This document shows, piece by piece, positions 1 through 64,000 of a stretch of 64,000 bases of DNA (position 1 is the stretch's first letter; every line of letters begins with the position of its first letter). Both the position numbers and the translations under genes were made by a program. The notes under the pieces were generated by a model that saw nothing but the letters and a program-made list of their open reading frames with translations, was not told where the DNA came from and made no database searches. Source of the stretch: Monoglobus pectinilyticus (lineage in GTDB: Bacteria; Bacillota; Clostridia; Monoglobales; Monoglobaceae); NCBI RefSeq assembly GCF_002874775.1, contig NZ_CP020991.1, positions 434,001 to 498,000 of the forward strand, in the 5' to 3' direction.

Positions 1-1528
1 ATCCGCATTTAATATCTATATTGTCAATAAGTCCAACCCTGGTTTGATATTTATAATTATATATTACTTTTGTATTAGTTCCGACAGCTATCCGCTTTTC
101 TCTGCCGTCATCACCATTATAACATAAATATCCATCATCTAAACGATCATAACTATTGTAATCAATTTCTGTAATCTTAGTGTTTTTATCCTGTTCAACA
201 TACAAGGCTGTATAGTCATTCTCATCTTTATCATACTTCACATAAGCCGTAACCATTATGCCCAAATATTGAAGCATATCATAATCCCCGGTTTTGTATG
301 ACTGATTATTAAGCTCAAACCTTCCATCTTTTGCGGCTCCCTCTGCAAACACACTTGCGTACCCAACATCGGTTATTTCCCCTCGGCGCTCATAAATGCC
401 GTGATATCTGTTTAATATAGTTGAACCGTCATATTCATATCTGTTTTGACCATCTCCAAAAGAAGTTTGATATATCAATTCAACATCCAAAGCATTGTCC
501 ATTAATATAGCAGCGTCGCCTCGGGATAAACTATCCTCATTTTTCAGGTCTTCAATTTCCTTCAATAATTTTAAACGTGACGCCTCGCGCATATATCCTG
601 ACGGGTAACCACCATTTTGATTTGCAACAGCCGTATAACCCAAAGAAGAAACCATAATTTTTACCGCTTCCTGAAGCGATATATTAAGCTCAGGATTAAA
701 ATTACCGTTTTCATCCCCGTTTACTATACCAAGACTGTAGAGTGCATATATTGAGCCTGCTCCCCAGTAATCAGCGGTTACATCATTAAAAACCTGCTTT
801 AGAGACGCCGGATTATATACAGAATTTAAATCCAGGAGCTTAGCCATCATCGCTGAAAACTCAGCCCTTGTTATATCACCGCTCGGTTTAAACTCCGAAT
901 TACTATAACCGTTTATCAACCCAAGATTTTTTAGTTTAGCTGTTGAATTATAATATTTTGTTGACACACAGTCTGCAAAACCAACTTCGTCAGTATTATG
1001 TTCTTTTAACTCAATACTTTCTATACAAGGCGACCATGGCGTACCGCCGATATTTCCAAATATAATCTTTATAAATTTAGCTTCCGCAGGCAGTTTCTTT
1101 AAACTGTAATGCACGGTTATCCACTTACTTGGCTCCGTATCATCAACAGTGATGATTGGATTAAACGATGTCCAATTTTCTCCGTCTGCAGAACTTTCAA
1201 ACGTGAAATGTGAAAGTTCCTCATTGGGTGAAAATGCAGTGTTAAAAACAAAATAACCATTGGGTTCCACCGCGTATTCCAGCCATTCGGCATCGGAAGT
1301 CACCCTTATGATATGTGTATCATCACCGCTGAAAGCATACTTGTTTTCATCTGTAACCACATCAAGTGATAAACCTTCACTATAGGCAACAACTTTAGAA
1401 AAATCAGCACAGTCATCGTATACATTTCGTTCAGTATTTATATCAACATCTGAACTTTCTGCAAAAACTCCCTGAACACTCACGGCACAAATAATAATAG
1501 ATAATATAATTGATAATAATTTTTTCAT
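1..1528 (-). CDS. Secreted SLH-domain surface protein, C-terminus cut by window edge
   Basis: Minus-strand reading frame open from an ATG at 1528 to the window edge without a stop; about 509 codons are visible. The start has a GGAG Shine-Dalgarno site in the short gap before nrdG. It begins with a signal peptide (MKKLLS, hydrophobic core, cleavage near VFA). Residues about 25-165 form a discoidin-like beta-sandwich also present in the cohesin-dockerin protein at 2063-4411. Two SLH repeats follow, with NGYSNSEFKP and NGDENGNFNP as the typical signatures near residues 175-275. SLH domains bind secondary wall polymers, so the protein is probably cell-surface attached. The rest matches no family I recognise. 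Confidence 0.8.
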   Translation of the reverse strand, partial: MKKLLSIILSIIICAVSVQGVFAESSDVDINTERNVYDDCADFSKVVAYSEGLSLDVVTDENKYAFSGDDTHIIRVTSDAEWLEYAVEPNGYFVFNTAFSPNEELSHFTFESSADGENWTSFNPIITVDDTEPSKWITVHYSLKKLPAEAKFIKIIFGNIGGTPWSPCIESIELKEHNTDEVGFADCVSTKYYNSTAKLKNLGLINGYSNSEFKPSGDITRAEFSAMMAKLLDLNSVYNPASLKQVFNDVTADYWGAGSIYALYSLGIVNGDENGNFNPELNISLQEAVKIMVSSLGYTAVANQNGGYPSGYMREASRLKLLKEIEDLKNEDSLSRGDAAILMDNALDVELIYQTSFGDGQNRYEYDGSTILNRYHGIYERRGEITDVGYASVFAEGAAKDGRFELNNQSYKTGDYDMLQYLGIMVTAYVKYDKDENDYTALYVEQDKNTKITEIDYNSYDRLDDGYLCYNGDDGREKRIAVGTNTKVIYNYKYQTRVGLIDNIDIKCG

Positions 1529-1556
1529 ATGTAAACTCCAAATTAAATTTGATTCT

Positions 1557-2066
1557 CTACTCAAAAGTATAGACCGTTTTTCCGTCTGATTCCATGGTCT
1601 TTTTAAGATCAATCATCCTTTGATTTTTGCTTCCCCTAAACCTTAACAATAAAGTTTTTTCAGACATTATGAACTTTCCGTCTATCAAAACATCAGCTAA
1701 ATTTAAAAGCCGCATAATGTCCTTATCCTCTTTAGCCATTTCATATAACTGTTCAAATGTATATCCGGAATAAACAGTTATGTTTTTTCCTAAACTTATA
1801 ATCTCTTCTGCAAGGTCAGCCAACGCCCCGGCCTGACAAAACGGCTCGCCTCCGGAAAAAGTTATTCCGCTCAGCAAAGGGTTTGCTTTAAATTCTTCCA
1901 AAACCTGTCCGCTGTCTACAATTGTTCCTCCGTTAAAATCATGGGTCTGAGGATTATGACAGCCATAACAGTGATGCGGACACCCCTGAACAAACAAAAC
2001 AAAGCGTATTCCGTCACCGTCTGTAATGGATTCTTTTACAACTCCCGCTATTTTTAACTTGCTCAC
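1557..2066 (-). CDS. nrdG: Anaerobic ribonucleoside-triphosphate reductase activating protein
   Basis: 169 residues, the usual NrdG length. This radical SAM enzyme uses its 4Fe-4S cluster and S-adenosylmethionine to make the glycyl radical on NrdD, which reduces NTPs to dNTPs without oxygen. The cluster motif is visible as CPHHCYGC (C-x3-C-x2-C) near residue 29, followed by the glycine-rich SAM segment FSGGEPF. The GTG start overlaps the stop of the upstream surface-protein gene as GTGA, with GGGGA about 8 nt upstream, so translation looks coupled. No nrdD lies in the window, so its partner is encoded elsewhere. A relative that activates another glycyl-radical enzyme is possible but the short length favours NrdG. 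Confidence 0.9.
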   Translation of the reverse strand: MSKLKIAGVVKESITDGDGIRFVLFVQGCPHHCYGCHNPQTHDFNGGTIVDSGQVLEEFKANPLLSGITFSGGEPFCQAGALADLAEEIISLGKNITVYSGYTFEQLYEMAKEDKDIMRLLNLADVLIDGKFIMSEKTLLLRFRGSKNQRMIDLKKTMESDGKTVYTFE

Positions 2067-4411
2067 TCAACATTCCCCATTTCATTAATGGCGGCTCTTT
2101 TTGCAACGTAAGCAATATCAACAATATCTATAACGCCGTCTTTGTTTATATCCCCGTCCCTGACGCTTTTCCAGTCCTTATCTTCAAGTTCAGATTTATC
2201 AAAATAAGTCAATATTATTTTAACATCGTTTTCATTTACGGTTCCGTCACCGTCAACATCTCCTAAAACGGCAGCCTTCAATACAACTTCGATTTCAGTT
2301 GAAAGATTATAATCAGTATTCTCTGCCTTTATCTTAAACTTACTGCCATCTTTAAAATCGCTGTATATTTTGATAACTCCGTCTTCTGAAATTTCTAAAT
2401 TTCCAATTTCACTTTCAGCTATAGAGAATTTAACACTGCCATCAAATTTCTCACCTATTTGGTCAGATATAAACCCAATATACTGATACTCAGAAAAATC
2501 ATATCTTGGAATTATAAGCTCGTTTTTCCCTTCAATATTTATCTTCACCGGCTTTGCTTCTCCAATTACAGCAGATACCTTTGCAATTAGAGGCGTCCAC
2601 CAATTCTGTGTTTCAGGAAAAATCGCTTTTATATACTTAGTTTGATTTAGTTCTGAAAGCCTATACGAAGCCTTTGTCCATTTTCCCGGAGATTCTAAAT
2701 AATCACAGTTAACTTCCGGTTTGCTCCATGTGTTTCCGTCTGATGAAATCTCAAATTTAAAATCAGTAAGTTCTTCTCCTGCAAAAAAATATGATATTAT
2801 TTCAGCTTCATCAGAGTATGGTATTGAATAAATAACCTCGGCTTCACCGTCACCCGCTCTTTGAAAAGTAGTAAAGTCATCGTAAAAAGCGTCCCGGCTC
2901 CCATCATCAGGAATCAAATAAGCGTAAACATTATTATATGAGTATAATTCAGCCAAATTCTCGCACTCATAATCAATATCAGTGTCAAACGATGAACCCG
3001 GAGTTTCACTCGGCAGCGGTTCTTCAGTAGGAATAGATGTAGGAGTCGGAATCAAATCCGGTACCTCTGTTGGCGTCGCACTAGGTTCACTCTCAACAGT
3101 ATCAGAATCATTTTGTTTACTATCCAAATCGTTTTCTGAAACAGGATATGCTTTATCCTTGCCTAAAACCTTCATCTGTTCCTCAGATTCAACAGGATTC
3201 AGCGTATTAATAAGATTCCAAATTAGCTGTGCCGTTTCAGCTCTGCTCATATCATCTTTAGGTCTAAAACATTGGTTTTCATCACCGTTGATCACACCTG
3301 ATGAATAAAGTCTATAAACATAATCAACAGCATAGTCAGAGATTATATTTTCATCTTCAAATGTTATTTTAAGTCTGTATGAATCAAGTGATATACCCAT
3401 TGCGTCAATTCCGCGGCACACTATAGCCGCCGCTTCTTCACGGCTGATATAAGAATCAGGTCTGAAAGTTTCATCATCATATCCATTGACCATTTTCAAA
3501 TTTAATGCGGCAGAAACATACGGCGCATACCATTCTGAATTATATGTGTCAGAAAATGGCAAAGATATATTATTTTCAGATACGCCTGCTTCCAAAGCCG
3601 TAATTATAAATTTCAAAAATTCCGCTCTTGTAACACTGTTTTCAGGTTTAAAGCTTCCATCCTCATATCCATTAACTATACCCAAGTTATAAAGTTCAAT
3701 AACAGCATTTTTTGACCAGCTTTCATCATTTATATCATTAAATATATCTGTTGGTTTATTTGTTTCCTCAGGTATAACAGTTGGTATATTATTTGAAGGT
3801 TCCATTGTAGGAGAAACCCCGGTAGTAGAGTTTGTTCCGCCTCCAACGGTTATTGAACCGCCGGATCCTCCGCCTCCCCCGGAACTTCCTCCTCCGGAAT
3901 TCTTAGCCTTTATTGATAAACTCACGTTTTTATTCAAATCATTATATTTTGTGTAACCCATACCGCTGTCAATGAGCACAGCTTCCAACAAAGTAACCTG
4001 AGTATTTCCGCTCTTTTTTGCAACAAAATTCAACGTAGTCAGTACACTGCTCTTGATATTTGAATTGTCAGAAGAGCTGACCGCTATTTTAAGAATCCCG
4101 TCTGAAACCTTTTCAGCAGTAACAACCTTGTCCTTTTCTTTTAAACTATATGATTTATATGTAAGAAAATTTTCATCATAGGAAAACACCAGTTCAAATC
4201 CATATAGATTTTCAGGCTGACCTGATACATCAGTTTTTACATAAGCGGCATCTCCCACAGTTAAAACTGTTACAGGATTAGAAACACTGAACACAGCCTG
4301 TCCTTCAGTTTCATAAGGTGGCGGAAGTTCAACTCCATAAGCAGTAACAGAAACGGTAATTAAAACTGCTACTAAAATACATGATAAGCAACAACTCTTA
4401 AACTTTTTCAT
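2063..4411 (-). CDS. Secreted cohesin-SLH-dockerin surface protein
   Basis: 782 residues. The ATG at 4411 is preferred over a longer in-frame start at 4579 because a signal peptide (MKKFKSCCLS, hydrophobic core) and a GGGGG ribosome site are found there, while the longer form would run into the M18 gene. Domains in order: cohesin-like beta-sandwich (about 38-170), Gly/Ser-rich linker (173-195), three SLH repeats (about 228-405, each with an NGYEDGSFKP-type signature), Pro/Thr/Ser linker (about 440-475), a discoidin-like module (about 480-620) shared with the gene at 1-1528, and a C-terminal type I dockerin with two calcium loops (DVDGDGTVNEND and DINKDGVIDIVD). SLH anchors it to the wall; cohesin and dockerin are protein docking modules. 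Its partners are not in this window. Confidence 0.85.
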   Translation of the reverse strand: MKKFKSCCLSCILVAVLITVSVTAYGVELPPPYETEGQAVFSVSNPVTVLTVGDAAYVKTDVSGQPENLYGFELVFSYDENFLTYKSYSLKEKDKVVTAEKVSDGILKIAVSSSDNSNIKSSVLTTLNFVAKKSGNTQVTLLEAVLIDSGMGYTKYNDLNKNVSLSIKAKNSGGGSSGGGGGSGGSITVGGGTNSTTGVSPTMEPSNNIPTVIPEETNKPTDIFNDINDESWSKNAVIELYNLGIVNGYEDGSFKPENSVTRAEFLKFIITALEAGVSENNISLPFSDTYNSEWYAPYVSAALNLKMVNGYDDETFRPDSYISREEAAAIVCRGIDAMGISLDSYRLKITFEDENIISDYAVDYVYRLYSSGVINGDENQCFRPKDDMSRAETAQLIWNLINTLNPVESEEQMKVLGKDKAYPVSENDLDSKQNDSDTVESEPSATPTEVPDLIPTPTSIPTEEPLPSETPGSSFDTDIDYECENLAELYSYNNVYAYLIPDDGSRDAFYDDFTTFQRAGDGEAEVIYSIPYSDEAEIISYFFAGEELTDFKFEISSDGNTWSKPEVNCDYLESPGKWTKASYRLSELNQTKYIKAIFPETQNWWTPLIAKVSAVIGEAKPVKINIEGKNELIIPRYDFSEYQYIGFISDQIGEKFDGSVKFSIAESEIGNLEISEDGVIKIYSDFKDGSKFKIKAENTDYNLSTEIEVVLKAAVLGDVDGDGTVNENDVKIILTYFDKSELEDKDWKSVRDGDINKDGVIDIVDIAYVAKRAAINEMGNVE

Positions 4412-4437
4412 AATACCCCCATAGAAAAACAAAATAA

Positions 4438-4464
4438 GGCGGAATAATTTTCGATTATTCCGCC
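4438..4464 (-). terminator. Rho-independent terminator after the M18 peptidase gene
   Basis: Perfect 11-bp stem (GGCGGAATAAT with ATTATTCCGCC) and a 5-nt loop. On the minus strand it is followed by a T-rich run (TTATTTTGTTTTTCT). It sits 11 nt after the M18 stop and only 26 nt before the ATG of the surface-protein gene. Confidence 0.9.
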
Positions 4465-4475
4465 AGATTCTGAAT

Positions 4476-5882
4476 TTATCTTTCATAAAATGCTTTGTAA
4501 CCTTTATAAGCCATATAGATATCCAGCTTTCCGGCAATCTCGTAAGGAGAGTGCATCGAAAGAATCGGAACCCCAACATCTACAACATCCATATCTAAAT
4601 TAGCAACAAAACCGGCGATAGTTCCGCCGCCGCCGCCGTCTATCTTGCCTAACTCGCCTGACTGCCATTTTACATCATTTTCATTAAATATCTTTCTAAT
4701 TTGAGCCATAAGTTCAGCGTTTGCGTCACTTGAACCGCTCTTTCCGCCCGAACCGCTGTATTTCATAACACCAATACCGCCGTTAACCAAAGAAGCATTT
4801 CTCTTTTCGCTCGCTTCAGGGAAGTTCGGGTCAAAAGCCGCACATACATCTGCAGAAAGACAAATTGAGTTTGATATTGTGTCACGCAGCTTAATATCGT
4901 TATAATCTTTAACTGATTTATCAACAATCTTTGCAAGTACGTTCTCAAAGTATCTGGAACGCATACCTGTATTGCCTACGCTGCCAATCTCTTCTTTATC
5001 GACAAGCAAACATACAGCAGTATATTTAGGTTTCTTAACATCCGCTACAGATCTTAACGCGGCATATGCACAAACCCTGTCATCTTGACCATACCCTGCA
5101 ACCATGCTTCTGTCAAAACCTAAATCACGAGCTTTATAGGCCGGTACAGCTTCGATTTCAGAACTTATAAAGTCTTCTTCACATATATCATACTTTTCAT
5201 TGAGAAGATTCAAAATATTATACTTAACTTTTTCCTTCACATCTTCTCCGCAGTCTTTTCCTTCAATGTTTCCCAATATAATATTCAGACTTTCCCCTGG
5301 AATGGCTTCTGCCAACTTCTTTTGCATTTGGTCTTTAGCAAAATGCGGAAGCAAGTCAGATATTACAAAAGTTGGGTCGTCATCCTCTTCACCAATTGAA
5401 ATTTGTATCTGTGTTCCATCCTGCAGCGTTGCAACCCCATGCAGAGCAAGAGGTATAGTTGTCCACTGATACTTTTTTATACCGCCGTAGTAGTGAGTTT
5501 TAAAATATGCAAAATGACTGTCCTCATATAAGGGATTCGGCTTCAAGTCAAGTCTTGGAGAATCGATATGAGCGCCTACAATTGATGTGCCGTTTGTAAT
5601 ATCCTCCGAACCGATAACTGCCGCAATTATTCCTTTTCCGCGGTTAACAGTATAAACTTTGTCTCCTGCTTTTAATGAATCCTTTGAGCTGAGAGGCACA
5701 AATCCATTAGTTTCCAAATATTTTTGAGCGTTTACTGCAAACTCACGTTCTGTCTTAGACATATCCAAAAAAGACCTGTATTCACTGCTGTAAGCCGCCA
5801 TGTTCTTTTTATCCGTTTCACTCAATGATGAATACTGATTCTTGTTTTCATAAAAAAGATTCTTTTCAGTTTCGTTTGACAT
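4476..5882 (-). CDS. M18 family aminopeptidase (aspartyl aminopeptidase type)
   Basis: 468 residues, normal for M18. These cytoplasmic zinc aminopeptidases remove N-terminal residues, preferring acidic ones in many members, and form large tetrahedral dodecamers. Visible metal and catalytic motifs: GAHIDSPRLDLKP near residue 100 (His and Asp ligands), DDRVCAYAAL (bridging Asp), VDKEEIGS (catalytic Glu pair) and the C-terminal SMHSPYE (His ligand), so the active site looks intact. AGGAGG lies upstream of the ATG. It is the last gene of the polA-coaE-transglycosylase group and ends at a strong terminator. The exact substrate preference cannot be read from sequence. Confidence 0.92.
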   Translation of the reverse strand: MSNETEKNLFYENKNQYSSLSETDKKNMAAYSSEYRSFLDMSKTEREFAVNAQKYLETNGFVPLSSKDSLKAGDKVYTVNRGKGIIAAVIGSEDITNGTSIVGAHIDSPRLDLKPNPLYEDSHFAYFKTHYYGGIKKYQWTTIPLALHGVATLQDGTQIQISIGEEDDDPTFVISDLLPHFAKDQMQKKLAEAIPGESLNIILGNIEGKDCGEDVKEKVKYNILNLLNEKYDICEEDFISSEIEAVPAYKARDLGFDRSMVAGYGQDDRVCAYAALRSVADVKKPKYTAVCLLVDKEEIGSVGNTGMRSRYFENVLAKIVDKSVKDYNDIKLRDTISNSICLSADVCAAFDPNFPEASEKRNASLVNGGIGVMKYSGSGGKSGSSDANAELMAQIRKIFNENDVKWQSGELGKIDGGGGGTIAGFVANLDMDVVDVGVPILSMHSPYEIAGKLDIYMAYKGYKAFYER

Positions 5883-5908
5883 AATAATACCTCCTATTTA
5901 TATTTACA

Positions 5909-6553
5909 CTATTCATAAAGCTCTTTGTATTTTTGGTATGCGGAATTCACTCCGGTAACATAGTTTTTTGTCTCCGCAAAAGGAATATCTGAAAGTCCGC
6001 CTTTACCATCCTTATATCTTTCATCTTTCAGCCAGCTGTCAACATTTCCAATACCGCCGTTATAGGCGGCAATAGCCAGGCTTATATCGCCTTCATATTT
6101 ATCAAGAAGCCATGATAAGTAATATGTGCCGATATGTATATTTATATCCGGAACATATAAATCATCCGGCAAATTAACTTTCAAATCAAGTTTTTTAGCA
6201 CAGTCCGAAGCCGTCTCTGTCTGAAGCTGCATAAGTCCGTACGCTCCGGCTTGGGATACTGCATACTGGTCGAACTTACTTTCGGCTTTTATAACCGCGT
6301 AAACTAAATATTTATCAACATCATACTTTTTGGAGTATTTTTCAACCAAGTTTTGATATTTTATTGGATAAGTCTGCGCTGTTATATTACTTCCTATACC
6401 CGAAAGCGCATTATTTATTCCTGAAACACAGCTCCTAAACAGAAAAGCTGATAATAATATAATAACTATTACACCAAAAACGGCAGCCACAGCACACCCT
6501 TTATTGCCTTTTTTCTTCGGAGACCTGCGCCGTGTTCTGTCAGGTATTCTCAT
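5909..6553 (-). CDS. Membrane-anchored lytic transglycosylase, SLT domain
   Basis: 214 residues. The ATG at 6553 has GAGG 9 nt upstream; a TTG 15 nt earlier falls inside that ribosome site, so it was rejected. A basic N-terminus (RIPDRTRRRSPKKK) precedes one membrane segment (about 22-42). The outer part is a soluble lytic transglycosylase domain: AVIKAESKFD carries the catalytic Glu, followed by SQAGAYGLMQLQ and IAAYNGGIGNV. It cleaves the peptidoglycan glycan chain at the outer face of the membrane, making anhydromuramic ends. It lies 24 nt after coaE and is probably cotranscribed with it, an arrangement common in Clostridia. Confidence 0.93.
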   Translation of the reverse strand: MRIPDRTRRRSPKKKGNKGCAVAAVFGVIVIILLSAFLFRSCVSGINNALSGIGSNITAQTYPIKYQNLVEKYSKKYDVDKYLVYAVIKAESKFDQYAVSQAGAYGLMQLQTETASDCAKKLDLKVNLPDDLYVPDINIHIGTYYLSWLLDKYEGDISLAIAAYNGGIGNVDSWLKDERYKDGKGGLSDIPFAETKNYVTGVNSAYQKYKELYE

Positions 6554-6577
6554 ATATTTCAACCTCAAATCATTATT

Positions 6578-7189
6578 TTACGTATTCAAACTTATCAACT
6601 CTTTATAAATACCTGTTACACATGTTCTAAGTTCATCAATATTTTCATAATTATTTTCTATAACAAAATCTGCTCTTTTTATTAATTCTTCATCAGTAAG
6701 CTGATTTTTTATACGGCTCAAAATTTCTGATTCATCCATACCATCCCGCAGCATTACGCGTTTGATGATAATTTCCCGGCTGGCTGTAACAACAACAGAC
6801 TTGTCGTATTTTATATTAAAATCATCAGAAAATAATAATGGCACGTCAAGCACAATCATATCACCTGAACCGCTGGCAGAGATATACTTATCAATCATAT
6901 TCTGCATTTTTATAAAAATATATTTATGAGTAATGCGGTTTAACACTTCAAGTTCAGCTTTATTATTAAAAACAATTTTAGCCAATTCTTTTCTGTTTAT
7001 AGTTCCGTCACAACTTAAAATTTTCCTGCCGAAATGCTCAACAGTTTCAAAATACGCCGGAGTATCCTTATCAAGAACAGTTCTGGAAATCTCGTCCGCG
7101 TCAATAGTATATGCGCCCAACTCTGATAAAATGTGGGAAACGGTACTTTTACCGGAACCGATAACTCCTGTAAGCCCAACAATAATCAA
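6578..7189 (-). CDS. coaE: Dephospho-CoA kinase
   Basis: 203 residues, standard for CoaE. It phosphorylates the ribose 3'-hydroxyl of dephospho-CoA, the last step of coenzyme A synthesis, in the cytoplasm. The Walker A motif GVIGSGKST is at residues 8-16, the substrate region SELGAYTIDADEISR follows, and VLDVPLLF lies near residue 115. The start is TTG with AAGGAG 9 nt upstream; no better start exists in frame. A promoter (TTGATA-18-TATAAT) lies in the gap to polA, so it can be expressed apart from polA. Confidence 0.95.
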   Translation of the reverse strand: MIIVGLTGVIGSGKSTVSHILSELGAYTIDADEISRTVLDKDTPAYFETVEHFGRKILSCDGTINRKELAKIVFNNKAELEVLNRITHKYIFIKMQNMIDKYISASGSGDMIVLDVPLLFSDDFNIKYDKSVVVTASREIIIKRVMLRDGMDESEILSRIKNQLTDEELIKRADFVIENNYENIDELRTCVTGIYKELISLNT

Positions 7190-7220
7190 TCAGCCCAACT
7201 CCTTACATACATACCAATAT

Positions 7221-7250
7221 ATTATAACACATACTATCATTTCCTATCAA
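7221..7250 (-). promoter_or_regulatory. Sigma-A-type promoter for coaE
   Basis: Minus-strand -35 TTGATA (7245-7250) and -10 TATAAT (7221-7226) with an 18-nt spacer and TGTGT just before the -10. It lies about 30 nt upstream of the coaE start, in the gap after polA. Confidence 0.6.
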
Positions 7251-7325
7251 GCAAATCAGAAATTGTTTTCAAATATTTAATATAATTGAAACCTGCTGTA
7301 ATATTTTTGTTATCATATTAAGCGC

Positions 7326-9950
7326 TTATTTTGTATCATACCAGCTATGCCCAACGTTCAGGTCAACAATCAGCGGAACCTTCAGCTTAGCCGCATTTTG
7401 CATTTCTTCTCTCACAACCCTTTCTACCGCTTCTTTTTCATCGCTTACAGCTTCTACTATAAGTTCGTCATGAACCTGCAGAACAAGCTTGGATTTAAGT
7501 CCTTCCCTTTTTAATCTGTTATACACGTTTACCATGGCAATTTTTATTATATCTGCGGCAGTTCCCTGTATAGGAGCATTCATAGCGACCCTTTCGCCAA
7601 ATGCCTGGGTTATTTTATTGCTTGCTTTAAGCTCGGGCAAATATCTCCTTCTGTTATACATAGTCGTTACATACCCGTCTTCTTTTGCTTTTTCAACAAT
7701 ATTCTTCATATATTCATCAACTTTTGGATAATGCTCCAGGTAATGTTTAATATACTGATCCGCTTCTTTTCGTGAAATCTTTAAATCCTGAGCAAGTGAA
7801 AAAGCGCCAATACCATAAACTATTCCAAAATTAACAGCCTTAGCTCTGAAACGCATGGTGGAATCAACCTCATCTAAAGGCACATCAAAAACTTGAGAAG
7901 CCGTTTGTCTGTGAATATCTATATTATTTCTAAACGCTCCGCACATATTCTCATCACCCGAAATATCTGCAAGCACTCTTAATTCTATCTGTGAATAGTC
8001 GGCGTCTACCAAAACTCTGTTATCACCCTCAGCCGTAAACATTTTCCTGATTTCACGGCCAATATCAGTTCTGACCGGAATGTTCTGCAAATTAGGCTCG
8101 GTACTGCTGATTCTTCCGGTTGCTGTAACCGTCTGATTAAAACTTGAATGTATGCGCCCTGTCACAGGGTTTATTATACTTATCAGACTGTCAACATATG
8201 TTGAGTTAAGCTTTGTCAGAGTTCTGTATTCCATTATATCTTCAATAATGGGATGCTCACCCATCAGCTTATTTAATACATCAATATTTGTTGAATAACC
8301 ACTCTTAGTTTTTTTACCATGAGGCAGCGACAGCTTTTCAAACAGTATATTTCCCAGCTGTTTTGGAGAGTTAATATTAAATTCTTCACCCGCATAATCA
8401 TATATTTCAGAAGTTAATACCTCTATTCTAGATTTCAGCATGTTTCCGAACTTTTCAAGCTCACTCTTGTCCACATACATACCGGTTATTTGCATATCTG
8501 CAAGAACTTCAACAAGCGGAAGTTCTATTTTATAATAGAGGTCTTCCTGCTCATTCTTTTTTATATCAGCTTCAAAAAAATTCTTTAGCTTTATTATCGC
8601 CGCTAAAACTCCGGCGTCATCATTCGAATCTTCATTGCCTAAATCCATAGAAATTTGTCCGTCTTCTTCTATATTTGAAGAAGGCATATTCATACCTAAA
8701 TAATCGAAACACAAAATATCTAAATCGTATTTTGTTCTTGTTGGATTATTTATATATGCGGCAATCAAAACATCAAAACCTATCCCATTAAACTTTATAT
8801 TTTTATCGTTTAGGCGTATAATATCATTTTTTATATCATATCCGAGTTTTGATATGCGTTCATTTTCAAAAAAGCTTTTTAAAAAATTGTCATCACACGT
8901 ACAGCAGCAAACCTTCTTGCCGTCTTTGGAAAAGTACATTTTATCCATACCGCTGTTTAGATAATAATAAACGCTGTCAGCATCCTTTAACATAATTTCA
9001 GCGCCGATTATATCTATTTTTTCACAGTCGGAAGAAATAGTTTCTATCACACGCTCATCCTCTGCAACGCCTTTCAGATTAAGTCTTTTCAAAAAAGACT
9101 TAAAGTTTAATCTAATAAATATTTCACTCAGCTTTTTTTCGTCAGGCTCCTCAAACTTATAATCTTCAAACTTGAAATCTATGGGAACGTCGCGAATAAT
9201 CGTGGCTAATTTCTTGCTTAAAAAAGCCATATCTTTATCATTTTTAAGTTTAGTTCTGACAGAGTTAGTAACTTCAATTTCATCTATCTTATCGTATATA
9301 TTTTCTATGCTCTGATACTTTTCAATAAGTGAAACAGCTGTTTTTTCTCCAACTCCTTTTACACCCGGTATATTATCGCTTGGATCTCCTGCCAACCCTT
9401 TAACGTCAATACATTCGCTCGGTGTAACCCCAAATTTTTCAATCACAGCGTTATAATCGTATGGAGTAGTGGTTGTATTACCCATACGGGTCACCACTAG
9501 TTTAACAACAGTATTATCTGAAGAGAGCTGCAAGTCATCTTTATCCCCTGTTAGGATGCTGCATGAAACATCATTTTCATCACAGATTTTTGACACTGTC
9601 CCTATAATATCATCAGCCTCATATCCTTCAAGCTCAATACATTTGCAGTCCATAGCGCTGAGAACTTCTTTCATAATCGGTATCTGAACGATAAAATCAT
9701 CAGGCGCGGGCTTTCTTTGCGCTTTATAATCATCAAACATTTTATGCCTGAAAGTGGGAGCCTTTAAATCAAAAGCTACTCCAAGATAATCAGGAGTTTC
9801 CTCCTCAAGATATTTTAAAAGTATATTTAAAAAGCCGTACACAGCATTTGTAGGCGTGCCGTCAGGAGCGCTGAGTGGACGTATTCCATAATACGCCCTG
9901 TTAAGAATGCTGTTTCCGTCCACAATCAATAGTCTCTTTTTCTCAGACAT
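7326..9950 (-). CDS. polA: DNA polymerase I
   Basis: 874 residues. The ATG at 9950 has CGGAGG 8 nt upstream; an upstream in-frame start at 9992 was rejected. It fills gaps and removes RNA primers in replication and repair. The 5'-nuclease domain is residues 1-290 (LLIVDGNSILNRAYYG; GYEADDIIGT; GVKGVGEKTA helix-hairpin-helix). The 3'-5' exonuclease-like domain (about 310-470) lacks the DxE metal motif: the expected strand reads SVYYYLNSG, so proofreading is probably lost, as in Bacillus and Thermus enzymes. The polymerase domain has motif A DYSQIELRVLA, motif B around RFRAKAVNFGIVYG, and motif C QVHDELIVE. A promoter with a palindrome lies upstream. Confidence 0.97.
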   Translation of the reverse strand: MSEKKRLLIVDGNSILNRAYYGIRPLSAPDGTPTNAVYGFLNILLKYLEEETPDYLGVAFDLKAPTFRHKMFDDYKAQRKPAPDDFIVQIPIMKEVLSAMDCKCIELEGYEADDIIGTVSKICDENDVSCSILTGDKDDLQLSSDNTVVKLVVTRMGNTTTTPYDYNAVIEKFGVTPSECIDVKGLAGDPSDNIPGVKGVGEKTAVSLIEKYQSIENIYDKIDEIEVTNSVRTKLKNDKDMAFLSKKLATIIRDVPIDFKFEDYKFEEPDEKKLSEIFIRLNFKSFLKRLNLKGVAEDERVIETISSDCEKIDIIGAEIMLKDADSVYYYLNSGMDKMYFSKDGKKVCCCTCDDNFLKSFFENERISKLGYDIKNDIIRLNDKNIKFNGIGFDVLIAAYINNPTRTKYDLDILCFDYLGMNMPSSNIEEDGQISMDLGNEDSNDDAGVLAAIIKLKNFFEADIKKNEQEDLYYKIELPLVEVLADMQITGMYVDKSELEKFGNMLKSRIEVLTSEIYDYAGEEFNINSPKQLGNILFEKLSLPHGKKTKSGYSTNIDVLNKLMGEHPIIEDIMEYRTLTKLNSTYVDSLISIINPVTGRIHSSFNQTVTATGRISSTEPNLQNIPVRTDIGREIRKMFTAEGDNRVLVDADYSQIELRVLADISGDENMCGAFRNNIDIHRQTASQVFDVPLDEVDSTMRFRAKAVNFGIVYGIGAFSLAQDLKISRKEADQYIKHYLEHYPKVDEYMKNIVEKAKEDGYVTTMYNRRRYLPELKASNKITQAFGERVAMNAPIQGTAADIIKIAMVNVYNRLKREGLKSKLVLQVHDELIVEAVSDEKEAVERVVREEMQNAAKLKVPLIVDLNVGHSWYDTK

Positions 9951-9972
9951 AGTATAATCCTCCGAATTGTCA

Positions 9973-10011
9973 TAATGTGTATATGATAACACACATTACT
10001 AGGGAATTCAA
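9973..10011 (-). promoter_or_regulatory. polA promoter with an overlapping palindrome
   Basis: Minus-strand -35 TTGAAT (10006-10011) and -10 TATCAT (9983-9988), spacer 17 nt. The -10 lies inside an inverted repeat with perfect 8-bp arms TAATGTGT (9973-9980) and ACACATTA (9991-9998) separated by 10 nt. That is a plausible operator or a stem near the 5' end of the transcript. Confidence 0.55.
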
Positions 10012-10056
10012 TCAAATTTTTATTTGGAAATCAGATAATAAAAATAATTATTGGTT

Positions 10057-11073
10057 TTAGCTTTCCAAATATTTTGATATAATCTGATATGCCGCGTCTA
10101 TGTCGCGTTTATCGACAATTTCAGATGAGGTATTCTTATTTTTTACCGGAATATCAAGCTCAGCAGTCAGAATTCCTTTTCCCTTAATATTTACACTTGT
10201 AATATCTCCGTCATCAATCTTCTTAGCTATAATTTCACATTTTATATCATTATCTTTGTTCTCAATATTTAAATTGTCTTTCATGGACATAAGCTTTATT
10301 GCTATAGACCTGTCATGACATGTTGAATTAATTAGGCATGGTATAAAACATCCGCTGCCTAATTTATATTGTTCCTCTTCAATTGTATCTAGAGTTATTG
10401 CCTCGTCAAACTCATCATCTGAACCAAAACTTAGCTTTGCTCCTCTAAGCCCAACTTGCTTTTGAACTGTAAACACACAAGTTATACTGCAATCATAGTC
10501 CGCCTTCAACAGCGCAGCTAAAACAGCACAGCAAGCCCGCTGTCCTATCGCTTTGTTTGAAACGCCATATTCACCAAGTTCGGTATATTTGCTTTTAAAT
10601 CCTGCAAAATCTCCTATCAAAATTTCACGCTCAGCAGCCTGTTTATTATCGGCGCCAATGTCAATAAACAAATCTTTCAGGCACACAAGTTTTTCACGCT
10701 CTTCTTTTGTTGATAAATGAACAGCCTTAAGAGAAATAATGCCCGGAATCATTTTATCTCCCACAACAACCGATTCTGAAACTATCGACTGAGGCCTGAT
10801 TATTCCAACCGGTTCAAAACTCAAAAATGCTCCGCCGCCTTCTTTATAACCACTGATTATAAATCCAGGCTCATCCATGCTTGCCATAATCAAAATATTC
10901 TTATTATTTTTTCCATGCTTTTTTGCTATTATATTGCCTATATTATCAACTTTTATTTCATCACAGCTTGACCTTATCTCAGACAATATTACTTCACGCA
11001 CTTGCCTTTCCCGTCCTGAAACACCAAACGCTTCTGACAAATGCTTTAACAAATTCATATCTACTTTGCTCAT
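10057..11073 (-). CDS. M42-family peptidase paralogue with a degenerate active site
   Basis: 338 residues, full length for the M42 glutamyl aminopeptidase / CelM family and alignable end to end with the intact paralogue upstream (11131-12150). Catalytic positions are replaced. The AHMD metal motif reads ASMD (His to Ser, residue 65). The LDNR segment with the bridging Asp reads IGQR. The catalytic pair QEEVGLRGA reads QKQVGLRGA. The C-terminal RYMH His reads KNKN. Only two Asp ligands (residue 67 and the LDT Asp) remain. The frame is intact with no stops, so this looks like a maintained pseudoenzyme, perhaps a structural or regulatory subunit of the M42 shell. A weak GGTG ribosome site precedes the ATG. 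Confidence 0.85.
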   Translation of the reverse strand: MSKVDMNLLKHLSEAFGVSGRERQVREVILSEIRSSCDEIKVDNIGNIIAKKHGKNNKNILIMASMDEPGFIISGYKEGGGAFLSFEPVGIIRPQSIVSESVVVGDKMIPGIISLKAVHLSTKEEREKLVCLKDLFIDIGADNKQAAEREILIGDFAGFKSKYTELGEYGVSNKAIGQRACCAVLAALLKADYDCSITCVFTVQKQVGLRGAKLSFGSDDEFDEAITLDTIEEEQYKLGSGCFIPCLINSTCHDRSIAIKLMSMKDNLNIENKDNDIKCEIIAKKIDDGDITSVNIKGKGILTAELDIPVKNKNTSSEIVDKRDIDAAYQIISKYLES

Positions 11074-11130
11074 TTAATCACCATCCATTATTAATTAATT
11101 TCTGCTTCATTGTTATAAATCGGCTTATTC

Positions 11131-12150
11131 TCAAATTGAAAAGTGTTTTACAGCCGCTGCCACTAAATCTGAAACGTTCTCAACATCCGATGTTTTCAAA
11201 ACTTCCACATTTGTGTGCATATACCTAAGCGGTATTGAAATCAGCAAAACCTGTACGCCTTTACCAACAGTTTGAATTGCCCAAGCGGTAGTTCCTGAAG
11301 CTCCTCCGGCAACTTCAATCTTATGATTTATCTCATTTTCTTCGGCCAAATCGATCAATTTCAGTGCCTTATCATAGTCAACATTTGGTCCTCGCAGAAT
11401 AATGGCTCCGCTTCCCAATTCAAATACACCGCAGTCATCCTTTGAGTCGACAGTGGTTCCATGAGTAACATCAACCACTATTGCCAAATCCGGTTCTATA
11501 CCATAGGTACTTGTAAACGCACCTCTTAACCCAACCTCTTCCTGGGTAGAAAACACAACATAAACATCATTCTTTAAAGCTGACTCTTTAATCTTTTTAA
11601 GCGCCATAATTATTGCTGACATACCTGACCGATTATCCAGCGAGCCCGAACAGATATTGTCGCACAACAAATGCGTAACCTCATAGTCAAAGACAATGTG
11701 GTCACCTATTTTAACCATACTCTCCAAACTCTCTTTCTGAAGTCCTGTGTATATTCTTAGCTCCTCAATTGCAGCATTTTTCTCACCGCCGTCTTTTGGA
11801 ACCATAATTACACCGGGTATCTGTTTATTACCGTTTATTTTAACTCGCAAACCCGGCAAAATTCTAACGTCAATACCGCCGACCGCAACAAATTTAATCT
11901 CACCGTCTTCTGTAATCTCAGACACCAAAAAACCTACTTGGTCCATATGAGCTTCTATCATAATTTTTTGTTTCTCTTCATTTTCTGACGATGTTCCTGT
12001 AATTTTACCAATCACATTTCCCATATTATCTATGTTTGTTTCGTCACAATACTTTGATATAATCTCAACTGCAAAATCTGAAACGGCAGACTCATGTCCG
12101 CTGACTCCATATTTTTCAGTCAATTCAGTTATTAATTCAGCTGTTTTCAT
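11131..12150 (-). CDS. M42 family metallopeptidase (aminopeptidase / CelM-like)
   Basis: 339 residues, usual M42 length. M42 enzymes are cobalt- or zinc-dependent aminopeptidases that build 12-subunit hollow particles and trim peptides released by larger proteases; some were once annotated as endoglucanase M. All active-site motifs are present: EAHMDQVGF (His and Asp, residues 68-70), GSLDNRSG (bridging Asp), STQEEVGLRGA (catalytic Glu and metal Glu), VVDVTHG (Asp) and LRYMHTNVE (His). GGAG precedes the ATG. It is the first gene of a pair with the degenerate paralogue 57 nt downstream, so the two are likely made together. Confidence 0.93.
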   Translation of the reverse strand: MKTAELITELTEKYGVSGHESAVSDFAVEIISKYCDETNIDNMGNVIGKITGTSSENEEKQKIMIEAHMDQVGFLVSEITEDGEIKFVAVGGIDVRILPGLRVKINGNKQIPGVIMVPKDGGEKNAAIEELRIYTGLQKESLESMVKIGDHIVFDYEVTHLLCDNICSGSLDNRSGMSAIIMALKKIKESALKNDVYVVFSTQEEVGLRGAFTSTYGIEPDLAIVVDVTHGTTVDSKDDCGVFELGSGAIILRGPNVDYDKALKLIDLAEENEINHKIEVAGGASGTTAWAIQTVGKGVQVLLISIPLRYMHTNVEVLKTSDVENVSDLVAAAVKHFSI

Positions 12151-12245
12151 AATTTCTCCTTTTTTCTAAAATCATAATATTTTTTATCAGGCATATAATT
12201 TTATATATTTAGCTCAGCAAAAGTATTAATTGGAGGCCTACATAT

Positions 12246-12971
12246 ATGAAAAAATTTTTTGATACCGGAATGCCAAATGTAGTAAGCAATGTAAATCAGA
12301 TAAAAATATCAAGAAGATATAAAAATAACGCTTCTGAGTTTATAACAAGAAACAGAGCTTCAATGATTCTTTGTATTGTATTGCTGCTGCTCGGCGGTAT
12401 AGCCGGAGGAGCTGTCTATACATGGCTCCCTCAAGACTTGAAAAATCAAATTTTTTCATATATGCAAAACTACTTCCAAGGTTCTGTTATTATTGGAGTA
12501 TCACATTCCGAAATATTTAAAACTGTAATCTATGAACATATTATTACCGCTTTCATAATTTTTCTATCAGGAATGTTTATTTTTTTATCACCTCTAAGCT
12601 TTATCAGACTGTGTTCAAAAGGATTTACTATAGGATTCTCCCTAACATTTCTTGTTTCAAGATATGGGGCAAAAGGAATAATATTTGGTCTTTTATCAAT
12701 TATAGCATGCAATGCATTAATAGTCACTGCTATGATATGGTTTACAATAACTGCATCTGAAACAGGAAAAACTGCAAGACACGGACGCAAACTGAATAAA
12801 TTATCCCGGGATAAATACACAAAATTCATTCCGGTCGGAAAAAACCTGCTTAAACTTCTTCTCAGCCTAGTTATATTTTTGGCAATAGCCCTGATTTCAG
12901 CTCCTATTGAAAGTTTTGTAGGTCCCGGATTGCTAAAAGCACTCTACTCTATTTTTAGCAAGTTTGCATAA
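12246..12971 (+). CDS. SpoIIM-like integral membrane protein
   Basis: 241 residues with a GGAGG site 6-10 nt before the ATG. A cytoplasmic N-terminus of about 40 residues precedes at least five hydrophobic segments (about 39-62, 95-118, 122-138, 143-165, 200-220). The order and the central pattern, FLSPLSFIRLCSKGFTIGFS then GAKGIIFGLLSI, match stage II sporulation protein M (DUF95). In Bacillus SpoIIM is the membrane part of the SpoIID-M-P machine that thins septal peptidoglycan and drives engulfment. It is divergent from the M42 pair and tail-to-tail with an AraC gene (3 nt apart). Sequence similarity is modest; another DUF95 membrane protein is possible. Confidence 0.7.
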   Translation: MKKFFDTGMPNVVSNVNQIKISRRYKNNASEFITRNRASMILCIVLLLLGGIAGGAVYTWLPQDLKNQIFSYMQNYFQGSVIIGVSHSEIFKTVIYEHIITAFIIFLSGMFIFLSPLSFIRLCSKGFTIGFSLTFLVSRYGAKGIIFGLLSIIACNALIVTAMIWFTITASETGKTARHGRKLNKLSRDKYTKFIPVGKNLLKLLLSLVIFLAIALISAPIESFVGPGLLKALYSIFSKFA

Positions 12972-12974
12972 TTT

Positions 12975-13799
12975 TTAAACATCAGAATAATGCCTGAACT
13001 TATTAGGAGACACTCCATATTCAGCTTTAAAAGCTGTAGCAAAATAATTGCTGTCATTAAATCCGCAGCGTGTAGCAACATCTGTTATAGAACTATACTT
13101 ATTGCTTTTAAGTAATTTGACTGCCTCACGCAATCGGTATTTCGCAAGATATTCCTTAAACCCAAAACCTGTCTCTCTCTTAAATTTTTTAGAAAAATAT
13201 GTTGGGCTCATATTTATATAGTCTGCTGTCATATTTAAAGTTATCTGCCGGTTATAATTTTTACATATAAAATTTATCGCCTGCTGAATAACCTCGTTTA
13301 GAATATTATCACTGTCTCTTGCTACATGTGATTTATTTTTATATGTTCTTAACATGTCTATCAATATTTGGTTTATTATACTTTTCAGCACAATATCAGA
13401 CATGCTGTCAGGAGAAGTTACTTCTTTATGAATATTTGAAAACTTTGTTTTTAACTGGTTCCTGACAATTTCCGGAATATGCACAACCATAGAATCAATA
13501 TTTTTTAAAGCCTGAGAATCATCACAAATATCAAATAACTTTTTAACTATGCTGTCCGGGAACATTAAAACAGTCCTTTTGTGACTAGTATTATCCCCAG
13601 CCACTGTCCTATGTATTCTTCCGCTTCTAATAAATACTAAACTTCCTGCACTGAGATTATATAGCTTTGTGTCAACAAAAATTTTACTGCTTCCTTCTTC
13701 CAAATAATAAATCTCATTGTGTCTGTGAAAATGTGGATTTGTCTCATAATTTCTCTGCCGTCGGACAGTTGAAATCGTTATCTTGTCGTCCTGGAGCAC
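12975..13799 (-). CDS. AraC family transcriptional regulator
   Basis: 274 residues. The N-terminal half is a cupin-like sensing domain (HFHRHNEIYYLEEG near residue 22). The C-terminal about 100 residues hold two helix-turn-helix units ending with the family signature DVATRCGFNDSNYFATAFKAEYGVSPNKFR. The start is GTG with GGAGGG 6-7 nt upstream. In Firmicutes such regulators usually sense a sugar and activate nearby carbohydrate genes. It lies just downstream of a second AraC gene that faces the GH3 gene, so plant-glycan control is a reasonable inference. The ligand is unknown. Confidence 0.92.
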   Translation of the reverse strand: MLQDDKITISTVRRQRNYETNPHFHRHNEIYYLEEGSSKIFVDTKLYNLSAGSLVFIRSGRIHRTVAGDNTSHKRTVLMFPDSIVKKLFDICDDSQALKNIDSMVVHIPEIVRNQLKTKFSNIHKEVTSPDSMSDIVLKSIINQILIDMLRTYKNKSHVARDSDNILNEVIQQAINFICKNYNRQITLNMTADYINMSPTYFSKKFKRETGFGFKEYLAKYRLREAVKLLKSNKYSSITDVATRCGFNDSNYFATAFKAEYGVSPNKFRHYSDV

Positions 13800-13876
13800 T
13801 GCTATCCCTCCAATCTTATATCGTGTATAGTAAACAATAAAATTATAATTTTACATGTTTTTTTATATTAGTTTTA

Positions 13877-14674
13877 TCATTCTTTTATAAACTGATTAAT
13901 ACTATTTTTGTATTCTTTGGGAGTTCTTCCATACGCTGCTTTAAACATGCGGTTAAACGTTCTCTGACTGTCAAAACCCGAAAGCTGACTGATTAAAGTT
14001 ATATTTTCATCAGTTGTACGTATCAAATTTGCTGCGTATTCCGCCCTAATTAACCCCAAATAGTTTCTTAAATTAATTTTAAACTTTTGGGCAAAAATTC
14101 TGGAAATATAACATTCACTCACATTAAAATGCTGAGCCAAAGAAGCTCTAGTAATCGGTTCTGTAAAATTTTCTTCAACATATTTAACAATCTTGTACGA
14201 AATATCTGTCACAGGGTCAGACGGCAGATGTTCAAGTTTCATTATTTCCATAATGTACGACATAATAACGCATGCCCAAGAAAATTTAACCTCGAAGGAA
14301 TCATCAGGAGAAATACATGTAAGAGCAGTTTTAAATTTTTTATTTATCGACTCCCTGCTTATAATCGGATTTTGAGGTCTAAAGTTTTTTAAGTCAGGGA
14401 ACAAATTTCCAAATAATTTTGGATCGCACATAACAATTAATACCTCTGAATTCTTTTTGTCTATAGAATAAAAAGAATGCACGGTATCCGGGAATATTAC
14501 AGTCATAACCCCCTCTGTTACTTCAAAGTCCTGATTTTCAATCTTTAAATGCTGAAATCCTTTATATACATATACAATTTCTATATATTTATGCATATGC
14601 TCAGGAAAATCAAGCTCGTAATTGTTATGTTTTACGGTTAAGTCAGATTTTCTAATCTCGTATGCCGGAAGCAT
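13877..14674 (-). CDS. AraC family regulator divergent from the GH3 gene
   Basis: 265 residues from an ATG at 14674 with GGAGG 8 nt upstream; a TTG 15 nt earlier lies inside that site and was rejected. The N-terminal cupin-type domain (DFPEHMHKYIEIVYVYKG, near residue 25) is followed by two C-terminal helix-turn-helix units (ASLAQHFNVSECYISRIF; ISQLSGFDSQRTFNRMFKAAYGRTPKEYK). It has a good promoter (TTGAAC-17-TATAAT) overlapped by palindromes in the 120-bp gap shared with the secreted GH3 gene. Divergent AraC-glycosidase pairs typically mean local activation of the glycosidase plus self-control. Confidence 0.92.
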   Translation of the reverse strand: MLPAYEIRKSDLTVKHNNYELDFPEHMHKYIEIVYVYKGFQHLKIENQDFEVTEGVMTVIFPDTVHSFYSIDKKNSEVLIVMCDPKLFGNLFPDLKNFRPQNPIISRESINKKFKTALTCISPDDSFEVKFSWACVIMSYIMEIMKLEHLPSDPVTDISYKIVKYVEENFTEPITRASLAQHFNVSECYISRIFAQKFKINLRNYLGLIRAEYAANLIRTTDENITLISQLSGFDSQRTFNRMFKAAYGRTPKEYKNSINQFIKE

Positions 14675-14731
14675 TTTCCTTACCTCCAATCCAGCTATAT
14701 TTTGTCTAAAACTTCATACAATTTGACTTTA

Positions 14732-14770
14732 ATTATAGCACTAAAAGTGTTATAGTTCAAGTATGAACTA
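14732..14770. promoter_or_regulatory. Divergent control region: araC promoter with two palindromes
   Basis: On the minus strand, -35 TTGAAC (14755-14760) and -10 TATAAT (14732-14737) with a 17-nt spacer serve the AraC gene. The spacer is filled by a near-perfect palindrome: TATAGCACT (14734-14742), 3 nt, AGTGTTATA (14746-14754), one mismatch. A second one, TAGTTCA-AGTA-TGAACTA (14753-14770), covers the -35. No good consensus promoter is seen toward the GH3 gene, as expected for an activator-dependent gene. Binding by the neighbouring AraC protein is inferred. Confidence 0.6.
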
Positions 14771-14794
14771 ATATATTTTCAAGGAGGAAATTTT

Positions 14795-17700
14795 ATGATT
14801 ATACGAAAAGTATTATCTGCAATCACCGCAGCTGCAATGCTGGCAACTACACTGCCGATTACAGTTGCATTTGCCGACAATGGAACCGAAAACAAACCAA
14901 CCGAACAAGCTGTATCAGCTGTTGAACAAATCAGCGAACCTATTATGGAAGACGCTGAAATTGCTGAAACGCTTCCATACCAGGACACTTCTCTTTCATT
15001 TGAGGAAAGAGCCGCTGATTTGGTAGCTAGAATGACGCTCGAAGAAAAAGTTTCTCAAACAGGACGCAGCGCACCGGCTATAAAACGTTTGGGCGTCTCC
15101 GCTTATAATTATTGGAGAGAAGGTATACATGGTGTTGCAAGACAGGGTAAAGCAACAAGTTTCCCTTCAAGTCTTGCTATGTCAAATACCTGGGACAGAC
15201 AGCTTGTATATGAAGCGTCTGACATAACATCCACAGAGGCAAGAGGAAAAAACAATAAGTATGATTTATCATACTGGAACCCAACAATAAATCTTGCCCG
15301 GGACCCAAGATGGGGAAGAAATGAGGAATCATACGGTGAAGACCCATATCTTACATCTGAAATAGGTGCTAAATCTGTAGAGGGTATGCAGGGTGAAGAC
15401 GCAAAATATCTTAAAACAATAGCAACCCTTAAACATTTTGCTGCTAATAACTGTGAAGGCGAAAGACAAACCGGAACATCAGTTATGACAGAAAAAACTT
15501 TTAGAGAATATTATACAAGAACATTTAAAGATATAGTTGAAAGCTCTAATCCTGCATCAGTTATGAGTTCATATAACGCGCTTACCATAAGCAGAAACGG
15601 AGAAGTTTTTTCTGACTATATTGCTTCCAGCGCTAACAAATATCTGCTGACAGATTTATTGAGACGCACATGGGGATTTTCAGGCTATGTAGTCGGAGAT
15701 TGCGGCGCGTGGGAAAATCTTTTCGGAAGACAATCTATGAGACAAAAACTGTTTCCGGATTGGAACTTAGACGATATAACTGCGCCTATGGCAGTATCAA
15801 AAGCTTTTAATGCCGGAAACAACCTTGACTGCGGTTCCAGAGCGCAAGGCAGTACATTCGAATCCGTTGAACAGGGATGGATGAGTGAAGAGACTCTGGA
15901 TGTAGCTGTATATAGTCTGTTTCTTGCTCGTATGAAAACCGGCGAATTTGATTCAAATGTTGAATATCAAAAAATAAAAAGCGATGTAATAGAAAAAGAC
16001 GAGCATGTTGCAAAAGCCGAAGAAGCCGCTGAAAAGAGCTGGGTTTTACTTGAAAACAGAAATAATACACTCCCACTCAAAAACACAGTGTCTAATGTGG
16101 CTGTTGTAGGAAATCTTGCTGACGAGCTGACACTTGGTGATTATTCAGGAGAACCAACCAAAACTACAACTCCATATCAAGGTATGAAAAACGAAATCCA
16201 AAGCATTAACTCTAACGCTAATGTTGAACTCATCGGAAATGTAAGCGACAGTACGCCGCTGTTTAATATTAAAAGCATAAATCTTGTTCTTGAAGATGGA
16301 AAAACAAGAACTGTTGACTTGTCAAAAGCGACAAGCGTTAGAGGAATGACTTTATCAGGTTCAAACCTTAAAGATGTCACTAAATCAGGCATGGCTGTTG
16401 TAAAAGATGTTGACTTTTCTAAAGTTACAGACGTAAAAATAGAAGCAGCATCAATGCCCGGTATGCCTAAAGCGTCTGTAAATATCAGTTACAGCAATAT
16501 GACGCAGACTGTAGCCACCGTTGACATAGCAAATACAGACAGTCCTGATACTTATGTTACAAACGAAGCTAAATATACAGGAGCTGACGGTGGATATAAC
16601 TCCACAGCTGATATGTATATTACAATAAACGCAAGCGCTGACTTCTCAGTAGAGAACTACAAGAATTCTCTTGACGCTGCAGATTATATTATAGCATATG
16701 CAGGAACAACAACAGCAGATTCCAAAGAATCAAACGACAGAAGTTCAATAGACCTTCCTATATCACAAGCACATGTTCAAATGATTTGTGACAGTTATCC
16801 AGAAAAGACCATTGTAGTAATGTCTACTGTAGGACAAATCAATGCAGAACCATTTAAAGATAAATGTGCCGCTATGTTATGGACTTCATATAACGGACAA
16901 ACGCAAGGAGAAGCCTTAGGAAAAGTCCTGACCGGAAAGGTTAATCCATCAGGTAAATTAACCACCACATGGTATACTTCTGAAGATCTACAAAAGATGC
17001 CTCTCGGCTCGCCAAAACAAAATGTTAATGGCGTTGATTATAACTTTACAAATTATGAAATAGCACAGGCAGATAATTATCCGGGCAGAACACATCAATA
17101 TTATTCAGGAACACCTGTATATCCGTTCGGCTACGGCACAAGTTATACAAATTTTGTATACTCAAATATCAAGGCTGACAAAACCAACGCTGACGCCAAT
17201 GATACTGTCAGAATTACTGCAGATATAACTAATTCCGGTTCTGTTGACGGCACTGAAATAGCTCAGCTTTATGTTACAGTTCCCGGGGCAGACGGAAAAA
17301 CTTTGCCATTAAAACAACTCAAAGGTTTTGAGAGAGTTGAATTAAAGGCCGGCGAAACTAAAACAGTTTCATTTGATTTAAATATATCGGACGTATATTT
17401 CTTTGATGAAACAACTCAGTCCAATTATGTAGTAAACGGTGCATATACCATTAAAGTTGGTTCAAATGCAAATGATGCTAATGCTCTTTCTACCACTGTA
17501 AATGTGAGCGGAAGCATTTCTAAAAATGTTAAAAACGTACACGCAGTACCTACCGGTATAAAACTTTACGGTGCTGTAGCTAAGGGAGAAACAAGTGTTG
17601 CGCCTGCCAACTATATTGAATCAAACGCATCAGCAGCACTTCAAGACGATACGCTGATAACTGATTTATCAACACTAAGCAATGCTACAGTTACTTATAC

Positions 17701-20700
17701 AAGTTCTAATGAAGATGTAGCCAAAGTTGACAGCAATGGTAAAGTTACAGCTTCAAATATTGAGGGAACAGCTTTAATAACAGTTACAATCACACCTCAA
17801 TCAGGAACTCCTGTGACAGATTCATTCCCAGTAGTAACCCAGCTAAAAGAAAAGGTTGCTCCTGAAGTTACCGCATCTTATTTAGAAAAACTGGAAAATG
17901 CGTTTAAAGCATGCCCGGAAATTGCTTATCTGCCTGAAAACTGGGAAACAATTTTAAGTGTTTATAACACAGCCAAAACTGCTATTGAATCAGAACTCTT
18001 AGAAGAAAACCTGCCGGGTATTTTGAAACAAGCAGCAGCAGACTTAAAAGCTGTGCCAACTATTGAATTAGCTGAAACATATAATATAAAATCAACAAAT
18101 CCGAGCATATTGGTAGATAATAGAATTGATTACTCAAAGGCAGGAATCGGTGAATATACAGCTTCCGAAACCGAAATATCCGGAACAATCACTGTTGATT
18201 CACCATGCACAGTTGATTTAAAAGCATTAAATAATGATGTTTCTGTTGATAATTCAAAACTGATTTGGACAGTTGAAAAGCTTGACAGCTCTTCAAGAAA
18301 AGCTCCTGAAATAGATAGCTCAACAGGAAAACTCACCATATACGAAAACGGCGTATTTAAAGTTTCAGCAAAAAATTATACTGACAAAGAGTGCGGAACA
18401 ATTATTGTATATGCCAATTTACAAATCGAAGGTGAAAGCGCTGACAACGGCGGCGGTGCTAATTTAAGTGACGCAAAACAAGGTGCCAGCGGAGGTCTTA
18501 ACGCCGGCAGCACAAAAAATTACTGGTTAAGATTTGATGGTGTAAAACTTGATAAACTCACCGATATAACTTTCCGTTTATCACAGCTTGAAACACCAAG
18601 TGAAATTAATGTATCACTCAGTCCTAATACAAACAGAATTATAGGAACCGCTACAGTGCCTGTAACCGGAGCTTGGACAAACTGGACTGAGGTTAATGTT
18701 GGAATTAACAGAAATGAGCTTTCAAAACTAAATCTTGATGCTAACGGCTGCGGAACAATTTATGTTCAAACTAACACATCAAACTTAGATTTTATGAAAC
18801 TTAACCACATAAATGCAGATATAGATGTTGTTGACCAACCCGGAGGAAAAACCAAAGTGAGTGTTCCTTATGAATCCGGCGTTTTGGTAGCTGCTTCATA
18901 TGAAAACGGCGCACTTAAAAATCAAACAGTTCAGGAGTTCTCTGCACCCGGTGATTATGTTTTTGACGGCTTCAAAGAAAACGATGAGGTAACATTCTTT
19001 ACATGGGAAAACTTAAACAATATTACTCCTCTTGATAAAGCAGTGAAACATGTATATCACGAACCTGAAGCAAAAACACTGACACTATATCGTTTCGACG
19101 ATCCTGCTTTTGACTCATTCTTTGAAACATCTGACGGAACTAAACTGACCAGCGGTACCGGCATGGATGGTATCGGCGGATGGAACACTGAGGCAAAAGA
19201 CAGAAAATATACTTATAATGGCACTTCTTATACTTTTAAAAGAGGTCTAAAAGGCGGCCGCGGCAGTGAGACACTTAAATGTGTATACTTTACTCCTGAT
19301 ACTGACGGAGCAATGACTGTACTATTTGATTCAAGCTCAGACAGATATATTGCAGCAAGTCAAAACGGCGTTGAATTAAAACAACAATACGGAACAGCTT
19401 CCGGTAAATTGACTGCACTTGAAGTAATGGTAAAAGCAGGTTCACCGGTATATATCTATGGAGGTGGAGCTAATAAATCAATATTTGCAGTATTCTTTGA
19501 TACTGAAAAAACTATAGTTGAATCTTCACCGTCCCCTTCCCCTACTGCATCGCCGGAACCGGAACCAACACCAAATATAACATATACTAGAAAAGTTGAA
19601 TTTGAAGATTACAATAAAGGATGGTACGATGCCGGTATGACTAAGAGTTCAGTGGCAGAAGCCAGTGGAGGTTATGTTATAGACAATACCAGAAACAATG
19701 ATACTTTCTACTTCGGCGAACATGATATGCAAGACTTTGCAATTATAGAATTGATAGCCGGAACAAAAGAAACTTCGCCTGTAAATGTTGAATTTTTTGC
19801 TGTTGATATGGCAGGTATAAATGTTGACACTGCTTCACAGAGCGAAATAAATAAGCATCTTACATCTGCAAACAGCATTGGTTCAGCTACTCTTATTGCA
19901 AGTACAAAAAACTGGAATGATTTTAAAACAAACGTAATAAGAATAAAATCTGGACTTACAGGAACCAAAGGGATATTTATGAAAGGAACAACTACAGGAA
20001 AATATTTGGGTAACTTTGATTATATGAATCTCATGTATTCAGACCCAAATATAAGCACTGCTTCATCACCAGAAAATACTGTTATATTGAATGCTTCAAA
20101 TAACTCTGTGGAATTAAGTGTAAGCGGTGATACCATTACTGTAACAAAAGACGGTAAATCAACACAACTCAATTATAATGAGGAATATCAAAAAAATGTT
20201 GATTTTAAGAAATTGGCAGTATGGAATAATATGTTTACTGCTCTGGTACAGGATAGAGAAACCGGAAAAACTGATATAATAGCCAGTCCTCTGGGAAGTG
20301 TTTGGAATGAAATAACACCATCCGATTTTGCTGAAAGTGATATTGATTTAAAAGGTAATGAGAACTTTGTTATAAATGATTTCATAGTTATAGATGACCA
20401 GCTTTATTTAGGATGTAACGACGGAATATTAATAACGATGACTTCTTGCTCAAAGTGTTATACTTTAAAAAAGGCTGCTGATTTCAATATTGAAAGTATT
20501 GAATATGATAACGAAAAAATCTTTATCAGCAATAATAATGATAAAAAAGAAATAGATTTAAGCAGCGCAAGACAAAAAAATATAAAAGCTGATGAAGCTT
20601 TGAAACTTTCAGAAAAAGGTGCAGTACTTGCAGACGTCAGAAGCAAAGAAGAATTTTCAGCAAATAATTTCAGCGGTTCAATAAATGTTCCTATAGATGA

Positions 20701-20851
20701 GTTTGAAACATGGCTGCAGACTCAATCAAAAGATGAAACTATAATAGTATATTGTTCATCCGGAGCTCGCTCTGCTAAGGCTGTTGAGATTGCTGAAAAA
20801 CTTGGATATACAAAAATATATGACTTAGGCAGTATTGATAATCTTAAGTAA
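14795..20851 (+). CDS. Giant secreted GH3 glycosidase with C-terminal rhodanese domain
   Basis: 2018 residues; AAGGAGG precedes the ATG; signal peptide to about residue 27 (VAFA). Residues about 65-780 are a GH3 enzyme closest in motifs to beta-xylosidases / arabinosidases (DPRWGRNEESYGEDP, KHFAANN). Asp302 in VVGDCGAW is the expected nucleophile and Glu645 in KESNDRSSIDLP the expected acid/base; an extra beta module of about 120 residues is inserted in the second GH3 domain. Then: FnIII-like (790-905), Big2 (955-1012), a helical segment (1026-1090), two beta modules with CBM6-like features (1100-1346), an Ig-like module (1350-1420), a module (1430-1572), Pro/Ser linker, CBM6-like domain (1598-1752), a propeller-like stretch (1760-1925), and a rhodanese domain (1927-2018) with Cys1987 in YCSSGARS. 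The product sugar specificity is inferred. Confidence 0.9.
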   Translation: MIIRKVLSAITAAAMLATTLPITVAFADNGTENKPTEQAVSAVEQISEPIMEDAEIAETLPYQDTSLSFEERAADLVARMTLEEKVSQTGRSAPAIKRLGVSAYNYWREGIHGVARQGKATSFPSSLAMSNTWDRQLVYEASDITSTEARGKNNKYDLSYWNPTINLARDPRWGRNEESYGEDPYLTSEIGAKSVEGMQGEDAKYLKTIATLKHFAANNCEGERQTGTSVMTEKTFREYYTRTFKDIVESSNPASVMSSYNALTISRNGEVFSDYIASSANKYLLTDLLRRTWGFSGYVVGDCGAWENLFGRQSMRQKLFPDWNLDDITAPMAVSKAFNAGNNLDCGSRAQGSTFESVEQGWMSEETLDVAVYSLFLARMKTGEFDSNVEYQKIKSDVIEKDEHVAKAEEAAEKSWVLLENRNNTLPLKNTVSNVAVVGNLADELTLGDYSGEPTKTTTPYQGMKNEIQSINSNANVELIGNVSDSTPLFNIKSINLVLEDGKTRTVDLSKATSVRGMTLSGSNLKDVTKSGMAVVKDVDFSKVTDVKIEAASMPGMPKASVNISYSNMTQTVATVDIANTDSPDTYVTNEAKYTGADGGYNSTADMYITINASADFSVENYKNSLDAADYIIAYAGTTTADSKESNDRSSIDLPISQAHVQMICDSYPEKTIVVMSTVGQINAEPFKDKCAAMLWTSYNGQTQGEALGKVLTGKVNPSGKLTTTWYTSEDLQKMPLGSPKQNVNGVDYNFTNYEIAQADNYPGRTHQYYSGTPVYPFGYGTSYTNFVYSNIKADKTNADANDTVRITADITNSGSVDGTEIAQLYVTVPGADGKTLPLKQLKGFERVELKAGETKTVSFDLNISDVYFFDETTQSNYVVNGAYTIKVGSNANDANALSTTVNVSGSISKNVKNVHAVPTGIKLYGAVAKGETSVAPANYIESNASAALQDDTLITDLSTLSNATVTYTSSNEDVAKVDSNGKVTASNIEGTALITVTITPQSGTPVTDSFPVVTQLKEKVAPEVTASYLEKLENAFKACPEIAYLPENWETILSVYNTAKTAIESELLEENLPGILKQAAADLKAVPTIELAETYNIKSTNPSILVDNRIDYSKAGIGEYTASETEISGTITVDSPCTVDLKALNNDVSVDNSKLIWTVEKLDSSSRKAPEIDSSTGKLTIYENGVFKVSAKNYTDKECGTIIVYANLQIEGESADNGGGANLSDAKQGASGGLNAGSTKNYWLRFDGVKLDKLTDITFRLSQLETPSEINVSLSPNTNRIIGTATVPVTGAWTNWTEVNVGINRNELSKLNLDANGCGTIYVQTNTSNLDFMKLNHINADIDVVDQPGGKTKVSVPYESGVLVAASYENGALKNQTVQEFSAPGDYVFDGFKENDEVTFFTWENLNNITPLDKAVKHVYHEPEAKTLTLYRFDDPAFDSFFETSDGTKLTSGTGMDGIGGWNTEAKDRKYTYNGTSYTFKRGLKGGRGSETLKCVYFTPDTDGAMTVLFDSSSDRYIAASQNGVELKQQYGTASGKLTALEVMVKAGSPVYIYGGGANKSIFAVFFDTEKTIVESSPSPSPTASPEPEPTPNITYTRKVEFEDYNKGWYDAGMTKSSVAEASGGYVIDNTRNNDTFYFGEHDMQDFAIIELIAGTKETSPVNVEFFAVDMAGINVDTASQSEINKHLTSANSIGSATLIASTKNWNDFKTNVIRIKSGLTGTKGIFMKGTTTGKYLGNFDYMNLMYSDPNISTASSPENTVILNASNNSVELSVSGDTITVTKDGKSTQLNYNEEYQKNVDFKKLAVWNNMFTALVQDRETGKTDIIASPLGSVWNEITPSDFAESDIDLKGNENFVINDFIVIDDQLYLGCNDGILITMTSCSKCYTLKKAADFNIESIEYDNEKIFISNNNDKKEIDLSSARQKNIKADEALKLSEKGAVLADVRSKEEFSANNFSGSINVPIDEFETWLQTQSKDETIIVYCSSGARSAKAVEIAEKLGYTKIYDLGSIDNLK

Positions 20852-20885
20852 TAAAGAGTAACTGTTTTATTAAAATATAAAATTG

Positions 20886-20910
20886 CCGCCGGCGCTCAAT
20901 TGCCCGGCGG
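20886..20910 (+). terminator. Terminator after the GH3 gene
   Basis: Stem CCGCCGG / CCGGCGG with an 11-nt loop, preceded by an A-rich stretch and followed by TATTTATATAAT. It starts 35 nt after the GH3 stop. The T-run is weak, so efficiency is uncertain. Confidence 0.7.
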
Positions 20911-20991
20911 TATTTATATAATAAAAATCGTTCCTTGAATAAAAATTATATGGCAAAAAAACAAAGATTTTTTCTAAATAACGCAAGAAGT

Positions 20992-21022
20992 TTATAGAAT
21001 ATAATAAAAATATGTTCTATAA
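20992..21022. promoter_or_regulatory. Inverted repeat upstream of the MATE gene
   Basis: Perfect 8-bp arms TTATAGAA (20992-20999) and TTCTATAA (21015-21022) separated by 15 AT-rich nt, ending about 40 nt before the MATE start. The size and place fit an operator for a MarR- or TetR-type efflux regulator, but none lies nearby. Confidence 0.4.
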
Positions 21023-21063
21023 TATTAACCTAGGTAAGAAAATAATTATGGGGGTAACGTTAA

Positions 21064-22470
21064 GTGGAAAAACTTAAACGAATTTTTTTAGTAAAGAACA
21101 ACCGTGATTTAATTTTGGAAGGCAATGTTATACGAGCCCTATTGTTTTTAGCAATTCCAATTATAATCACTAACTTCTTGCAACAAATGTATAACCTGAC
21201 AGACACATTCTGGCTCGGGAAAATAGGCACCATACCTCAAGCCGCTATCTCAATGGTATCACCGATTCAAAGTACTATGATGAGCTTTGGACAAGGAATA
21301 ACAATGGCCGGCTCAATTTTGATGGCACAATACATAGGAGCCGGACGAATGAGAAGCGCTAAATCAATGGCAAACCAAATTTTTGTTTGCGCTATGATAT
21401 TTTCAGTATTCTGCGCCGGCACGCTTTTTGCTCTAACACCAATAATTACATCTTGGATGGGAGCAGACGGCGAAATTTTTTCACTTGGCAATATTTATTT
21501 ACGTATAGTTATCTTGGATACTCCTTTATTATTTATAATAAACATTTTCGGAGCGGTTAATCAATCTCAGGGAAATACAATATTCCCTATGCTTATAAAC
21601 TTCCTGGGCATTGTAATAAATATGATTCTCGATCCGCTGTTTTTAATGGTCTTTCATATGGGTATTGGAGGGGCGGCAATTGCGACCCTTGGAGCTAAAA
21701 TTCCATGTGCGATAATCGCACTTAAATACTTATTAAACAGAAATAATTCTATATCTTTGGATTTAAGATATATGAGACCAAAATGGAACAAAATTAAAAA
21801 AATCATTTCAGTCGGTCTTCCAACCGCATTGGGAAGCAGCGCTATGCAGTTTGGATTTGTACTTATGTCAAAGAACGTATATGTTTTCGGTTCATCCGCT
21901 ATGGCTGCATATGGCGTTGGAAATAAAATCAACGGAATCATAACTCTGCCTGCAAACGCTTTGGGTTCTGCTACCTCCACTATTGTAGGACAGAATTTAG
22001 GCGCCGGACAAATAAAACGCGCTGAAAAAGGTTATAAAACAGCAACCATTGTTGGCATGGGACTGCTTTTTATAATGGGTATGATTCTATCAAGACCCGC
22101 TGTATCAACTATTATTGTAAACATATTTACATCTGATAACACTGTTGTTCCGATGGCAGTTGATTTTATTTCTATAATGTCATTTTGGTGCTTTACTAAC
22201 AGTGTATATAACTGTACTGTTGGATTATTAAACGGGTCAGGAAAAACAAAAATTACTATGATTATAGAAGCTACAAGATTATGGGTATTTAGATTTGCAA
22301 CTATTTTCTTCTGCCAAAATATACTTCATATGGGTGTAGAAAGTATTTGGTATTCTGTTGTTGTAAGTAATGGGCTCTCAGCGCTCATATTATTAATAGT
22401 ATACACAACAAGAATATGGGAAAAAGACAGTCTTGGAGTTCGCAGCGCAAGTCCTGCTAAACATAATTAA
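21064..22470 (+). CDS. MATE family multidrug / cation antiporter
   Basis: 468 residues with about 12 membrane helices in two matching halves (each of about 220 residues), typical of MATE transporters that export organic cations or drugs in exchange for Na+ or H+. The N-terminal signature PIIITNFLQQMYNLTDTFWLG and the second-half equivalent GLPTALGSSAMQFGF are visible. The start is GTG with a GGGGG ribosome site 9 nt upstream; the next Met is already inside helix 1. It stands alone between the GH3 terminator and its own terminator, with an inverted repeat upstream that could be an operator. The substrate cannot be told from sequence. Confidence 0.93.
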   Translation: MEKLKRIFLVKNNRDLILEGNVIRALLFLAIPIIITNFLQQMYNLTDTFWLGKIGTIPQAAISMVSPIQSTMMSFGQGITMAGSILMAQYIGAGRMRSAKSMANQIFVCAMIFSVFCAGTLFALTPIITSWMGADGEIFSLGNIYLRIVILDTPLLFIINIFGAVNQSQGNTIFPMLINFLGIVINMILDPLFLMVFHMGIGGAAIATLGAKIPCAIIALKYLLNRNNSISLDLRYMRPKWNKIKKIISVGLPTALGSSAMQFGFVLMSKNVYVFGSSAMAAYGVGNKINGIITLPANALGSATSTIVGQNLGAGQIKRAEKGYKTATIVGMGLLFIMGMILSRPAVSTIIVNIFTSDNTVVPMAVDFISIMSFWCFTNSVYNCTVGLLNGSGKTKITMIIEATRLWVFRFATIFFCQNILHMGVESIWYSVVVSNGLSALILLIVYTTRIWEKDSLGVRSASPAKHN

Positions 22471-22570
22471 CAATACATAAATTTATACTATATGTTTAAA
22501 ATAATGTTTAATTTTTAAAGCAATTTTATTATAAGAAAAATTACTCAAAATATTTATATCTGTAACTTAT

Positions 22571-22597
22571 AAGAGGAGCGTTAATCGCGCTCCTCTT
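22571..22597 (+). terminator. Terminator after the MATE gene
   Basis: Perfect 10-bp stem AAGAGGAGCG / CGCTCCTCTT with a 7-nt loop, about 100 nt after the MATE stop. What follows is TTAATGTTAAAATAAT rather than a pure T-run. Confidence 0.75.
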
Positions 22598-22650
22598 AAT
22601 GTTAAAATAATATTATTATGGTTTTGTAACTATTTAAAGAATAAATGTAC

Positions 22651-23290
22651 TCCTGTGCCTGCCGCCTTATGTAGTGCATGTCGGCACCCTACCGATGCTT
22701 GCTGATTAATGTTCCTTAATTATATATTGTTTTCTATATATTTCATTGTGACAAGTTATTTTTTATTTCATCATTAACTATATTTTACTGCATTCCGTGA
22801 CTGCGCGCCTTACGTGGTACCTGTCGGCACCCTGCCGATGCTTGCTTGTTAATGTATCTTTATTATATATTTATTTTCAATATATTTTATAATGACAAGT
22901 TGATTTTTTAATTTAATCAATAATTATTTACTGCATTCCTCGCCTGCGCGCCTTACGTGGTGCCTGTCGGCACCCTGCCGATGCTTGCTTGTTAATGTAT
23001 CTTTATTATATATTTATTTTCAATATATTTTATAATGACAAGTTGATTTTTTAATTTAATCAATAATTATTTACTGCATTCCTCGCCTGCGCGCCTTACG
23101 TGGTGCCTGTCGGCACCCTGCCGATGCTTGCTTGTTAATGTATCTTTATTATATATTTATTTTCAATATATTTTATAATGACAAGTTGATTTTTTAATTT
23201 AATCAATAATTATATTTTGCTGCATTCCTCGCCTGCGCGCCTTACGTGGTGCCTGCCGGCACCCTGCCGATGCTTGCTGATTGATGAGCC
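22651..23290. repeat. Five-copy 143-bp tandem repeat, noncoding
   Basis: The core GGCACCCTGCCGATGCTTG (one substitution in copy 1) starts at 22683, 22826, 22969, 23112 and 23258: exact spacings of 143, 143, 143 and 146 bp. Each unit joins a GC-rich part of about 50 bp to an AT-rich part of about 90 bp. The stretches between cores 2-3 and 3-4 look identical; the outer copies (1 and 5) carry substitutions and the last junction a 3-nt insertion. The GC part can fold as GGTGCC-TGTC-GGCACC, or alternatively CGGCA-CCC-TGCCG using the same bases. No open frame of useful length crosses the array on either strand. Spacing is far longer than in CRISPR arrays. Confidence 0.9.
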
Positions 23291-23598
23291 TTTATTAAAT
23301 ATTTATTTTAATATACTTTAAAATAACAGGTTGTTTTTATAGTTAGTGAACAATTATATTTTGTTTAATTTGTATGGCTTGTTGCTTACGCGATTGTTGT
23401 CTTCCAGTTCATACACTTGATTTTATAATAATAGTTTATTGAATGTTTACTTTTTAATATACTATATAAAATAATTTACTGTTTAAATAATTACATAAAC
23501 AGATAACATCTGTAATCCAAATCCGTATGATTTATCATCTATCTAGATTAAAATATATTAATAATATATTTTATATTATTAACCTCTTTATAAAAAAA
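23291..23598. other. AT-rich gene-free stretch with a 25-nt palindrome
   Basis: No convincing gene, promoter pair or RNA. It contains a perfect AT-only hairpin, TTAATAATATA-TTT-TATATTATTAA (23558-23582), just before the wecB terminator. The first 60 bases are a decayed continuation of the tandem repeat spacer. Confidence 0.6.
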
Positions 23599-23621
23599 GA
23601 CAGCAGAATCAATCCGCTGTC
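23599..23621 (-). terminator. Terminator of the MazG-to-wecB operon
   Basis: Stem GACAGCGGA / TCTGCTGTC (one G-T pair) with a 5-nt loop; on the minus strand it is followed by seven T residues. It lies 26 nt after the wecB stop. Confidence 0.93.
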
Positions 23622-23647
23622 ATTTTTATATCATATTTATTAATTCT

Positions 23648-24772
23648 CTATTTATCAAATCTTTCAATTATAGCTTTAACTATTCTTTCAGAGGCATGAC
23701 CGTCACCGTATGGGTTAACCGCATGAGCCATTTTTTCATACTCATTAACATTTTCTATCAATTCTTTAGTCATATTATAAATGTTATCCTCATTAACGCC
23801 GGCAATTTTTACTGTTCCGGCGTCAACGGCTTCCGGTCTTTCTGTTTCATTTCTTAAAACCAAGACCGGCTTGCCCAAAGAAGGTGCTTCCTCCTGCAAA
23901 CCGCCCGAATCAGTCAAAACCAAATAACCTCGCTTTATAGCATTATGAAGTTCGTCAGCATTTACAGGGTCTATAAGCTTTATTCTGTCATGATTTCCTA
24001 AAATATCAAATACTACTTCCCTTACCGCAGGATTTAAATGTACAGGATATACAACCTCAACATCATCAAAGTCATTTACTATTCTTAATACTGCACGGCA
24101 AATGTTTTTTAACGGTTCGCCCAAATTCTCACGCCTATGAGCAGTCATAACAATAACCTTTTTAGTGTCCCAATTTAAAGTTTTTAGTCCTTCATCAGAA
24201 AACTCATAGTCATCTTTTACCGTAGTTTTTAAAGCGTCTATAACAGTGTTTCCAGTAACATATATATTCTCTTTTGGAGTATTCTCAGATAAAAGGTTAT
24301 TTTCATTTCTTTTTGTAGGAGCAAAGTGCATATCCGCGATAACTCCTGTTATGCGGCGGTTAATCTCCTCCGGGAACGGAAAATATTTATCATAAGTCCT
24401 AAGCCCTGCTTCAACATGCCCCAAAAGAATTTGGTTATAATATGCGGCAAGACTTCCTGCAAAAGTGGTCGATGTATCGCCATGAACCAATACTACATCC
24501 GGCTTGACTTCCTTCATTATTTCATCCAAACCCTCAAGAGCTCTGGTAGCAATATTAACTAAAGTTTGTCTCTCGTGCATAATATCTAAATCATAATCCG
24601 GCTTTATATCAAAAATTTTAAGCACCTGATCCAACATCTCGCGATGCTGAGCCGTAACGCAAACAATTGACTCAATCCTGTCACTATTTTTTTCAAGTTC
24701 TTTCACCAATGGCGCCATTTTTATTGCTTCCGGTCTTGTCCCGAAAATCGTCATTACCTTAATCTTCTTCAT
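23648..24772 (-). CDS. wecB: UDP-N-acetylglucosamine 2-epimerase (non-hydrolysing)
   Basis: 374 residues, standard length. It converts UDP-GlcNAc to UDP-ManNAc for teichoic acid linkage units or surface polysaccharide, in the cytoplasm. Diagnostic parts: GTRPEAIKMAPLV at residues 11-23, VHGDTSTTF, HVEAGLRTYD, MTAHRRENLG, and DSGGLQEEAPSLGKPVLVLR with the UDP-binding loop. The ATG lies 14 nt inside the end of tagO and has GAGGAGG upstream, so translation is coupled. TagO makes the lipid-linked GlcNAc and this enzyme the ManNAc donor, together pointing to wall teichoic acid linkage-unit synthesis or a similar secondary wall polymer, the kind SLH proteins bind. It is also called mnaA. Confidence 0.95.
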   Translation of the reverse strand: MKKIKVMTIFGTRPEAIKMAPLVKELEKNSDRIESIVCVTAQHREMLDQVLKIFDIKPDYDLDIMHERQTLVNIATRALEGLDEIMKEVKPDVVLVHGDTSTTFAGSLAAYYNQILLGHVEAGLRTYDKYFPFPEEINRRITGVIADMHFAPTKRNENNLLSENTPKENIYVTGNTVIDALKTTVKDDYEFSDEGLKTLNWDTKKVIVMTAHRRENLGEPLKNICRAVLRIVNDFDDVEVVYPVHLNPAVREVVFDILGNHDRIKLIDPVNADELHNAIKRGYLVLTDSGGLQEEAPSLGKPVLVLRNETERPEAVDAGTVKIAGVNEDNIYNMTKELIENVNEYEKMAHAVNPYGDGHASERIVKAIIERFDK

Positions 24773-25871
24773 TATAGTTATCCTCCTCGGTCAACTGTTC
24801 GTCAGCATTATAGTTAATATATTCGCCGGGATCATGAAGCTCTCCCATAACCTTTATTGAAACCAATATAATCAAAAGCACTGAGCAAATTAATATCAAT
24901 CCTCTGCCATATCCTTTTATAGAGATAACTACGGCAGTCATACATAAAACAGCGGTCAAAGTATATAAAATAGTTACAACCCTGCGCTGAGAAAAGCCCA
25001 TATCCAGCAAACGGTGATGAAGATGTCCTCTGTCAGCCTGCATAGGAGAATGACCGGTAAGCACACGTCTTATAATTGCGAACATAGTGTCAAAAATCGG
25101 CAGTCCCAATATTAAAATAGGCACCGCAAAAGTGATAACAGCTGACATTTTAAGCATACCCTGCACTGATATACAAGCCAAAATAAAACCTAAAAACAGC
25201 GCCCCAGTATCACCCATAAATATCTTTGCCGGGTTAAAATTATACGGCAAAAATCCAAATCCAGCTCCTGCAACCGCAGCTGTCAAAATAGCTACATTGA
25301 GATTATCACTGATTAAAGTTAATGCCAGCAATGCAATTGAAGATATAGAGGAAACACCAACCGCTAAGCCATCTAATCCATCCAGCAAGTTTACAGCGTT
25401 ACATATTCCCACAATCCAAAACATAGTAACAACGCATGAAACCCAATAGTTCATGACTATATAAGGTCCTCCGAACCATGCGCTGAAAGGATTGGCAAAA
25501 TGTTCAATACGAACTCCGCAGTATACTACAACAGCCGCTGCCAAAATCTGACACACAAGCTTCACAATAGGCTTCATTTCAGTAATATCGTCAATGACGC
25601 CCGTTGTAACAATTATAGCGCATCCAATTAATATGCCCATAACTTCTATATCAATTGTAGCAAAACAAGCGACGCTTACTATAAATCCATAGAATATTGC
25701 CAAACCGCCCATCAGCGGAATCGGCTTTTTATGTACTCGTCTTGAATCTTTCGGAACATCAATAGCATTCACCTTATGCGCCAGCGATATTACCATAGGA
25801 GTTGCGGAAAACGCTACCAAAAAGGCCACAACAAGCGCAAGCAGCACATATATATTATTATCGAAAATCAT
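24759..25871 (-). CDS. tagO: Undecaprenyl-phosphate GlcNAc-1-phosphate transferase
   Basis: 370 residues with about 11 membrane helices, of the MraY/WecA/TagO family. It transfers GlcNAc-1-phosphate from UDP-GlcNAc to undecaprenyl phosphate at the inner membrane face, starting wall teichoic acid or secondary polymer synthesis. Visible motifs: VHKKPIPLMGGLAIF, the Mg-binding GVIDDITEM, NAVNLLDGLDGLA, KIFMGDTGALFLGF, and the HLHHRLLDMG loop typical of the WecA/TagO branch rather than MraY. AGGAGG precedes the ATG. It sits between trpS (20 nt) and wecB (14-nt overlap). Confidence 0.93.
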   Translation of the reverse strand: MIFDNNIYVLLALVVAFLVAFSATPMVISLAHKVNAIDVPKDSRRVHKKPIPLMGGLAIFYGFIVSVACFATIDIEVMGILIGCAIIVTTGVIDDITEMKPIVKLVCQILAAAVVVYCGVRIEHFANPFSAWFGGPYIVMNYWVSCVVTMFWIVGICNAVNLLDGLDGLAVGVSSISSIALLALTLISDNLNVAILTAAVAGAGFGFLPYNFNPAKIFMGDTGALFLGFILACISVQGMLKMSAVITFAVPILILGLPIFDTMFAIIRRVLTGHSPMQADRGHLHHRLLDMGFSQRRVVTILYTLTAVLCMTAVVISIKGYGRGLILICSVLLIILVSIKVMGELHDPGEYINYNADEQLTEEDNYNEED

Positions 25872-25891
25872 AGGAAATCCTCCTGAATTGA

Positions 25892-26905
25892 TTAAGGTTC
25901 AATAAACCCTACCTTACGATATACTTTAGACAAAGTTTTCATTGCTGTCCGATTTGCCTTGTCAGCGCCGGACTTGTATACTTGTTTAAGATAATCCTTA
26001 TTCTTCATAAGGTCGTTATACTTGTCCTGTATAGGTCTTATAGTATCCACAACAGCCTCTGCCACAGCATTTTTAAAGTCGCCGTAACCCTTTCCGTCAA
26101 ACTCGGCTTCAATTTCATCCATGGTTTTACCGGTTACTGCAGAATAAATACTCATCAAGTTCTCAACGCCTTCTTTTCCTTCACCGCGTTTCACCTCACT
26201 GCCTGAATCAGTGACCGCACGCTTAATTTTCTTAACAATTTTATCAACCGGGTCAAGAAGAAGAATATATCCATTCTCATTAGTATCTGATTTTGACATT
26301 TTTTGCGTCGGCTCCTGCAGGCTCATAATGCGGGCTCCGACCTCGGGTATATATGGCTCTGGAATTTTGAAAGTCTCGCTGTATGCATTATTGAAACGAT
26401 TCGCTAAATCCCTGGTTATCTCCAAATGCTGAGACTGGTCGTTTCCCACCGGAACCAAATCTGCCTGATACAGTAAAATATCAGCAGCCATAAGAGAAGG
26501 ATAAGTAAAAAGACCTGCATTTAAATTATTAGCATGTTTTTTAGCTTTATCCTTATACTGAGTCATTCTTGAAAGCTCGCCCATGTAAGTGTTGCAAATC
26601 ATTACCCACGCCAGCATAGAATGCGCCGGAACATGGGATTGAAAAAATATAGGGCTCTTTTCCGGGTCAAGACCTGAAGCTATAAAAAGTGCTAATAAAT
26701 CCATAGAGTTTTTTCTAAAATCCTTTGGTTCCTGCCTTACAGTTATGGTGTGCATATCGGCAAGCATAAAATAACACTCGTATTCATCTGTTTTTGACAG
26801 ATTCACCCAATTTCTGAGCGCTCCCACATAATTTCCCAGTGTCAATGCGCCGGATGGCTGTATACCGCTTAAAATTCTCTTCTTTGTATCTTCCAAATTA
26901 TTCAC
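25892..26905 (-). CDS. trpS: Tryptophanyl-tRNA synthetase
   Basis: 337 residues, usual for bacterial TrpS. This class I enzyme charges tRNA-Trp. The HIGH-like motif is PSGALTLGNYVG near residue 18 and the KMSKS motif is KMSKSD near residue 203. The GTG start overlaps the upstream aminotransferase stop as GTGAATAA; the identical junction occurs between dnaB and tilS, which supports this start. A TTG three codons in, with AGGTGA 5 nt before it, is an alternative. No T-box leader is seen because the gene is inside an operon. Confidence 0.95.
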   Translation of the reverse strand: MNNLEDTKKRILSGIQPSGALTLGNYVGALRNWVNLSKTDEYECYFMLADMHTITVRQEPKDFRKNSMDLLALFIASGLDPEKSPIFFQSHVPAHSMLAWVMICNTYMGELSRMTQYKDKAKKHANNLNAGLFTYPSLMAADILLYQADLVPVGNDQSQHLEITRDLANRFNNAYSETFKIPEPYIPEVGARIMSLQEPTQKMSKSDTNENGYILLLDPVDKIVKKIKRAVTDSGSEVKRGEGKEGVENLMSIYSAVTGKTMDEIEAEFDGKGYGDFKNAVAEAVVDTIRPIQDKYNDLMKNKDYLKQVYKSGADKANRTAMKTLSKVYRKVGFIEP

Positions 26906-28100
26906 CTACTTCTTCTTTTAGCAAATCGCCCAAAGTTTTTATTCCGCTTTCTATCTGCTCTTTTGACGCAGTTGAATAATTCATTCTGAAACTGCTGCAA
27001 ACAGCTTTATCATCAATCATAGTAGTTGAGCCAGGTACAAAAGCAACACCTCTGTCTACCGCTTTCGCCATAATAGCTTTGGTATCGTATCCATCAGGCA
27101 TTTCACAGAAAAGGAATATACCGCCTTCCGGAACAGTATGACTAACTGAACTTGGGAAATACTTGTCCATGCACTCGCACATAAACCTGCACTTTTCACC
27201 ATATGTCTCTTTTAGTTTTGAAATATGCTCGTCTATTGAATATTTTGTTAGGAATCCATATACGACCATCTGAGCCAAAACATTTGTATGTACATCCTGA
27301 ACCTGCTTACAGATAATCATTCTTTCCATAAGCTCTTTATCGCATGAAGTGAATCCAACCCTGATACCCGGAGACAATATCTTTGAGAATGAACCCAGAT
27401 ACACAACTCGTCCTTGAGTATCCAGCGATTTTATTGTTGGAACATCATCTCCTGCAAACCTAAGCTCTCCGTAAGGGTTGTCCTCAAATATCATAAAGTC
27501 ATACTGTTCAGCCAACTCAAGCAGTTTTTTTCTTTTCTCAAGAGACATTGTGATTCCGGACGGATTCTGAAAAGTTGCAATTGTATATAATATCTTTATA
27601 TTGCTATGCTGTTTCAAAAGCGCCTCAAGCTCTTCCATATCAATTCCATCGCTCTGAACTTTTACTCCATATATTTCTGCATTATAAGAACGGAAACAAT
27701 TAAGACCGCCTATAAAGCTTGGCTGTTCACAGACAACAGCGTCTCCCGGATTCAAAAGAGATTTTGAAGCCAAATCAATTCCCTGCTGTCCGCCGCTTAC
27801 TATTATTGTCTCATTATTATCATTCTCTTTGATAATCCCTTGTGAAACAAGACGGTTTTTAACCCAATCACGCAAAGGTGCATATCCTTCTGTCACACCA
27901 TATTGAAGCGCAATTTTGCCATTATTTTTTAAAACGTCGGCAGCAACTTCCGAAAGCTCATCACACGGAAAAAGCTCCGGGTCAGGAGCTCCTCCCGCAA
28001 AAGATATTATGCCAGGCTTATCCAGCAGTTTAAAAATTTCACGTATTGCTGACGCTTCCAAATCCTTTACCTTATCAGAAAATTTAGTTTTGATATCCAT
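26898..28100 (-). CDS. PLP-dependent aminotransferase, class I/II
   Basis: 400 residues. A pyridoxal-phosphate enzyme of the fold-type I group that includes 2-aminoadipate and aromatic aminotransferases. The internal lysine is in SFSKILSPGIRVGF (near residue 233), with IIVSGGQQGIDLASKSLLNPGDAV and FEDNPYGELRF as cofactor-binding segments and FRMNYS near the end as the substrate carboxylate Arg. The start ISFAGGAPDPELFP is typical of the LysN / ARO8 subgroup. AAGGA lies about 10 nt upstream of the ATG. It is inside the large operon, 42 nt after a small membrane protein gene. The amino acid used cannot be fixed from sequence. Confidence 0.9.
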   Translation of the reverse strand: MDIKTKFSDKVKDLEASAIREIFKLLDKPGIISFAGGAPDPELFPCDELSEVAADVLKNNGKIALQYGVTEGYAPLRDWVKNRLVSQGIIKENDNNETIIVSGGQQGIDLASKSLLNPGDAVVCEQPSFIGGLNCFRSYNAEIYGVKVQSDGIDMEELEALLKQHSNIKILYTIATFQNPSGITMSLEKRKKLLELAEQYDFMIFEDNPYGELRFAGDDVPTIKSLDTQGRVVYLGSFSKILSPGIRVGFTSCDKELMERMIICKQVQDVHTNVLAQMVVYGFLTKYSIDEHISKLKETYGEKCRFMCECMDKYFPSSVSHTVPEGGIFLFCEMPDGYDTKAIMAKAVDRGVAFVPGSTTMIDDKAVCSSFRMNYSTASKEQIESGIKTLGDLLKEEVGE

Positions 28101-28142
28101 ATTAGTTATGTCCTTCTTTCATATAGGTTTTTTCTATTAAGA

Positions 28143-28526
28143 TTACAAGGTTATATACCCTGAATTTTTCTTATGTTCTCTCTTCTTTTCTTCCGGCTGT
28201 ACGTCCTGCTCCTCATTTTGCTCAGCATTATCACTGCAAGACACAATTTTATGCTTGCCGCAGCAGCCTGAGCCTGACAAACATTTTTTTGCAATGAAAA
28301 TAGCAGCGGTTATTCCACCGATTATACCGGCAATAATCAATATTAATCCGATACTATTTTCAATAAAATCCTTTATTTTTGCTTTTTTGCGGCGGCGTTC
28401 AATCTTTTTCTTTTCTTGGCAATACTTGAACTTTGCCCGTTCCTTCGCGTCACCCAAAAAATCTGCGGTCTTTTTAACATAAGGTTCAGCAAAAGACACA
28501 GCTGAATACTCATTAAAATGTTTCAT
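28143..28526 (-). CDS. Small single-pass membrane protein, unknown function
   Basis: 127 residues, not recognised. A very basic, probably helical stretch (about 25-50, rich in KKKIERRRKKAK) is followed by one membrane helix (about 56-80, GLILIIAGIIGGITAAIFIA) and a tail with a Cys cluster (CLSGSGCCGKH, then SCSD) and Glu/Lys-rich end. By the positive-inside rule the N-terminus is cytoplasmic and the Cys-rich tail outside. AGGAGG lies 6 nt from the ATG, so it is a well-translated gene within the operon between hpt and the aminotransferase. The Cys residues could form disulfides or bind metal. Confidence 0.75.
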   Translation of the reverse strand: MKHFNEYSAVSFAEPYVKKTADFLGDAKERAKFKYCQEKKKIERRRKKAKIKDFIENSIGLILIIAGIIGGITAAIFIAKKCLSGSGCCGKHKIVSCSDNAEQNEEQDVQPEEKKREHKKNSGYITL

Positions 28527-28573
28527 ATTTATTCCTCCTGACTCTCTATTTCGGCTTCCTGCCGCCGATTATT

Positions 28574-29116
28574 TTAAACAGTTTCCTCTTCCACCACCGC
28601 AACATACGGCAGATTTCTGTATTTTTCCGCATAATCCAATCCGTATCCAACTATAAATTTATCAGGGATTGAACGGCCTATATAATCAGGTTCAAACTCA
28701 ACAGAACGACGCTCCGGCTTATCGAACATTCCACACACCTTAAGACTTTTAGGACTCTTGCCCTTTAAATATCCAACCAGTTTCTTTAACGTTTTTCCGG
28801 TATCAACAATATCCTCGATTACCAAAACATCATTATTTGAAACATTAAATTCTTTAACCGATTCAAACTTAACTTCTCCGCAGCTTATATCCGAATCCCC
28901 ATAACTGGACGCAGATATAAAATTCAAATCTATATCCGGAATTTTTAGTTTGCGTATTAAATCGGCAGTAAAAATTACAGACCCCTTTAAAACACAAATT
29001 AAAGTAAGGCTTTGACAATCCTTATAGTCACTGTTTATTTTATCCGCTAATTCTGAAACTATCCCGTCAATATCATTTTCTGTAAACATTATTTCTTTAA
29101 TCTTCATATTTTTCAT
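28574..29116 (-). CDS. hpt: Hypoxanthine phosphoribosyltransferase
   Basis: 180 residues, standard. It salvages hypoxanthine and guanine to IMP and GMP with PRPP in the cytoplasm. The PRPP-binding signature VLVIEDIVDTGKTL is near residue 95, with LICVLKGSVIF and LNFISASSYG as the other active-site loops. The ATG at 29116 has GGTGA 7 nt upstream and lies 20 nt inside the end of tilS, so the two are translationally coupled; tilS-hpt adjacency is a conserved Firmicutes arrangement. Confidence 0.96.
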   Translation of the reverse strand: MKNMKIKEIMFTENDIDGIVSELADKINSDYKDCQSLTLICVLKGSVIFTADLIRKLKIPDIDLNFISASSYGDSDISCGEVKFESVKEFNVSNNDVLVIEDIVDTGKTLKKLVGYLKGKSPKSLKVCGMFDKPERRSVEFEPDYIGRSIPDKFIVGYGLDYAEKYRNLPYVAVVEEETV

Positions 29117-30578
29117 AATGTATCACCAATATATTTTTAGTAAAACGGGTCATTTTATATTTTTCATTAGCTCTTATTCCAAGTATGGCTAATATTTCTC
29201 CGTTCTCATTGCAAAACAGTGGAACGCTGTCTCTTTTTTCGCTCCGAATTTTCAAGTCAATGAATAAATTTTTCAATTTTTTACTTTTGCCGTTCTTATA
29301 CACGGCAAATTTATCACCCGGACGCCTATTTCTAACATAAAACCGGCTTGTCGAAAACGTCTCAGTAACGCCTAACTTATCGGCGTCAAGTGCAATATCG
29401 CCGTCAGAGAGCTTCAGTGCGTTTGAATTCACTAAAATATAAGATATGTTTACCCCGGCATTTTTTATATTATATAACTTATTTGGAGTAACTTCAATAC
29501 AAAAATCACCATTGTTAGAAGAATTTAAATCTTTTTGAGCATTTTCGACTTCTGAACAAAACTCAAGCCAGCCATAACGTTTAACAACTCTAAGCCCTCC
29601 CGGAAGGTTTACAGCTGCTCCGCCATTGTCACTCATTAAAGCCAGCACAGAATTTATATGCTTTTTCTCAAGAGAATAATCCTGCCCCATCTCATCTCTT
29701 GCGCAGGATATAATAAGTCTTGACAAAACTGCTCGGCTTTTTATAAGTTTCATAGAGTTAATATGTAGTGCTTTGAAATTTCCCCCGGGCATCGGAGACC
29801 TTAAGCGTTCATAAAGCCTTGAGACATATCCATCTATAAACTCTCCGTCATCATCAAGATTATTGGCCAGATTTGATAAACTGTCTATTATACTGGGATT
29901 AAAATCCTTCTCTATCATTGGTATTAACTTATGACGAATTCTATTCCTAGTATAATTGTCATCATTATTTGTGCTGTCGGTTTTATATTCTAAACCGGCT
30001 TCTGCACAATACTTTTCTATATCGGCTCTTGTGACGTCAAGAAGCGGTCTTATAACACCGTCTTCCCTTTTATATTTTATCCCTCTGAGCCCTGATAATC
30101 CGCTACCGCGGATTACTCTCATTAAGACGGTCTCCGCCTGGTCATTCTTGTTATGGGCAGTTGCTATATAATCTATATCATTCTCTTTACATATGCGCTT
30201 AAAAAAATTATATCTTGCTGCTCGTCCTGCTTCTTCTTCTGTCATACCATGCTCTAAAGCCATTTTGGGAATATCAGCATGTTCTGTAAAACACTCAACG
30301 CCAAACTCAGAACACAGCTTTTTAACATATTCCTCATCTCTATTTGCTTCGTCACCGCGTATCTGATGATTTAAATGAGCGGCATATATTTTAAAATTAT
30401 TACTCGTTTTTATTTGATTCAAAACATGGAGAAGACATACAGAATCAGCACCGCCGGATACTGCAACAAGAATGGACGAACCGTTTTCAGCAAGACCGTG
30501 CACATTGATTGTATTTACAATTTTCTTTGTCACCGATGAAATAATCACAGGGACATCATCTGCAAAATTATTATTCAC
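29097..30578 (-). CDS. tilS: tRNA(Ile)-lysidine synthetase
   Basis: 493 residues from a GTG at 30578. A longer frame start at 30665 was rejected because it would lie deep within dnaB; the GTG has GGAG 8 nt upstream and overlaps the dnaB stop as GTGAATAA. TilS adds lysine to C34 of tRNA-Ile(CAU) so that it reads AUA codons. The PP-loop VAVSGGADSVCLLHVL is near residue 38, with YIATAHNKNDQAETVLMR and the RVIRGSGLSGLRGI region, then the C-terminal tRNA-binding domain (about 380-490). AUA codons are common in this AT-rich DNA, fitting an essential role. Confidence 0.95.
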   Translation of the reverse strand: MNNNFADDVPVIISSVTKKIVNTINVHGLAENGSSILVAVSGGADSVCLLHVLNQIKTSNNFKIYAAHLNHQIRGDEANRDEEYVKKLCSEFGVECFTEHADIPKMALEHGMTEEEAGRAARYNFFKRICKENDIDYIATAHNKNDQAETVLMRVIRGSGLSGLRGIKYKREDGVIRPLLDVTRADIEKYCAEAGLEYKTDSTNNDDNYTRNRIRHKLIPMIEKDFNPSIIDSLSNLANNLDDDGEFIDGYVSRLYERLRSPMPGGNFKALHINSMKLIKSRAVLSRLIISCARDEMGQDYSLEKKHINSVLALMSDNGGAAVNLPGGLRVVKRYGWLEFCSEVENAQKDLNSSNNGDFCIEVTPNKLYNIKNAGVNISYILVNSNALKLSDGDIALDADKLGVTETFSTSRFYVRNRRPGDKFAVYKNGKSKKLKNLFIDLKIRSEKRDSVPLFCNENGEILAILGIRANEKYKMTRFTKNILVIHYEKYED

Positions 30579-31953
30579 GCATACCGCTCCAGTTAGCAAA
30601 TTTTGTATATTCTCCAAGCCACGATAAGAATTCGCTTCCGACTTCACCGTTTCTATGTTTATCAAATTTTATTTTTGTCTTATTTGGCTCTTCACAATCT
30701 TCATTATAGTATCCTTCACGATACAAAAATATTACCATATCAGCATCCTGCTCAATTGAACCGGATTCTCTCAAATCACTCAAAACCGGCTCCTTTACAT
30801 CACGTTTCTCAACCGAACGGTTAAGCTGTGACAACGCAATAACAGGAATCCCCAAATCATTTGCCATAACCTTCAGAGTTCTTGAAATATCAGAAACTTC
30901 CTGCTGACGATTAACCCCGCTCATACCTGAACTCATAAGCTGGAGATAATCAATGATTACCAAGTCCAACCCCTTCTCAATTTTCATCTTTCTGCATTTG
31001 GCTCCTATTTCCGTAGCAGTAACACTTGAATTATCGTCAATATAAATTTTTGTGTCAGATAAAGCTGCCAAAGCTTCACCCAATTTCGGCCAGTCGTCAT
31101 CTTTTAAATCACCGCGCTTTATGCGTTCGGCGCTAACCTTCGCCTGCGCTGAGAGCATACGGTTTGCAATCTGTATTCCCGGCATCTCCAAACTAAATAT
31201 GGCAACAGCAGCTCTGTCCATTATAGCTGCATTCTGTGCTATATTCAGCGCGAGAGCCGACTTACCCATACCGGGACGTGCCGCAATCAAAATAAATTCA
31301 GCAGGGTGCAGTCCGGCAGTACGTCTGTCGAGGTCAACAAATCCCGTTGTCAAACCAGTCACACTCTCATTTGCATCTGAAAGCTTCTCAAGCTTTTCAA
31401 TACTTTCATCAAGATAAACCGATATATGAGACAATCCCGTTGTATTACGGTTCTGGGTTATATTTATTATTCCCTGCTCTGCGCTTCCGATTATATCGTC
31501 AACATCGTCCTCCGAAGCGTAACAGCGCTTAGTTATAGCTTCTGAAACATTTATAAGCTTTCTAAGCTCTGATTTTTCACGCACAATATTGGAGTAGTGT
31601 CTGACGCTGTTCTCATCAGTAGACGGAACCAAATCCATAAGTTTAAATATAAAATCAAGACCACCGATTTTATCAATACTTCCCCGCATTTCCAGCTGTC
31701 TTTTTATTGTAACAAAATCTATAGGCTGACCCATGTTAAACAAATCGGTTAGAGTTTCAAAAAGTTCTCTATGTCTTTCAATATAAAAGTCACCTGAGGA
31801 AATAAGGCCGATGACATCAGGGATTCTATCTCTTGAAATTATCATCGCTCCTAAAACAGACTGTTCAGCTTCATCACTGAAAGGCATGCTTCTAAGCTCC
31901 GAAACAGAATTTTCTGAATCAACGTTATCCGAATAAATATTTAAGTCTTCCAA
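30571..31953 (-). CDS. dnaB: Replicative DNA helicase
   Basis: 460 residues. The hexameric helicase that unwinds DNA at the replication fork (called dnaC in Bacillus). N-terminal domain (about 25-130, DEAEQSVLGAMI), then the RecA-like ATPase: Walker A AARPGMGKSALAL, LVIIDYLQLM (Walker B), the ALSQLNRSVEKR loop and the C-terminal LYREGYYN. The start is uncertain: TTG at 31953 has AGGAG 12 nt upstream, while ATG at 31887 has GGAG 9 nt upstream but would shorten the N-terminus relative to relatives. It lies 45 nt after rplI, the usual Firmicutes order. Confidence 0.95.
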   Translation of the reverse strand: MEDLNIYSDNVDSENSVSELRSMPFSDEAEQSVLGAMIISRDRIPDVIGLISSGDFYIERHRELFETLTDLFNMGQPIDFVTIKRQLEMRGSIDKIGGLDFIFKLMDLVPSTDENSVRHYSNIVREKSELRKLINVSEAITKRCYASEDDVDDIIGSAEQGIINITQNRNTTGLSHISVYLDESIEKLEKLSDANESVTGLTTGFVDLDRRTAGLHPAEFILIAARPGMGKSALALNIAQNAAIMDRAAVAIFSLEMPGIQIANRMLSAQAKVSAERIKRGDLKDDDWPKLGEALAALSDTKIYIDDNSSVTATEIGAKCRKMKIEKGLDLVIIDYLQLMSSGMSGVNRQQEVSDISRTLKVMANDLGIPVIALSQLNRSVEKRDVKEPVLSDLRESGSIEQDADMVIFLYREGYYNEDCEEPNKTKIKFDKHRNGEVGSEFLSWLGEYTKFANWSGMRE

Positions 31954-31998
31954 CCCCTATTTCAACTCCTAACCTCTTAAATTCAATTCATAAAAAAA

Positions 31999-32445
31999 TT
32001 ATTCCTCTGTTACCTGGACTTTAAAAGTTCCCGTCACTCCATGATATAATGAAACATTGACGTCACGAGTACCGCATGTCTTTATTCCATCAGGGAGATC
32101 AATTTTTCTCTTATCCACCTCAATATTATACTGCTCTTTTAAAGCCTGCGCAACATCTTTAGACGTAATTGAGCCAAACAATTTTCCCTCCTTACCGCTC
32201 TTAGCCGTAAGCTTAACCGTAAACTCTTTCATTCTATCGGCAATGTTCTTGGCTTTTTCTTCTTCTTGATTACGTCTGTATTCTTCCGCTCCCTTTTTAC
32301 CCTCAAGCTCATTTATAGCTTGTTTAGTGGCAACCTTAGCTAACCCCTTTTTTAACAAAAAATTATTTGCATATCCATCGCTAACATTAATCAAATCACC
32401 CTTTTTCCCCTGGGCTTTAACATCCTGCGTTAAAATCACTTTCAT
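31999..32445 (-). CDS. rplI: 50S ribosomal protein L9
   Basis: 148 residues, standard. L9 binds 23S rRNA near the L1 stalk and helps keep the reading frame. The N-terminal rRNA-binding domain MKVILTQDVKAQGKKGD, the long connecting helix (about 45-75) and the C-terminal domain (GKLFGSITSKDVAQAL) are complete. The start is fixed by family conservation, yet no Shine-Dalgarno lies directly upstream; instead an AGGAGG 36 nt away precedes a nine-codon reading frame that ends 5 nt before this ATG. It is between gdpP and dnaB, a conserved Firmicutes order. Confidence 0.97.
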   Translation of the reverse strand: MKVILTQDVKAQGKKGDLINVSDGYANNFLLKKGLAKVATKQAINELEGKKGAEEYRRNQEEEKAKNIADRMKEFTVKLTAKSGKEGKLFGSITSKDVAQALKEQYNIEVDKRKIDLPDGIKTCGTRDVNVSLYHGVTGTFKVQVTEE

Positions 32446-32450
32446 ATTAT

Positions 32451-32477
32451 CTATTCATGAACAATAAACTTGTCCAT
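32451..32477 (-). CDS. Possible 8-residue leader peptide before rplI
   Basis: ATG at 32477, seven more codons (MDKFIVHE) and TAG at 32451-32453, only 5 nt before the rplI ATG. It has the only good ribosome site in this gap (AAGGAGG), though the spacing to the ATG is short. rplI itself lacks one. Re-initiation or coupling is inferred; chance is possible in so short a frame. Confidence 0.35.
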   Translation of the reverse strand: MDKFIVHE

Positions 32478-32509
32478 ATCCTCCTTCCAAATTTATATAT
32501 AATTAAAAT

Positions 32510-34549
32510 TTATTCACGGTCGTCCAGCACATCATCTATCGCTTTTTGAAGCTGCTCTAATGCTATATCCATATCTTGGTTTGAAAGCTGCGCTCCGGCT
32601 ATGGTTATATGTCCGCCGCCTCCCAGCCGTTCCAAAATCAGCTGAACATTAACGGTCTCCAAAGAACGCCCGCTAATAATTATCTTGTGACCAAGCCGGG
32701 CTATAACAAATGAAGCCTCTATACCTGATATATTTAAAAGTTCATCGGCCGCTTTTGCAACCAACACCTGCAAATCTTTGCCGGTATCTTCACAAACAGC
32801 AACAGCTATATTATCTCGGTATATTTTTGCACTGCTGATAACCTTAGACAATCTTACAGAATCCCTTATATCAGTTTTAAACAACCTTCTGATATTAACC
32901 GGGTCAACGCCCATTCTTCTCAAATACGCAGCCGCTTCAAATGTTCTGACTCCGGTTTTAAAGGTAAATCCTTTAGTGTCAAGAAATATTCCTGCATACA
33001 GCGCCTCAGCTTCCTTTAAACCAATTTTAGGATTATCCTGAATATACTGTAGAATTTCTGTTACCATTTCACATGCTGAAGACGCATACGGCTCATGATA
33101 TGTGAGCACAGCATTGTCAATAAAATCTTCAGAACGGCGATGATGGTCAATAAGAACTATTGACTTTGAGGCTGACAAAACCTCTTCAAATTCAACCATG
33201 CTGCGCCTGTGCGTATCAACTACAATTACAAGTGTTTGCTTATCCATTAAGGTCAGCGCTTTATCACCTGTTATAATATTATTCATATATTTAGGATCAT
33301 TAGTAAAATTATTCAAAAGCAATTTTGCGTTAGTATTGTTTTTTCTCATAACAATATAGGTGTCTACGCCGCGGCTTTTTATCGCCTGATAAAGTCCAAT
33401 AGAAGCGCCTAAACAGTCCATATCACCATTTTTGTGACCCATTATCATAACGCATGAACACTGGTCGATGGCTTCACGCAAAGCATGTGCCATAACCCTC
33501 GCTTTAACCTTAGTGCTTTTTTCAACCTCCCGGCTTTTGGCTCCGTAAAACTTATAGGCGATTGGTGATTTTACAACTACCTGGTCTCCGCCTCTGCCGA
33601 GAGCCATCTCCAAAGCAAGATTAGCCATCTTATTGTTTTCATCTAAAGTTTCTCCGCCTCTGCCTGTTCCAATACTGAGAGTCACCGGAATTTTATTCTC
33701 AAGATTTATATTTCTAACGTCGTTTAATACATTATACTTTTCTTTTTCTATAATATCATTATATTCCTTATTATGAAAAAAGACTAGGAACTTTTCTCTT
33801 TCATATCTCCTGGATACACCATTGGCATTTGAAACCCATGCGTTAACACACCTCTCAATCTCTCCAAGCAAAGCTCCATGATTTGAATTCGGAGTCTCTT
33901 TAAGAACCTCGTCATAATTATCTATAACAACAAGACACTGAACGCACTGCTTATCGTCAAAATCCTGCTTTAATTCCATAAAATCTGTAATATCCACAAA
34001 ATATAAGCCTGCCAATGTATCGGAAATCAAGTCTGAATGGACAGCTCTGCCATTTATTAAATATGTTCTTCCATTAAATTCAAATTCATCTACTACATTT
34101 ACCTGACTCTCAAGATATCTGTTTATGGAAAGATTATTGAATAAATCCTGAATATACTCTCCATAATGCGACTCTCTGCCAATCATATCAAGAAAATTAT
34201 CATTACTCCATTTTATTTCTCCCTCTGAGTTTATAACTACCATAGGATGAACAAATGTTTTGACCGCTGTCTGTGTGACTGCGTCAACACAAAAAGAGTA
34301 ACTCTGCATATAATGATAAAACCGTTTCTTCCTGGATTTTAAAGTTACGACTCCATACACAAGCAGCGCAATGGAAAATAAAATTTCCACAAATCCAAAG
34401 GCTGACATATCATTTCCAGGTTTATTATTGAATAATATAGTAAATAAACCAAAGAGGAAAACAACAATACAGCTGACAACAGTGTTAAAAAAACCGGATC
34501 TGATTTCAGAAATAGTATAATCTTTTGACTTATTAACTTTCACTGTCAT
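32510..34549 (-). CDS. gdpP: Cyclic-di-AMP phosphodiesterase GdpP
   Basis: 679 residues, typical for GdpP. It hydrolyses c-di-AMP to pApA, controlling potassium, osmotic and wall homeostasis. Two N-terminal membrane helices (about 20-65), a PAS-like domain (about 90-175), a degenerate GGDEF domain (about 195-315, signature lost, as is normal for GdpP), then the DHH domain with MGHKNGDMDCLGASIG, VVVDTHRRSM and LIDHHRRSED, and DHHA1 with GGGGHITIAGAQL. ATG at 34549 was chosen over a GTG one codon earlier because of the AAGG spacing (6 nt). It overlaps yybS by 17 nt. Confidence 0.95.
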   Translation of the reverse strand: MTVKVNKSKDYTISEIRSGFFNTVVSCIVVFLFGLFTILFNNKPGNDMSAFGFVEILFSIALLVYGVVTLKSRKKRFYHYMQSYSFCVDAVTQTAVKTFVHPMVVINSEGEIKWSNDNFLDMIGRESHYGEYIQDLFNNLSINRYLESQVNVVDEFEFNGRTYLINGRAVHSDLISDTLAGLYFVDITDFMELKQDFDDKQCVQCLVVIDNYDEVLKETPNSNHGALLGEIERCVNAWVSNANGVSRRYEREKFLVFFHNKEYNDIIEKEKYNVLNDVRNINLENKIPVTLSIGTGRGGETLDENNKMANLALEMALGRGGDQVVVKSPIAYKFYGAKSREVEKSTKVKARVMAHALREAIDQCSCVMIMGHKNGDMDCLGASIGLYQAIKSRGVDTYIVMRKNNTNAKLLLNNFTNDPKYMNNIITGDKALTLMDKQTLVIVVDTHRRSMVEFEEVLSASKSIVLIDHHRRSEDFIDNAVLTYHEPYASSACEMVTEILQYIQDNPKIGLKEAEALYAGIFLDTKGFTFKTGVRTFEAAAYLRRMGVDPVNIRRLFKTDIRDSVRLSKVISSAKIYRDNIAVAVCEDTGKDLQVLVAKAADELLNISGIEASFVIARLGHKIIISGRSLETVNVQLILERLGGGGHITIAGAQLSNQDMDIALEQLQKAIDDVLDDRE

Positions 34550-35519
34550 CACCAGCCTTTTTCAACATTCTAATATCTATGTTTGCATCAAGCATACCCG
34601 CAAACATTAAAATATAGAAAATTATTGAGATAAAGAAATATCCCAAAATAAGAATCAGCAAATATATCCCAAACCTTGAATAACCGCTTCTGAACTTTTT
34701 CCGCAAAGAAAAATCCACCAGCGATAAACCGTCAATAACAAGGACAAATGATAAAACCGCAACAACGTTTTTTAGAGCTAATGTATATATCGAACTGTCA
34801 TTTGACATAAATGACACAATCATTAAAAGAACAGTCACTACGCTCAAACTCTTAGGAACTTTTATCATATAGAACCTAACATACTCGTAATTCTTCACTC
34901 TAAATCTTTTCATAAAAAAAATACAAAGAGAAGTTATAATATAACCCATTACTGAAGCCGCAACCACAAGTATTGTCGGGAAATAAGTTAATATTATTTC
35001 TTTAGTTTGTTTTAACGCCTCGCTGACTATATTTCCCATATCTGCAGAATTTTCAACAGATGAAATATACGTGTTCATAGCGCCCTGAACGGAATTAATC
35101 GTCTCGTCAAGCATTCCGGCAATTCCGTTTTCTCCGCCTGCCATAACGTTAAGAATCATGACATCTAAGACAAGACCAAATAAAACAGCAGCTATGCCGG
35201 ACGCCAGCGTCACATAGTATCTGCAGTTATGCGACATACAATAACCGATTACTAATCCCGGAAGCAAAGTAATCAGTCCTGATAACGGACCTGAAATTAT
35301 ATCACCGGTCACAATAAAAATAAGCAGCAATGACGCAATAAATGAAGCGGCAGATATATATACGCCTTGCCGTATCATCAAATATGCGAGAGGTATACCG
35401 CAGACAAACATTGCCAGCGTTCTGAAAACAGGAACATAAATCCCCATAAACATCAATAAAACAGTGAGCGCAGCAACTATTGCCCCCTCACAAACCGCTC
35501 TTGCGGTAACTTTTTTCAT
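34533..35519 (-). CDS. yybS: DUF2232 / YybS family polytopic membrane protein
   Basis: 328 residues, about eight membrane helices in two clusters (residues 10-130 and 175-315). The family (DUF2232) is found beside gdpP and rplI across Firmicutes, exactly as here, but its activity is unknown; a substrate-binding S-component-like role has been suggested from topology. The ATG has AAGG 7 nt upstream. A soluble loop at about 135-170 follows the first helix group. The name rests mainly on synteny plus membrane pattern. Confidence 0.85.
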   Translation of the reverse strand: MKKVTARAVCEGAIVAALTVLLMFMGIYVPVFRTLAMFVCGIPLAYLMIRQGVYISAASFIASLLLIFIVTGDIISGPLSGLITLLPGLVIGYCMSHNCRYYVTLASGIAAVLFGLVLDVMILNVMAGGENGIAGMLDETINSVQGAMNTYISSVENSADMGNIVSEALKQTKEIILTYFPTILVVAASVMGYIITSLCIFFMKRFRVKNYEYVRFYMIKVPKSLSVVTVLLMIVSFMSNDSSIYTLALKNVVAVLSFVLVIDGLSLVDFSLRKKFRSGYSRFGIYLLILILGYFFISIIFYILMFAGMLDANIDIRMLKKAGDDSES

Positions 35520-35562
35520 ATTCAGACCTTCTTGTAATTAAAGATTGTATAAAACAAATATA

Positions 35563-35877
35563 TCAAAGAGACTTAAGAAGTTTAGACAAATCTCCATAAC
35601 GTCTCTCAATAAAATGTTCACTATCAATCTCAGATTTTAGTTTCTGCTTCATAACGTCATTTATATCATCAAAATCAACACCCAATCTAAACGCCAATAC
35701 ATATGCGACGTTTAAAAGGCATGCAGTATCCTCGGTGAGATTTGTAAGAGTTTCACAATCTGTCTCCGCTGAAATATCACCAAATAAATCTGTTACTTTT
35801 TGAAGAAGCTCTACTTTAAGCAATTCTACTGTTTTAATATTATTCGCTATATCAATTTCCAAACCAATCACCCTCAT
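35563..35877 (-). CDS. MazG-like family protein
   Basis: 104 residues, all-helical, with NNIKTVELLKVELLQKVTDLF and LTEDTACLLNVAYVLAFRLGVDFDDI, matching the MazG-like nucleotide pyrophosphohydrolase family of Firmicutes. It lacks the full ExxE-ExxD metal set of true MazG, so activity is uncertain. The ATG at 35877 has no ribosome site; a TTG at 35862 preceded by GAGG 9 nt upstream is a serious alternative and fits where relatives begin. It is the first gene of the 12-gene operon, just after a good promoter. Confidence 0.75.
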   Translation of the reverse strand: MRVIGLEIDIANNIKTVELLKVELLQKVTDLFGDISAETDCETLTNLTEDTACLLNVAYVLAFRLGVDFDDINDVMKQKLKSEIDSEHFIERRYGDLSKLLKSL

Positions 35878-35904
35878 TTGACTACAAAAATAACAATGTA
35901 ACTT

Positions 35905-35933
35905 ATTTTACCAAACTTTTGCCCTTATTTCAA
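35905..35933 (-). promoter_or_regulatory. Promoter of the MazG-to-wecB operon
   Basis: Minus-strand -35 TTGAAA (35928-35933) and -10 TAAAAT (35905-35910) with a 17-nt spacer, about 30 nt before the first start codon of the operon. Confidence 0.7.
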
Positions 35934-35953
35934 GTACTTTTCAAAATAAATAT

Positions 35954-35983
35954 GTGACAAAAAGAAATTAGCACGCATAGTAT
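35954..35983 (+). promoter_or_regulatory. Candidate feoAB promoter
   Basis: -35 GTGACA (35954-35959), 18-nt spacer, -10 TAGTAT (35978-35983), just upstream of the feoA ribosome site. The match is moderate, and no Fur box was recognised. Confidence 0.4.
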
Positions 35984-36005
35984 GATTGTAGAAAAGGGTG
36001 ATAAT

Positions 36006-36284
36006 ATGAGTGAAAATAGTGAATATCAAATTTTTCCACTAAATAAACTGGTTCCGGGCGAGACAGCTATAATAGTAAAAATTGATTCTGAAATAAAAGA
36101 ACATAAAAACCATCTAATCAATTTAGGCTTTATGCCCGGTGAAAAAATAACTCCGGTTTTTAAGTCCCCGCTGGGAGATCCGATTGCATATATCATTGGC
36201 AGAAGTATTCGCATTGCTCTTCGTGAGAGGGAGGCAAAAAAAATATTTGTGACAGGAGATTTATATGAAACTGAAATGGTTTAA
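36006..36284 (+). CDS. feoA: Ferrous iron transport protein A
   Basis: 92 residues from the ATG at 36006, which has AAAGGGTG upstream; an earlier ATG at 35982 lacks a ribosome site and would place 8 odd residues at the front. FeoA is a small cytoplasmic SH3-like protein that binds FeoB and supports Fe(II) uptake. FPLNKLVPGETAII and NLGFMPGEKITPVFKSPLGDP are the family signatures. Its end overlaps feoB by 20 nt. Confidence 0.92.
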   Translation: MSENSEYQIFPLNKLVPGETAIIVKIDSEIKEHKNHLINLGFMPGEKITPVFKSPLGDPIAYIIGRSIRIALREREAKKIFVTGDLYETEMV

Positions 36285-38214
36285 ATCCGGAAACGGAGAA
36301 AAAAATGCGGCTAAGCTTACTCTTTACCTTCTAGGCAATCCTAACGTAGGAAAAAGCACAGTTTTTAACGCTTTGACCGGACTAAAACAGCACACAGGCA
36401 ATTGGTCCGGGAAAACAGTAGACGCCGCATTCGGAAAATATACATATAACAATATCGAACACAAAATAATAGACCTGCCCGGAACACATGCTGTCAACTC
36501 CTGTTTTTCAGAAGAAGAAGTTACAGGAACAGAAATTATGCTGGGCTCAAAAGATTCACAGGAATCAGTCTGCCGCTCAACCACTATTATAATCGGAGAC
36601 GGAACCAGTCTTGAAAGAAGTATCGGGCTTGCTCTGGATTATTTAGAAAAGTGCGGAAACAACGCTATATTTTGTGTAAATCTTTGTGATATTGCGAAAA
36701 AAAAGGGTATAGAAATAAATTTTGAAAAACTTCAGAAAACACTTGGAATTCCCGTTATCGGGATATCTGCTAAGAAAAAATCTGACATCAATTCACTAAA
36801 AACATTAATAGATGATTTTATGCTGAATCCAAAAAATATTAAAATAAAATCCGGGTTAGACGGAGACGCCGTTAACTTCAAAAATGACTGTTCTTCTTCA
36901 ATCTCCGGACGTATGCAAACAGCAAAAAAGATTATGAATGAGTGTGTTAAATATACAAAAGACCAAAATGAAAAAAACTTTGAATATAAATTCGATAAAA
37001 TTCTGACCTCAAAAAGATACGGTATACCAATAATGATTCTGTGTCTTGGATTCATTTTATGGCTAACAATATGCGGAGCAAATTATCCATCGGACCTTTT
37101 AGCAAAACTATTTGGGTTTTTAAAACCATATGTTGAGGGCTTTTTTGTTTATTTACACTTCCCCCAATTCCTGATTGGAATTTTGTGTGACGGTGTATAC
37201 GAAACTGTAACTTGGATAATCGCGGTTATGCTGCCTCCGATGGCAATTTTCTTTCCTCTTTTTACATTGCTGGAAGATTTCGGATTTCTGCCGCGTATTG
37301 CTTTTAATCTTGACAAATGCTATGCACGAACTAACATGAGCGGGAAACAATGCCTTACACAATGCATGGGGCTTGGATGCAACTGTGTCGGAGTTGTAGG
37401 CGCTCGTATAATGCCAAACGAAACTCAGAGAACTGTGGCAATACTAACAAACAGTCTTATGCCATGCAATGGTCGCTTCGCTCTGTTGATTGCAATGTCA
37501 ACCATTTTTATCGGCGGCTCCATGGCCGTTCAGGTATCCGGAGTAATACCTATGCTATGCGTTTTGTTTCTTATTTGTCTTTCGGTTGTTGTTACCTGGT
37601 GCGTTTCATATTGTCTTACAAAAACAATATACAAAAATGACAATGAAATTTTTGCACTGGAACTTCCAGAATACCGCAAACCGGAAATTGCAAAGACGCT
37701 GATAATCTCGCTTGTAAACCGAACTGCCAAAATTGTCGGCAGAGCTTTATTGGTATCAGCTCCGACAGGCGCACTGGTCTGGCTTATGGCAAATATACAA
37801 ATTGACGGCATAACATTACTCAGCTACGCTTCAAACGCCCTTGACCCATTCGGAAGATTTTTAGGAGTTGACGGCTTCATAATATTGGCCTTTATACTAT
37901 CTCTGCCTGCAAACGAAATAACTCTGCCCATACTTGTTATGGGATATTTAGCGACAGGTTCAATGACAGAAATAAGCGATATGGAAACCTTAAAAAATAT
38001 TCTTACCGCAAACGGCTGGACAATTGTTACCGCAATTAATATGATGCTTCTTACATTATATCATTCACCATGTATAACAACACTGCTCACAATATATAGT
38101 GAAACCAAAAGTTTAAAAACCGTTGCTTTATCAATAGTGATTCCATGCGTCGTAGGTATTCTGCTGTGTCTTTTAGTAAAATACGGATTCGCCATAATAA
38201 GCCTTTTTATGTAA
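36265..38214 (+). CDS. feoB: Ferrous iron transporter B
   Basis: 649 residues, slightly short for FeoB (about 670-770). N-terminal G domain: G1 GNPNVGKS (residues 22-29), G3 DLPG, G4 NLCD. The membrane part has two Gate regions, the first with GLGCNCVGVVGARIM carrying the conserved Cys, the second with SLPANEITLPI. It imports Fe2+ across the inner membrane, gated by GTP. AGGAG precedes the ATG, which lies inside the end of feoA. The insert after the G domain (about 165-245) is short and Lys-rich. Feo systems are the main iron route in anaerobes. Confidence 0.95.
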   Translation: MKLKWFKSGNGEKNAAKLTLYLLGNPNVGKSTVFNALTGLKQHTGNWSGKTVDAAFGKYTYNNIEHKIIDLPGTHAVNSCFSEEEVTGTEIMLGSKDSQESVCRSTTIIIGDGTSLERSIGLALDYLEKCGNNAIFCVNLCDIAKKKGIEINFEKLQKTLGIPVIGISAKKKSDINSLKTLIDDFMLNPKNIKIKSGLDGDAVNFKNDCSSSISGRMQTAKKIMNECVKYTKDQNEKNFEYKFDKILTSKRYGIPIMILCLGFILWLTICGANYPSDLLAKLFGFLKPYVEGFFVYLHFPQFLIGILCDGVYETVTWIIAVMLPPMAIFFPLFTLLEDFGFLPRIAFNLDKCYARTNMSGKQCLTQCMGLGCNCVGVVGARIMPNETQRTVAILTNSLMPCNGRFALLIAMSTIFIGGSMAVQVSGVIPMLCVLFLICLSVVVTWCVSYCLTKTIYKNDNEIFALELPEYRKPEIAKTLIISLVNRTAKIVGRALLVSAPTGALVWLMANIQIDGITLLSYASNALDPFGRFLGVDGFIILAFILSLPANEITLPILVMGYLATGSMTEISDMETLKNILTANGWTIVTAINMMLLTLYHSPCITTLLTIYSETKSLKTVALSIVIPCVVGILLCLLVKYGFAIISLFM

Positions 38215-38294
38215 ATTCTATGATAAAAATTACCGAAATAAAACAAAGTTAGCCTATTCATTAGTGTAAAATGTAAAAAATTGCTTTCCAAACA

Positions 38295-38323
38295 TTGACA
38301 GAAGAAATTCGTTAGGGTATACT
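38295..38323 (+). promoter_or_regulatory. Strong sigma-A promoter of the SCP2 gene
   Basis: TTGACA (38295-38300), 17-nt spacer, TATACT (38318-38323): consensus -35 and a one-off -10, about 40 nt before the start codon. Confidence 0.85.
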
Positions 38324-38365
38324 CTTTATAGAAAAGATTTATATTCAAAGGATAGGTGATTTTAA

Positions 38366-38836
38366 ATGACTTTTGACCAGGCAGTTGAAAAGGTTCAAGG
38401 CATTATGAAAGACGCAAATGTAAATGATATGGACAGCGTTGCTATTCAGATTCATTTTACTAATAAGGACTGCGAGGGAACAATGTACATTTCTACAAAA
38501 AACGGTCAGATTGACGTTCAAGGCTACGACTATAAAGACTGCGACGCTGCAATAGAATTAATGTATGGCGACCTTACAAAGATTTTAACCGGCAGACTCA
38601 ATGCTGCTACAGCTATTGAAAAAGGAACTGTTACTGTTACAGGAAATGCTGACGCTCTTTCAGCTATATCTTCATGTGCTAAAAAGCCTGCAGTTAAAAA
38701 AGCCGCTGCTAAGAAAACAACTGCTAAAAAGGCTGCATCTACTGAACCGGCTGCTAAAAAAGCAACTATATCTGCCGCAAAACCGGCTGCAGCAAAAACA
38801 ACTTCAAAGACTACAGCAAAAAAGACGACTAAATAG
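38366..38836 (+). CDS. SCP2 sterol-carrier domain protein with H1-like Lys/Ala tail
   Basis: 156 residues. Residues 1-105 match the SCP2 sterol-binding fold (FDQAVEKVQGIMKDA; EGTMYISTKNGQIDVQ; DAAIELMYGDLTKILTGRLNAATAIEKGTVTVTGNADAL), a small lipid-binding domain found in many Clostridia. Residues 108-156 are almost only Lys, Ala, Thr, Ser and Pro with repeated KKAAAKK and KKTTAKK blocks, like histone H1-type tails that bind DNA or RNA. AGGTGA precedes the ATG. A strong promoter and terminator make it a single-gene unit, so it may be abundant. What the tail binds is not known. Confidence 0.85.
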   Translation: MTFDQAVEKVQGIMKDANVNDMDSVAIQIHFTNKDCEGTMYISTKNGQIDVQGYDYKDCDAAIELMYGDLTKILTGRLNAATAIEKGTVTVTGNADALSAISSCAKKPAVKKAAAKKTTAKKAASTEPAAKKATISAAKPAAAKTTSKTTAKKTTK

Positions 38837-38851
38837 ATTATTACTTAAAAT

Positions 38852-38903
38852 AAAGACCATCCTGCGGCGAACTTATTGTTCGTTATCACAGGGTGGTCTT
38901 TTT
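38852..38903 (+). terminator. Terminator of the SCP2 gene
   Basis: Outer 13-bp stem AAAGACCATCCTG (38852-38864) with CAGGGTGGTCTTT (38889-38901, one G-T pair), an inner CGAAC / GTTCG hairpin, then a T-run. It lies 16 nt after the stop. Confidence 0.92.
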
Positions 38904-38936
38904 AATCAGCAATAGCTAATCATCAAGTTAAAAGTC

Positions 38937-39194
38937 TTAATTATTTTTCAGCTTTATTAATCTTACGCTTTCACTTAAAGAAGTAAAATCCTTAGATTTA
39001 GAATTGTTTGCACAGGTGCTTTGGATTTCTTGAACTTCATCACAGTCGTATTCTGAAATAATCAAAGCAATATCCCTTTTCATCTTATCAATTCTGCTCA
39101 TTGTTCCATTTCTTAAATCATTGGATTCACGCTTTACTTCTTCAATATTACCAACGCTCTTATTAACAAAACTTCTTACAACAGCTGAATTCAT
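38937..39194 (-). CDS. Small hypothetical protein from a consensus promoter
   Basis: 85 residues, no family recognised. ATG at 39194 has GGAG 8 nt upstream; a GTG three codons earlier overlaps that site and was rejected. The sequence is charged and probably helical (EEVKRESNDLRNGTMSRIDKMKRDIALIISEY), with two Cys (in YDCDEV and STCANN) and no signal or membrane segment. It has a perfect TTGACA-17-TATAAT promoter and about 95 nt of leader, so strong expression is expected. It ends 36 nt from the SCP2 terminator, which could serve both strands. No function is proposed. Confidence 0.7.
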   Translation of the reverse strand: MNSAVVRSFVNKSVGNIEEVKRESNDLRNGTMSRIDKMKRDIALIISEYDCDEVQEIQSTCANNSKSKDFTSLSESVRLIKLKNN

Positions 39195-39297
39195 TACCGA
39201 CACTCCTAACCTGACTAACCTTAAATATTAACAGTTAATAAATACAATATCAATCTTCAGAAATCATTCAGAAAACCTTTTGTAACACTTTTGTAAT

Positions 39298-39326
39298 ATT
39301 ATAGCAGGTTATGGAGTAAATGTCAA
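39298..39326 (-). promoter_or_regulatory. Perfect-consensus sigma-A promoter
   Basis: Minus-strand TTGACA (39321-39326), 17-nt spacer, TATAAT (39298-39303). It drives the 85-residue protein. Downstream of the -10 a TTACAAAAG direct repeat follows in the leader. Confidence 0.88.
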
Positions 39327-39385
39327 TAACTTTTTTACACTTTTTTCTGCAAACTTTCGGCAGAATACTTCTTTTAAAATATCTT

Positions 39386-39778
39386 TTATATATTCTTGCC
39401 GGAGATAGCCTTTCTTTCAGCATCTATCTCATGAATCAACTTTATAAAACTCCAGCGGCGGTTTGTATCTGTAAGCATAGCCTTAGCAGATATACTTATT
39501 TTATTTTTCTTCATAAAATTCAACACCTTATCAAGATCGCTTTTACTTAAACCGCATAATAACATAAACTCAAAATCAATATCATTTGAATATAGAACTG
39601 CCGGCTCTTTCTCATTTGCATATTCCTCAGGCCAGGCAATATATTCAACTTTGTCTCCAAGAGAACCGTTATCAACTAACTTAACCTTTATACCCATTAG
39701 TCCCAATACAGGTTTCATTCTGTTATATTTTTCTTCTTTAACATTATACAATAGAATTATTGGTTTCAAATTTATCAC
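39386..39778 (-). CDS. DUF3783 family protein
   Basis: 130 residues matching DUF3783, a small uncharacterised Clostridia family: IILLYNVKEEKYNRMKPVLGLMGIKVK at the front and MLLCGLSKSDLDKVLNFMKKNKISISAKAMLTDTNRRW at the end, a sequence that suggests an alpha/beta fold like a nucleotide-accessory domain. The GTG at 39778 has GAGG only 2-3 nt upstream, so the exact start is uncertain; a TTG three codons later has the site 11 nt upstream. It follows the alaS-hinT terminator and may be transcribed by readthrough. No catalytic residues are evident. Confidence 0.75.
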   Translation of the reverse strand: MINLKPIILLYNVKEEKYNRMKPVLGLMGIKVKLVDNGSLGDKVEYIAWPEEYANEKEPAVLYSNDIDFEFMLLCGLSKSDLDKVLNFMKKNKISISAKAMLTDTNRRWSFIKLIHEIDAERKAISGKNI

Positions 39779-39805
39779 TTCCTCTAAAAATATTTTTATT
39801 AAACA

Positions 39806-39832
39806 AAAAGGGTATCAAAAAGATACCCTTTT
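39806..39832 (-). terminator. Terminator after the HIT gene
   Basis: Perfect stem AAAAGGGTATC / GATACCCTTTT with a 5-nt A loop on the plus strand; T-rich on both sides, so it can act in both directions. It ends the 48464-39838 operon. Confidence 0.93.
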
Positions 39833-39837
39833 ATTTT

Positions 39838-40182
39838 TTAACCCGGAGGCCACTGTAGAGAACGGCCTGCTAAAACATGAAAATGCAAATGCCCAACCGT
39901 TTGTCCTCCATCTTCGCCGCAGTTATTGACTATTCTATACCCTGCTTTATCAAAGCCCTTTTCCTTTGCAACTTTTGAGATTGCAGTAAAAATCTTGCCG
40001 ATAATTTCAGCGTTATTATCATCAAGCTCATTAGCGGAACCAATATGCTGTTTCGGTATAAAAATTATATGCGTCGGGGCTTTTGGGTCAATATCTAAAA
40101 ATGAATACACATATTCGTCTTCATAAACCTTATTTGACGGCACGTCCCCCGCCGCTATTTTACAAAACAAACAATCATCCAT
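39838..40182 (-). CDS. HIT family nucleotide-binding protein (HinT-like)
   Basis: 114 residues, normal for HinT. These cytoplasmic dimers hydrolyse adenosine phosphoramidates. The N-terminal CLFCKIAAGDVPS and the histidine triad HLHFHVLAG near residue 100 are intact, followed by the Trp-Pro-Pro-Gly end. GAGG lies 10 nt before the ATG. It is the last gene after alaS (33 nt) and is followed directly by a terminator. Confidence 0.95.
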   Translation of the reverse strand: MDDCLFCKIAAGDVPSNKVYEDEYVYSFLDIDPKAPTHIIFIPKQHIGSANELDDNNAEIIGKIFTAISKVAKEKGFDKAGYRIVNNCGEDGGQTVGHLHFHVLAGRSLQWPPG

Positions 40183-40215
40183 AATTATCTGTCCTCACTT
40201 TCATAAATAAATATA

Positions 40216-42858
40216 TTATTTATTTTTCTCCTGATGTTTTTTCAGGATATCAGAAACATTTTTCATAACTTCCTCTGTTTTTTCCGGCTTCTTGCCGCCA
40301 GCCTGAGCACTGTCCGGCTTTCCGCCGCCTCCGCCGCCTAATTGTTTAGCAATTTCAGAAATCACCGCACCCGCATTAGCGCCCTTATCTATCGCTTCTT
40401 TTGAAGCCATAGAAATAAGATTAACTTTCTCGCCAATCTTGGAAGCAAGAACTACAAAAGCGTTAGGGATTTTATTCTTAATATTATCACCTATTTCACG
40501 CATTGTGTTCATATCAATATTATCGTCAAGAATTTTTGTTACTACCTTAACTCCGCCTATATCCTCAGTATTTCCCAAAATATCATCAACGCTGTTTTTA
40601 GCAAGCTTGCTCTTTAAGCTGTCTATCTCATGTCTTGCATCCTTAAGTTCCGCAACTATGCCTTCAGCCCTGTTAAGCAGATCTGACGGGTTAGTTTTCA
40701 AAACGCTGGAAACATCATCAATAAGCTTACTCTTCTCACGCATCTGAAGAATAACATTATAGCCTGTCACTCCTTCAATACGTCTGACGCCGGCTGAAAC
40801 TCCGGTTTCGCTTAGTATTTTCATTAGCCCGAGCTTTCCGGTATTTTCTACATGACAGCCGCCGCACAATTCAGTGCTGAAATCACCCATTTTTACCACA
40901 CGAACCCTGCTGCCATACTTCTCACTAAACAGCGCCATAGCCCCCATCGACTTAGCTGTGGCAACATCCTCCTCAAAACATTCAACAGGAATAGCTTCCA
41001 TTATCTTTTTATTAACTAACATTCCCACTTTTAGTATCTCATCCTCAGTCAAAGGCTGATAATGTGAAAAATCGAATCTAAACCTATATTCATCAACATA
41101 TGAGCCTGCCTGTGCGACATGTTTTCCCAGCACTTCTCTGAGCGCCGCCTGAACAAGATGAACAGCAGAGTGATTTCTCTTTATGGACTGCCGTCTCTCT
41201 TTATCTACAAGCGTAGTAACTTTATCACCAACTTTAACAACGCCGTTTTCTACCTTACATATATGAAGGAATTTTCCGTTACTCTTTTTGGTGTCAATAA
41301 CTTTAAGAGACGCGTCATCGCTTTCAATTATTCCGGTATCGCCGACCTGACCGCCGCTTTCAGCATAAAAAGTAGATCTATCCAAAACTAAAGTAACTTC
41401 TTCTCCTGCCTCGGCTTCTTCTACTCTTTCAGAACCCTTTGCGATTGCCAAAACATTTGAAGTGCCTTTCAGTTTCGCATACCCATCAAAAACAGTAGAG
41501 CCTTCGACATCTATAAATATATCATTTTCCCATGCCGCATCATCCATATTTCCGCGGGCAACTTTTGACTTTATCCTCTGTTCGTTGAGCAAATCATCAA
41601 ACAGTTTTGTTGCAACAACAAATCCATTTTCACCCATGATTTCTTTTGTTAAATCTATAGGGAATCCATAAGTATCATATAACTTAAACGCCTTTTCACC
41701 GTCAAGTTCCTTAGTTCCGCTCTGTTTCATCTCTTCCATATATTGATTGAGTATAAGTATTCCCTGGTCGATAGTCTCATCAAATCTTGCCTCCTCGCTC
41801 TTTATAACACTTTCTATATAAGCGAAGTTCTGGTCAAGTTCGGGATAAGCGGTCATAGACTCATCAGCAACAACACGAGCAAGTTTGTATAAAAACATTT
41901 CGTTTATACCCAACATTTTTCCATGACGGGCAGCGCGTCTCAGCAACCTGCGAAGAACGTAACCCCTGCCTTCATTGGACGGCAAAACTCCGTCAGCTGT
42001 CATAAACACAGTGCTTCTTATATGGTCGGTTATAACCCTTAAAGAAGTATCAATCTGATTGTCCTCACCATACTTAACACCGGCAATCTCGGCTGCTGCA
42101 TTAAGAACTTTTCTAATTGTGTCAACCTCAAAAATTGAAGTTGTCCCCTGCATAATACAAGCTATTCTCTCAAGTCCCATTCCGGTATCAATATTAGGGT
42201 GATCTAATTTATTATATGTTCCATTCTCGTCTTTATCAAACTGAGTAAACACCAAATTCCAGAACTCCACAAATCTGTCACAATCACAGCCTACTGCACA
42301 ATCAGGACTGCCGCAGCCATACTCTTCGCCCCTGTCATAATAAAGCTCTGAACATGGACCGCATGGACCTGTGCCGATTTCCCAGAAGTTGTCATCTTTA
42401 CCTAAATACACTATTCTATCTTTTGAAACGCCAACGTGGTTTGTCCAAATATCAGCAGCCTCGTAATCATCATTATAAACACTGACCCAAATCCTGTCTT
42501 TTGGCATTTCCAAAACTTCAGTAGCAAACTCCCACGCCCACTTTGTGGCGTCCATCTTAAAATAATCACCGAAAGAGAAGTTGCCCAGCATTTCGAAAAA
42601 TGTGCCGTGTCTCGCAGTTTGACCAACCTGTTCAATATCAGGAGTTCTGATACATTTTTGGCACGTGGTCACTCTTTTTGCCGGCGGAACTTCCTTACCG
42701 GTGAAATATGGTTTAAGCGGCGCCATACCGGCATTTATCAAAAGCAAACTTGAATCATTCTGCGGAACCAACGGAAATGACGGCAGCCTTAAATGACCCT
42801 TGCTTTCAAAAAAAGAAAGGAACTTTTCTCTAATTTCATTTAATCCTAATTTCTGCAT
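40216..42858 (-). CDS. alaS: Alanyl-tRNA synthetase
   Basis: 880 residues, full length. It charges and proofreads tRNA-Ala. Class II catalytic core at residues 1-240 (INAGMAPLKPYFTG; RHGTFFEMLGNFSFGDYFK), tRNA recognition domain (to about 460), the editing domain with HSAVHLVQAAL near 565 and the zinc motif CGGCH near 665, and the C-terminal oligomerisation domain (about 720-880) with the GGGGGGKPDSAQAGG glycine motif. AGAGG lies 7 nt before the ATG. The frame is intact. The gap to the upstream gene is only 51 nt, so there is no T-box leader. Confidence 0.98.
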   Translation of the reverse strand: MQKLGLNEIREKFLSFFESKGHLRLPSFPLVPQNDSSLLLINAGMAPLKPYFTGKEVPPAKRVTTCQKCIRTPDIEQVGQTARHGTFFEMLGNFSFGDYFKMDATKWAWEFATEVLEMPKDRIWVSVYNDDYEAADIWTNHVGVSKDRIVYLGKDDNFWEIGTGPCGPCSELYYDRGEEYGCGSPDCAVGCDCDRFVEFWNLVFTQFDKDENGTYNKLDHPNIDTGMGLERIACIMQGTTSIFEVDTIRKVLNAAAEIAGVKYGEDNQIDTSLRVITDHIRSTVFMTADGVLPSNEGRGYVLRRLLRRAARHGKMLGINEMFLYKLARVVADESMTAYPELDQNFAYIESVIKSEEARFDETIDQGILILNQYMEEMKQSGTKELDGEKAFKLYDTYGFPIDLTKEIMGENGFVVATKLFDDLLNEQRIKSKVARGNMDDAAWENDIFIDVEGSTVFDGYAKLKGTSNVLAIAKGSERVEEAEAGEEVTLVLDRSTFYAESGGQVGDTGIIESDDASLKVIDTKKSNGKFLHICKVENGVVKVGDKVTTLVDKERRQSIKRNHSAVHLVQAALREVLGKHVAQAGSYVDEYRFRFDFSHYQPLTEDEILKVGMLVNKKIMEAIPVECFEEDVATAKSMGAMALFSEKYGSRVRVVKMGDFSTELCGGCHVENTGKLGLMKILSETGVSAGVRRIEGVTGYNVILQMREKSKLIDDVSSVLKTNPSDLLNRAEGIVAELKDARHEIDSLKSKLAKNSVDDILGNTEDIGGVKVVTKILDDNIDMNTMREIGDNIKNKIPNAFVVLASKIGEKVNLISMASKEAIDKGANAGAVISEIAKQLGGGGGGKPDSAQAGGKKPEKTEEVMKNVSDILKKHQEKNK

Positions 42859-42909
42859 CTCAATACCTCTTTATTAATTTTATTTCATTAACTATATATT
42901 ATATCAATA

Positions 42910-43437
42910 TTATTTATTCTCGTCAATAGTTTTACATAGATACTTATATATTTGCTCAGCATGGTCTTTCAAAATACTTTTTGCTTTATTTGCTTCTGAA
43001 CGGTGCCCAACATCAATTTTTAACTCTAAAATCGGAGTTCCAGCGTCCAAAATTGTCATAGACGCCATATATCTGTTTCTCGAAACAGGCAATATATCAG
43101 TTAATATAGCGTTAGGATTTGTCTTTTCATCAAATCCTTCCTTATCAGCCAGACTTTTAATGTTTTCTCTTATGCTGAGCGGAACCCTTTCATAAAAAAA
43201 CTCGTTGGCTGATTCGCCTTTTTGGGTTAGTTTGACGCATTCTTCATTTCGATAATAAAGTCTTTCAATAAACTCGTCTTCAATAAGCTCGCTCAACAGG
43301 ATCGTTAAATCAAAATAGCTCATAACCTCTTCATCCCAGGTAAGCAATTCAGCAAATCTTTCAATTGAAAGCGGATATTTATATACATTGAGAGTATATA
43401 AAATCGCAAACTTCATCTCATCATTTTCCAAAAACAT
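42910..43437 (-). CDS. DUF4364 family protein
   Basis: 175 residues matching DUF4364, a Clostridia family with a winged-helix-like N-terminus (KFAILYTLNVYKYPLSIERFAELL, LLSELIEDEFIERL, VKLTQKG) and an alpha/beta C-terminal part. It could bind DNA, but no target is known. GAGAGG lies 5 nt before the ATG. It sits between degV (17 nt) and alaS (51 nt) in the same operon. Confidence 0.85.
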   Translation of the reverse strand: MFLENDEMKFAILYTLNVYKYPLSIERFAELLTWDEEVMSYFDLTILLSELIEDEFIERLYYRNEECVKLTQKGESANEFFYERVPLSIRENIKSLADKEGFDEKTNPNAILTDILPVSRNRYMASMTILDAGTPILELKIDVGHRSEANKAKSILKDHAEQIYKYLCKTIDENK

Positions 43438-43454
43438 ATTTACCTCTCCAAAAC

Positions 43455-44324
43455 TTATTTTTCATATTCAGTATATGGCTTTTTATGTTTAAAATAAATT
43501 CCAACGAGTCCCAAACCGGCATGAGCCGTAATAACCGGACCAACTTTACTATATATAAAACCTTTTGGGTTCACCTTATCCCTGAGCATCTTTTCCAAAA
43601 TCTCAACTTTTTCAGGCGCGTCAGTATCAAGAATTATAATTTCATTTTCTTCCGGGTTTTCCATTCTTTCCTCTGCATATCCAACTAAAACAGACATCGC
43701 CTTTTTAAGCCCTCTAACTTTTTTATACGCCTCAACAAGTCCATCGTTTATCATAAGAATTGGTTTTATATCGAGCAGCGAACTTATCGCCATAGTGGTT
43801 GCCTTGATTCTTCCGCCCTTTTTTAAAAACGTTAAGTCATCTACAATAAAGTAAGCCGTGTTACGCTTAAACGATTCATTAAGAAAATCTATAACCTCGC
43901 TTAGCGAGGCGCCTTTCTCCGCTAGTTTTGCAGCTTCAATAACAGGGTATCCTATAGCCATAGCGAACATACCGGAATCAATAACAGTAATGTCAAACCC
44001 CTCTTCTTTTTTAAGCTGCTCTGCAACCATATTAGCTGTATTATTTATTCCGCTTCCTCTGGCAGATATAGAAACATATATAATTTGATGTTCCTTTCCA
44101 ATACGTCTGAAAGCAGTTTCAACATCATATGGTGACATCTGACTGGTTGAAGGTATTTCATCACAGGCTTTTACCTTATCATAAAACTCTTTGATATCCA
44201 TATCTTTATCTGCAACTATACCCTCGCCGTCCATATTAACCATAAACGGCAAAACTTCTATACCGTAGTGCTCCGCAGTTTCTTTTTCAATATCGGCGGC
44301 ACGGTCAACCATAAATTTAATCAT
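43455..44324 (-). CDS. DegV family fatty-acid-binding protein
   Basis: 289 residues, standard DegV. DegV proteins bind a fatty acid and, as FakB subunits, present it to the FakA kinase for acyl-phosphate formation. Family signatures: IPSTSQMSPYDV near residue 58, VSISARGSGINNTA, and LTFLKKGGRIKATTM near 165, and the PVITAHAGLGLVGI end that closes the pocket. AAGGAG precedes the ATG. FakA is not in this window; a DegV paralogue with another role is possible. Confidence 0.9.
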   Translation of the reverse strand: MIKFMVDRAADIEKETAEHYGIEVLPFMVNMDGEGIVADKDMDIKEFYDKVKACDEIPSTSQMSPYDVETAFRRIGKEHQIIYVSISARGSGINNTANMVAEQLKKEEGFDITVIDSGMFAMAIGYPVIEAAKLAEKGASLSEVIDFLNESFKRNTAYFIVDDLTFLKKGGRIKATTMAISSLLDIKPILMINDGLVEAYKKVRGLKKAMSVLVGYAEERMENPEENEIIILDTDAPEKVEILEKMLRDKVNPKGFIYSKVGPVITAHAGLGLVGIYFKHKKPYTEYEK

Positions 44325-44340
44325 AACTTTCTCCTTATTT

Positions 44341-44847
44341 CTAATATTGAGTTAAATGACCCTGACCCTGCAATCCTTCAAAATCAAACTGACGCAGAAC
44401 TTCATATGCTATAATCGCAACAGAATTTGACAGATTTAAAGAACGCATGTTTTCCAGCATAGGTATTCTTATGCAATCGCCATAATTATCATGCAGCAGC
44501 TTTTCCGGCAATCCTTTTGTCTCTTTGCCGAACACAAGGAATATTTCTTCTCCATTGCTGCTCTCAGCTTTATAATCTATATCTGAATACACATTTTCAG
44601 ACTTTGTTGAGCAATAAAAAAATCTGCCGTCAGGATATTTTTTTCTCACTTCATCAAAGCTTTGATACTCATGCAAGTCAAGGTCTGACCAATAATCAAG
44701 CCCTGCTCTCCTAACCTGCTTTTCACTGATATCGAATCCTAAAGGATGAACCAAATGAAGCGCCGCTCCGATAACACTGCATGTCCTGGAAATATTACCG
44801 GTATTTGACGGTATTTCAGGTTCAACAAGAACTATATTTAACTTCAA
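44341..44847 (-). CDS. trmL: tRNA (cytidine/uridine-34-2'-O)-methyltransferase
   Basis: 168 residues of the SPOUT (SpoU) class, TrmL type, with the trefoil knot. It methylates the ribose at wobble position 34 of tRNA-Leu using S-adenosylmethionine. Motifs: VEPEIPSNTGNISRTC (residues 8-23), LVHPLGFDI, FLVFGKETKGLPE near residue 103, and IPMLENMRSLNLSNSVAI at the end. The start is TTG, 4 nt after the upstream stop, with AGGAG about 10 nt upstream inside the upstream gene. Confidence 0.92.
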   Translation of the reverse strand: MKLNIVLVEPEIPSNTGNISRTCSVIGAALHLVHPLGFDISEKQVRRAGLDYWSDLDLHEYQSFDEVRKKYPDGRFFYCSTKSENVYSDIDYKAESSNGEEIFLVFGKETKGLPEKLLHDNYGDCIRIPMLENMRSLNLSNSVAIIAYEVLRQFDFEGLQGQGHLTQY

Positions 44848-44851
44848 TGTT

Positions 44852-45217
44852 TCACATCTCCTCTATTTCTTTCTGCTTCTTTTTTGGCAGACTTTTCAAT
44901 ATTGTGTCATACGAACTGTCTATCATTTCCATAACCAACTGTTCAGTTACAGCATCAATTTTATTCAACAGCAATGAATTCCAATGCACCTTATTCATAT
45001 AGTAACCCGGGATTATAATTCCGCTGTATATGCGTCTTAATGTTTCTCCGTATTCAGGCGGAAGTTTCAAGGTGAATACCGGTTCCCCTTTCATTTCCCC
45101 CAGCATAGCATACATTTTATCTCCAATCTGGAAACGGACAGCATCCCATTCTTCTTTATAATCTTTTGCTGTCCCGTTCTTTGAAAGGCAATATTCTTCA
45201 ATCCAATTAAAATCCAT
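44852..45217 (-). CDS. MmcQ/YjbR family protein
   Basis: 121 residues from ATG at 45217, which has GGGAGG 7 nt upstream; a start 14 codons earlier was rejected. The YjbR fold (double-wing type) is seen from YKEEWDAVRFQIGDKMYAMLG, LKLPPEYGETLRRIY and GYYMNKVHWNSLLL. The family is called DNA-binding from its structure but no function is proven. It sits between comM and trmL in the operon, 4 nt from trmL. Confidence 0.88.
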   Translation of the reverse strand: MDFNWIEEYCLSKNGTAKDYKEEWDAVRFQIGDKMYAMLGEMKGEPVFTLKLPPEYGETLRRIYSGIIIPGYYMNKVHWNSLLLNKIDAVTEQLVMEMIDSSYDTILKSLPKKKQKEIEEM

Positions 45218-45249
45218 ATATACACCTCCCGGTGAATTCAAAAATAAAC

Positions 45250-46782
45250 TTATGCCCAAAACTTCCTGTCTAAGGAACGGTATTGAATTGCTTCAGCTAT
45301 ATGTTTCGGTTCAATATCACGGCTTTCATCAATATCTGCAATTGTCCGCGCCACCTTTAAAATTCTGTTATGCGCTCTTGCGCTCAAACCCAAACTTTCA
45401 AAAGCATTTTTTAGCAGACCGTTTGCTTCCTCTCCCAAAACACAATATTTCTCAATCAATCCAGGAGTAAGCTGACTATTAGAATAAATTCCCGTGCCGT
45501 TATATCTCTCAAGCTGAATTTTTCTTGCCTTATTCACGCGCTTTTTTATTGAGGCAGATGGTTCAGGCTTATCCTTATTTTCTAAATCCTTATAGTCCAC
45601 AGCCGGAACCTCAATATGCAAATCAATTCTATCCAAAAGCGGTCCGCTCACCTTATTCAGATACGCATTTATCTTTTTTGACGTACAAGTACAGTCGTGT
45701 TTTTTATCTCCATAAAATCCACAAGGACACGGGTTCATAGAAGCAACCATCATAACATTGCATGGATACGAATACGTCCCATGCACTCTGGTTATAGTCA
45801 CCATTCCGTCCTCAAGCGGCTGGCGCATAACTTCAAGAGCGTCTTTCTTAAACTCAGGCAATTCATCTAAAAATAAAACCCCATTGTGCGACAAACTTAT
45901 TTCACCCGGTTTTGGATTTGTACCTCCGCCGGAAAGCCCAACAGCTGAAATCGTATGATGCGGACTTCTAAACGGTCTGTTTAGAATCATAGGCATATCT
46001 TTTGGCAAAATTCCTGCTATACTATGTATTTTTGTAGCTTCCAGCGCCTCGTCAAACGTCATATCCGGAAGAATTGACGGAAGCCTTTGGGCAAGCATAG
46101 TCTTTCCTGAACCCGGAGGACCAATCAACAGTAAATTATGTCCTCCTGCCGCTGCTACTTCCAGCGCTCGTTTTACGTTTTCCTGCCCTTTAACTTCTGA
46201 AAAATCCAAAGCACACCGTGCTGCCTGAGAAAACATCTCATTCACATCTACAGAAACCGGTTTTAAAACTTCATTACCGACAAGATGGTCAATAAGTTCC
46301 TGTAAATTCTTAACTCCATAAATTTCCGCTCCTTCGACTACGGCAGCTTCTTCCGCATTCTCAAACGGAACAAATATCTTTTTTATACCGGACTGATAAG
46401 CCTTAATAACCATAGGCAAAACCCCAGTTATACGCCGAACACTGCCGTCAAGAGATAATTCTCCCATAAAAGCACACAAATCAGATTCATCAATAAATAA
46501 CTGCTCGGACGCTGTTAACAGCCCGATTGCTATAGGAAGGTCAAGATATGCCCCTTCCTTTTTCACATCAGCCGGAGCCAGGTTTATAACAATCCTCTTT
46601 CCGGGAATCACAAACCCAAAACTGCCTAACGCACTTCTTATACGCTCCTTAGATTCACGAACAGAAGTATCAGGCAGACCGACTATTTCCCAAGACGGAA
46701 AACCGCCGCTTACATTAGTTTCAACACTTATAATATAGCCGTCTATCCCTCGAAGACCACAGCTGTTTATTTTTGTTATCAA
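45250..46782 (-). CDS. comM: YifB/ComM family Mg-chelatase-like AAA+ ATPase
   Basis: 510 residues from a TTG at 46782, chosen because AAGGCGGTG lies 6 nt upstream and relatives begin about 11 residues before GIDGY; a GTG at 46791 and a TTG at 46815 are possible. N-terminal Lon-like domain (to about 175: GLPDTSVRESKERIR), AAA+ core with Walker A LIGPPGSGKTMLA, Walker B GVLFLDELPEF, the CPCGFYGDKKHDCTCT Cys motif and a C-terminal Mg-chelatase domain with SARAHNRILKVARTIAD. In Gram-negatives ComM is a branch-migration helicase in natural transformation; the role in Clostridia is less clear. Confidence 0.92.
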   Translation of the reverse strand: MITKINSCGLRGIDGYIISVETNVSGGFPSWEIVGLPDTSVRESKERIRSALGSFGFVIPGKRIVINLAPADVKKEGAYLDLPIAIGLLTASEQLFIDESDLCAFMGELSLDGSVRRITGVLPMVIKAYQSGIKKIFVPFENAEEAAVVEGAEIYGVKNLQELIDHLVGNEVLKPVSVDVNEMFSQAARCALDFSEVKGQENVKRALEVAAAGGHNLLLIGPPGSGKTMLAQRLPSILPDMTFDEALEATKIHSIAGILPKDMPMILNRPFRSPHHTISAVGLSGGGTNPKPGEISLSHNGVLFLDELPEFKKDALEVMRQPLEDGMVTITRVHGTYSYPCNVMMVASMNPCPCGFYGDKKHDCTCTSKKINAYLNKVSGPLLDRIDLHIEVPAVDYKDLENKDKPEPSASIKKRVNKARKIQLERYNGTGIYSNSQLTPGLIEKYCVLGEEANGLLKNAFESLGLSARAHNRILKVARTIADIDESRDIEPKHIAEAIQYRSLDRKFWA

Positions 46783-46824
46783 AAACCGCACCGCCTTTTT
46801 ATAATAACTCCGCAATACTTAAAA

Positions 46825-47739
46825 TTATATCTCAACATACCTCTTATCATAGTCAACCCTGGAAAAATATGTTGAAAGCACCGGCTCAAACAAAACACCT
46901 TCTCTAACCTTAATTTCAGGATGTTTTATTGTTTCCTGTATAGCTTTATATACAAAACCTGCCGCTATATTGGCGGCTTCAGTAATATCACTGCCTTTGA
47001 GCAATGCTCCGGTCAAAACAGATGTATATACGTCTCCTGTGCCATGAAAAGGCCTGTTTACAAATCCGCAGTCAACCTTATAATACTTATCGTTTTCACT
47101 GTCATACACTGCAACGCACATAGAATTTTCCGAATCCATAACGCTGGTTATAACCACATCTTTAGCGCCAAGCTCAGCCAAACGTTTTAGATAGCTCTTT
47201 ATTTTTGCATTATTTACCGGACCATCGGGATATGTTTCCCCAATAAGCAGACACGCTTCGGTAACATTGGGAGTAATTATATCGGCTATGCTGCATAAAT
47301 CCTGCATCCCTGCGAGCATTCCGTTTACCTTTTCTGAATAAAAATCCTCTTTAACAAGATTATTATCCCCCATAACAGGGTCAACCACAATCAAAGCACC
47401 GTCTTCTTTTGATTTTATCATAAAGTCCTTCAAAATATCCAGCTGTCTCGGGCTTCCCATGTAACCACTGTAAACAGCGTCAAATTTTATACCTAAGTTA
47501 TACCAATGGTCAATAACAGCCTGCATTTGGTCAGTAAGATCACAAAACGTATAGTCGGTAAACTCATATGTATGCGTGGATAAAACTGCTGTCGGAAGAG
47601 GACAGACCTCTATTCCCATAGCGGACATTATAGGTATCACCTCAGTTAAAGAAACCTTTCCAAAACCGGATAAGTCATGAACAGCACACGCCCTCGGTAT
47701 TATATTTTTTCTCTCTGTATCTTTTATATCTTTTTTCAT
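46825..47739 (-). CDS. Pyridoxal / pyridoxamine kinase, PdxY/PdxK type
   Basis: 304 residues from an ATG at 47739 with GGTGA 6 nt upstream. A ribokinase-fold enzyme that phosphorylates B6 vitamers for PLP salvage. Motifs: ACAVHDLSGFGKVSL at the start, PTAVLSTHTY near residue 50, VVDPVMGDNN near 140, and the anion-hole segment RPFHGTGDVYTSVLTGALL near 228. It is between the pseudouridine synthase and comM. The relation to PdxK versus PdxY cannot be settled here. Confidence 0.9.
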   Translation of the reverse strand: MKKDIKDTERKNIIPRACAVHDLSGFGKVSLTEVIPIMSAMGIEVCPLPTAVLSTHTYEFTDYTFCDLTDQMQAVIDHWYNLGIKFDAVYSGYMGSPRQLDILKDFMIKSKEDGALIVVDPVMGDNNLVKEDFYSEKVNGMLAGMQDLCSIADIITPNVTEACLLIGETYPDGPVNNAKIKSYLKRLAELGAKDVVITSVMDSENSMCVAVYDSENDKYYKVDCGFVNRPFHGTGDVYTSVLTGALLKGSDITEAANIAAGFVYKAIQETIKHPEIKVREGVLFEPVLSTYFSRVDYDKRYVEI

Positions 47740-47759
47740 CAAATTTCACCAATCCATTT

Positions 47760-48464
47760 TTAAACTTGAAGCAGTTTTAACTCTTCATCAGTTAACTCAC
47801 GAATTTCACCCGGAGCCAGTTTATCATCTAAAGTAAGCTTATTCATTTCCACTCTTTTAAGCTCAAGAACCCTTCGGCCAATAGCTCCGAACATTCGTTT
47901 AACCTGATGATATTTTCCCTCATAAATAGTAATATAAAACGCCTCATTTTCGACGTCAAATGTGACTATTGCCGGCTTGCATTTATATCCGTCTTCCAAA
48001 ATTATACCATTTCTGATTCTTTCTAACTCATCATCCTTTGGAACTGCGTCCAATTTAGCGCGATATTTTTTTGAAATATGATTTTTAGGACTGAGAAGTT
48101 TGTGAGACAGTTCTCCGTCGTTTGTTAATATACAAAGACCCTCAGTATCAATATCAAGTCTGCCAACCGGAAAAAGTTCAAAACGCAAAAAATTTTCAGG
48201 CACAAGGTCTATTACTGTCGGATTATCTCTGTCAACAGTAGCTGACACATATCCTTTGGGTTTATTAAGCATTAAGTAAACAAATTTTTTGTATTTCTGA
48301 AGTTTACCATCAAAATACACTTCGGATTTTTCAGGGTCTATACTGAGCTCAGGTCTCGGATTATCAGTACCTATGACCTCAACTCTGCCATTTTTTATAA
48401 ACTTTTTAACGTCTGTTCTTGAACCGAGTCCCATAGCTGATGACAGAAATTTATCAAGTCTCAT
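47760..48464 (-). CDS. rRNA small-subunit-type pseudouridine synthase (RsuA family)
   Basis: 234 residues. An S4 RNA-binding domain (1-60, MRLDKFLSSAMGLGSRTDVKKFIKNGRV) is followed by the RsuA/RluB-type pseudouridine synthase core: LMLNKPKGYVSAT, the catalytic GRLDIDTEGLCILTNDGEL near residue 103, and YEGKYHQVKRMFGAIG. The enzyme turns a uridine in rRNA into pseudouridine; RsuA acts on U516 of 16S in E. coli, but the exact site here is inferred. GAGGG precedes the ATG. It is the first gene of the operon and diverges from the DUF4830 gene. Confidence 0.92.
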   Translation of the reverse strand: MRLDKFLSSAMGLGSRTDVKKFIKNGRVEVIGTDNPRPELSIDPEKSEVYFDGKLQKYKKFVYLMLNKPKGYVSATVDRDNPTVIDLVPENFLRFELFPVGRLDIDTEGLCILTNDGELSHKLLSPKNHISKKYRAKLDAVPKDDELERIRNGIILEDGYKCKPAIVTFDVENEAFYITIYEGKYHQVKRMFGAIGRRVLELKRVEMNKLTLDDKLAPGEIRELTDEELKLLQV

Positions 48465-48564
48465 TCTCTACCCTCTTTTTATTATTAAAATATATAAAAA
48501 TTTCATAATTCTCAAAAACATTAATATAATGTAAAGACCAACAAAACAATATCAGGAGGCAGTT

Positions 48565-49005
48565 ATGAAAAAGCAGCTCAAAAAATACAAATATAAAATA
48601 ATTTTTATACTGGCCGCTATAATCGTAATAACAGTGGTTTTCGCACTGTTTTCGGTTGACAATATAACTAACTCCAAAAATATTGAATACATAAGCTCTT
48701 TCGGCTGGGTAACAGAAACTTCTCCAAAAGATATATCACATCTCACCATACCGGAAGAATTGAACGCGCTGTACAAAACATACTCAGATACTGCGTCTGT
48801 TGACGGCAGCAGTCTCTCGGAATACTGCGGAAAAAATGTTACCCGTTATTCATATAGGGTATTAAATCACAAGCTCTCCAGCACCGGAAGAATACGCGCT
48901 GATGTTTTTGTGTATAAATCTCAAATAATTGCTGCGGATATAACAGACCTATCCAAAAACGGAAAGACTATTTCTATATCCGACACCACAGACTTAAACA
49001 AATAG
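48565..49005 (+). CDS. DUF4830 family membrane-anchored protein
   Basis: 146 residues: a basic N-terminus, one membrane helix (about 11-31, IIFILAAIIVITVVFALFSV), then an outer domain matching DUF4830 (YISSFGWVTETSPKDISHLTIPEEL; YCGKNVTRYSYRVLNH; RADVFVYKSQIIAADI). The function is unknown. AGGAGG lies 5 nt before the ATG. It is divergent from the RsuA-type gene and stands alone. Confidence 0.85.
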   Translation: MKKQLKKYKYKIIFILAAIIVITVVFALFSVDNITNSKNIEYISSFGWVTETSPKDISHLTIPEELNALYKTYSDTASVDGSSLSEYCGKNVTRYSYRVLNHKLSSTGRIRADVFVYKSQIIAADITDLSKNGKTISISDTTDLNK

Positions 49006-49338
49006 CAATAGTACTAAAAATACCCAACATAGATAATATTATATCATAACTAAACTTCACATGCAAGAAAAAGGCTGATTATTTTCAGTTTATAACAAAA
49101 TAAAGTATTCGGCTATCTGTGATATAGTAGATTCCAATTAATTTTTCCATATTATAAAATTCAGCATATAAATTTTATTAATGCTAACCGTCTTAAATAA
49201 CAAATTCATAAAAAATTTTTAAAATATTTACAATTTACTATTGCTATTTGTCTAATTATATTATATAATATCTACATAAGAAGTATTAATATAAAATATT
49301 TCTTAGTTTATATTACACAATTGACTGGAGGTAGTATT
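49006..49338. other. Gap before hpf holding its promoter
   Basis: AT-rich, with no gene. A promoter at 49241-49269 lies at its right end, leaving a leader of about 65 nt with the GGAGG of hpf. Between 49006 and 49240 I see no strong terminator or structured RNA. Confidence 0.6.
49241..49269 (+). promoter_or_regulatory. Promoter of hpf
   Basis: TTGCTA (49241-49246), 17-nt spacer, TATAAT (49264-49269), 70 nt upstream of the start codon. Confidence 0.7.
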
Positions 49339-49878
49339 ATGACTTACAACATTATTACTAAAAAATTTAATCTAGCGGATTCCAGCAAAGAAAAAATTTT
49401 GGATAAGGTTAGAAAGCTGGACAAGTTTTTTGACGATGACTCAAATGAATGCAAAATTATTGTTTCAGAAATAAGAGACGATATAGCTGTTGAAATTACA
49501 TTCAAATATAAAGGCTTCTTAATTCGAGCTGAGGATCAAAACCATGATATGCTCACTGCTGTAGACAACTGCCTGGCAGCAATAGACCGCCAAATCAGAA
49601 AAAATAAAACAAAGCTTTCAAAACGCCTGCGTGACAGCGGATTTGACGATTATATCGCTCTTGAAGGTCAGCCTGAAAAGGTTGAAGAAGAAACTGAATT
49701 CAAAATTATAAAGAGAAAGAGTTTTTCTGCAAAACCAATGATGGTTGAAGAAGCTATTCTTCAGATGAATATGCTCGGCCACACATTCTTTATCTTTACA
49801 AATCCGGATACTATGTCTCCGAATATTGTGTATAAAAGAAAAGACGGAAACTATGCTCTAATAGAAATGGATGAATAA
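49339..49878 (+). CDS. hpf: Ribosome hibernation promoting factor, long form
   Basis: 179 residues from an ATG with GGAGG 7 nt upstream; a TTG start six codons earlier was rejected. The N-terminal domain (1-105) binds the 30S decoding site; the C-terminal domain (125-179: SAKPMMVEEAILQMNMLGHTFFIF, PNIVYKRKDGNYALIE) pairs two ribosomes into inactive 100S dimers in stationary phase. Both domains are present, so this is the long HPF of Firmicutes. It is a single-gene unit with its own promoter and terminator. Confidence 0.95.
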   Translation: MTYNIITKKFNLADSSKEKILDKVRKLDKFFDDDSNECKIIVSEIRDDIAVEITFKYKGFLIRAEDQNHDMLTAVDNCLAAIDRQIRKNKTKLSKRLRDSGFDDYIALEGQPEKVEEETEFKIIKRKSFSAKPMMVEEAILQMNMLGHTFFIFTNPDTMSPNIVYKRKDGNYALIEMDE

Positions 49879-49888
49879 TCATCATATA

Positions 49889-49920
49889 ATTGCCCGGTCT
49901 TGATTCAAAGACCGGGCAAT
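49889..49920 (+). terminator. Terminator of hpf
   Basis: Perfect 13-bp stem ATTGCCCGGTCTT / AAGACCGGGCAAT, 6-nt loop, then TATTTT, 11 nt after the stop. Confidence 0.95.
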
Positions 49921-50160
49921 TATTTTACAAAATTATTATCTTCACTTATTATGAAAAAAGTTTTTATATGAAAACTTTTTTGTGTTTATTAATAAAAGTA
50001 ATTATATTCACTACAAAATAAATAGCAAAAAATTTATAGAAAGACAAGAAAGTAATATTATCCTCTTACAACTTACATTTTTACGTAGAATTATGCCTCT
50101 TTTACATTACAGTCTTTTTTCTCTATTGTATATATTTATTGTTATTTACTCCTTTATATC
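49921..50160. repeat. Gene-free AT stretch with a second hairpin
   Basis: Contains a perfect AT-rich hairpin, AAAAAAGTTTT-TATATG-AAAACTTTTTT (49954-49981), shortly after the hpf terminator; it could be a back-up terminator. A 60-codon frame at 49982-50164 lacks a ribosome site and was not called. Otherwise nothing is seen. Confidence 0.5.
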
Positions 50161-50227
50161 TTGAACTATTCTATTAATATTGTTATAATTTTTGATATAA
50201 ATTACTGACATATTGTGATTTATGTCA
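50161..50227 (+). promoter_or_regulatory. Pectate lyase promoter with downstream palindrome
   Basis: TTGAAC (50161-50166), 17-nt spacer, TATAAT (50184-50189) with an extended TG just before it. Ten or so nt after the likely start of transcription lies TGACATA-N8-TATGTCA (50206-50212 and 50221-50227), a perfect 7-bp palindrome placed where a repressor would block, just before the GGGGGT ribosome site. Confidence 0.65.
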
Positions 50228-50244
50228 AAACTTAGGGGGTCATT

Positions 50245-52521
50245 ATGAAAAGTTTTATCAAAAAACAGATGTTGCTGTTTGTATTGTCAACGGTCGCAGT
50301 ATTATTTTTCTGTATGTCAGCTGTAAGCGCTCTTCCGCCCGACTCTGTTTACAACATTTCTGACATGTCAACGGGCACTATCTCTCAAGATACGCAAATC
50401 GGTGATTTTTCTATTATTGCCGCTACAGACGGAAATACTGCTATTGCTGTTGACGGAAATAAAAAAACATCAACAACTACCGGAATCAAATATACAAAAA
50501 GATTAAAACTAAACGGAACCGGAAATCAAACCAACAGAGCTATAAAATTTACAGCTTCTGAGCCTGCAACATTTATGATAGAGGCAGCGAGCGCTAACTC
50601 TTCAGCTGTCAGAACAGGCGTTTTGGTAAACTCAGCCGGAGAAACAGTCGCCTCAGGCGAATTTGCGTCGGGTCTTACCTATAAAAAAATGACTGTACCC
50701 GAAGCCGGAGATTACTGGTTTTATTCTACAGACAGCGGTATAAATGTATACTATTTAAAACTTACTTATGAAGTTCAGCCGCCCGACCCGGTCTATGATT
50801 TTGAAGACCTGAACGGCGTTGTGCTTGAACCTATGAACACTATTTACACTGCACCTAAAGCAAGTGCCGAGGGAAAAGGAACTCAAAACGAACCAATGAG
50901 CATAGCTTCCGCCATATTAAATATTGCTCCGGGAGGTACTATTTATTGCAGCGGCGAGTATCAATTTGACAACTGTTTGGTAATCGGAGCAGACAACAGC
51001 GGTCAGGACGGCAAAGAAAAACGCATAGAGTGCTCAGATGATACATTATTTAATTTTTCAGGAGAACCGTACTCCAACGACGTTGGAACAAATGCTCGAG
51101 GAGTACAGATTAACGGCAGCTACTGGTACATTAAAGGTCTTGAAGCCTATCAGGCAGCAGATAACGGCTTCTTTATTGCAGGAAAACATAATACATTGGA
51201 ATTATGTGTAGCAAATGGTAACCGCGACACAGGAATCCAGATTTCACGACGGGCTTCAACTGTAACTAATTTTAATGACTGGCCCAGCGATAATCTGATA
51301 TTAAACTGTACTTCTTTTGACAGTTTTGACCCTGCAACCGGAGAGAATGCTGACGGATTTGCCGCAAAACTCACCTGCGGCAATAACAACGTCTTTGACG
51401 GATGTATTGCATATAATAACTGTGATGACGGATGGGATTGTTTTACCAAAACTGCAACAGGACCAATAGGTTCATTAGTAATGAGAAATTGCGTGGCATT
51501 CAGAAGCGGTCAGACAACTGACGGAAAATTCACAGAAAATTGCGATGGGAACGGTTTTAAAATGGGCGGCACGAAAATCGCTGTTGCGCATTCTCTTTAT
51601 AACTGTATTGCATTCGAAAATGCCAACCATGGATTTACAGATAATTCAAACCCGGGACCTATTACATTAACAAACTGTACTTCATACAATAACGCACTTA
51701 AAGGCGGAACAAACAAAAGCAATTTTGATTTTGCAAGACTGCCGGAATCAAATAACAGCCTCACAAATTGTTTATCCTATGCGCCGCAGCAAATTTGTTC
51801 AGATAAGTTTATTGGAAGTATGAAAAACTCTGTTTTTTATAACAAAGATAAAAAAATATACTATTTTTATGAAGATATGCCTTACACCAATTGGAATAGC
51901 AAAGAAGGCACTATTCTTCCTTCTGACACAATGGAAACCGTAAGCAACTCTACGTTTGTCTCAGTGGAAGTTCCGGAATTTGGGGCTAATGTACATAAGT
52001 TATGGAGAAATCCTGACGGAAGTATAAATATGGGTAACTTTTTAAAAGTAGCTGATGGAACAACATATAAGGACAGACAAATAGGCGCTGACCTTTCAGG
52101 CGACCCAACAATTTTGCCAACGCCTGATCCGACTTCCTCACCCACTCCATCTGCACAGCCTGACGTAACAGCTTCCCCTTCTCCATCCTCTGAGCCTAAG
52201 CCTGAATATAAACTGCTTGCAGCGGTTAATGATGGTGATATGAACACTATTGATGTTGAATTTGATAATAATACTTCAATTCAAGTTGAACCTTATATTG
52301 TAATTGCAGCTTACAAAATAGTTGAAGGCGAAGAAATATTATCCGATATATTTGACCAAAGTTATAATGTTGAAGCTAATAACTCCATTATATTTTCAAA
52401 GGCATTCTCGGATTCTGAATATGATATTATAAAAGTATTTGCGTGGCAGAATCCAAATTCTATGATTCCGTTTGACGCTTCGGTTAATATATACCCACAA
52501 ACAGAACAAATAATAAACTAA
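50245..52521 (+). CDS. Secreted PL9-family pectate lyase
   Basis: 758 residues with a signal peptide (to about residue 29). An N-terminal beta module (31-180) precedes a right-handed beta-helix (about 195-630) of polysaccharide lyase family 9, which cleaves polygalacturonate by beta-elimination. Expected calcium ligands are Asp370 (in ADGFAAK), Asp394, Asp395 and Asp398 (in CDDGWD), and the catalytic base is Lys439 (GNGFKMGG); the 370/394/395/398 spacing matches that recalled for the Dickeya enzyme. A Pro/Ser/Thr linker (640-665) leads to a C-terminal beta module (667-755) similar to one in the GH3 protein. No SLH or dockerin, so it is probably released. A GGGGGT ribosome site precedes the ATG. 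Confidence 0.93.
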   Translation: MKSFIKKQMLLFVLSTVAVLFFCMSAVSALPPDSVYNISDMSTGTISQDTQIGDFSIIAATDGNTAIAVDGNKKTSTTTGIKYTKRLKLNGTGNQTNRAIKFTASEPATFMIEAASANSSAVRTGVLVNSAGETVASGEFASGLTYKKMTVPEAGDYWFYSTDSGINVYYLKLTYEVQPPDPVYDFEDLNGVVLEPMNTIYTAPKASAEGKGTQNEPMSIASAILNIAPGGTIYCSGEYQFDNCLVIGADNSGQDGKEKRIECSDDTLFNFSGEPYSNDVGTNARGVQINGSYWYIKGLEAYQAADNGFFIAGKHNTLELCVANGNRDTGIQISRRASTVTNFNDWPSDNLILNCTSFDSFDPATGENADGFAAKLTCGNNNVFDGCIAYNNCDDGWDCFTKTATGPIGSLVMRNCVAFRSGQTTDGKFTENCDGNGFKMGGTKIAVAHSLYNCIAFENANHGFTDNSNPGPITLTNCTSYNNALKGGTNKSNFDFARLPESNNSLTNCLSYAPQQICSDKFIGSMKNSVFYNKDKKIYYFYEDMPYTNWNSKEGTILPSDTMETVSNSTFVSVEVPEFGANVHKLWRNPDGSINMGNFLKVADGTTYKDRQIGADLSGDPTILPTPDPTSSPTPSAQPDVTASPSPSSEPKPEYKLLAAVNDGDMNTIDVEFDNNTSIQVEPYIVIAAYKIVEGEEILSDIFDQSYNVEANNSIIFSKAFSDSEYDIIKVFAWQNPNSMIPFDASVNIYPQTEQIIN

Positions 52522-52543
52522 ATTTACACAGAATTAATATACA

Positions 52544-52629
52544 AAAAGGGTACACAATTGAACCGACCCCCAAAAGTTAGATTAGAAATCTAACGAATAG
52601 GAGGTCGGTTCAATATTGTTTACCCTTTT
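52544..52629. terminator. Long bidirectional terminator hairpin with IS-like ends
   Basis: An 86-nt imperfect palindrome between converging pelA-type and thrS genes: outer arms AAAAGGGTA / TACCCTTTT, then TGAACCGACC / GGTCGGTTCA, then inner GTTAGAT / ATCTAAC. T-runs follow on both strands, so it should stop both genes. The arms TGAACCGACCCCCAAAAGTT and, from the other side, TGAACCGACCTCC resemble terminal repeats of IS3-family elements, with no transposase between them. The IS link is from memory of such ends. Confidence 0.8.
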
Positions 52630-52674
52630 AATATACTAAAAAACTTTATTATCAAAATACTTAAATTTACTATA

Positions 52675-54615
52675 TTAGTCTTTAGACTTTGACGCAACTT
52701 TCTTTAAAATGGTATCTATAAACTCATTTAGCTTAACTGAGCCTGTATCGCCTTCTTTTCTGTCTCGTACAGATACGGCGCCTTCTGCCTGCTCTTTTTC
52801 TCCGACAATAAGCATATACGGCACTTTTTCAAGCTGAGCCTCTCTTATTTTATAACCTATTTTTTCTTTTCTAGTGTCTACTTCAACTCTTATTCCTACC
52901 TTTTGAAGTTCTTCGCTGACGCTATTTGCATATTCCATATAGTGGTCTGAAATAGGCAGAACTTTAACCTGTATAGGAGCGAGCCATGTCGGCAGCGCGC
53001 CTGCATATTTCTCCAGCAGTAACGCCAAGGTTCTTTCATAACATCCAATAGAAGTTCTGTGTATAACATAAGGATATTTTTTAGTACCGTCAGAATCAAC
53101 ATACTCCATACCAAATCTTTCAGCTAGCTGAAAGTCAATTTGAATAGTAATCAATGTGTCCTCTTTGCCATATACATTTTTTATCTGAATGTCAAGCTTA
53201 GGTCCATAAAAAGCGGCTTCTCCATCCTCTTCAGTATAGTCGATACCCATGTCGTCCAGGATTACACGCATTCTGTCCTGAACTTCTTCCCATTGCTCCG
53301 GACTTCCTATATACTTGTCCCTATCATTTTCATCCCATTTTGAAAAACGGTAGCTAACGTCGTCATCAAGACCTAATACTTCCAGCATATATTTCGCAAG
53401 GTCCAAACATCCGGAAAATTCATCCTCAAGCTGGTCAGGACGGCAAGCCAAATGCCCTTCTGATATTGTGAACTGACGCACACGAATTAATCCGTGCATT
53501 TCACCGGAATCCTCATTTCTAAACAAAGTAGAAGTCTCATTATATCTCAAAGGCAGGTCACGGTAACTCCTCATATCAGCCAAATATGCCTGGAACTGGA
53601 AAGGACAGGTCATAGGACGAAGTGCAAAAACTTCTCCCTCTGCATCAGGGTCGCCTAAAACAAACATTCCGTCACGGTAATGATCCCAATGCCCTGAAAT
53701 TTTATAAAGGTCGCGCTTTGCCAAAAACGGAGTCTTAGTTAAAAGATATCCTCTCTTCTGTTCTTCGTCTTCTACAAATCTTTGCAAAAGCTGGAGAACC
53801 CTTGCACCTTTTGGAAGCATAATCGGAAGCCCCTGACCAATATAGTCAACCGTTCTAAAATACCCTAACTCTCTGCCTATTTTATTGTGGTCTCTCTTCT
53901 TGGCTTCCTCAAGTTTTTCTAAATAAGCATTAAGTTCGGACTGTTTTGGAAAAGCTGTTCCGTATATACGCGACAGCATTTTATTTTTTTCATTGCCGCG
54001 CCAATAAGCACCGGCCAAGCTTTGCAGCTTAATAGCTTTCAGTTTACCGGTTGACATAAGATGAGGACCTGCGCATAGGTCAACAAAATCTCCTTGCTTA
54101 TAAAAAGAAATAACCGCGTCGTCAGGCAAATCCTCTATTAACTCAACCTTATACGGCTCGTCCTTTTCTTTCATGAGTTTTATTGCTTCATCTCTCGGAA
54201 GTTCATATTTCTCGAGAGGAATATTTTCCTTAATTATTTTCTTCATCTCAGCCTCGATTTTTTCAAAATCTCCGGTTGTGATAGGAGTCTCAAATTCAAA
54301 GTCATAATAATATCCGTCTTCAATAGCCGGACCTATCGCTAGTTTTGTATTTGGATACAGCCTCTTTATAGCTTGAGCCAAAACATGCGAGGCGGTGTGA
54401 CGGTACGCCTTTCTGCCATTTTCATCATTAAATGTCAGAAAACTGACCTCACAGTCGCTTTCGGGAACAAAGTTCATCTCTTTTGTTTCGCCGTTTACAT
54501 CAGCGGCCAAACAGTTACGCGCCAATCCTTCGCTTATACTTTTTGCCATATCAAGAAGGTTTGTCCCATTTTCATATTCTCTTACGTCTCCGCCTTTTAG
54601 AGTAACTTTTATCAT
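52675..54615 (-). CDS. thrS: Threonyl-tRNA synthetase
   Basis: 646 residues, full length. TGS domain (1-62), editing domain with HTASHVLAQAIKRLYP near residue 73 and the CAGPHL site near 182, class II catalytic core (about 240-535, including RNEDSGEMHGLIRVRQFT and the final RTSIGCYERTLALLLE), and the anticodon-binding domain (about 540-646). It charges tRNA-Thr and clears Ser-tRNA. AAGG lies about 10 nt before the ATG. The short 40-nt gap upstream has no T-box. It may be cotranscribed with the genes to its right, ending at the 52544-52629 hairpin. Confidence 0.97.
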   Translation of the reverse strand: MIKVTLKGGDVREYENGTNLLDMAKSISEGLARNCLAADVNGETKEMNFVPESDCEVSFLTFNDENGRKAYRHTASHVLAQAIKRLYPNTKLAIGPAIEDGYYYDFEFETPITTGDFEKIEAEMKKIIKENIPLEKYELPRDEAIKLMKEKDEPYKVELIEDLPDDAVISFYKQGDFVDLCAGPHLMSTGKLKAIKLQSLAGAYWRGNEKNKMLSRIYGTAFPKQSELNAYLEKLEEAKKRDHNKIGRELGYFRTVDYIGQGLPIMLPKGARVLQLLQRFVEDEEQKRGYLLTKTPFLAKRDLYKISGHWDHYRDGMFVLGDPDAEGEVFALRPMTCPFQFQAYLADMRSYRDLPLRYNETSTLFRNEDSGEMHGLIRVRQFTISEGHLACRPDQLEDEFSGCLDLAKYMLEVLGLDDDVSYRFSKWDENDRDKYIGSPEQWEEVQDRMRVILDDMGIDYTEEDGEAAFYGPKLDIQIKNVYGKEDTLITIQIDFQLAERFGMEYVDSDGTKKYPYVIHRTSIGCYERTLALLLEKYAGALPTWLAPIQVKVLPISDHYMEYANSVSEELQKVGIRVEVDTRKEKIGYKIREAQLEKVPYMLIVGEKEQAEGAVSVRDRKEGDTGSVKLNEFIDTILKKVASKSKD

Positions 54616-54655
54616 TTTATATCATCCTTCCTTATCAAAATCATAAAATACTATT

Positions 54656-55117
54656 TTACAATCCCAAAAACACGCCTGAAACCAGTGCCACAAAAACACC
54701 CAAAACAGCACCGCCCAAAACTTCCAGCGGAGTGTGCCCTAAAAGCTCTTTTAGCTTTTCATCCTTCAATACCGGGTCTTTTTCTTCCCATGCTTCAACT
54801 ATCATATTTATCATCTTTGCCTGCTCACCGGCAGCTCTTCTTATCCCCGACGCGTCATACATAACAATAAGCGCCAAAGCACAGCATACCACAAACAAAG
54901 CGGTGTCAAAGCCCTCAGACATACCAACGCAAGTAGCTAAACAAGCCACAATTGTCGAGTGGGACGACGGCATACCGCCCGGGCCGAAAAATCTGCCCCA
55001 ATTAATCTTTTTATTTCGTATCCATTCAATTATTCCCTTGATAACGCAGGATAATAACCATGCAAACAAGACTATAAAGAAAATCCTGTTGCTGAAAAAC
55101 TCCTCAAAATATCTCAT
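54656..55117 (-). CDS. Divergent PAP2 family membrane protein (YuiD / DUF212)
   Basis: 153 residues from an ATG at 55117; a TTG six codons earlier has no ribosome site. Four membrane helices; the conserved GPGGMPSSHSTIVACLAT near residue 55 resembles the acid-phosphatase SxxH motif, and LLGHTPLEVLGGAVLG near 125 has the second His. The family is called acid phosphatase/vanadium haloperoxidase-related. A lipid phosphatase role, perhaps on undecaprenyl pyrophosphate or prenyl diphosphates, is a guess supported by the adjoining ispA. Confidence 0.88.
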   Translation of the reverse strand: MRYFEEFFSNRIFFIVLFAWLLSCVIKGIIEWIRNKKINWGRFFGPGGMPSSHSTIVACLATCVGMSEGFDTALFVVCCALALIVMYDASGIRRAAGEQAKMINMIVEAWEEKDPVLKDEKLKELLGHTPLEVLGGAVLGVFVALVSGVFLGL

Positions 55118-55167
55118 ATACACATCCACTTTCAAAATTAGGTTGGTTTATACAGGCAATAATCGAA

Positions 55168-56078
<911 letters not shown>

Positions 56079-56079
<1 letters not shown>

Positions 56080-56330
56080 TAGTTTTGTTCTCCCATTCCC
56101 GCAAAAGGTTGTTCCTCAATCTGCCCTGTTTCCCTGTTCTTTATTAATATATTAATTTTCTGTTCCGCCGCGTCAAGCGCTGCCGTACACTGTTTTGTAA
56201 GCTTAACTCCCTTTTCAAAGAGCTCCAGCATTTGGTCAAGAGTTACGTCTCCGCCTTCAAGCTCTTTTACTACAACTTCAAGTTCTTTTAAATTTTTCTC
56301 AAATAATTCTCTATTTTCTTTATTTTCCAT
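56079..56330 (-). CDS. xseB: Exodeoxyribonuclease VII small subunit
   Basis: 83 residues from an ATG at 56330 with GGAG 6 nt upstream; a TTG four codons earlier was rejected. The helical signature FEKNLKELEVVVKELEGGDVTLDQMLELFEKGVKL is complete. Several copies bind one XseA to form exonuclease VII, which degrades single-stranded DNA from both ends. Confidence 0.96.
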
Positions 56331-56366
56331 AGCAATCTCCAAATTATACCGTTTCTATTTATTTTA

Positions 56367-57575
56367 TTAATTTTTCTCTATTTTTTTCACATCTGCAAGC
56401 AAGCTTCCGTCACTGACTAAAACTGTGATTTCATCACCGTCTGAAATCTGGCCGACGCTCTTTACCACTTTGCCCGCTGTATCTTTAGTAACAGAAAATC
56501 CTCTTTGAAGCGAACTTAGAGGACTGAGAGCGTCAAGCTTTGACGCATTCAGCGCAAGACTCTGCTTTTTCTCATTTAATATTCCCTGGAACGCGTTTTC
56601 AAAATTCTTATATAAGCTGTCTAAATATATCCTATTATCCTCCACTTTTACCATAGGATTTTTCAAAACAGTATTTTCACTCAGCATTTTTACTCTCATT
56701 CTGCTTCTTTCAACTATACGGTTAGCGCATGTATACATTCTGGAATACACATTATTGAACTTTTCTCTAAGTTCAACCTGAGATGGCACAACAAGCTCTG
56801 CAGCAGCGCTCGGCGTAGGCGCTCTCAAATCCGCGACAAAATCCGATATAGTGAAGTCTATCTCATGACCTACAGCCGACACTATAGGTATATGACTGGC
56901 AAAAATTGCTCTGGCGACTATTTCTTCATTAAAAGACCACAAATCTTCAATCGAGCCGCCGCCTCTGCCTACAATAAGAACGTCGGCTGAATCAGTATCG
57001 TTAAAATAATTTATGGCTTCAACAATACTCTGAGCCGAATTTTCCCCCTGCACAAGAACCGGATAAAGCAGTATATCAGAATATGAAAAACGTCTTGACA
57101 GTATATTCATAATATCCCTGATAGCGGCTCCTGTAGGAGCAGTGACAACTCCAATTCTCCCAGGGTACTTAGGCAGAGGTTTTTTATACTTAGGAGAGAA
57201 CAATCCCTCAGCATCCAGTTTTTGTTTCAGTTTCTCAAAAGCCACATGCAGGTCGCCTATCCCCTCCTGCTCCATATGTTCTATGTATAACTGATATTGT
57301 CCGTCTCTTTCATAAACCCCAATTCTTCCTCTAGCCAAAACTTTCATTCCGTTTTGGGGTCTGAAGTTGAGCTTGGCAGCTGCGCTTCTAAACATAACGG
57401 CTCTCATAACTCCGGTTTCGTCTTTCAGTGACATATACATATGCCCGGAGGAATGAGCTTTAAAGTTTGAAAGCTCACCTTTAACCAATACGTTATTTAA
57501 AATATCATCTCTCGCAATAACCTGCTTTATATATAAATTGACCTGTGTTACAGTCAACGCTTGTCTCTCTATCAT
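56367..57575 (-). CDS. xseA: Exodeoxyribonuclease VII large subunit
   Basis: 402 residues, normal. N-terminal OB-fold (1-100: TVTQVNLYIKQVIARDDIL, VKGELSNFKAHSSGHMYMSLKD), the catalytic domain (PGRIGVVTAPTGAAIRDI; VGRGGGSIEDLWSFNEEIVARAI; SAVGHEIDFTISDFVADLRAPTPSAAAEL, 120-270) and a coiled-coil tail for XseB. GAGG lies 6 nt before the ATG. It is 24-36 nt upstream of xseB. Confidence 0.96.
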   Translation of the reverse strand: MIERQALTVTQVNLYIKQVIARDDILNNVLVKGELSNFKAHSSGHMYMSLKDETGVMRAVMFRSAAAKLNFRPQNGMKVLARGRIGVYERDGQYQLYIEHMEQEGIGDLHVAFEKLKQKLDAEGLFSPKYKKPLPKYPGRIGVVTAPTGAAIRDIMNILSRRFSYSDILLYPVLVQGENSAQSIVEAINYFNDTDSADVLIVGRGGGSIEDLWSFNEEIVARAIFASHIPIVSAVGHEIDFTISDFVADLRAPTPSAAAELVVPSQVELREKFNNVYSRMYTCANRIVERSRMRVKMLSENTVLKNPMVKVEDNRIYLDSLYKNFENAFQGILNEKKQSLALNASKLDALSPLSSLQRGFSVTKDTAGKVVKSVGQISDGDEITVLVSDGSLLADVKKIEKN

Positions 57576-57637
57576 AATTTACCTCAAAATTTTACGGCAT
57601 CAAAATATAATATGCTTTATATTTTATATACGTCAAA

Positions 57638-57682
57638 CAGAGCGGAAGCAATCCGCTATAATCCGGATTAGAACTCGCTCTG
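57638..57682 (-). terminator. Hairpin between nusB and xseA
   Basis: Outer CAGAGCG / CGCTCTG stem with a second internal AATCC / GGATT pairing; only a short T-stretch follows on the minus strand. It could be a weak terminator or processing site splitting the operon. Confidence 0.4.
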
Positions 57683-57704
57683 TCTGAATATTAAGTTTAT
57701 ACAT

Positions 57705-58106
57705 CTAGTTTTCAAGCTGTTTTTGGATACTTCCCAAAACTCCGTTTACAAATGAAACCGCCTCTTCACCGGCATATTCACGGGTAAGATTTGAAGCCTC
57801 ATTAACCGAAACAGGCAGCGGCAAATCATCCATATAGAGCATTTCAAACACACCCAGTCTTAAAATCGCCAGGCTGACAGCTCCAATACGTTCAATATCC
57901 CATCCGTTTGAAAACTCAGTTATCTTTTTGTCTATCTCATCAATATTCTTTACAACGCCGGCAACTGCCTGGCTGATATATTCGCCCTGTTTACCAGTAT
58001 CATACTCTTTGAAAAAATCATCTAATATTTCGCTGATATCTTCAGGCTGAAACTTATATTGAAAGAGAATTATAAAAGTATATTCCCTTGCTTTTCTTCT
58101 GTCCAT
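57705..58106 (-). CDS. nusB: Transcription antitermination factor NusB
   Basis: 133 residues from an ATG at 58106; a TTG two codons earlier abuts its ribosome site. It is an all-helical RNA-binding protein that with NusE binds boxA and prevents early termination in rRNA operons. RRKAREYTFIILFQYKF at the front and LPLPVSVNEASNLTREYAGEEAVSFVNGVLGSI at the end are typical. Its place between an Asp23 gene and xseA is conserved. Confidence 0.95.
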   Translation of the reverse strand: MDRRKAREYTFIILFQYKFQPEDISEILDDFFKEYDTGKQGEYISQAVAGVVKNIDEIDKKITEFSNGWDIERIGAVSLAILRLGVFEMLYMDDLPLPVSVNEASNLTREYAGEEAVSFVNGVLGSIQKQLEN

Positions 58107-58160
58107 AACCAACCACAGAATAACATTCTGCCCCTTCTAAATCAAATTTAATAAAAACGC

Positions 58161-58883
58161 CTATTCAGCTTTATCTTTTTCCGGCTCTTCGCTCAATCTA
58201 TCCTTTAAATCTTCCAAGATATCAGAACCTATTTCAACAGCTTCCTCAGCTTTATCCTTAACCTTATCGGCAAAATCCTCAGCTTTATCTTTAGCAATAT
58301 CAGCTAAGTCTTCCGCCTTATCTTTAGCTAAGCCGGTTAAATCTTCTGCTTTATCTTTAGCTAAATCGACAAACTGCCCGGCTTTTGTTCCTGCTTTCTG
58401 AACATAGTCTGACGCCTTGTCAACCACTTCTCCCGCTGCTTCGGCCGCATTATCTACAGCTTCACTGACTGTATACGCTGCAGACCCGCTCTGAGACTTA
58501 TCGCTATCTTCTTTTGGAACACTGACGCCTTCAACGCTGACATTTACAGCAACAACTGTTAAACCGGTCATTGCTTCAACTTCACTCTTAACCTTTTCCT
58601 GGATTTCCCAAGCAACATCCGGTATCTTAGCGCCGTATTCAACAATAATAGACAAATCGAGCGTTACGTCCTTATCGTTCACATTAACCTTTACGCCCTT
58701 TGACATATTCTTTTTGCCGAGAAGCTCGGCTATTCCGCCGGAAATCGAGCTTACCATTCCTGATACGCCTTTAACACTGCTTGCCGCAAGCGACGCCACA
58801 ATAGAAACAACATCGTTTGAAATATTGACATCTCCGGTCTTTGGAGCAGCTTGCTCCTGAGGCGCATTGTTGTCTTCTGCCAT
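58161..58883 (-). CDS. Asp23/Gls24 protein with LEA-like repeat tail
   Basis: 240 residues. Residues about 17-125 match Asp23/Gls24 (YqhY/YloU) envelope stress proteins: ISNDVVSIVASLAASSVKGVSGM and SIIVEYGAKIPDVAWEIQEKVKSEVEAMTGLTVVAVNV. The following 110 residues are an unusual amphipathic tail with four consecutive 11-residue repeats of the form xDLAKDKAEDL (about 170-214), like group 3 LEA or apolipoprotein repeats. Normal relatives end near 130-150. GGAGG lies 9 nt before the ATG and a good promoter just beyond. The tail may coat the membrane surface; this is inference. Confidence 0.9.
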   Translation of the reverse strand: MAEDNNAPQEQAAPKTGDVNISNDVVSIVASLAASSVKGVSGMVSSISGGIAELLGKKNMSKGVKVNVNDKDVTLDLSIIVEYGAKIPDVAWEIQEKVKSEVEAMTGLTVVAVNVSVEGVSVPKEDSDKSQSGSAAYTVSEAVDNAAEAAGEVVDKASDYVQKAGTKAGQFVDLAKDKAEDLTGLAKDKAEDLADIAKDKAEDFADKVKDKAEEAVEIGSDILEDLKDRLSEEPEKDKAE

Positions 58884-58925
58884 AATATAAAACCTCCTAA
58901 TTCAATTTTCAAAACACTACGTTTG

Positions 58926-58954
58926 ATTATAACATAACAATTTTAAGATTACAA
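58926..58954 (-). promoter_or_regulatory. Promoter of the Asp23-nusB-xse-ispA group
   Basis: Minus-strand TTGTAA (58949-58954), 17-nt spacer, TATAAT (58926-58931), in the gap between spoIIIAH and the Asp23 gene. It allows these genes to be expressed without sporulation. Confidence 0.75.
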
Positions 58955-58993
58955 TGATTATTTTAGGCGATTTTATTAATTTTTATCATACTT

Positions 58994-59617
58994 TTATTGT
59001 TCAGAACTAATTTTTATTTGCGAAGCTGCAACTCCGGTCTCAGCAATTATAATATCTTTTATCTGAGCCACAGAAGCGCTGTCTAAGTTTCCGCCTTTAA
59101 CCACAACTGAAACTCCGCTGTCGCTGACTTGCGCAAAACAATCTTCAAACCCTTTTGACTTTACTCCGGTCTCTATTGCATTTTCATTTTCGGAATATTT
59201 TGTCAATTTAACTATATTGCTTTCTGCTTCCTTTTTTGCTGATTCTGTTGCGTCTTTATTTGATGAAATCTCTTTCCATTTATCCATTGTGTCGCCTCTC
59301 AGTTTATCTCTGTCCTGACGGGATTGTGTTATCACATTGGCACTTTGACTTTGATTATTTTGATTATCCTGATTTTGCTGTTCATTATTATCGCTGTTAT
59401 TTTGTTTTTCATCGTTATTATCTTTATTTTCATCATTTTTATTATTTGACCAAAATGTCTCCGCATCGTCGGGCGCGGCAGTGCTGGAAACACTGACGGC
59501 GTCTGATTTGACAGCGCTTATAGTCCAGCGGTAATACCCTGCCGCCAGCACAAGCGCAATTAATCCAACAACCAATACCTGTTTGCCTCTAAATTTTGCC
59601 TTCTTTTTTGAGTTCAT
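58994..59617 (-). CDS. spoIIIAH: Stage III sporulation protein AH
   Basis: 207 residues. One N-terminal membrane helix (about 13-30, VLVVGLIALVLAAGYYRW), a long Asn/Gln/Asp-rich linker (about 50-95), and a C-terminal YscJ/FliF-like ring-building domain (about 110-205, SGVSVVVKGGNLDSASVAQIKDIIIAETGV). In the mother cell it reaches across to SpoIIQ of the forespore to make the feeding channel. AAGGAG precedes the ATG. The partner SpoIIQ is not in this window. Confidence 0.93.
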   Translation of the reverse strand: MNSKKKAKFRGKQVLVVGLIALVLAAGYYRWTISAVKSDAVSVSSTAAPDDAETFWSNNKNDENKDNNDEKQNNSDNNEQQNQDNQNNQSQSANVITQSRQDRDKLRGDTMDKWKEISSNKDATESAKKEAESNIVKLTKYSENENAIETGVKSKGFEDCFAQVSDSGVSVVVKGGNLDSASVAQIKDIIIAETGVAASQIKISSEQ

Positions 59618-59670
59618 AAGCGTACTCTCCTTATTTATAAATTTTCTTTAATTTTTTTCGTTTTTATATA

Positions 59671-60297
59671 TTAATAAGTAATTTTAATTCTATTGGCCGC
59701 CAAGCCGTAAAGAGCTTTCACAGCCTCATAGATTTCATTTCTTACATTATCGTTTTTAGCGCCCTCCGCGACAACAACGACACCAATAGGATAAGGAAGC
59801 TTTTCCTGAACAACATATGGAGAAGCGTTTCCTCCAAGGCTTCCTCCCGACGACATAATCGGTCCGTTTTCTGATGAGCTGGACTCTTTCTTTCCATCCT
59901 TATCTTCGCTTGTCTCACTTTGTTTTTTGCTGTCTGCGGCAAGAATTTTTTCATTGGTGCTGTCAATGTAAATTCTGACGCTGACGTTGCCTGCACCGCT
60001 GATTTTCTCAAGTATCCCCTTTAAATCTTCCTCCATTTTATTTACATATTCCTGCTCCGTTTTATATCCGGCTTCAGTCTGATATTGATTATAACTATTC
60101 TTTGCTTCCGAAGTTTTTGAAACGTCTTTTGAGCCAAAACTTCTTATGCAGAATAACACTATGATAGCTATTATAATTATCCATATAACAATCATGTTCA
60201 TATGTTTCTTTTCGCCGGGAGAGTCGTTTTCTTTAAAATTTTGATAAAGATCGCTGCTGTGACTTTTAAGTTTTGAAAAAATAGTTTTTAGATTCAT
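59671..60297 (-). CDS. spoIIIAG: Stage III sporulation protein AG
   Basis: 208 residues from ATG at 60297 (AAGGA 9 nt upstream; a GTG just before it is equally spaced). One membrane helix (about 32-52), a low-complexity Ser/Lys/Glu stretch (about 125-145) and the ring-building domain: EDLKGILEKISGAGNVSVRIYID and PIGVVVVAEGAKNDNVRNEIYEAVKALYGLAANRIKI. It forms the large ring of the mother-cell side of the channel. Confidence 0.93.
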   Translation of the reverse strand: MNLKTIFSKLKSHSSDLYQNFKENDSPGEKKHMNMIVIWIIIIAIIVLFCIRSFGSKDVSKTSEAKNSYNQYQTEAGYKTEQEYVNKMEEDLKGILEKISGAGNVSVRIYIDSTNEKILAADSKKQSETSEDKDGKKESSSSENGPIMSSGGSLGGNASPYVVQEKLPYPIGVVVVAEGAKNDNVRNEIYEAVKALYGLAANRIKITY

Positions 60298-60342
60298 CAC
60301 TGCACATCCTTAGTACCTTTTTATCGGGATAAAACCCGTGTA

Positions 60343-60858
60343 TTACTCTCTGGTTACTATCACGCCGTTCTCCGGAATCCCGGTTATAGCTGATACTATT
60401 GTTTTTATCTCGTCTGCCCTCTCGGTATCATCTCCGCTCAAAACTACATCCACTTCTTCAATAGTCCCATATTCGCTTCCGTCGTCCGCTGCCGAAACAC
60501 TGACTTTTATATTATCTTTAAGCTCAGGGATTTTTGTTTCAATTCTAGTTTTAATATTATTTTCAAGAGTTTTTTTGTATATTGTAATCACATCCTCTTT
60601 TTGTTTCTTTTCAATACTTTCAGGACTTATTTCAGAACTCATCAAAGTACGGGCTCCTTCGGCATCCAAAAAACTTTCTATATCAACTCCATTTCCCAGC
60701 AAAGATATAACAGGACTAGATATAGTTATAATCAGCAAAAGCCCGAGCACCAAATGAACATATTTTCTATACTCATCGCTTGGCATAACCGCCTCTGCCA
60801 GAGTTCCAAACACGACTACAGCCGAAACCGAAAATGCCCAATTTCTGATTAAGTCCAC
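60343..60858 (-). CDS. spoIIIAF: Stage III sporulation protein AF
   Basis: 171 residues with a GTG start (GAGG 9 nt upstream). Two N-terminal membrane helices (about 5-24 and 33-55) and a soluble C-terminal ring-building-like domain (about 90-171). LVLGLLLIITISSPV is the family's typical second helix. Neighbours: AE 12 nt upstream, AG downstream. Confidence 0.9.
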   Translation of the reverse strand: MDLIRNWAFSVSAVVVFGTLAEAVMPSDEYRKYVHLVLGLLLIITISSPVISLLGNGVDIESFLDAEGARTLMSSEISPESIEKKQKEDVITIYKKTLENNIKTRIETKIPELKDNIKVSVSAADDGSEYGTIEEVDVVLSGDDTERADEIKTIVSAITGIPENGVIVTRE

Positions 60859-60870
60859 AACAAAGCACCT

Positions 60871-62043
60871 CTACGTTGAAATATTTATCATTACAGTAAT
60901 AATTATTATGAACATCACTGACACCGACACTAGCATTGAGAACACCATTGATATCCCATTAGCCATACATGAAATACACTCAACAAGCGACTTATGAGCT
61001 ATAGGCTCGCAAAATGCTGCTACCAGCCTGAAGGTTAACATTGCGGCTATAATATTTACTATAGGCATCACAGCGATAAAAAACACCAATATTACCCCAA
61101 CAACACCAACAGAGTTTTTTATAACCGAACTGCAGTTCAACACTGTTTCAACAGATTCAGAGAGTATCCCCCCAACAACAGGAATCAAATTTGACGAAGC
61201 AAATTTTGTAAGCTTTAATGTCAGTGCGTCAGCTCCGGAAGAAGCAATACTTTGAAGCCCTGCAAATGCCACAAAAACTGTCAGTAAAACGCTGAGTCCA
61301 TATTTAACCGTATTATTTATCAAAGAGACCAGCCTGGTCGTTTTCAAATTAGCCGACAGGGCGTTTATTGTTCCAAGTCCTGTGCCAACCATAACGAGCG
61401 GCATAAATATAGATTTTATTAAAGTCAGCGCAGCTTCAATTACTGTGAGAAGCACAGGTTCCAGTGAGGTAGCGGAAACGATTGCCCCGCTTGACAGTAA
61501 AGCCGTAATCATTATCGGCACTATGCACCTCATAAACAATGTCAGATTTTCTATTGCTGCCGAAGCTCCCTCAAGACAGCTGTAGAAGGTTGATGAAGCC
61601 AGCCCTGCAACGGCTATAAAACACACATAATATGCTATTTTACCGGTCGCGTTTTTTTCAAACCCGGTCACAACAGCTGATAAAACCGAGCTTAGTATAA
61701 CCATAGCGACTACAAGCAGCATATTTTTCGTCACTCCCAGCATTTCCCCAAATAATGCTGATAACAACTCCTTTACTATCCCGATCGGATTTAGCGGAAC
61801 TTCGCCTGAGGCTACCCTTTTTATAAACTCCCCGATATTCATTCCGTTAGCATATGGCGTAATCGACTGGTTTATTATTTCACCGGCGCCGCCTTCAATT
61901 TGTTCTCCATACAGTTCTGAATATCCACTGATTAATTCTCCGCTTAAATCCTCTCCGTCCTGCTCCTCCGCCATAACCGCAGACGAACCAAAAAAAATTA
62001 TAACCGCGGCAATTATAATGCAGCATATAGTATAATGTTTCAA
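60871..62043 (-). CDS. spoIIIAE: Stage III sporulation protein AE
   Basis: 390 residues from a TTG at 62043, which has CGGAGG 6 nt upstream and opens a signal peptide (KHYTICCIIIAAVIIFF...). An ATG at 62067 lacks a ribosome site and would overlap spoIIIAD. About eight membrane helices follow (to residue 390). SpoIIIAE is the large polytopic subunit, distantly like type III secretion export gates. Confidence 0.92.
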   Translation of the reverse strand: MKHYTICCIIIAAVIIFFGSSAVMAEEQDGEDLSGELISGYSELYGEQIEGGAGEIINQSITPYANGMNIGEFIKRVASGEVPLNPIGIVKELLSALFGEMLGVTKNMLLVVAMVILSSVLSAVVTGFEKNATGKIAYYVCFIAVAGLASSTFYSCLEGASAAIENLTLFMRCIVPIMITALLSSGAIVSATSLEPVLLTVIEAALTLIKSIFMPLVMVGTGLGTINALSANLKTTRLVSLINNTVKYGLSVLLTVFVAFAGLQSIASSGADALTLKLTKFASSNLIPVVGGILSESVETVLNCSSVIKNSVGVVGVILVFFIAVMPIVNIIAAMLTFRLVAAFCEPIAHKSLVECISCMANGISMVFSMLVSVSVMFIIIITVMINIST

Positions 62044-62063
62044 GGTACACCTCCGGTAAGCTA

Positions 62064-62456
62064 TCATTTGTGCATAATTATTTCTTTAACTAAATTCAAA
62101 AGACTGTTTATGATTGGAATCGCCATAGCAAGTATTATAAGCTTCCCTCCAAGCTCAATTTTTGCCGCTATGGCGTTTTCACCTGCATCCTTGCATAACT
62201 CTGCTGTAATACACACAAGATAGGATATTCCTATAACTTTTATAACAATCCTCATATATGAACTGTTTATACCGGCGCTTGACGCCATTCTGCTCAGTTC
62301 TTCCGTGATTCTTATAAGATACGGCATAGCGCAAGCCAAAACTGTAAACGATACCACAACAGGTATGAGCATCGAAAACTCCGGTTTTGAATTTCTCAAA
62401 AGTATCGAAAGAATTGCTCCTATCAGTCCTATACCAACTATTCGCATGACTTCCAT
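62064..62456 (-). CDS. spoIIIAD: Stage III sporulation protein AD
   Basis: 130 residues, four membrane helices; MEVMRIVGIGLIGAILSILL aligns with the usual start and LGGKLIILAMAIPIINSLLNLV with the usual end. The ribosome site is weak (GGAT). It lies 21 nt after spoIIIAC. Confidence 0.93.
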   Translation of the reverse strand: MEVMRIVGIGLIGAILSILLRNSKPEFSMLIPVVVSFTVLACAMPYLIRITEELSRMASSAGINSSYMRIVIKVIGISYLVCITAELCKDAGENAIAAKIELGGKLIILAMAIPIINSLLNLVKEIIMHK

Positions 62457-62477
62457 TTTTTATATCCATTCCTTATG

Positions 62478-62675
62478 TTAAAGTCCGAATATATCCTTAA
62501 TCGTGGTAAAGAGATTGCTTATCTCCTGTATCACCATCAACAGAACCACAATCAATCCGGCTATTGTTGTCATCATCGCCTGGTCGTCACGGCCGGCTCT
62601 GCACAAAAGCATATTAAGAACCGCCACCAGAATACCTATTGCCGCCACTTTAAAAATCAAATCAACACCTGTCAT
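62478..62675 (-). CDS. spoIIIAC: Stage III sporulation protein AC
   Basis: 65 residues, two membrane helices; VDLIFKVAAIGILVAVLNMLLCRAGRDDQAMM is the family pattern. GGAGG lies 6 nt before the ATG. It resembles small FliQ-type export subunits by size and topology. Confidence 0.95.
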   Translation of the reverse strand: MTGVDLIFKVAAIGILVAVLNMLLCRAGRDDQAMMTTIAGLIVVLLMVIQEISNLFTTIKDIFGL

Positions 62676-62690
62676 TCCATACCTCCGAAG

Positions 62691-63212
62691 TTATAAAAGA
62701 AGAACTGTGATTAATATTCCACTTGCAAAACCTAAACTTTTAAACAGCTTTGAATTTTTTGCTTTTTTTCTCATTGCCTCTTCCTCAGCCAGCTTCAATC
62801 TCTGACATACAGCTTTGATATTGTCTGATTCCATTCTGCGAGTCCCGCTCCCTAAACAGACTGAAAACTCTTTTATTACATCAATAGTTTCTCTATTCAG
62901 ACAAAGACGCTTTTTATTATTATCAACCGCTCTCATCCAAATCTCGTCAACCCTTTCTCCGGGAGCACCAGTCATACCATCAGATAACTCCAAAAAAATA
63001 TCTGAAACCACTCCATTCTCAACTTCAGAAACCCTACGGGACGCTTCACTGAGCACCGAGCTGTTTATAGAAATTTCTGTCTCAAGATATTTTAGAGCAT
63101 TTATAAATTCTCTAATCTGTACTACTCCGGCTTCATATTCAGAAGCTACAACAAGTCCGATATACCCACACCCTGCGATTATCGCAAACGAACATAATAA
63201 TTTCATTGTCAT
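62691..63212 (-). CDS. spoIIIAB: Stage III sporulation protein AB
   Basis: 173 residues: a membrane helix at 4-22, a helical cytoplasmic domain (LREFINALKYLETEIS-type start; CLGSGTRRMESDNIKAVCQRLKLAEEEA) and a second helix at the end (KLFKSLGFASGILITVLLL). The ATG overlaps the spoIIIAA stop as ATGA, with GGAGG 13 nt upstream. Distantly like GspF of type II secretion. Confidence 0.92.
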   Translation of the reverse strand: MTMKLLCSFAIIAGCGYIGLVVASEYEAGVVQIREFINALKYLETEISINSSVLSEASRRVSEVENGVVSDIFLELSDGMTGAPGERVDEIWMRAVDNNKKRLCLNRETIDVIKEFSVCLGSGTRRMESDNIKAVCQRLKLAEEEAMRKKAKNSKLFKSLGFASGILITVLLL

Positions 63213-64000
63213 TTCAGCTGTCTTACCTCCGTTTCTACTCTCCGGCTTCCAGAATTGCTCATGCTCAATATAACCAAATTCTCAAAGACATGATTTTGAA
63301 ATAGCGGCAAAAATGCCGGTTTCTCTTTAACCTCCTCAAACGTACTTCCATGAACACTGGCTATAATAGCACAGCCGCTCCCCTTCGCATAACATACAGC
63401 GTTTACCTCCCTGTCTGTTACAAGCTCGTCAGTAATAATGACTTGAGGCGACATTGTTCTAAGCAATATATTAATCCCATCAGCTTTCGGAGCGTTTTCA
63501 ATCACATCAGTATTTGCACCTATATCATTGCATGGCACGCCCTGAAACATTGCAGAAATTTCACCGCGGTCGTCTGCTACGCCAACCTTTATTCCAAAAC
63601 CCGAAAGCTGTCTTGCCATATCTCTAAGAACAGTTGTCTTGCCAACTCCCGGCGGCGAAACTATAAGTGTGCTTTTAATACTCGTTCCGCTAAGAATATA
63701 AGGCATTATATCATCCGCGCTTCCTTTTATTTCACGGGCGATTCTTATATTAACAGAACTTATATCACGAAAATTTTCAATTCTGCCATCACTGTCACAT
63801 ATTGCCCTGCCTACAAACCCCACCCTGTGACCGCCGCGGAGAGTTACAAACCCCTGCCTTATCTCATCCAAATATGCGTAAACAGAATTTTCACATATCG
63901 AACGGAACAAAGTATTCAGGCTGAATCTCTCAACAATAAACCCCTTATCCATTCCAGCAGTTAGAGCGCCGTCAGGCTTCACAAAATATATTTTGTTACC
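63209..64000 (-). CDS. spoIIIAA: Stage III sporulation protein AA, N-terminus outside window
   Basis: At least 263 residues, still open at the right edge; roughly 50-70 N-terminal residues are missing by family length. This secretion-type ATPase powers the SpoIIIA channel in the mother cell. Walker A SPPGVGKTT and the following VADDRGEISAMF, TDELVTDREVNAV (Walker B region) and IIASVHGSTFEEV are present. It is first in the operon spoIIIAA-AH, whose order here is complete and standard. Confidence 0.95.
   Translation of the reverse strand, partial: GNKIYFVKPDGALTAGMDKGFIVERFSLNTLFRSICENSVYAYLDEIRQGFVTLRGGHRVGFVGRAICDSDGRIENFRDISSVNIRIAREIKGSADDIMPYILSGTSIKSTLIVSPPGVGKTTVLRDMARQLSGFGIKVGVADDRGEISAMFQGVPCNDIGANTDVIENAPKADGINILLRTMSPQVIITDELVTDREVNAVCYAKGSGCAIIASVHGSTFEEVKEKPAFLPLFQNHVFENLVILSMSNSGSRRVETEVRQLK

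What the first reader, a model, noticed from the sequence alone, without database searches (positions are those of the whole stretch)
14795..20851. Secreted GH3 glycosidase ending in an apparently intact rhodanese domain
Residues 1927-2018 form a rhodanese domain with the LADVRSKEEFSANNFSGSINVP start and active loop YCSSGARS (Cys1987). Rhodaneses are normally cytoplasmic or stand-alone sulfur carriers; a fusion to the end of an extracellular, multi-CBM plant-polysaccharide enzyme is unusual. The Cys-x5-type loop is kept, so it may handle persulfide, sense redox, or act as a covalent attachment or sorting module. It follows a propeller-like segment of unknown role.
Basis: partly seen in the sequence, partly recalled or inferred. 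Interest (0 to 1): 0.75.

Follow-up and report, generated by a model that had tools for sequence, protein, structure and literature searches.

The report
Glycosidases carrying a rhodanese tail
A bacterium secretes a sugar-cutting enzyme that ends in a complete sulfur-handling (rhodanese) domain, and relatives keep the same domain either fused to this kind of enzyme or encoded right in front of it, which suggests that sulfur or thiol chemistry is tied to these enzymes.

Summary
Window 14795-20851 is one intact ORF (2018 aa): signal peptide, GH3 enzyme, CBM6/Big domains, then a tail of about 215 residues: three predicted beta-propeller blades (AF2 pLDDT 91; with C...CxxC) and a rhodanese domain (PF00581, 53 bits; loop C-x4-R, not C-x5). 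It is no artefact and no one-off. The own genome has three such GH3s; 16 of 51 genomes searched in the order carry the blades. In other relatives the module is a separate secreted-looking or lipoprotein-like protein: 11 of the 12 unfused genes found lie directly upstream, same strand, of a GH3 gene; in five of these, more propeller units precede the three blades. The rhodanese Cys is kept in 65 of 65 rows with a letter there, and rhodanese dN/dS (0.16-0.21) is about that of the GH3 domain (0.18-0.21). So the module is GH3-coupled and under selection. A surface-anchor role is disfavoured: a paralogue group that seems to lack a signal peptide keeps the tail. Best mechanism: thiol or persulfide transfer from the rhodanese Cys via the blade CxxC to the GH3 (about 0.4, inferred). 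Rivals: assembly, sensing, cyanide detoxification. GH27-rhodanese fusions (11 loci) also exist. New variant of a known kind.

The parts
14781..14787 (+). Shine-Dalgarno-like aaggagg
   Evidence: sequence
14795..20851 (+). whole gene: secreted-looking GH3 with propeller-blade + rhodanese tail, 2018 aa
14795..14875 (+). signal peptide, residues about 1-27 (by eye)
   Evidence: sequence
15125..15736 (+). GH3 N-terminal domain, residues 111-314
   Evidence: PF00933 2e-36
16043..17146 (+). GH3 C-terminal domain, residues 417-784, longer than the 200-position model
   Evidence: PF01915 1.1e-42
17255..17467 (+). Fn3-like domain, residues 821-891
   Evidence: PF14310
17657..17791 (+). Big_2 domain, residues 955-999
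   Evidence: PF02368
18428..18775 (+). best CBM_6 stretch, residues 1212-1327 (three stretches in all)
   Evidence: PF03422
20204..20572 (+). X: three predicted beta-propeller blades, residues 1804-1926, with Cys1874, Cys1885, Cys1888
20414..20416 (+). Cys1874 of the GCNDG motif
20447..20458 (+). CSKC, Cys1885 and Cys1888 (CxxC)
20573..20848 (+). rhodanese domain, residues 1927-2018
   Evidence: PF00581; fold
20753..20770 (+). active-site loop CSSGAR, Cys1987-Arg1992
13877..14689 (-). divergent AraC-family regulator (first of two)
   Evidence: Pfam
12975..13799 (-). second AraC-family regulator
   Evidence: Pfam

Best explanation
SHOWN: the tail is one module, propeller blades carrying a Cys plus CxxC joined to an intact rhodanese domain, found next to (in trans) or fused to (in cis) GH3 enzymes, with the rhodanese conserved about as strongly as the GH3 domain. 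INFERRED: it is a dedicated thiol/persulfide partner of the GH3. The rhodanese Cys takes up sulfane sulfur or oxidation, exchanges it with the CxxC of the neighbouring blade, and so keeps or sets the state of GH3 thiols, most likely the cysteine beside the nucleophile Asp (Asp-Cys; the nucleophile is recalled from GH3 knowledge) and a second conserved Cys, either as a folding/redox helper or as an activity switch. The three-blade piece positions the rhodanese, perhaps by pairing with a second copy to close a propeller. It is probably not a cell-wall anchor.
For: GH3 coupling: 11 of 12 unfused X-rhodanese genes lie immediately upstream, same strand, of a GH3 gene (gap -23 to 335 nt); they were found by the module, not by the neighbour; five of the genomes concerned hold only two GH3 genes each. 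On a quick tree of 59 tails fused/unfused changes 4 times, at least 2 forced by starred branches; unfused L191 sits in a fused clade. In 4 of the 10 paired GH3s aligned (L041, L043, L044, L045) the protein ends in a sequence like the one before the tail in fused proteins (by eye). Intact and selected: Cys1987 column C in 65 of 65 rows with a letter, Gly 65 of 65, loop position 6 R 55 / K 4 / W 6; rhodanese dN/dS 0.206, 0.161, 0.204 against GH3 0.190, 0.209, 0.176 and linker 0.245, 0.296, 0.353 in three paralogue groups. The blade C...CxxC triad is in 67 of 67 rows with letters (L135 and L186 read by eye). GH3 Asp-Cys and a second Cys in 17 of 17 proteins aligned. A group without visible signal peptide keeps the tail. 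No SLH match in the window protein.
Against: No assay, and no distance between the Cys residues (model coordinates were not in the Python box). The two GH3 cysteines also occur in a solved GH3 xylosidase whose chain shows no rhodanese in this search (7vc6), so they do not require it. In the group without visible signal peptide 6 of 10 loops have Trp in place of Arg, so sulfur transfer there may be lost while the domain stays constrained. One unfused gene (L038) has no GH3 on its 11.8 kb, and L086 has blades without rhodanese. No random-gene control for the neighbourhood was run.
Confidence: 0.4

Rival explanations
1. Assembly module: the three blades pair (3+3) or dock on a partner propeller, so the tail oligomerises the GH3; the rhodanese is mainly a binding domain and its chemistry is secondary.
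Against: Rhodanese Cys and Gly kept in 65 of 65 rows are not expected of a pure binding domain.
Confidence: 0.22
2. Redox or sulfide sensor: the propeller-rhodanese reads polysulfide/oxidant or sugar state and adjusts GH3 expression or activity.
Against: Fusion to a secreted enzyme gives no path to the regulator; such regulators are common beside GH genes (recalled). The AraC gene of L041 that I tested lies 6 kb away.
Confidence: 0.16
3. Point-of-release cyanide detoxification: the GH3 cleaves cyanogenic beta-glycosides and the rhodanese turns the freed cyanide into thiocyanate.
For: Rhodanese is cited for converting cyanide from cyanogenic glycosides to thiocyanate (passage of PMC11311503); the solved GH3 relatives include beta-glucosidases.
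Against: The two best solved relatives are xylan 1,4-beta-xylosidases, though the list mixes xylosidases and glucosidases; polysaccharide-binding domains; in L186 the pair follows a sugar ABC transporter that I read by eye as xylose-type; GH27 alpha-galactosidases also carry rhodanese.
Confidence: 0.12
4. Evolutionary passenger: a fused neighbour gene that is tolerated but has no function for the GH3.
For: Trp for Arg in 6 rows; L086 has blades but no rhodanese.
Against: dN/dS of the rhodanese is about that of the catalytic domain in all three groups; Cys kept in 65 of 65; association kept through fusion and separation.
Confidence: 0.06
5. Cell-surface attachment or sorting tail.
For: C-terminal position on a secreted-looking protein; an SLH-FG-GAP-CARDB protein also ends in rhodanese (L177).
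Against: Small signal-peptide forms exist with nothing else but the module; the tail is present and constrained in proteins without visible signal peptide; L177 already has SLH domains.
Confidence: 0.04

Closest known systems
Single-domain rhodaneses PspE, GlpE, TSTD1
   Same: same fold and alike in sequence
   Different: those are stand-alone; the window protein is below the NCBIfam cut-offs for PspE and GlpE; here fused to or encoded beside a GH3
Multidomain rhodanese enzymes: CoA-disulfide reductase-RHD, NADH persulfide reductase, persulfide dioxygenase-rhodanese
   Same: rhodanese added to another catalytic domain (hits); a Cys relay in known cases is recalled
   Different: partners there are sulfur or redox enzymes; here a glycoside hydrolase, often with a signal peptide
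GH3 beta-xylosidases (NF041776 Xyl3A; 7vc6)
   Same: GH3 N and C domains; Asp-Cys site
   Different: 499 bits against a cut-off of 1250 for Xyl3A; no rhodanese or propeller tail is part of the aligned chain of 743 aa
NF045521 rhoda_near_glyco
   Same: a rhodanese family whose model name says 'near glyco'; what 'glyco' means there was not seen
   Different: 44 bits against a cut-off of 145; 0 of 391 class genomes reach the cut-off
GH27 alpha-galactosidase-rhodanese fusions (found here)
   Same: glycoside hydrolase with C-terminal rhodanese, Cys kept in 11 of 11
   Different: no propeller blades; no signal peptide by eye in L168

Membership tests
Rhodanese superfamily (PF00581) | match above the curated cut-off | tested here: met
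   53.1 bits against 22.2
Rhodanese superfamily (PF00581) | rhodanese fold | tested here: met
Catalytic sulfurtransferase | active Cys in a six-residue C-x-x-G-x-R loop (definition recalled) | tested here: met
   CSSGAR; Cys 65 of 65, Gly 65 of 65, R or K 59 of 65 rows
Catalytic sulfurtransferase | thiosulfate or persulfide sulfur transfer | not testable with these tools
   needs an assay
Cdc25-type phosphatase | seven-residue C-x5-R loop (definition recalled) | tested here: not met
   loop is C-x4-R
PspE (NF007627, TIGR02981) | score above cut-off | tested here: not met
   38.9 of 102 and 37 of 126.3 bits
NF045521 rhoda_near_glyco | score above cut-off | tested here: not met
   44.1 of 145 bits
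Glycoside hydrolase family 3 | PF00933 and PF01915 above cut-offs | tested here: met
   126.5 and 146.7 bits against 27 and 31
Xylan 1,4-beta-xylosidase Xyl3A (NF041776) | score above cut-off | tested here: not met
   499 of 1250 bits
Beta-propeller | consecutive blades of beta strands around an axis | tested here: met
Beta-propeller | closed ring | tested here: inconclusive
   three blades only in the window; whether two copies close a ring was not testable
Surface-anchored protein (SLH, LPXTG) | anchor domain or C-terminal sorting motif | tested here: not met
   no SLH match in Pfam at E 1; the protein ends in rhodanese

The most novel reading that the evidence does not exclude
Clostridia-like bacteria and relatives have an extracytoplasmic sulfur/thiol relay (propeller C...CxxC plus rhodanese) dedicated to glycoside hydrolases, supplied in trans as a secreted or lipoprotein partner or in cis as a tail, which controls GH3 activity or maturation by thiol or persulfide transfer; rhodanese was attached separately to GH27 for a like purpose.
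Probability: 0.3. Interest if true: 0.82.

Novelty: new variant of a known kind. Interest (0 to 1): 0.62.

Why it matters
Gene adjacency plus fusion ties a sulfur-handling domain to sugar-cleaving enzymes of bacteria, some from animal guts by their record titles (rabbit, goat). If the domain sets GH3 activity, sugar release would depend on thiol, sulfide or cyanide chemistry, and that can be tested with one purified protein and two point mutants. It also gives a handle on rhodaneses outside the cytoplasm, whose role is mostly unknown (my understanding, not surveyed).

Tried and rejected
Artefact or frameshift: rejected; one ORF, and the same tail in many separate assemblies. One search reports 34 of 60 relatives with a match, but many of these are rhodanese-only; with the blade model the order search gives 16 of 51. 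Anchor or sorting: rejected as main role (see rivals). NF045521 'rhoda_near_glyco' as the family: rejected (0 of 391 over cut-off). GH3 active-site cysteines as specific to rhodanese partners: not upheld, they are also in 7vc6. A phylum search with the longer propeller-rhodanese model matched 5 of 398 genomes: the own tails, one new full match (G555), and three genomes by the rhodanese end alone. Family searches around G203 (8 genomes) and G256 (32 genomes) gave no new longer-propeller carrier.

Literature: ten searches, eight of them with 'rhodanese' as a term (not 28 and 31). In the listings (titles and starts of abstracts) I saw no paper on a GH-rhodanese or propeller-rhodanese protein; the listed papers were not read, and only openly licensed PMC texts are held. 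Passages seen: PMC11311503; PMC12419801 (only a reference to Burroughs and Aravind 2023, which is not held). DOI 10.1038/s41396-019-0363-6, recalled, is not held. That the genome is Monoglobus pectinilyticus is recall from its size and was not tested. The class name Clostridia is taken from record titles; the genome search gives no names.

Counting notes. One search has 70 rows; five have no letter at Cys1987 (L047 first piece, L084, L086, L127, L132 first piece) and three none in the blades (L047 second piece, L085, L132 second piece). L042/L187 and L046/L188 are duplicates, so 65 of 65 is 63 of 63 without them. The table misread the blade Cys columns of L135 and L186 (an earlier repeat was taken); I read these two by eye. 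The group without visible signal peptide has 10 rows, of which L077 and L080 are cut at the N-terminus and placed by the tree. Several rows labelled fused are cut before the GH3 part (such as L042, L128, L130), so their fusion is inferred. dN/dS used 8, 8 and 7 members; cut members L058, L074, L077, L080, and L005, were left out. The tree is the quick method and warns of long branches (L186, L196, L039, L038 and others). G840 (L192, L235) is cut by a contig end and not counted among the unfused. Some starts are the first possible codon, not proven starts. The 17 GH3s are those with a GH3 part that I chose to align, not all fetched. The sensor odds were lowered from 0.18 to 0.16 after I saw that the AraC gene tested in L041 is not adjacent.

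Full report
What is there. Window 14795-20851 (+) encodes one 2018-aa protein with aaggagg ending 7 bases before the ATG. Pfam gives GH3 N and C, Fn3-like, Big_2, CBM_6 and Rhodanese (53.1 bits, residues 1932-2011). Two AraC-family genes lie divergent upstream.

Recurrence in the own genome and its relatives. A rhodanese search of the own genome (2.76 Mb) finds four: one in a small lipoprotein-like protein and three at the C-termini of GH3 proteins of 2018, 1780 and 2012 aa. The genome has five GH3 matches in all at E 1e-10, three of them these. The order search found the blades in 16 of 51 genomes, all of one family and including all 12 of the genus. The class search found them in 17 of 391; in the family of G124 10 of 70 have the tail.

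Unfused forms. Of 10 loci from genome contigs (10 of 78 pattern matches), four encode a small protein with a signal-peptide-like start, 255-277 aa, blades plus rhodanese (L041, L043, L044, L045), and a fifth does so in a broken frame (L047); each lies directly upstream of a GH3 gene. L038 (311 aa) has no GH3 on its 11.8 kb. G851 adds one more pair (L191/L234). G070 (broken frame), G203, G256 (two copies) and G555 encode longer proteins (426-513 aa where the frame is whole) in which repeated propeller-like units precede the same blades and rhodanese; I count about seven units by eye. All five lie upstream of a GH3 gene too. In total 11 of 12 unfused genes are next to GH3, same strand, gap -23 to 335 nt. 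Eleven genomes examined hold 2 to 6 GH3 matches each, and the five of L041-L047 two each, so chance neighbourhood is very unlikely, although no random-gene control was run.

Fusion history. On a quick tree of 59 tails (10 labelled unfused, 49 fused) the state changes 4 times, at least 2 forced by starred branches; unfused L191 sits inside a fused clade. The GH3s of L041, L043, L044 and L045 end in a sequence like that which precedes the tail in fused proteins such as L006 (by eye); in the window protein a further CBM-like stretch lies between. The partnership thus seems to survive fusion and separation.

Selection. In one search, over 70 rows, the catalytic Cys is C in all 65 rows with a letter there, Gly in 65 of 65, and loop position 6 is R 55, K 4, W 6; the W rows belong to the group without visible signal peptide (10 rows: W 6, R 3, K 1). 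The blade Cys triad is present in 67 of 67 rows with letters (two by eye). Nei-Gojobori dN/dS in three paralogue groups of the genus (28, 28 and 21 pairs): rhodanese 0.206, 0.161, 0.204; GH3 domain 0.190, 0.209, 0.176; linker/CBM 0.245, 0.296, 0.353; blades 0.153, 0.260, 0.212.

No visible signal peptide in one group. L005 and seven others with complete N-termini start shortly before the GH3 domain. For L075 and L078 this takes an inner Met as start, as in their close relative L076; their longest frame begins with a hydrophobic stretch. The tail is kept in all eight, so it is not bound to life outside the cell, which argues against attachment.

Other glycosidase-rhodanese proteins. A search with the C-terminus of L168 found GH27-type alpha-galactosidases with a C-terminal rhodanese in 11 of the 391 class genomes (11 of the 12 loci examined; Pfam on three), without blades, Cys kept in 11 of 11. 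L177 is SLH, FG-GAP propeller, CARDB, rhodanese.

Mechanism. Shown: a selected, apparently intact, GH3-coupled module. Inferred: that it works by thiol or persulfide transfer to its GH3. The kept Cys, the CxxC in the blade before it and the Asp-Cys site of the GH3 (17 of 17) make this the simplest chemical reading, but the GH3 cysteines are also in a xylosidase with no rhodanese in its solved chain, and no distance or activity is known. Rivals are listed with odds. Cyanide detoxification is attractive for a beta-glycosidase but fits poorly with the xylosidase kinship and the GH27 case.

Novelty. Eight library searches with 'rhodanese' showed no description in their listings. I file it as a new variant of a known kind: known domains in a conserved partnership that I did not find described.

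Noticed in passing
L168:2934-4391 (-), L167:6262-7542 (-), L204-L214: GH27 (Melibiase_2) alpha-galactosidases ending in a rhodanese with intact Cys, no propeller blades; 11 of 391 class genomes. A second, separate glycosidase-rhodanese fusion.
   Followed up: partly
L177:6178-9525 (-): Protein with SLH (3 stretches), FG-GAP, CARDB and a C-terminal rhodanese in another family of the class.
   Followed up: partly
L086 (G017), frame of 1704 aa: GH3 without visible signal peptide that keeps the blades but has no rhodanese.
   Followed up: no
L007:4289-4723 (+): Fourth rhodanese of the own genome: 144-aa lipoprotein-like protein between a flavin-disulfide reductase-like gene and a small regulator-like gene (by eye).
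   Followed up: no
L131:945-6251, L132:5425-7212, L047:1347-2179: Genes that appear in two frames or pieces (possible frameshift or assembly error in draft genomes); left as pieces.
   Followed up: no
L186:6475-10489: Sugar ABC transporter genes (by eye xylose-type) directly before the propeller-rhodanese and GH3 pair, a hint at a pentose substrate.
   Followed up: no
L005:14112-14987: Long low-complexity repeat read as QQQSRQQHLKQR on one strand, near the GH3 paralogue without visible signal peptide.
   Followed up: no
L171:1447-3903 (-): Flavin-disulfide reductase - rhodanese - TusA - DsrE fusion, a sulfur-relay protein met while screening rhodanese frames.
   Followed up: no
L044:1322-5421 (-): Two adjacent frames that look by eye like a Cas9 protein in two pieces.
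   Followed up: no
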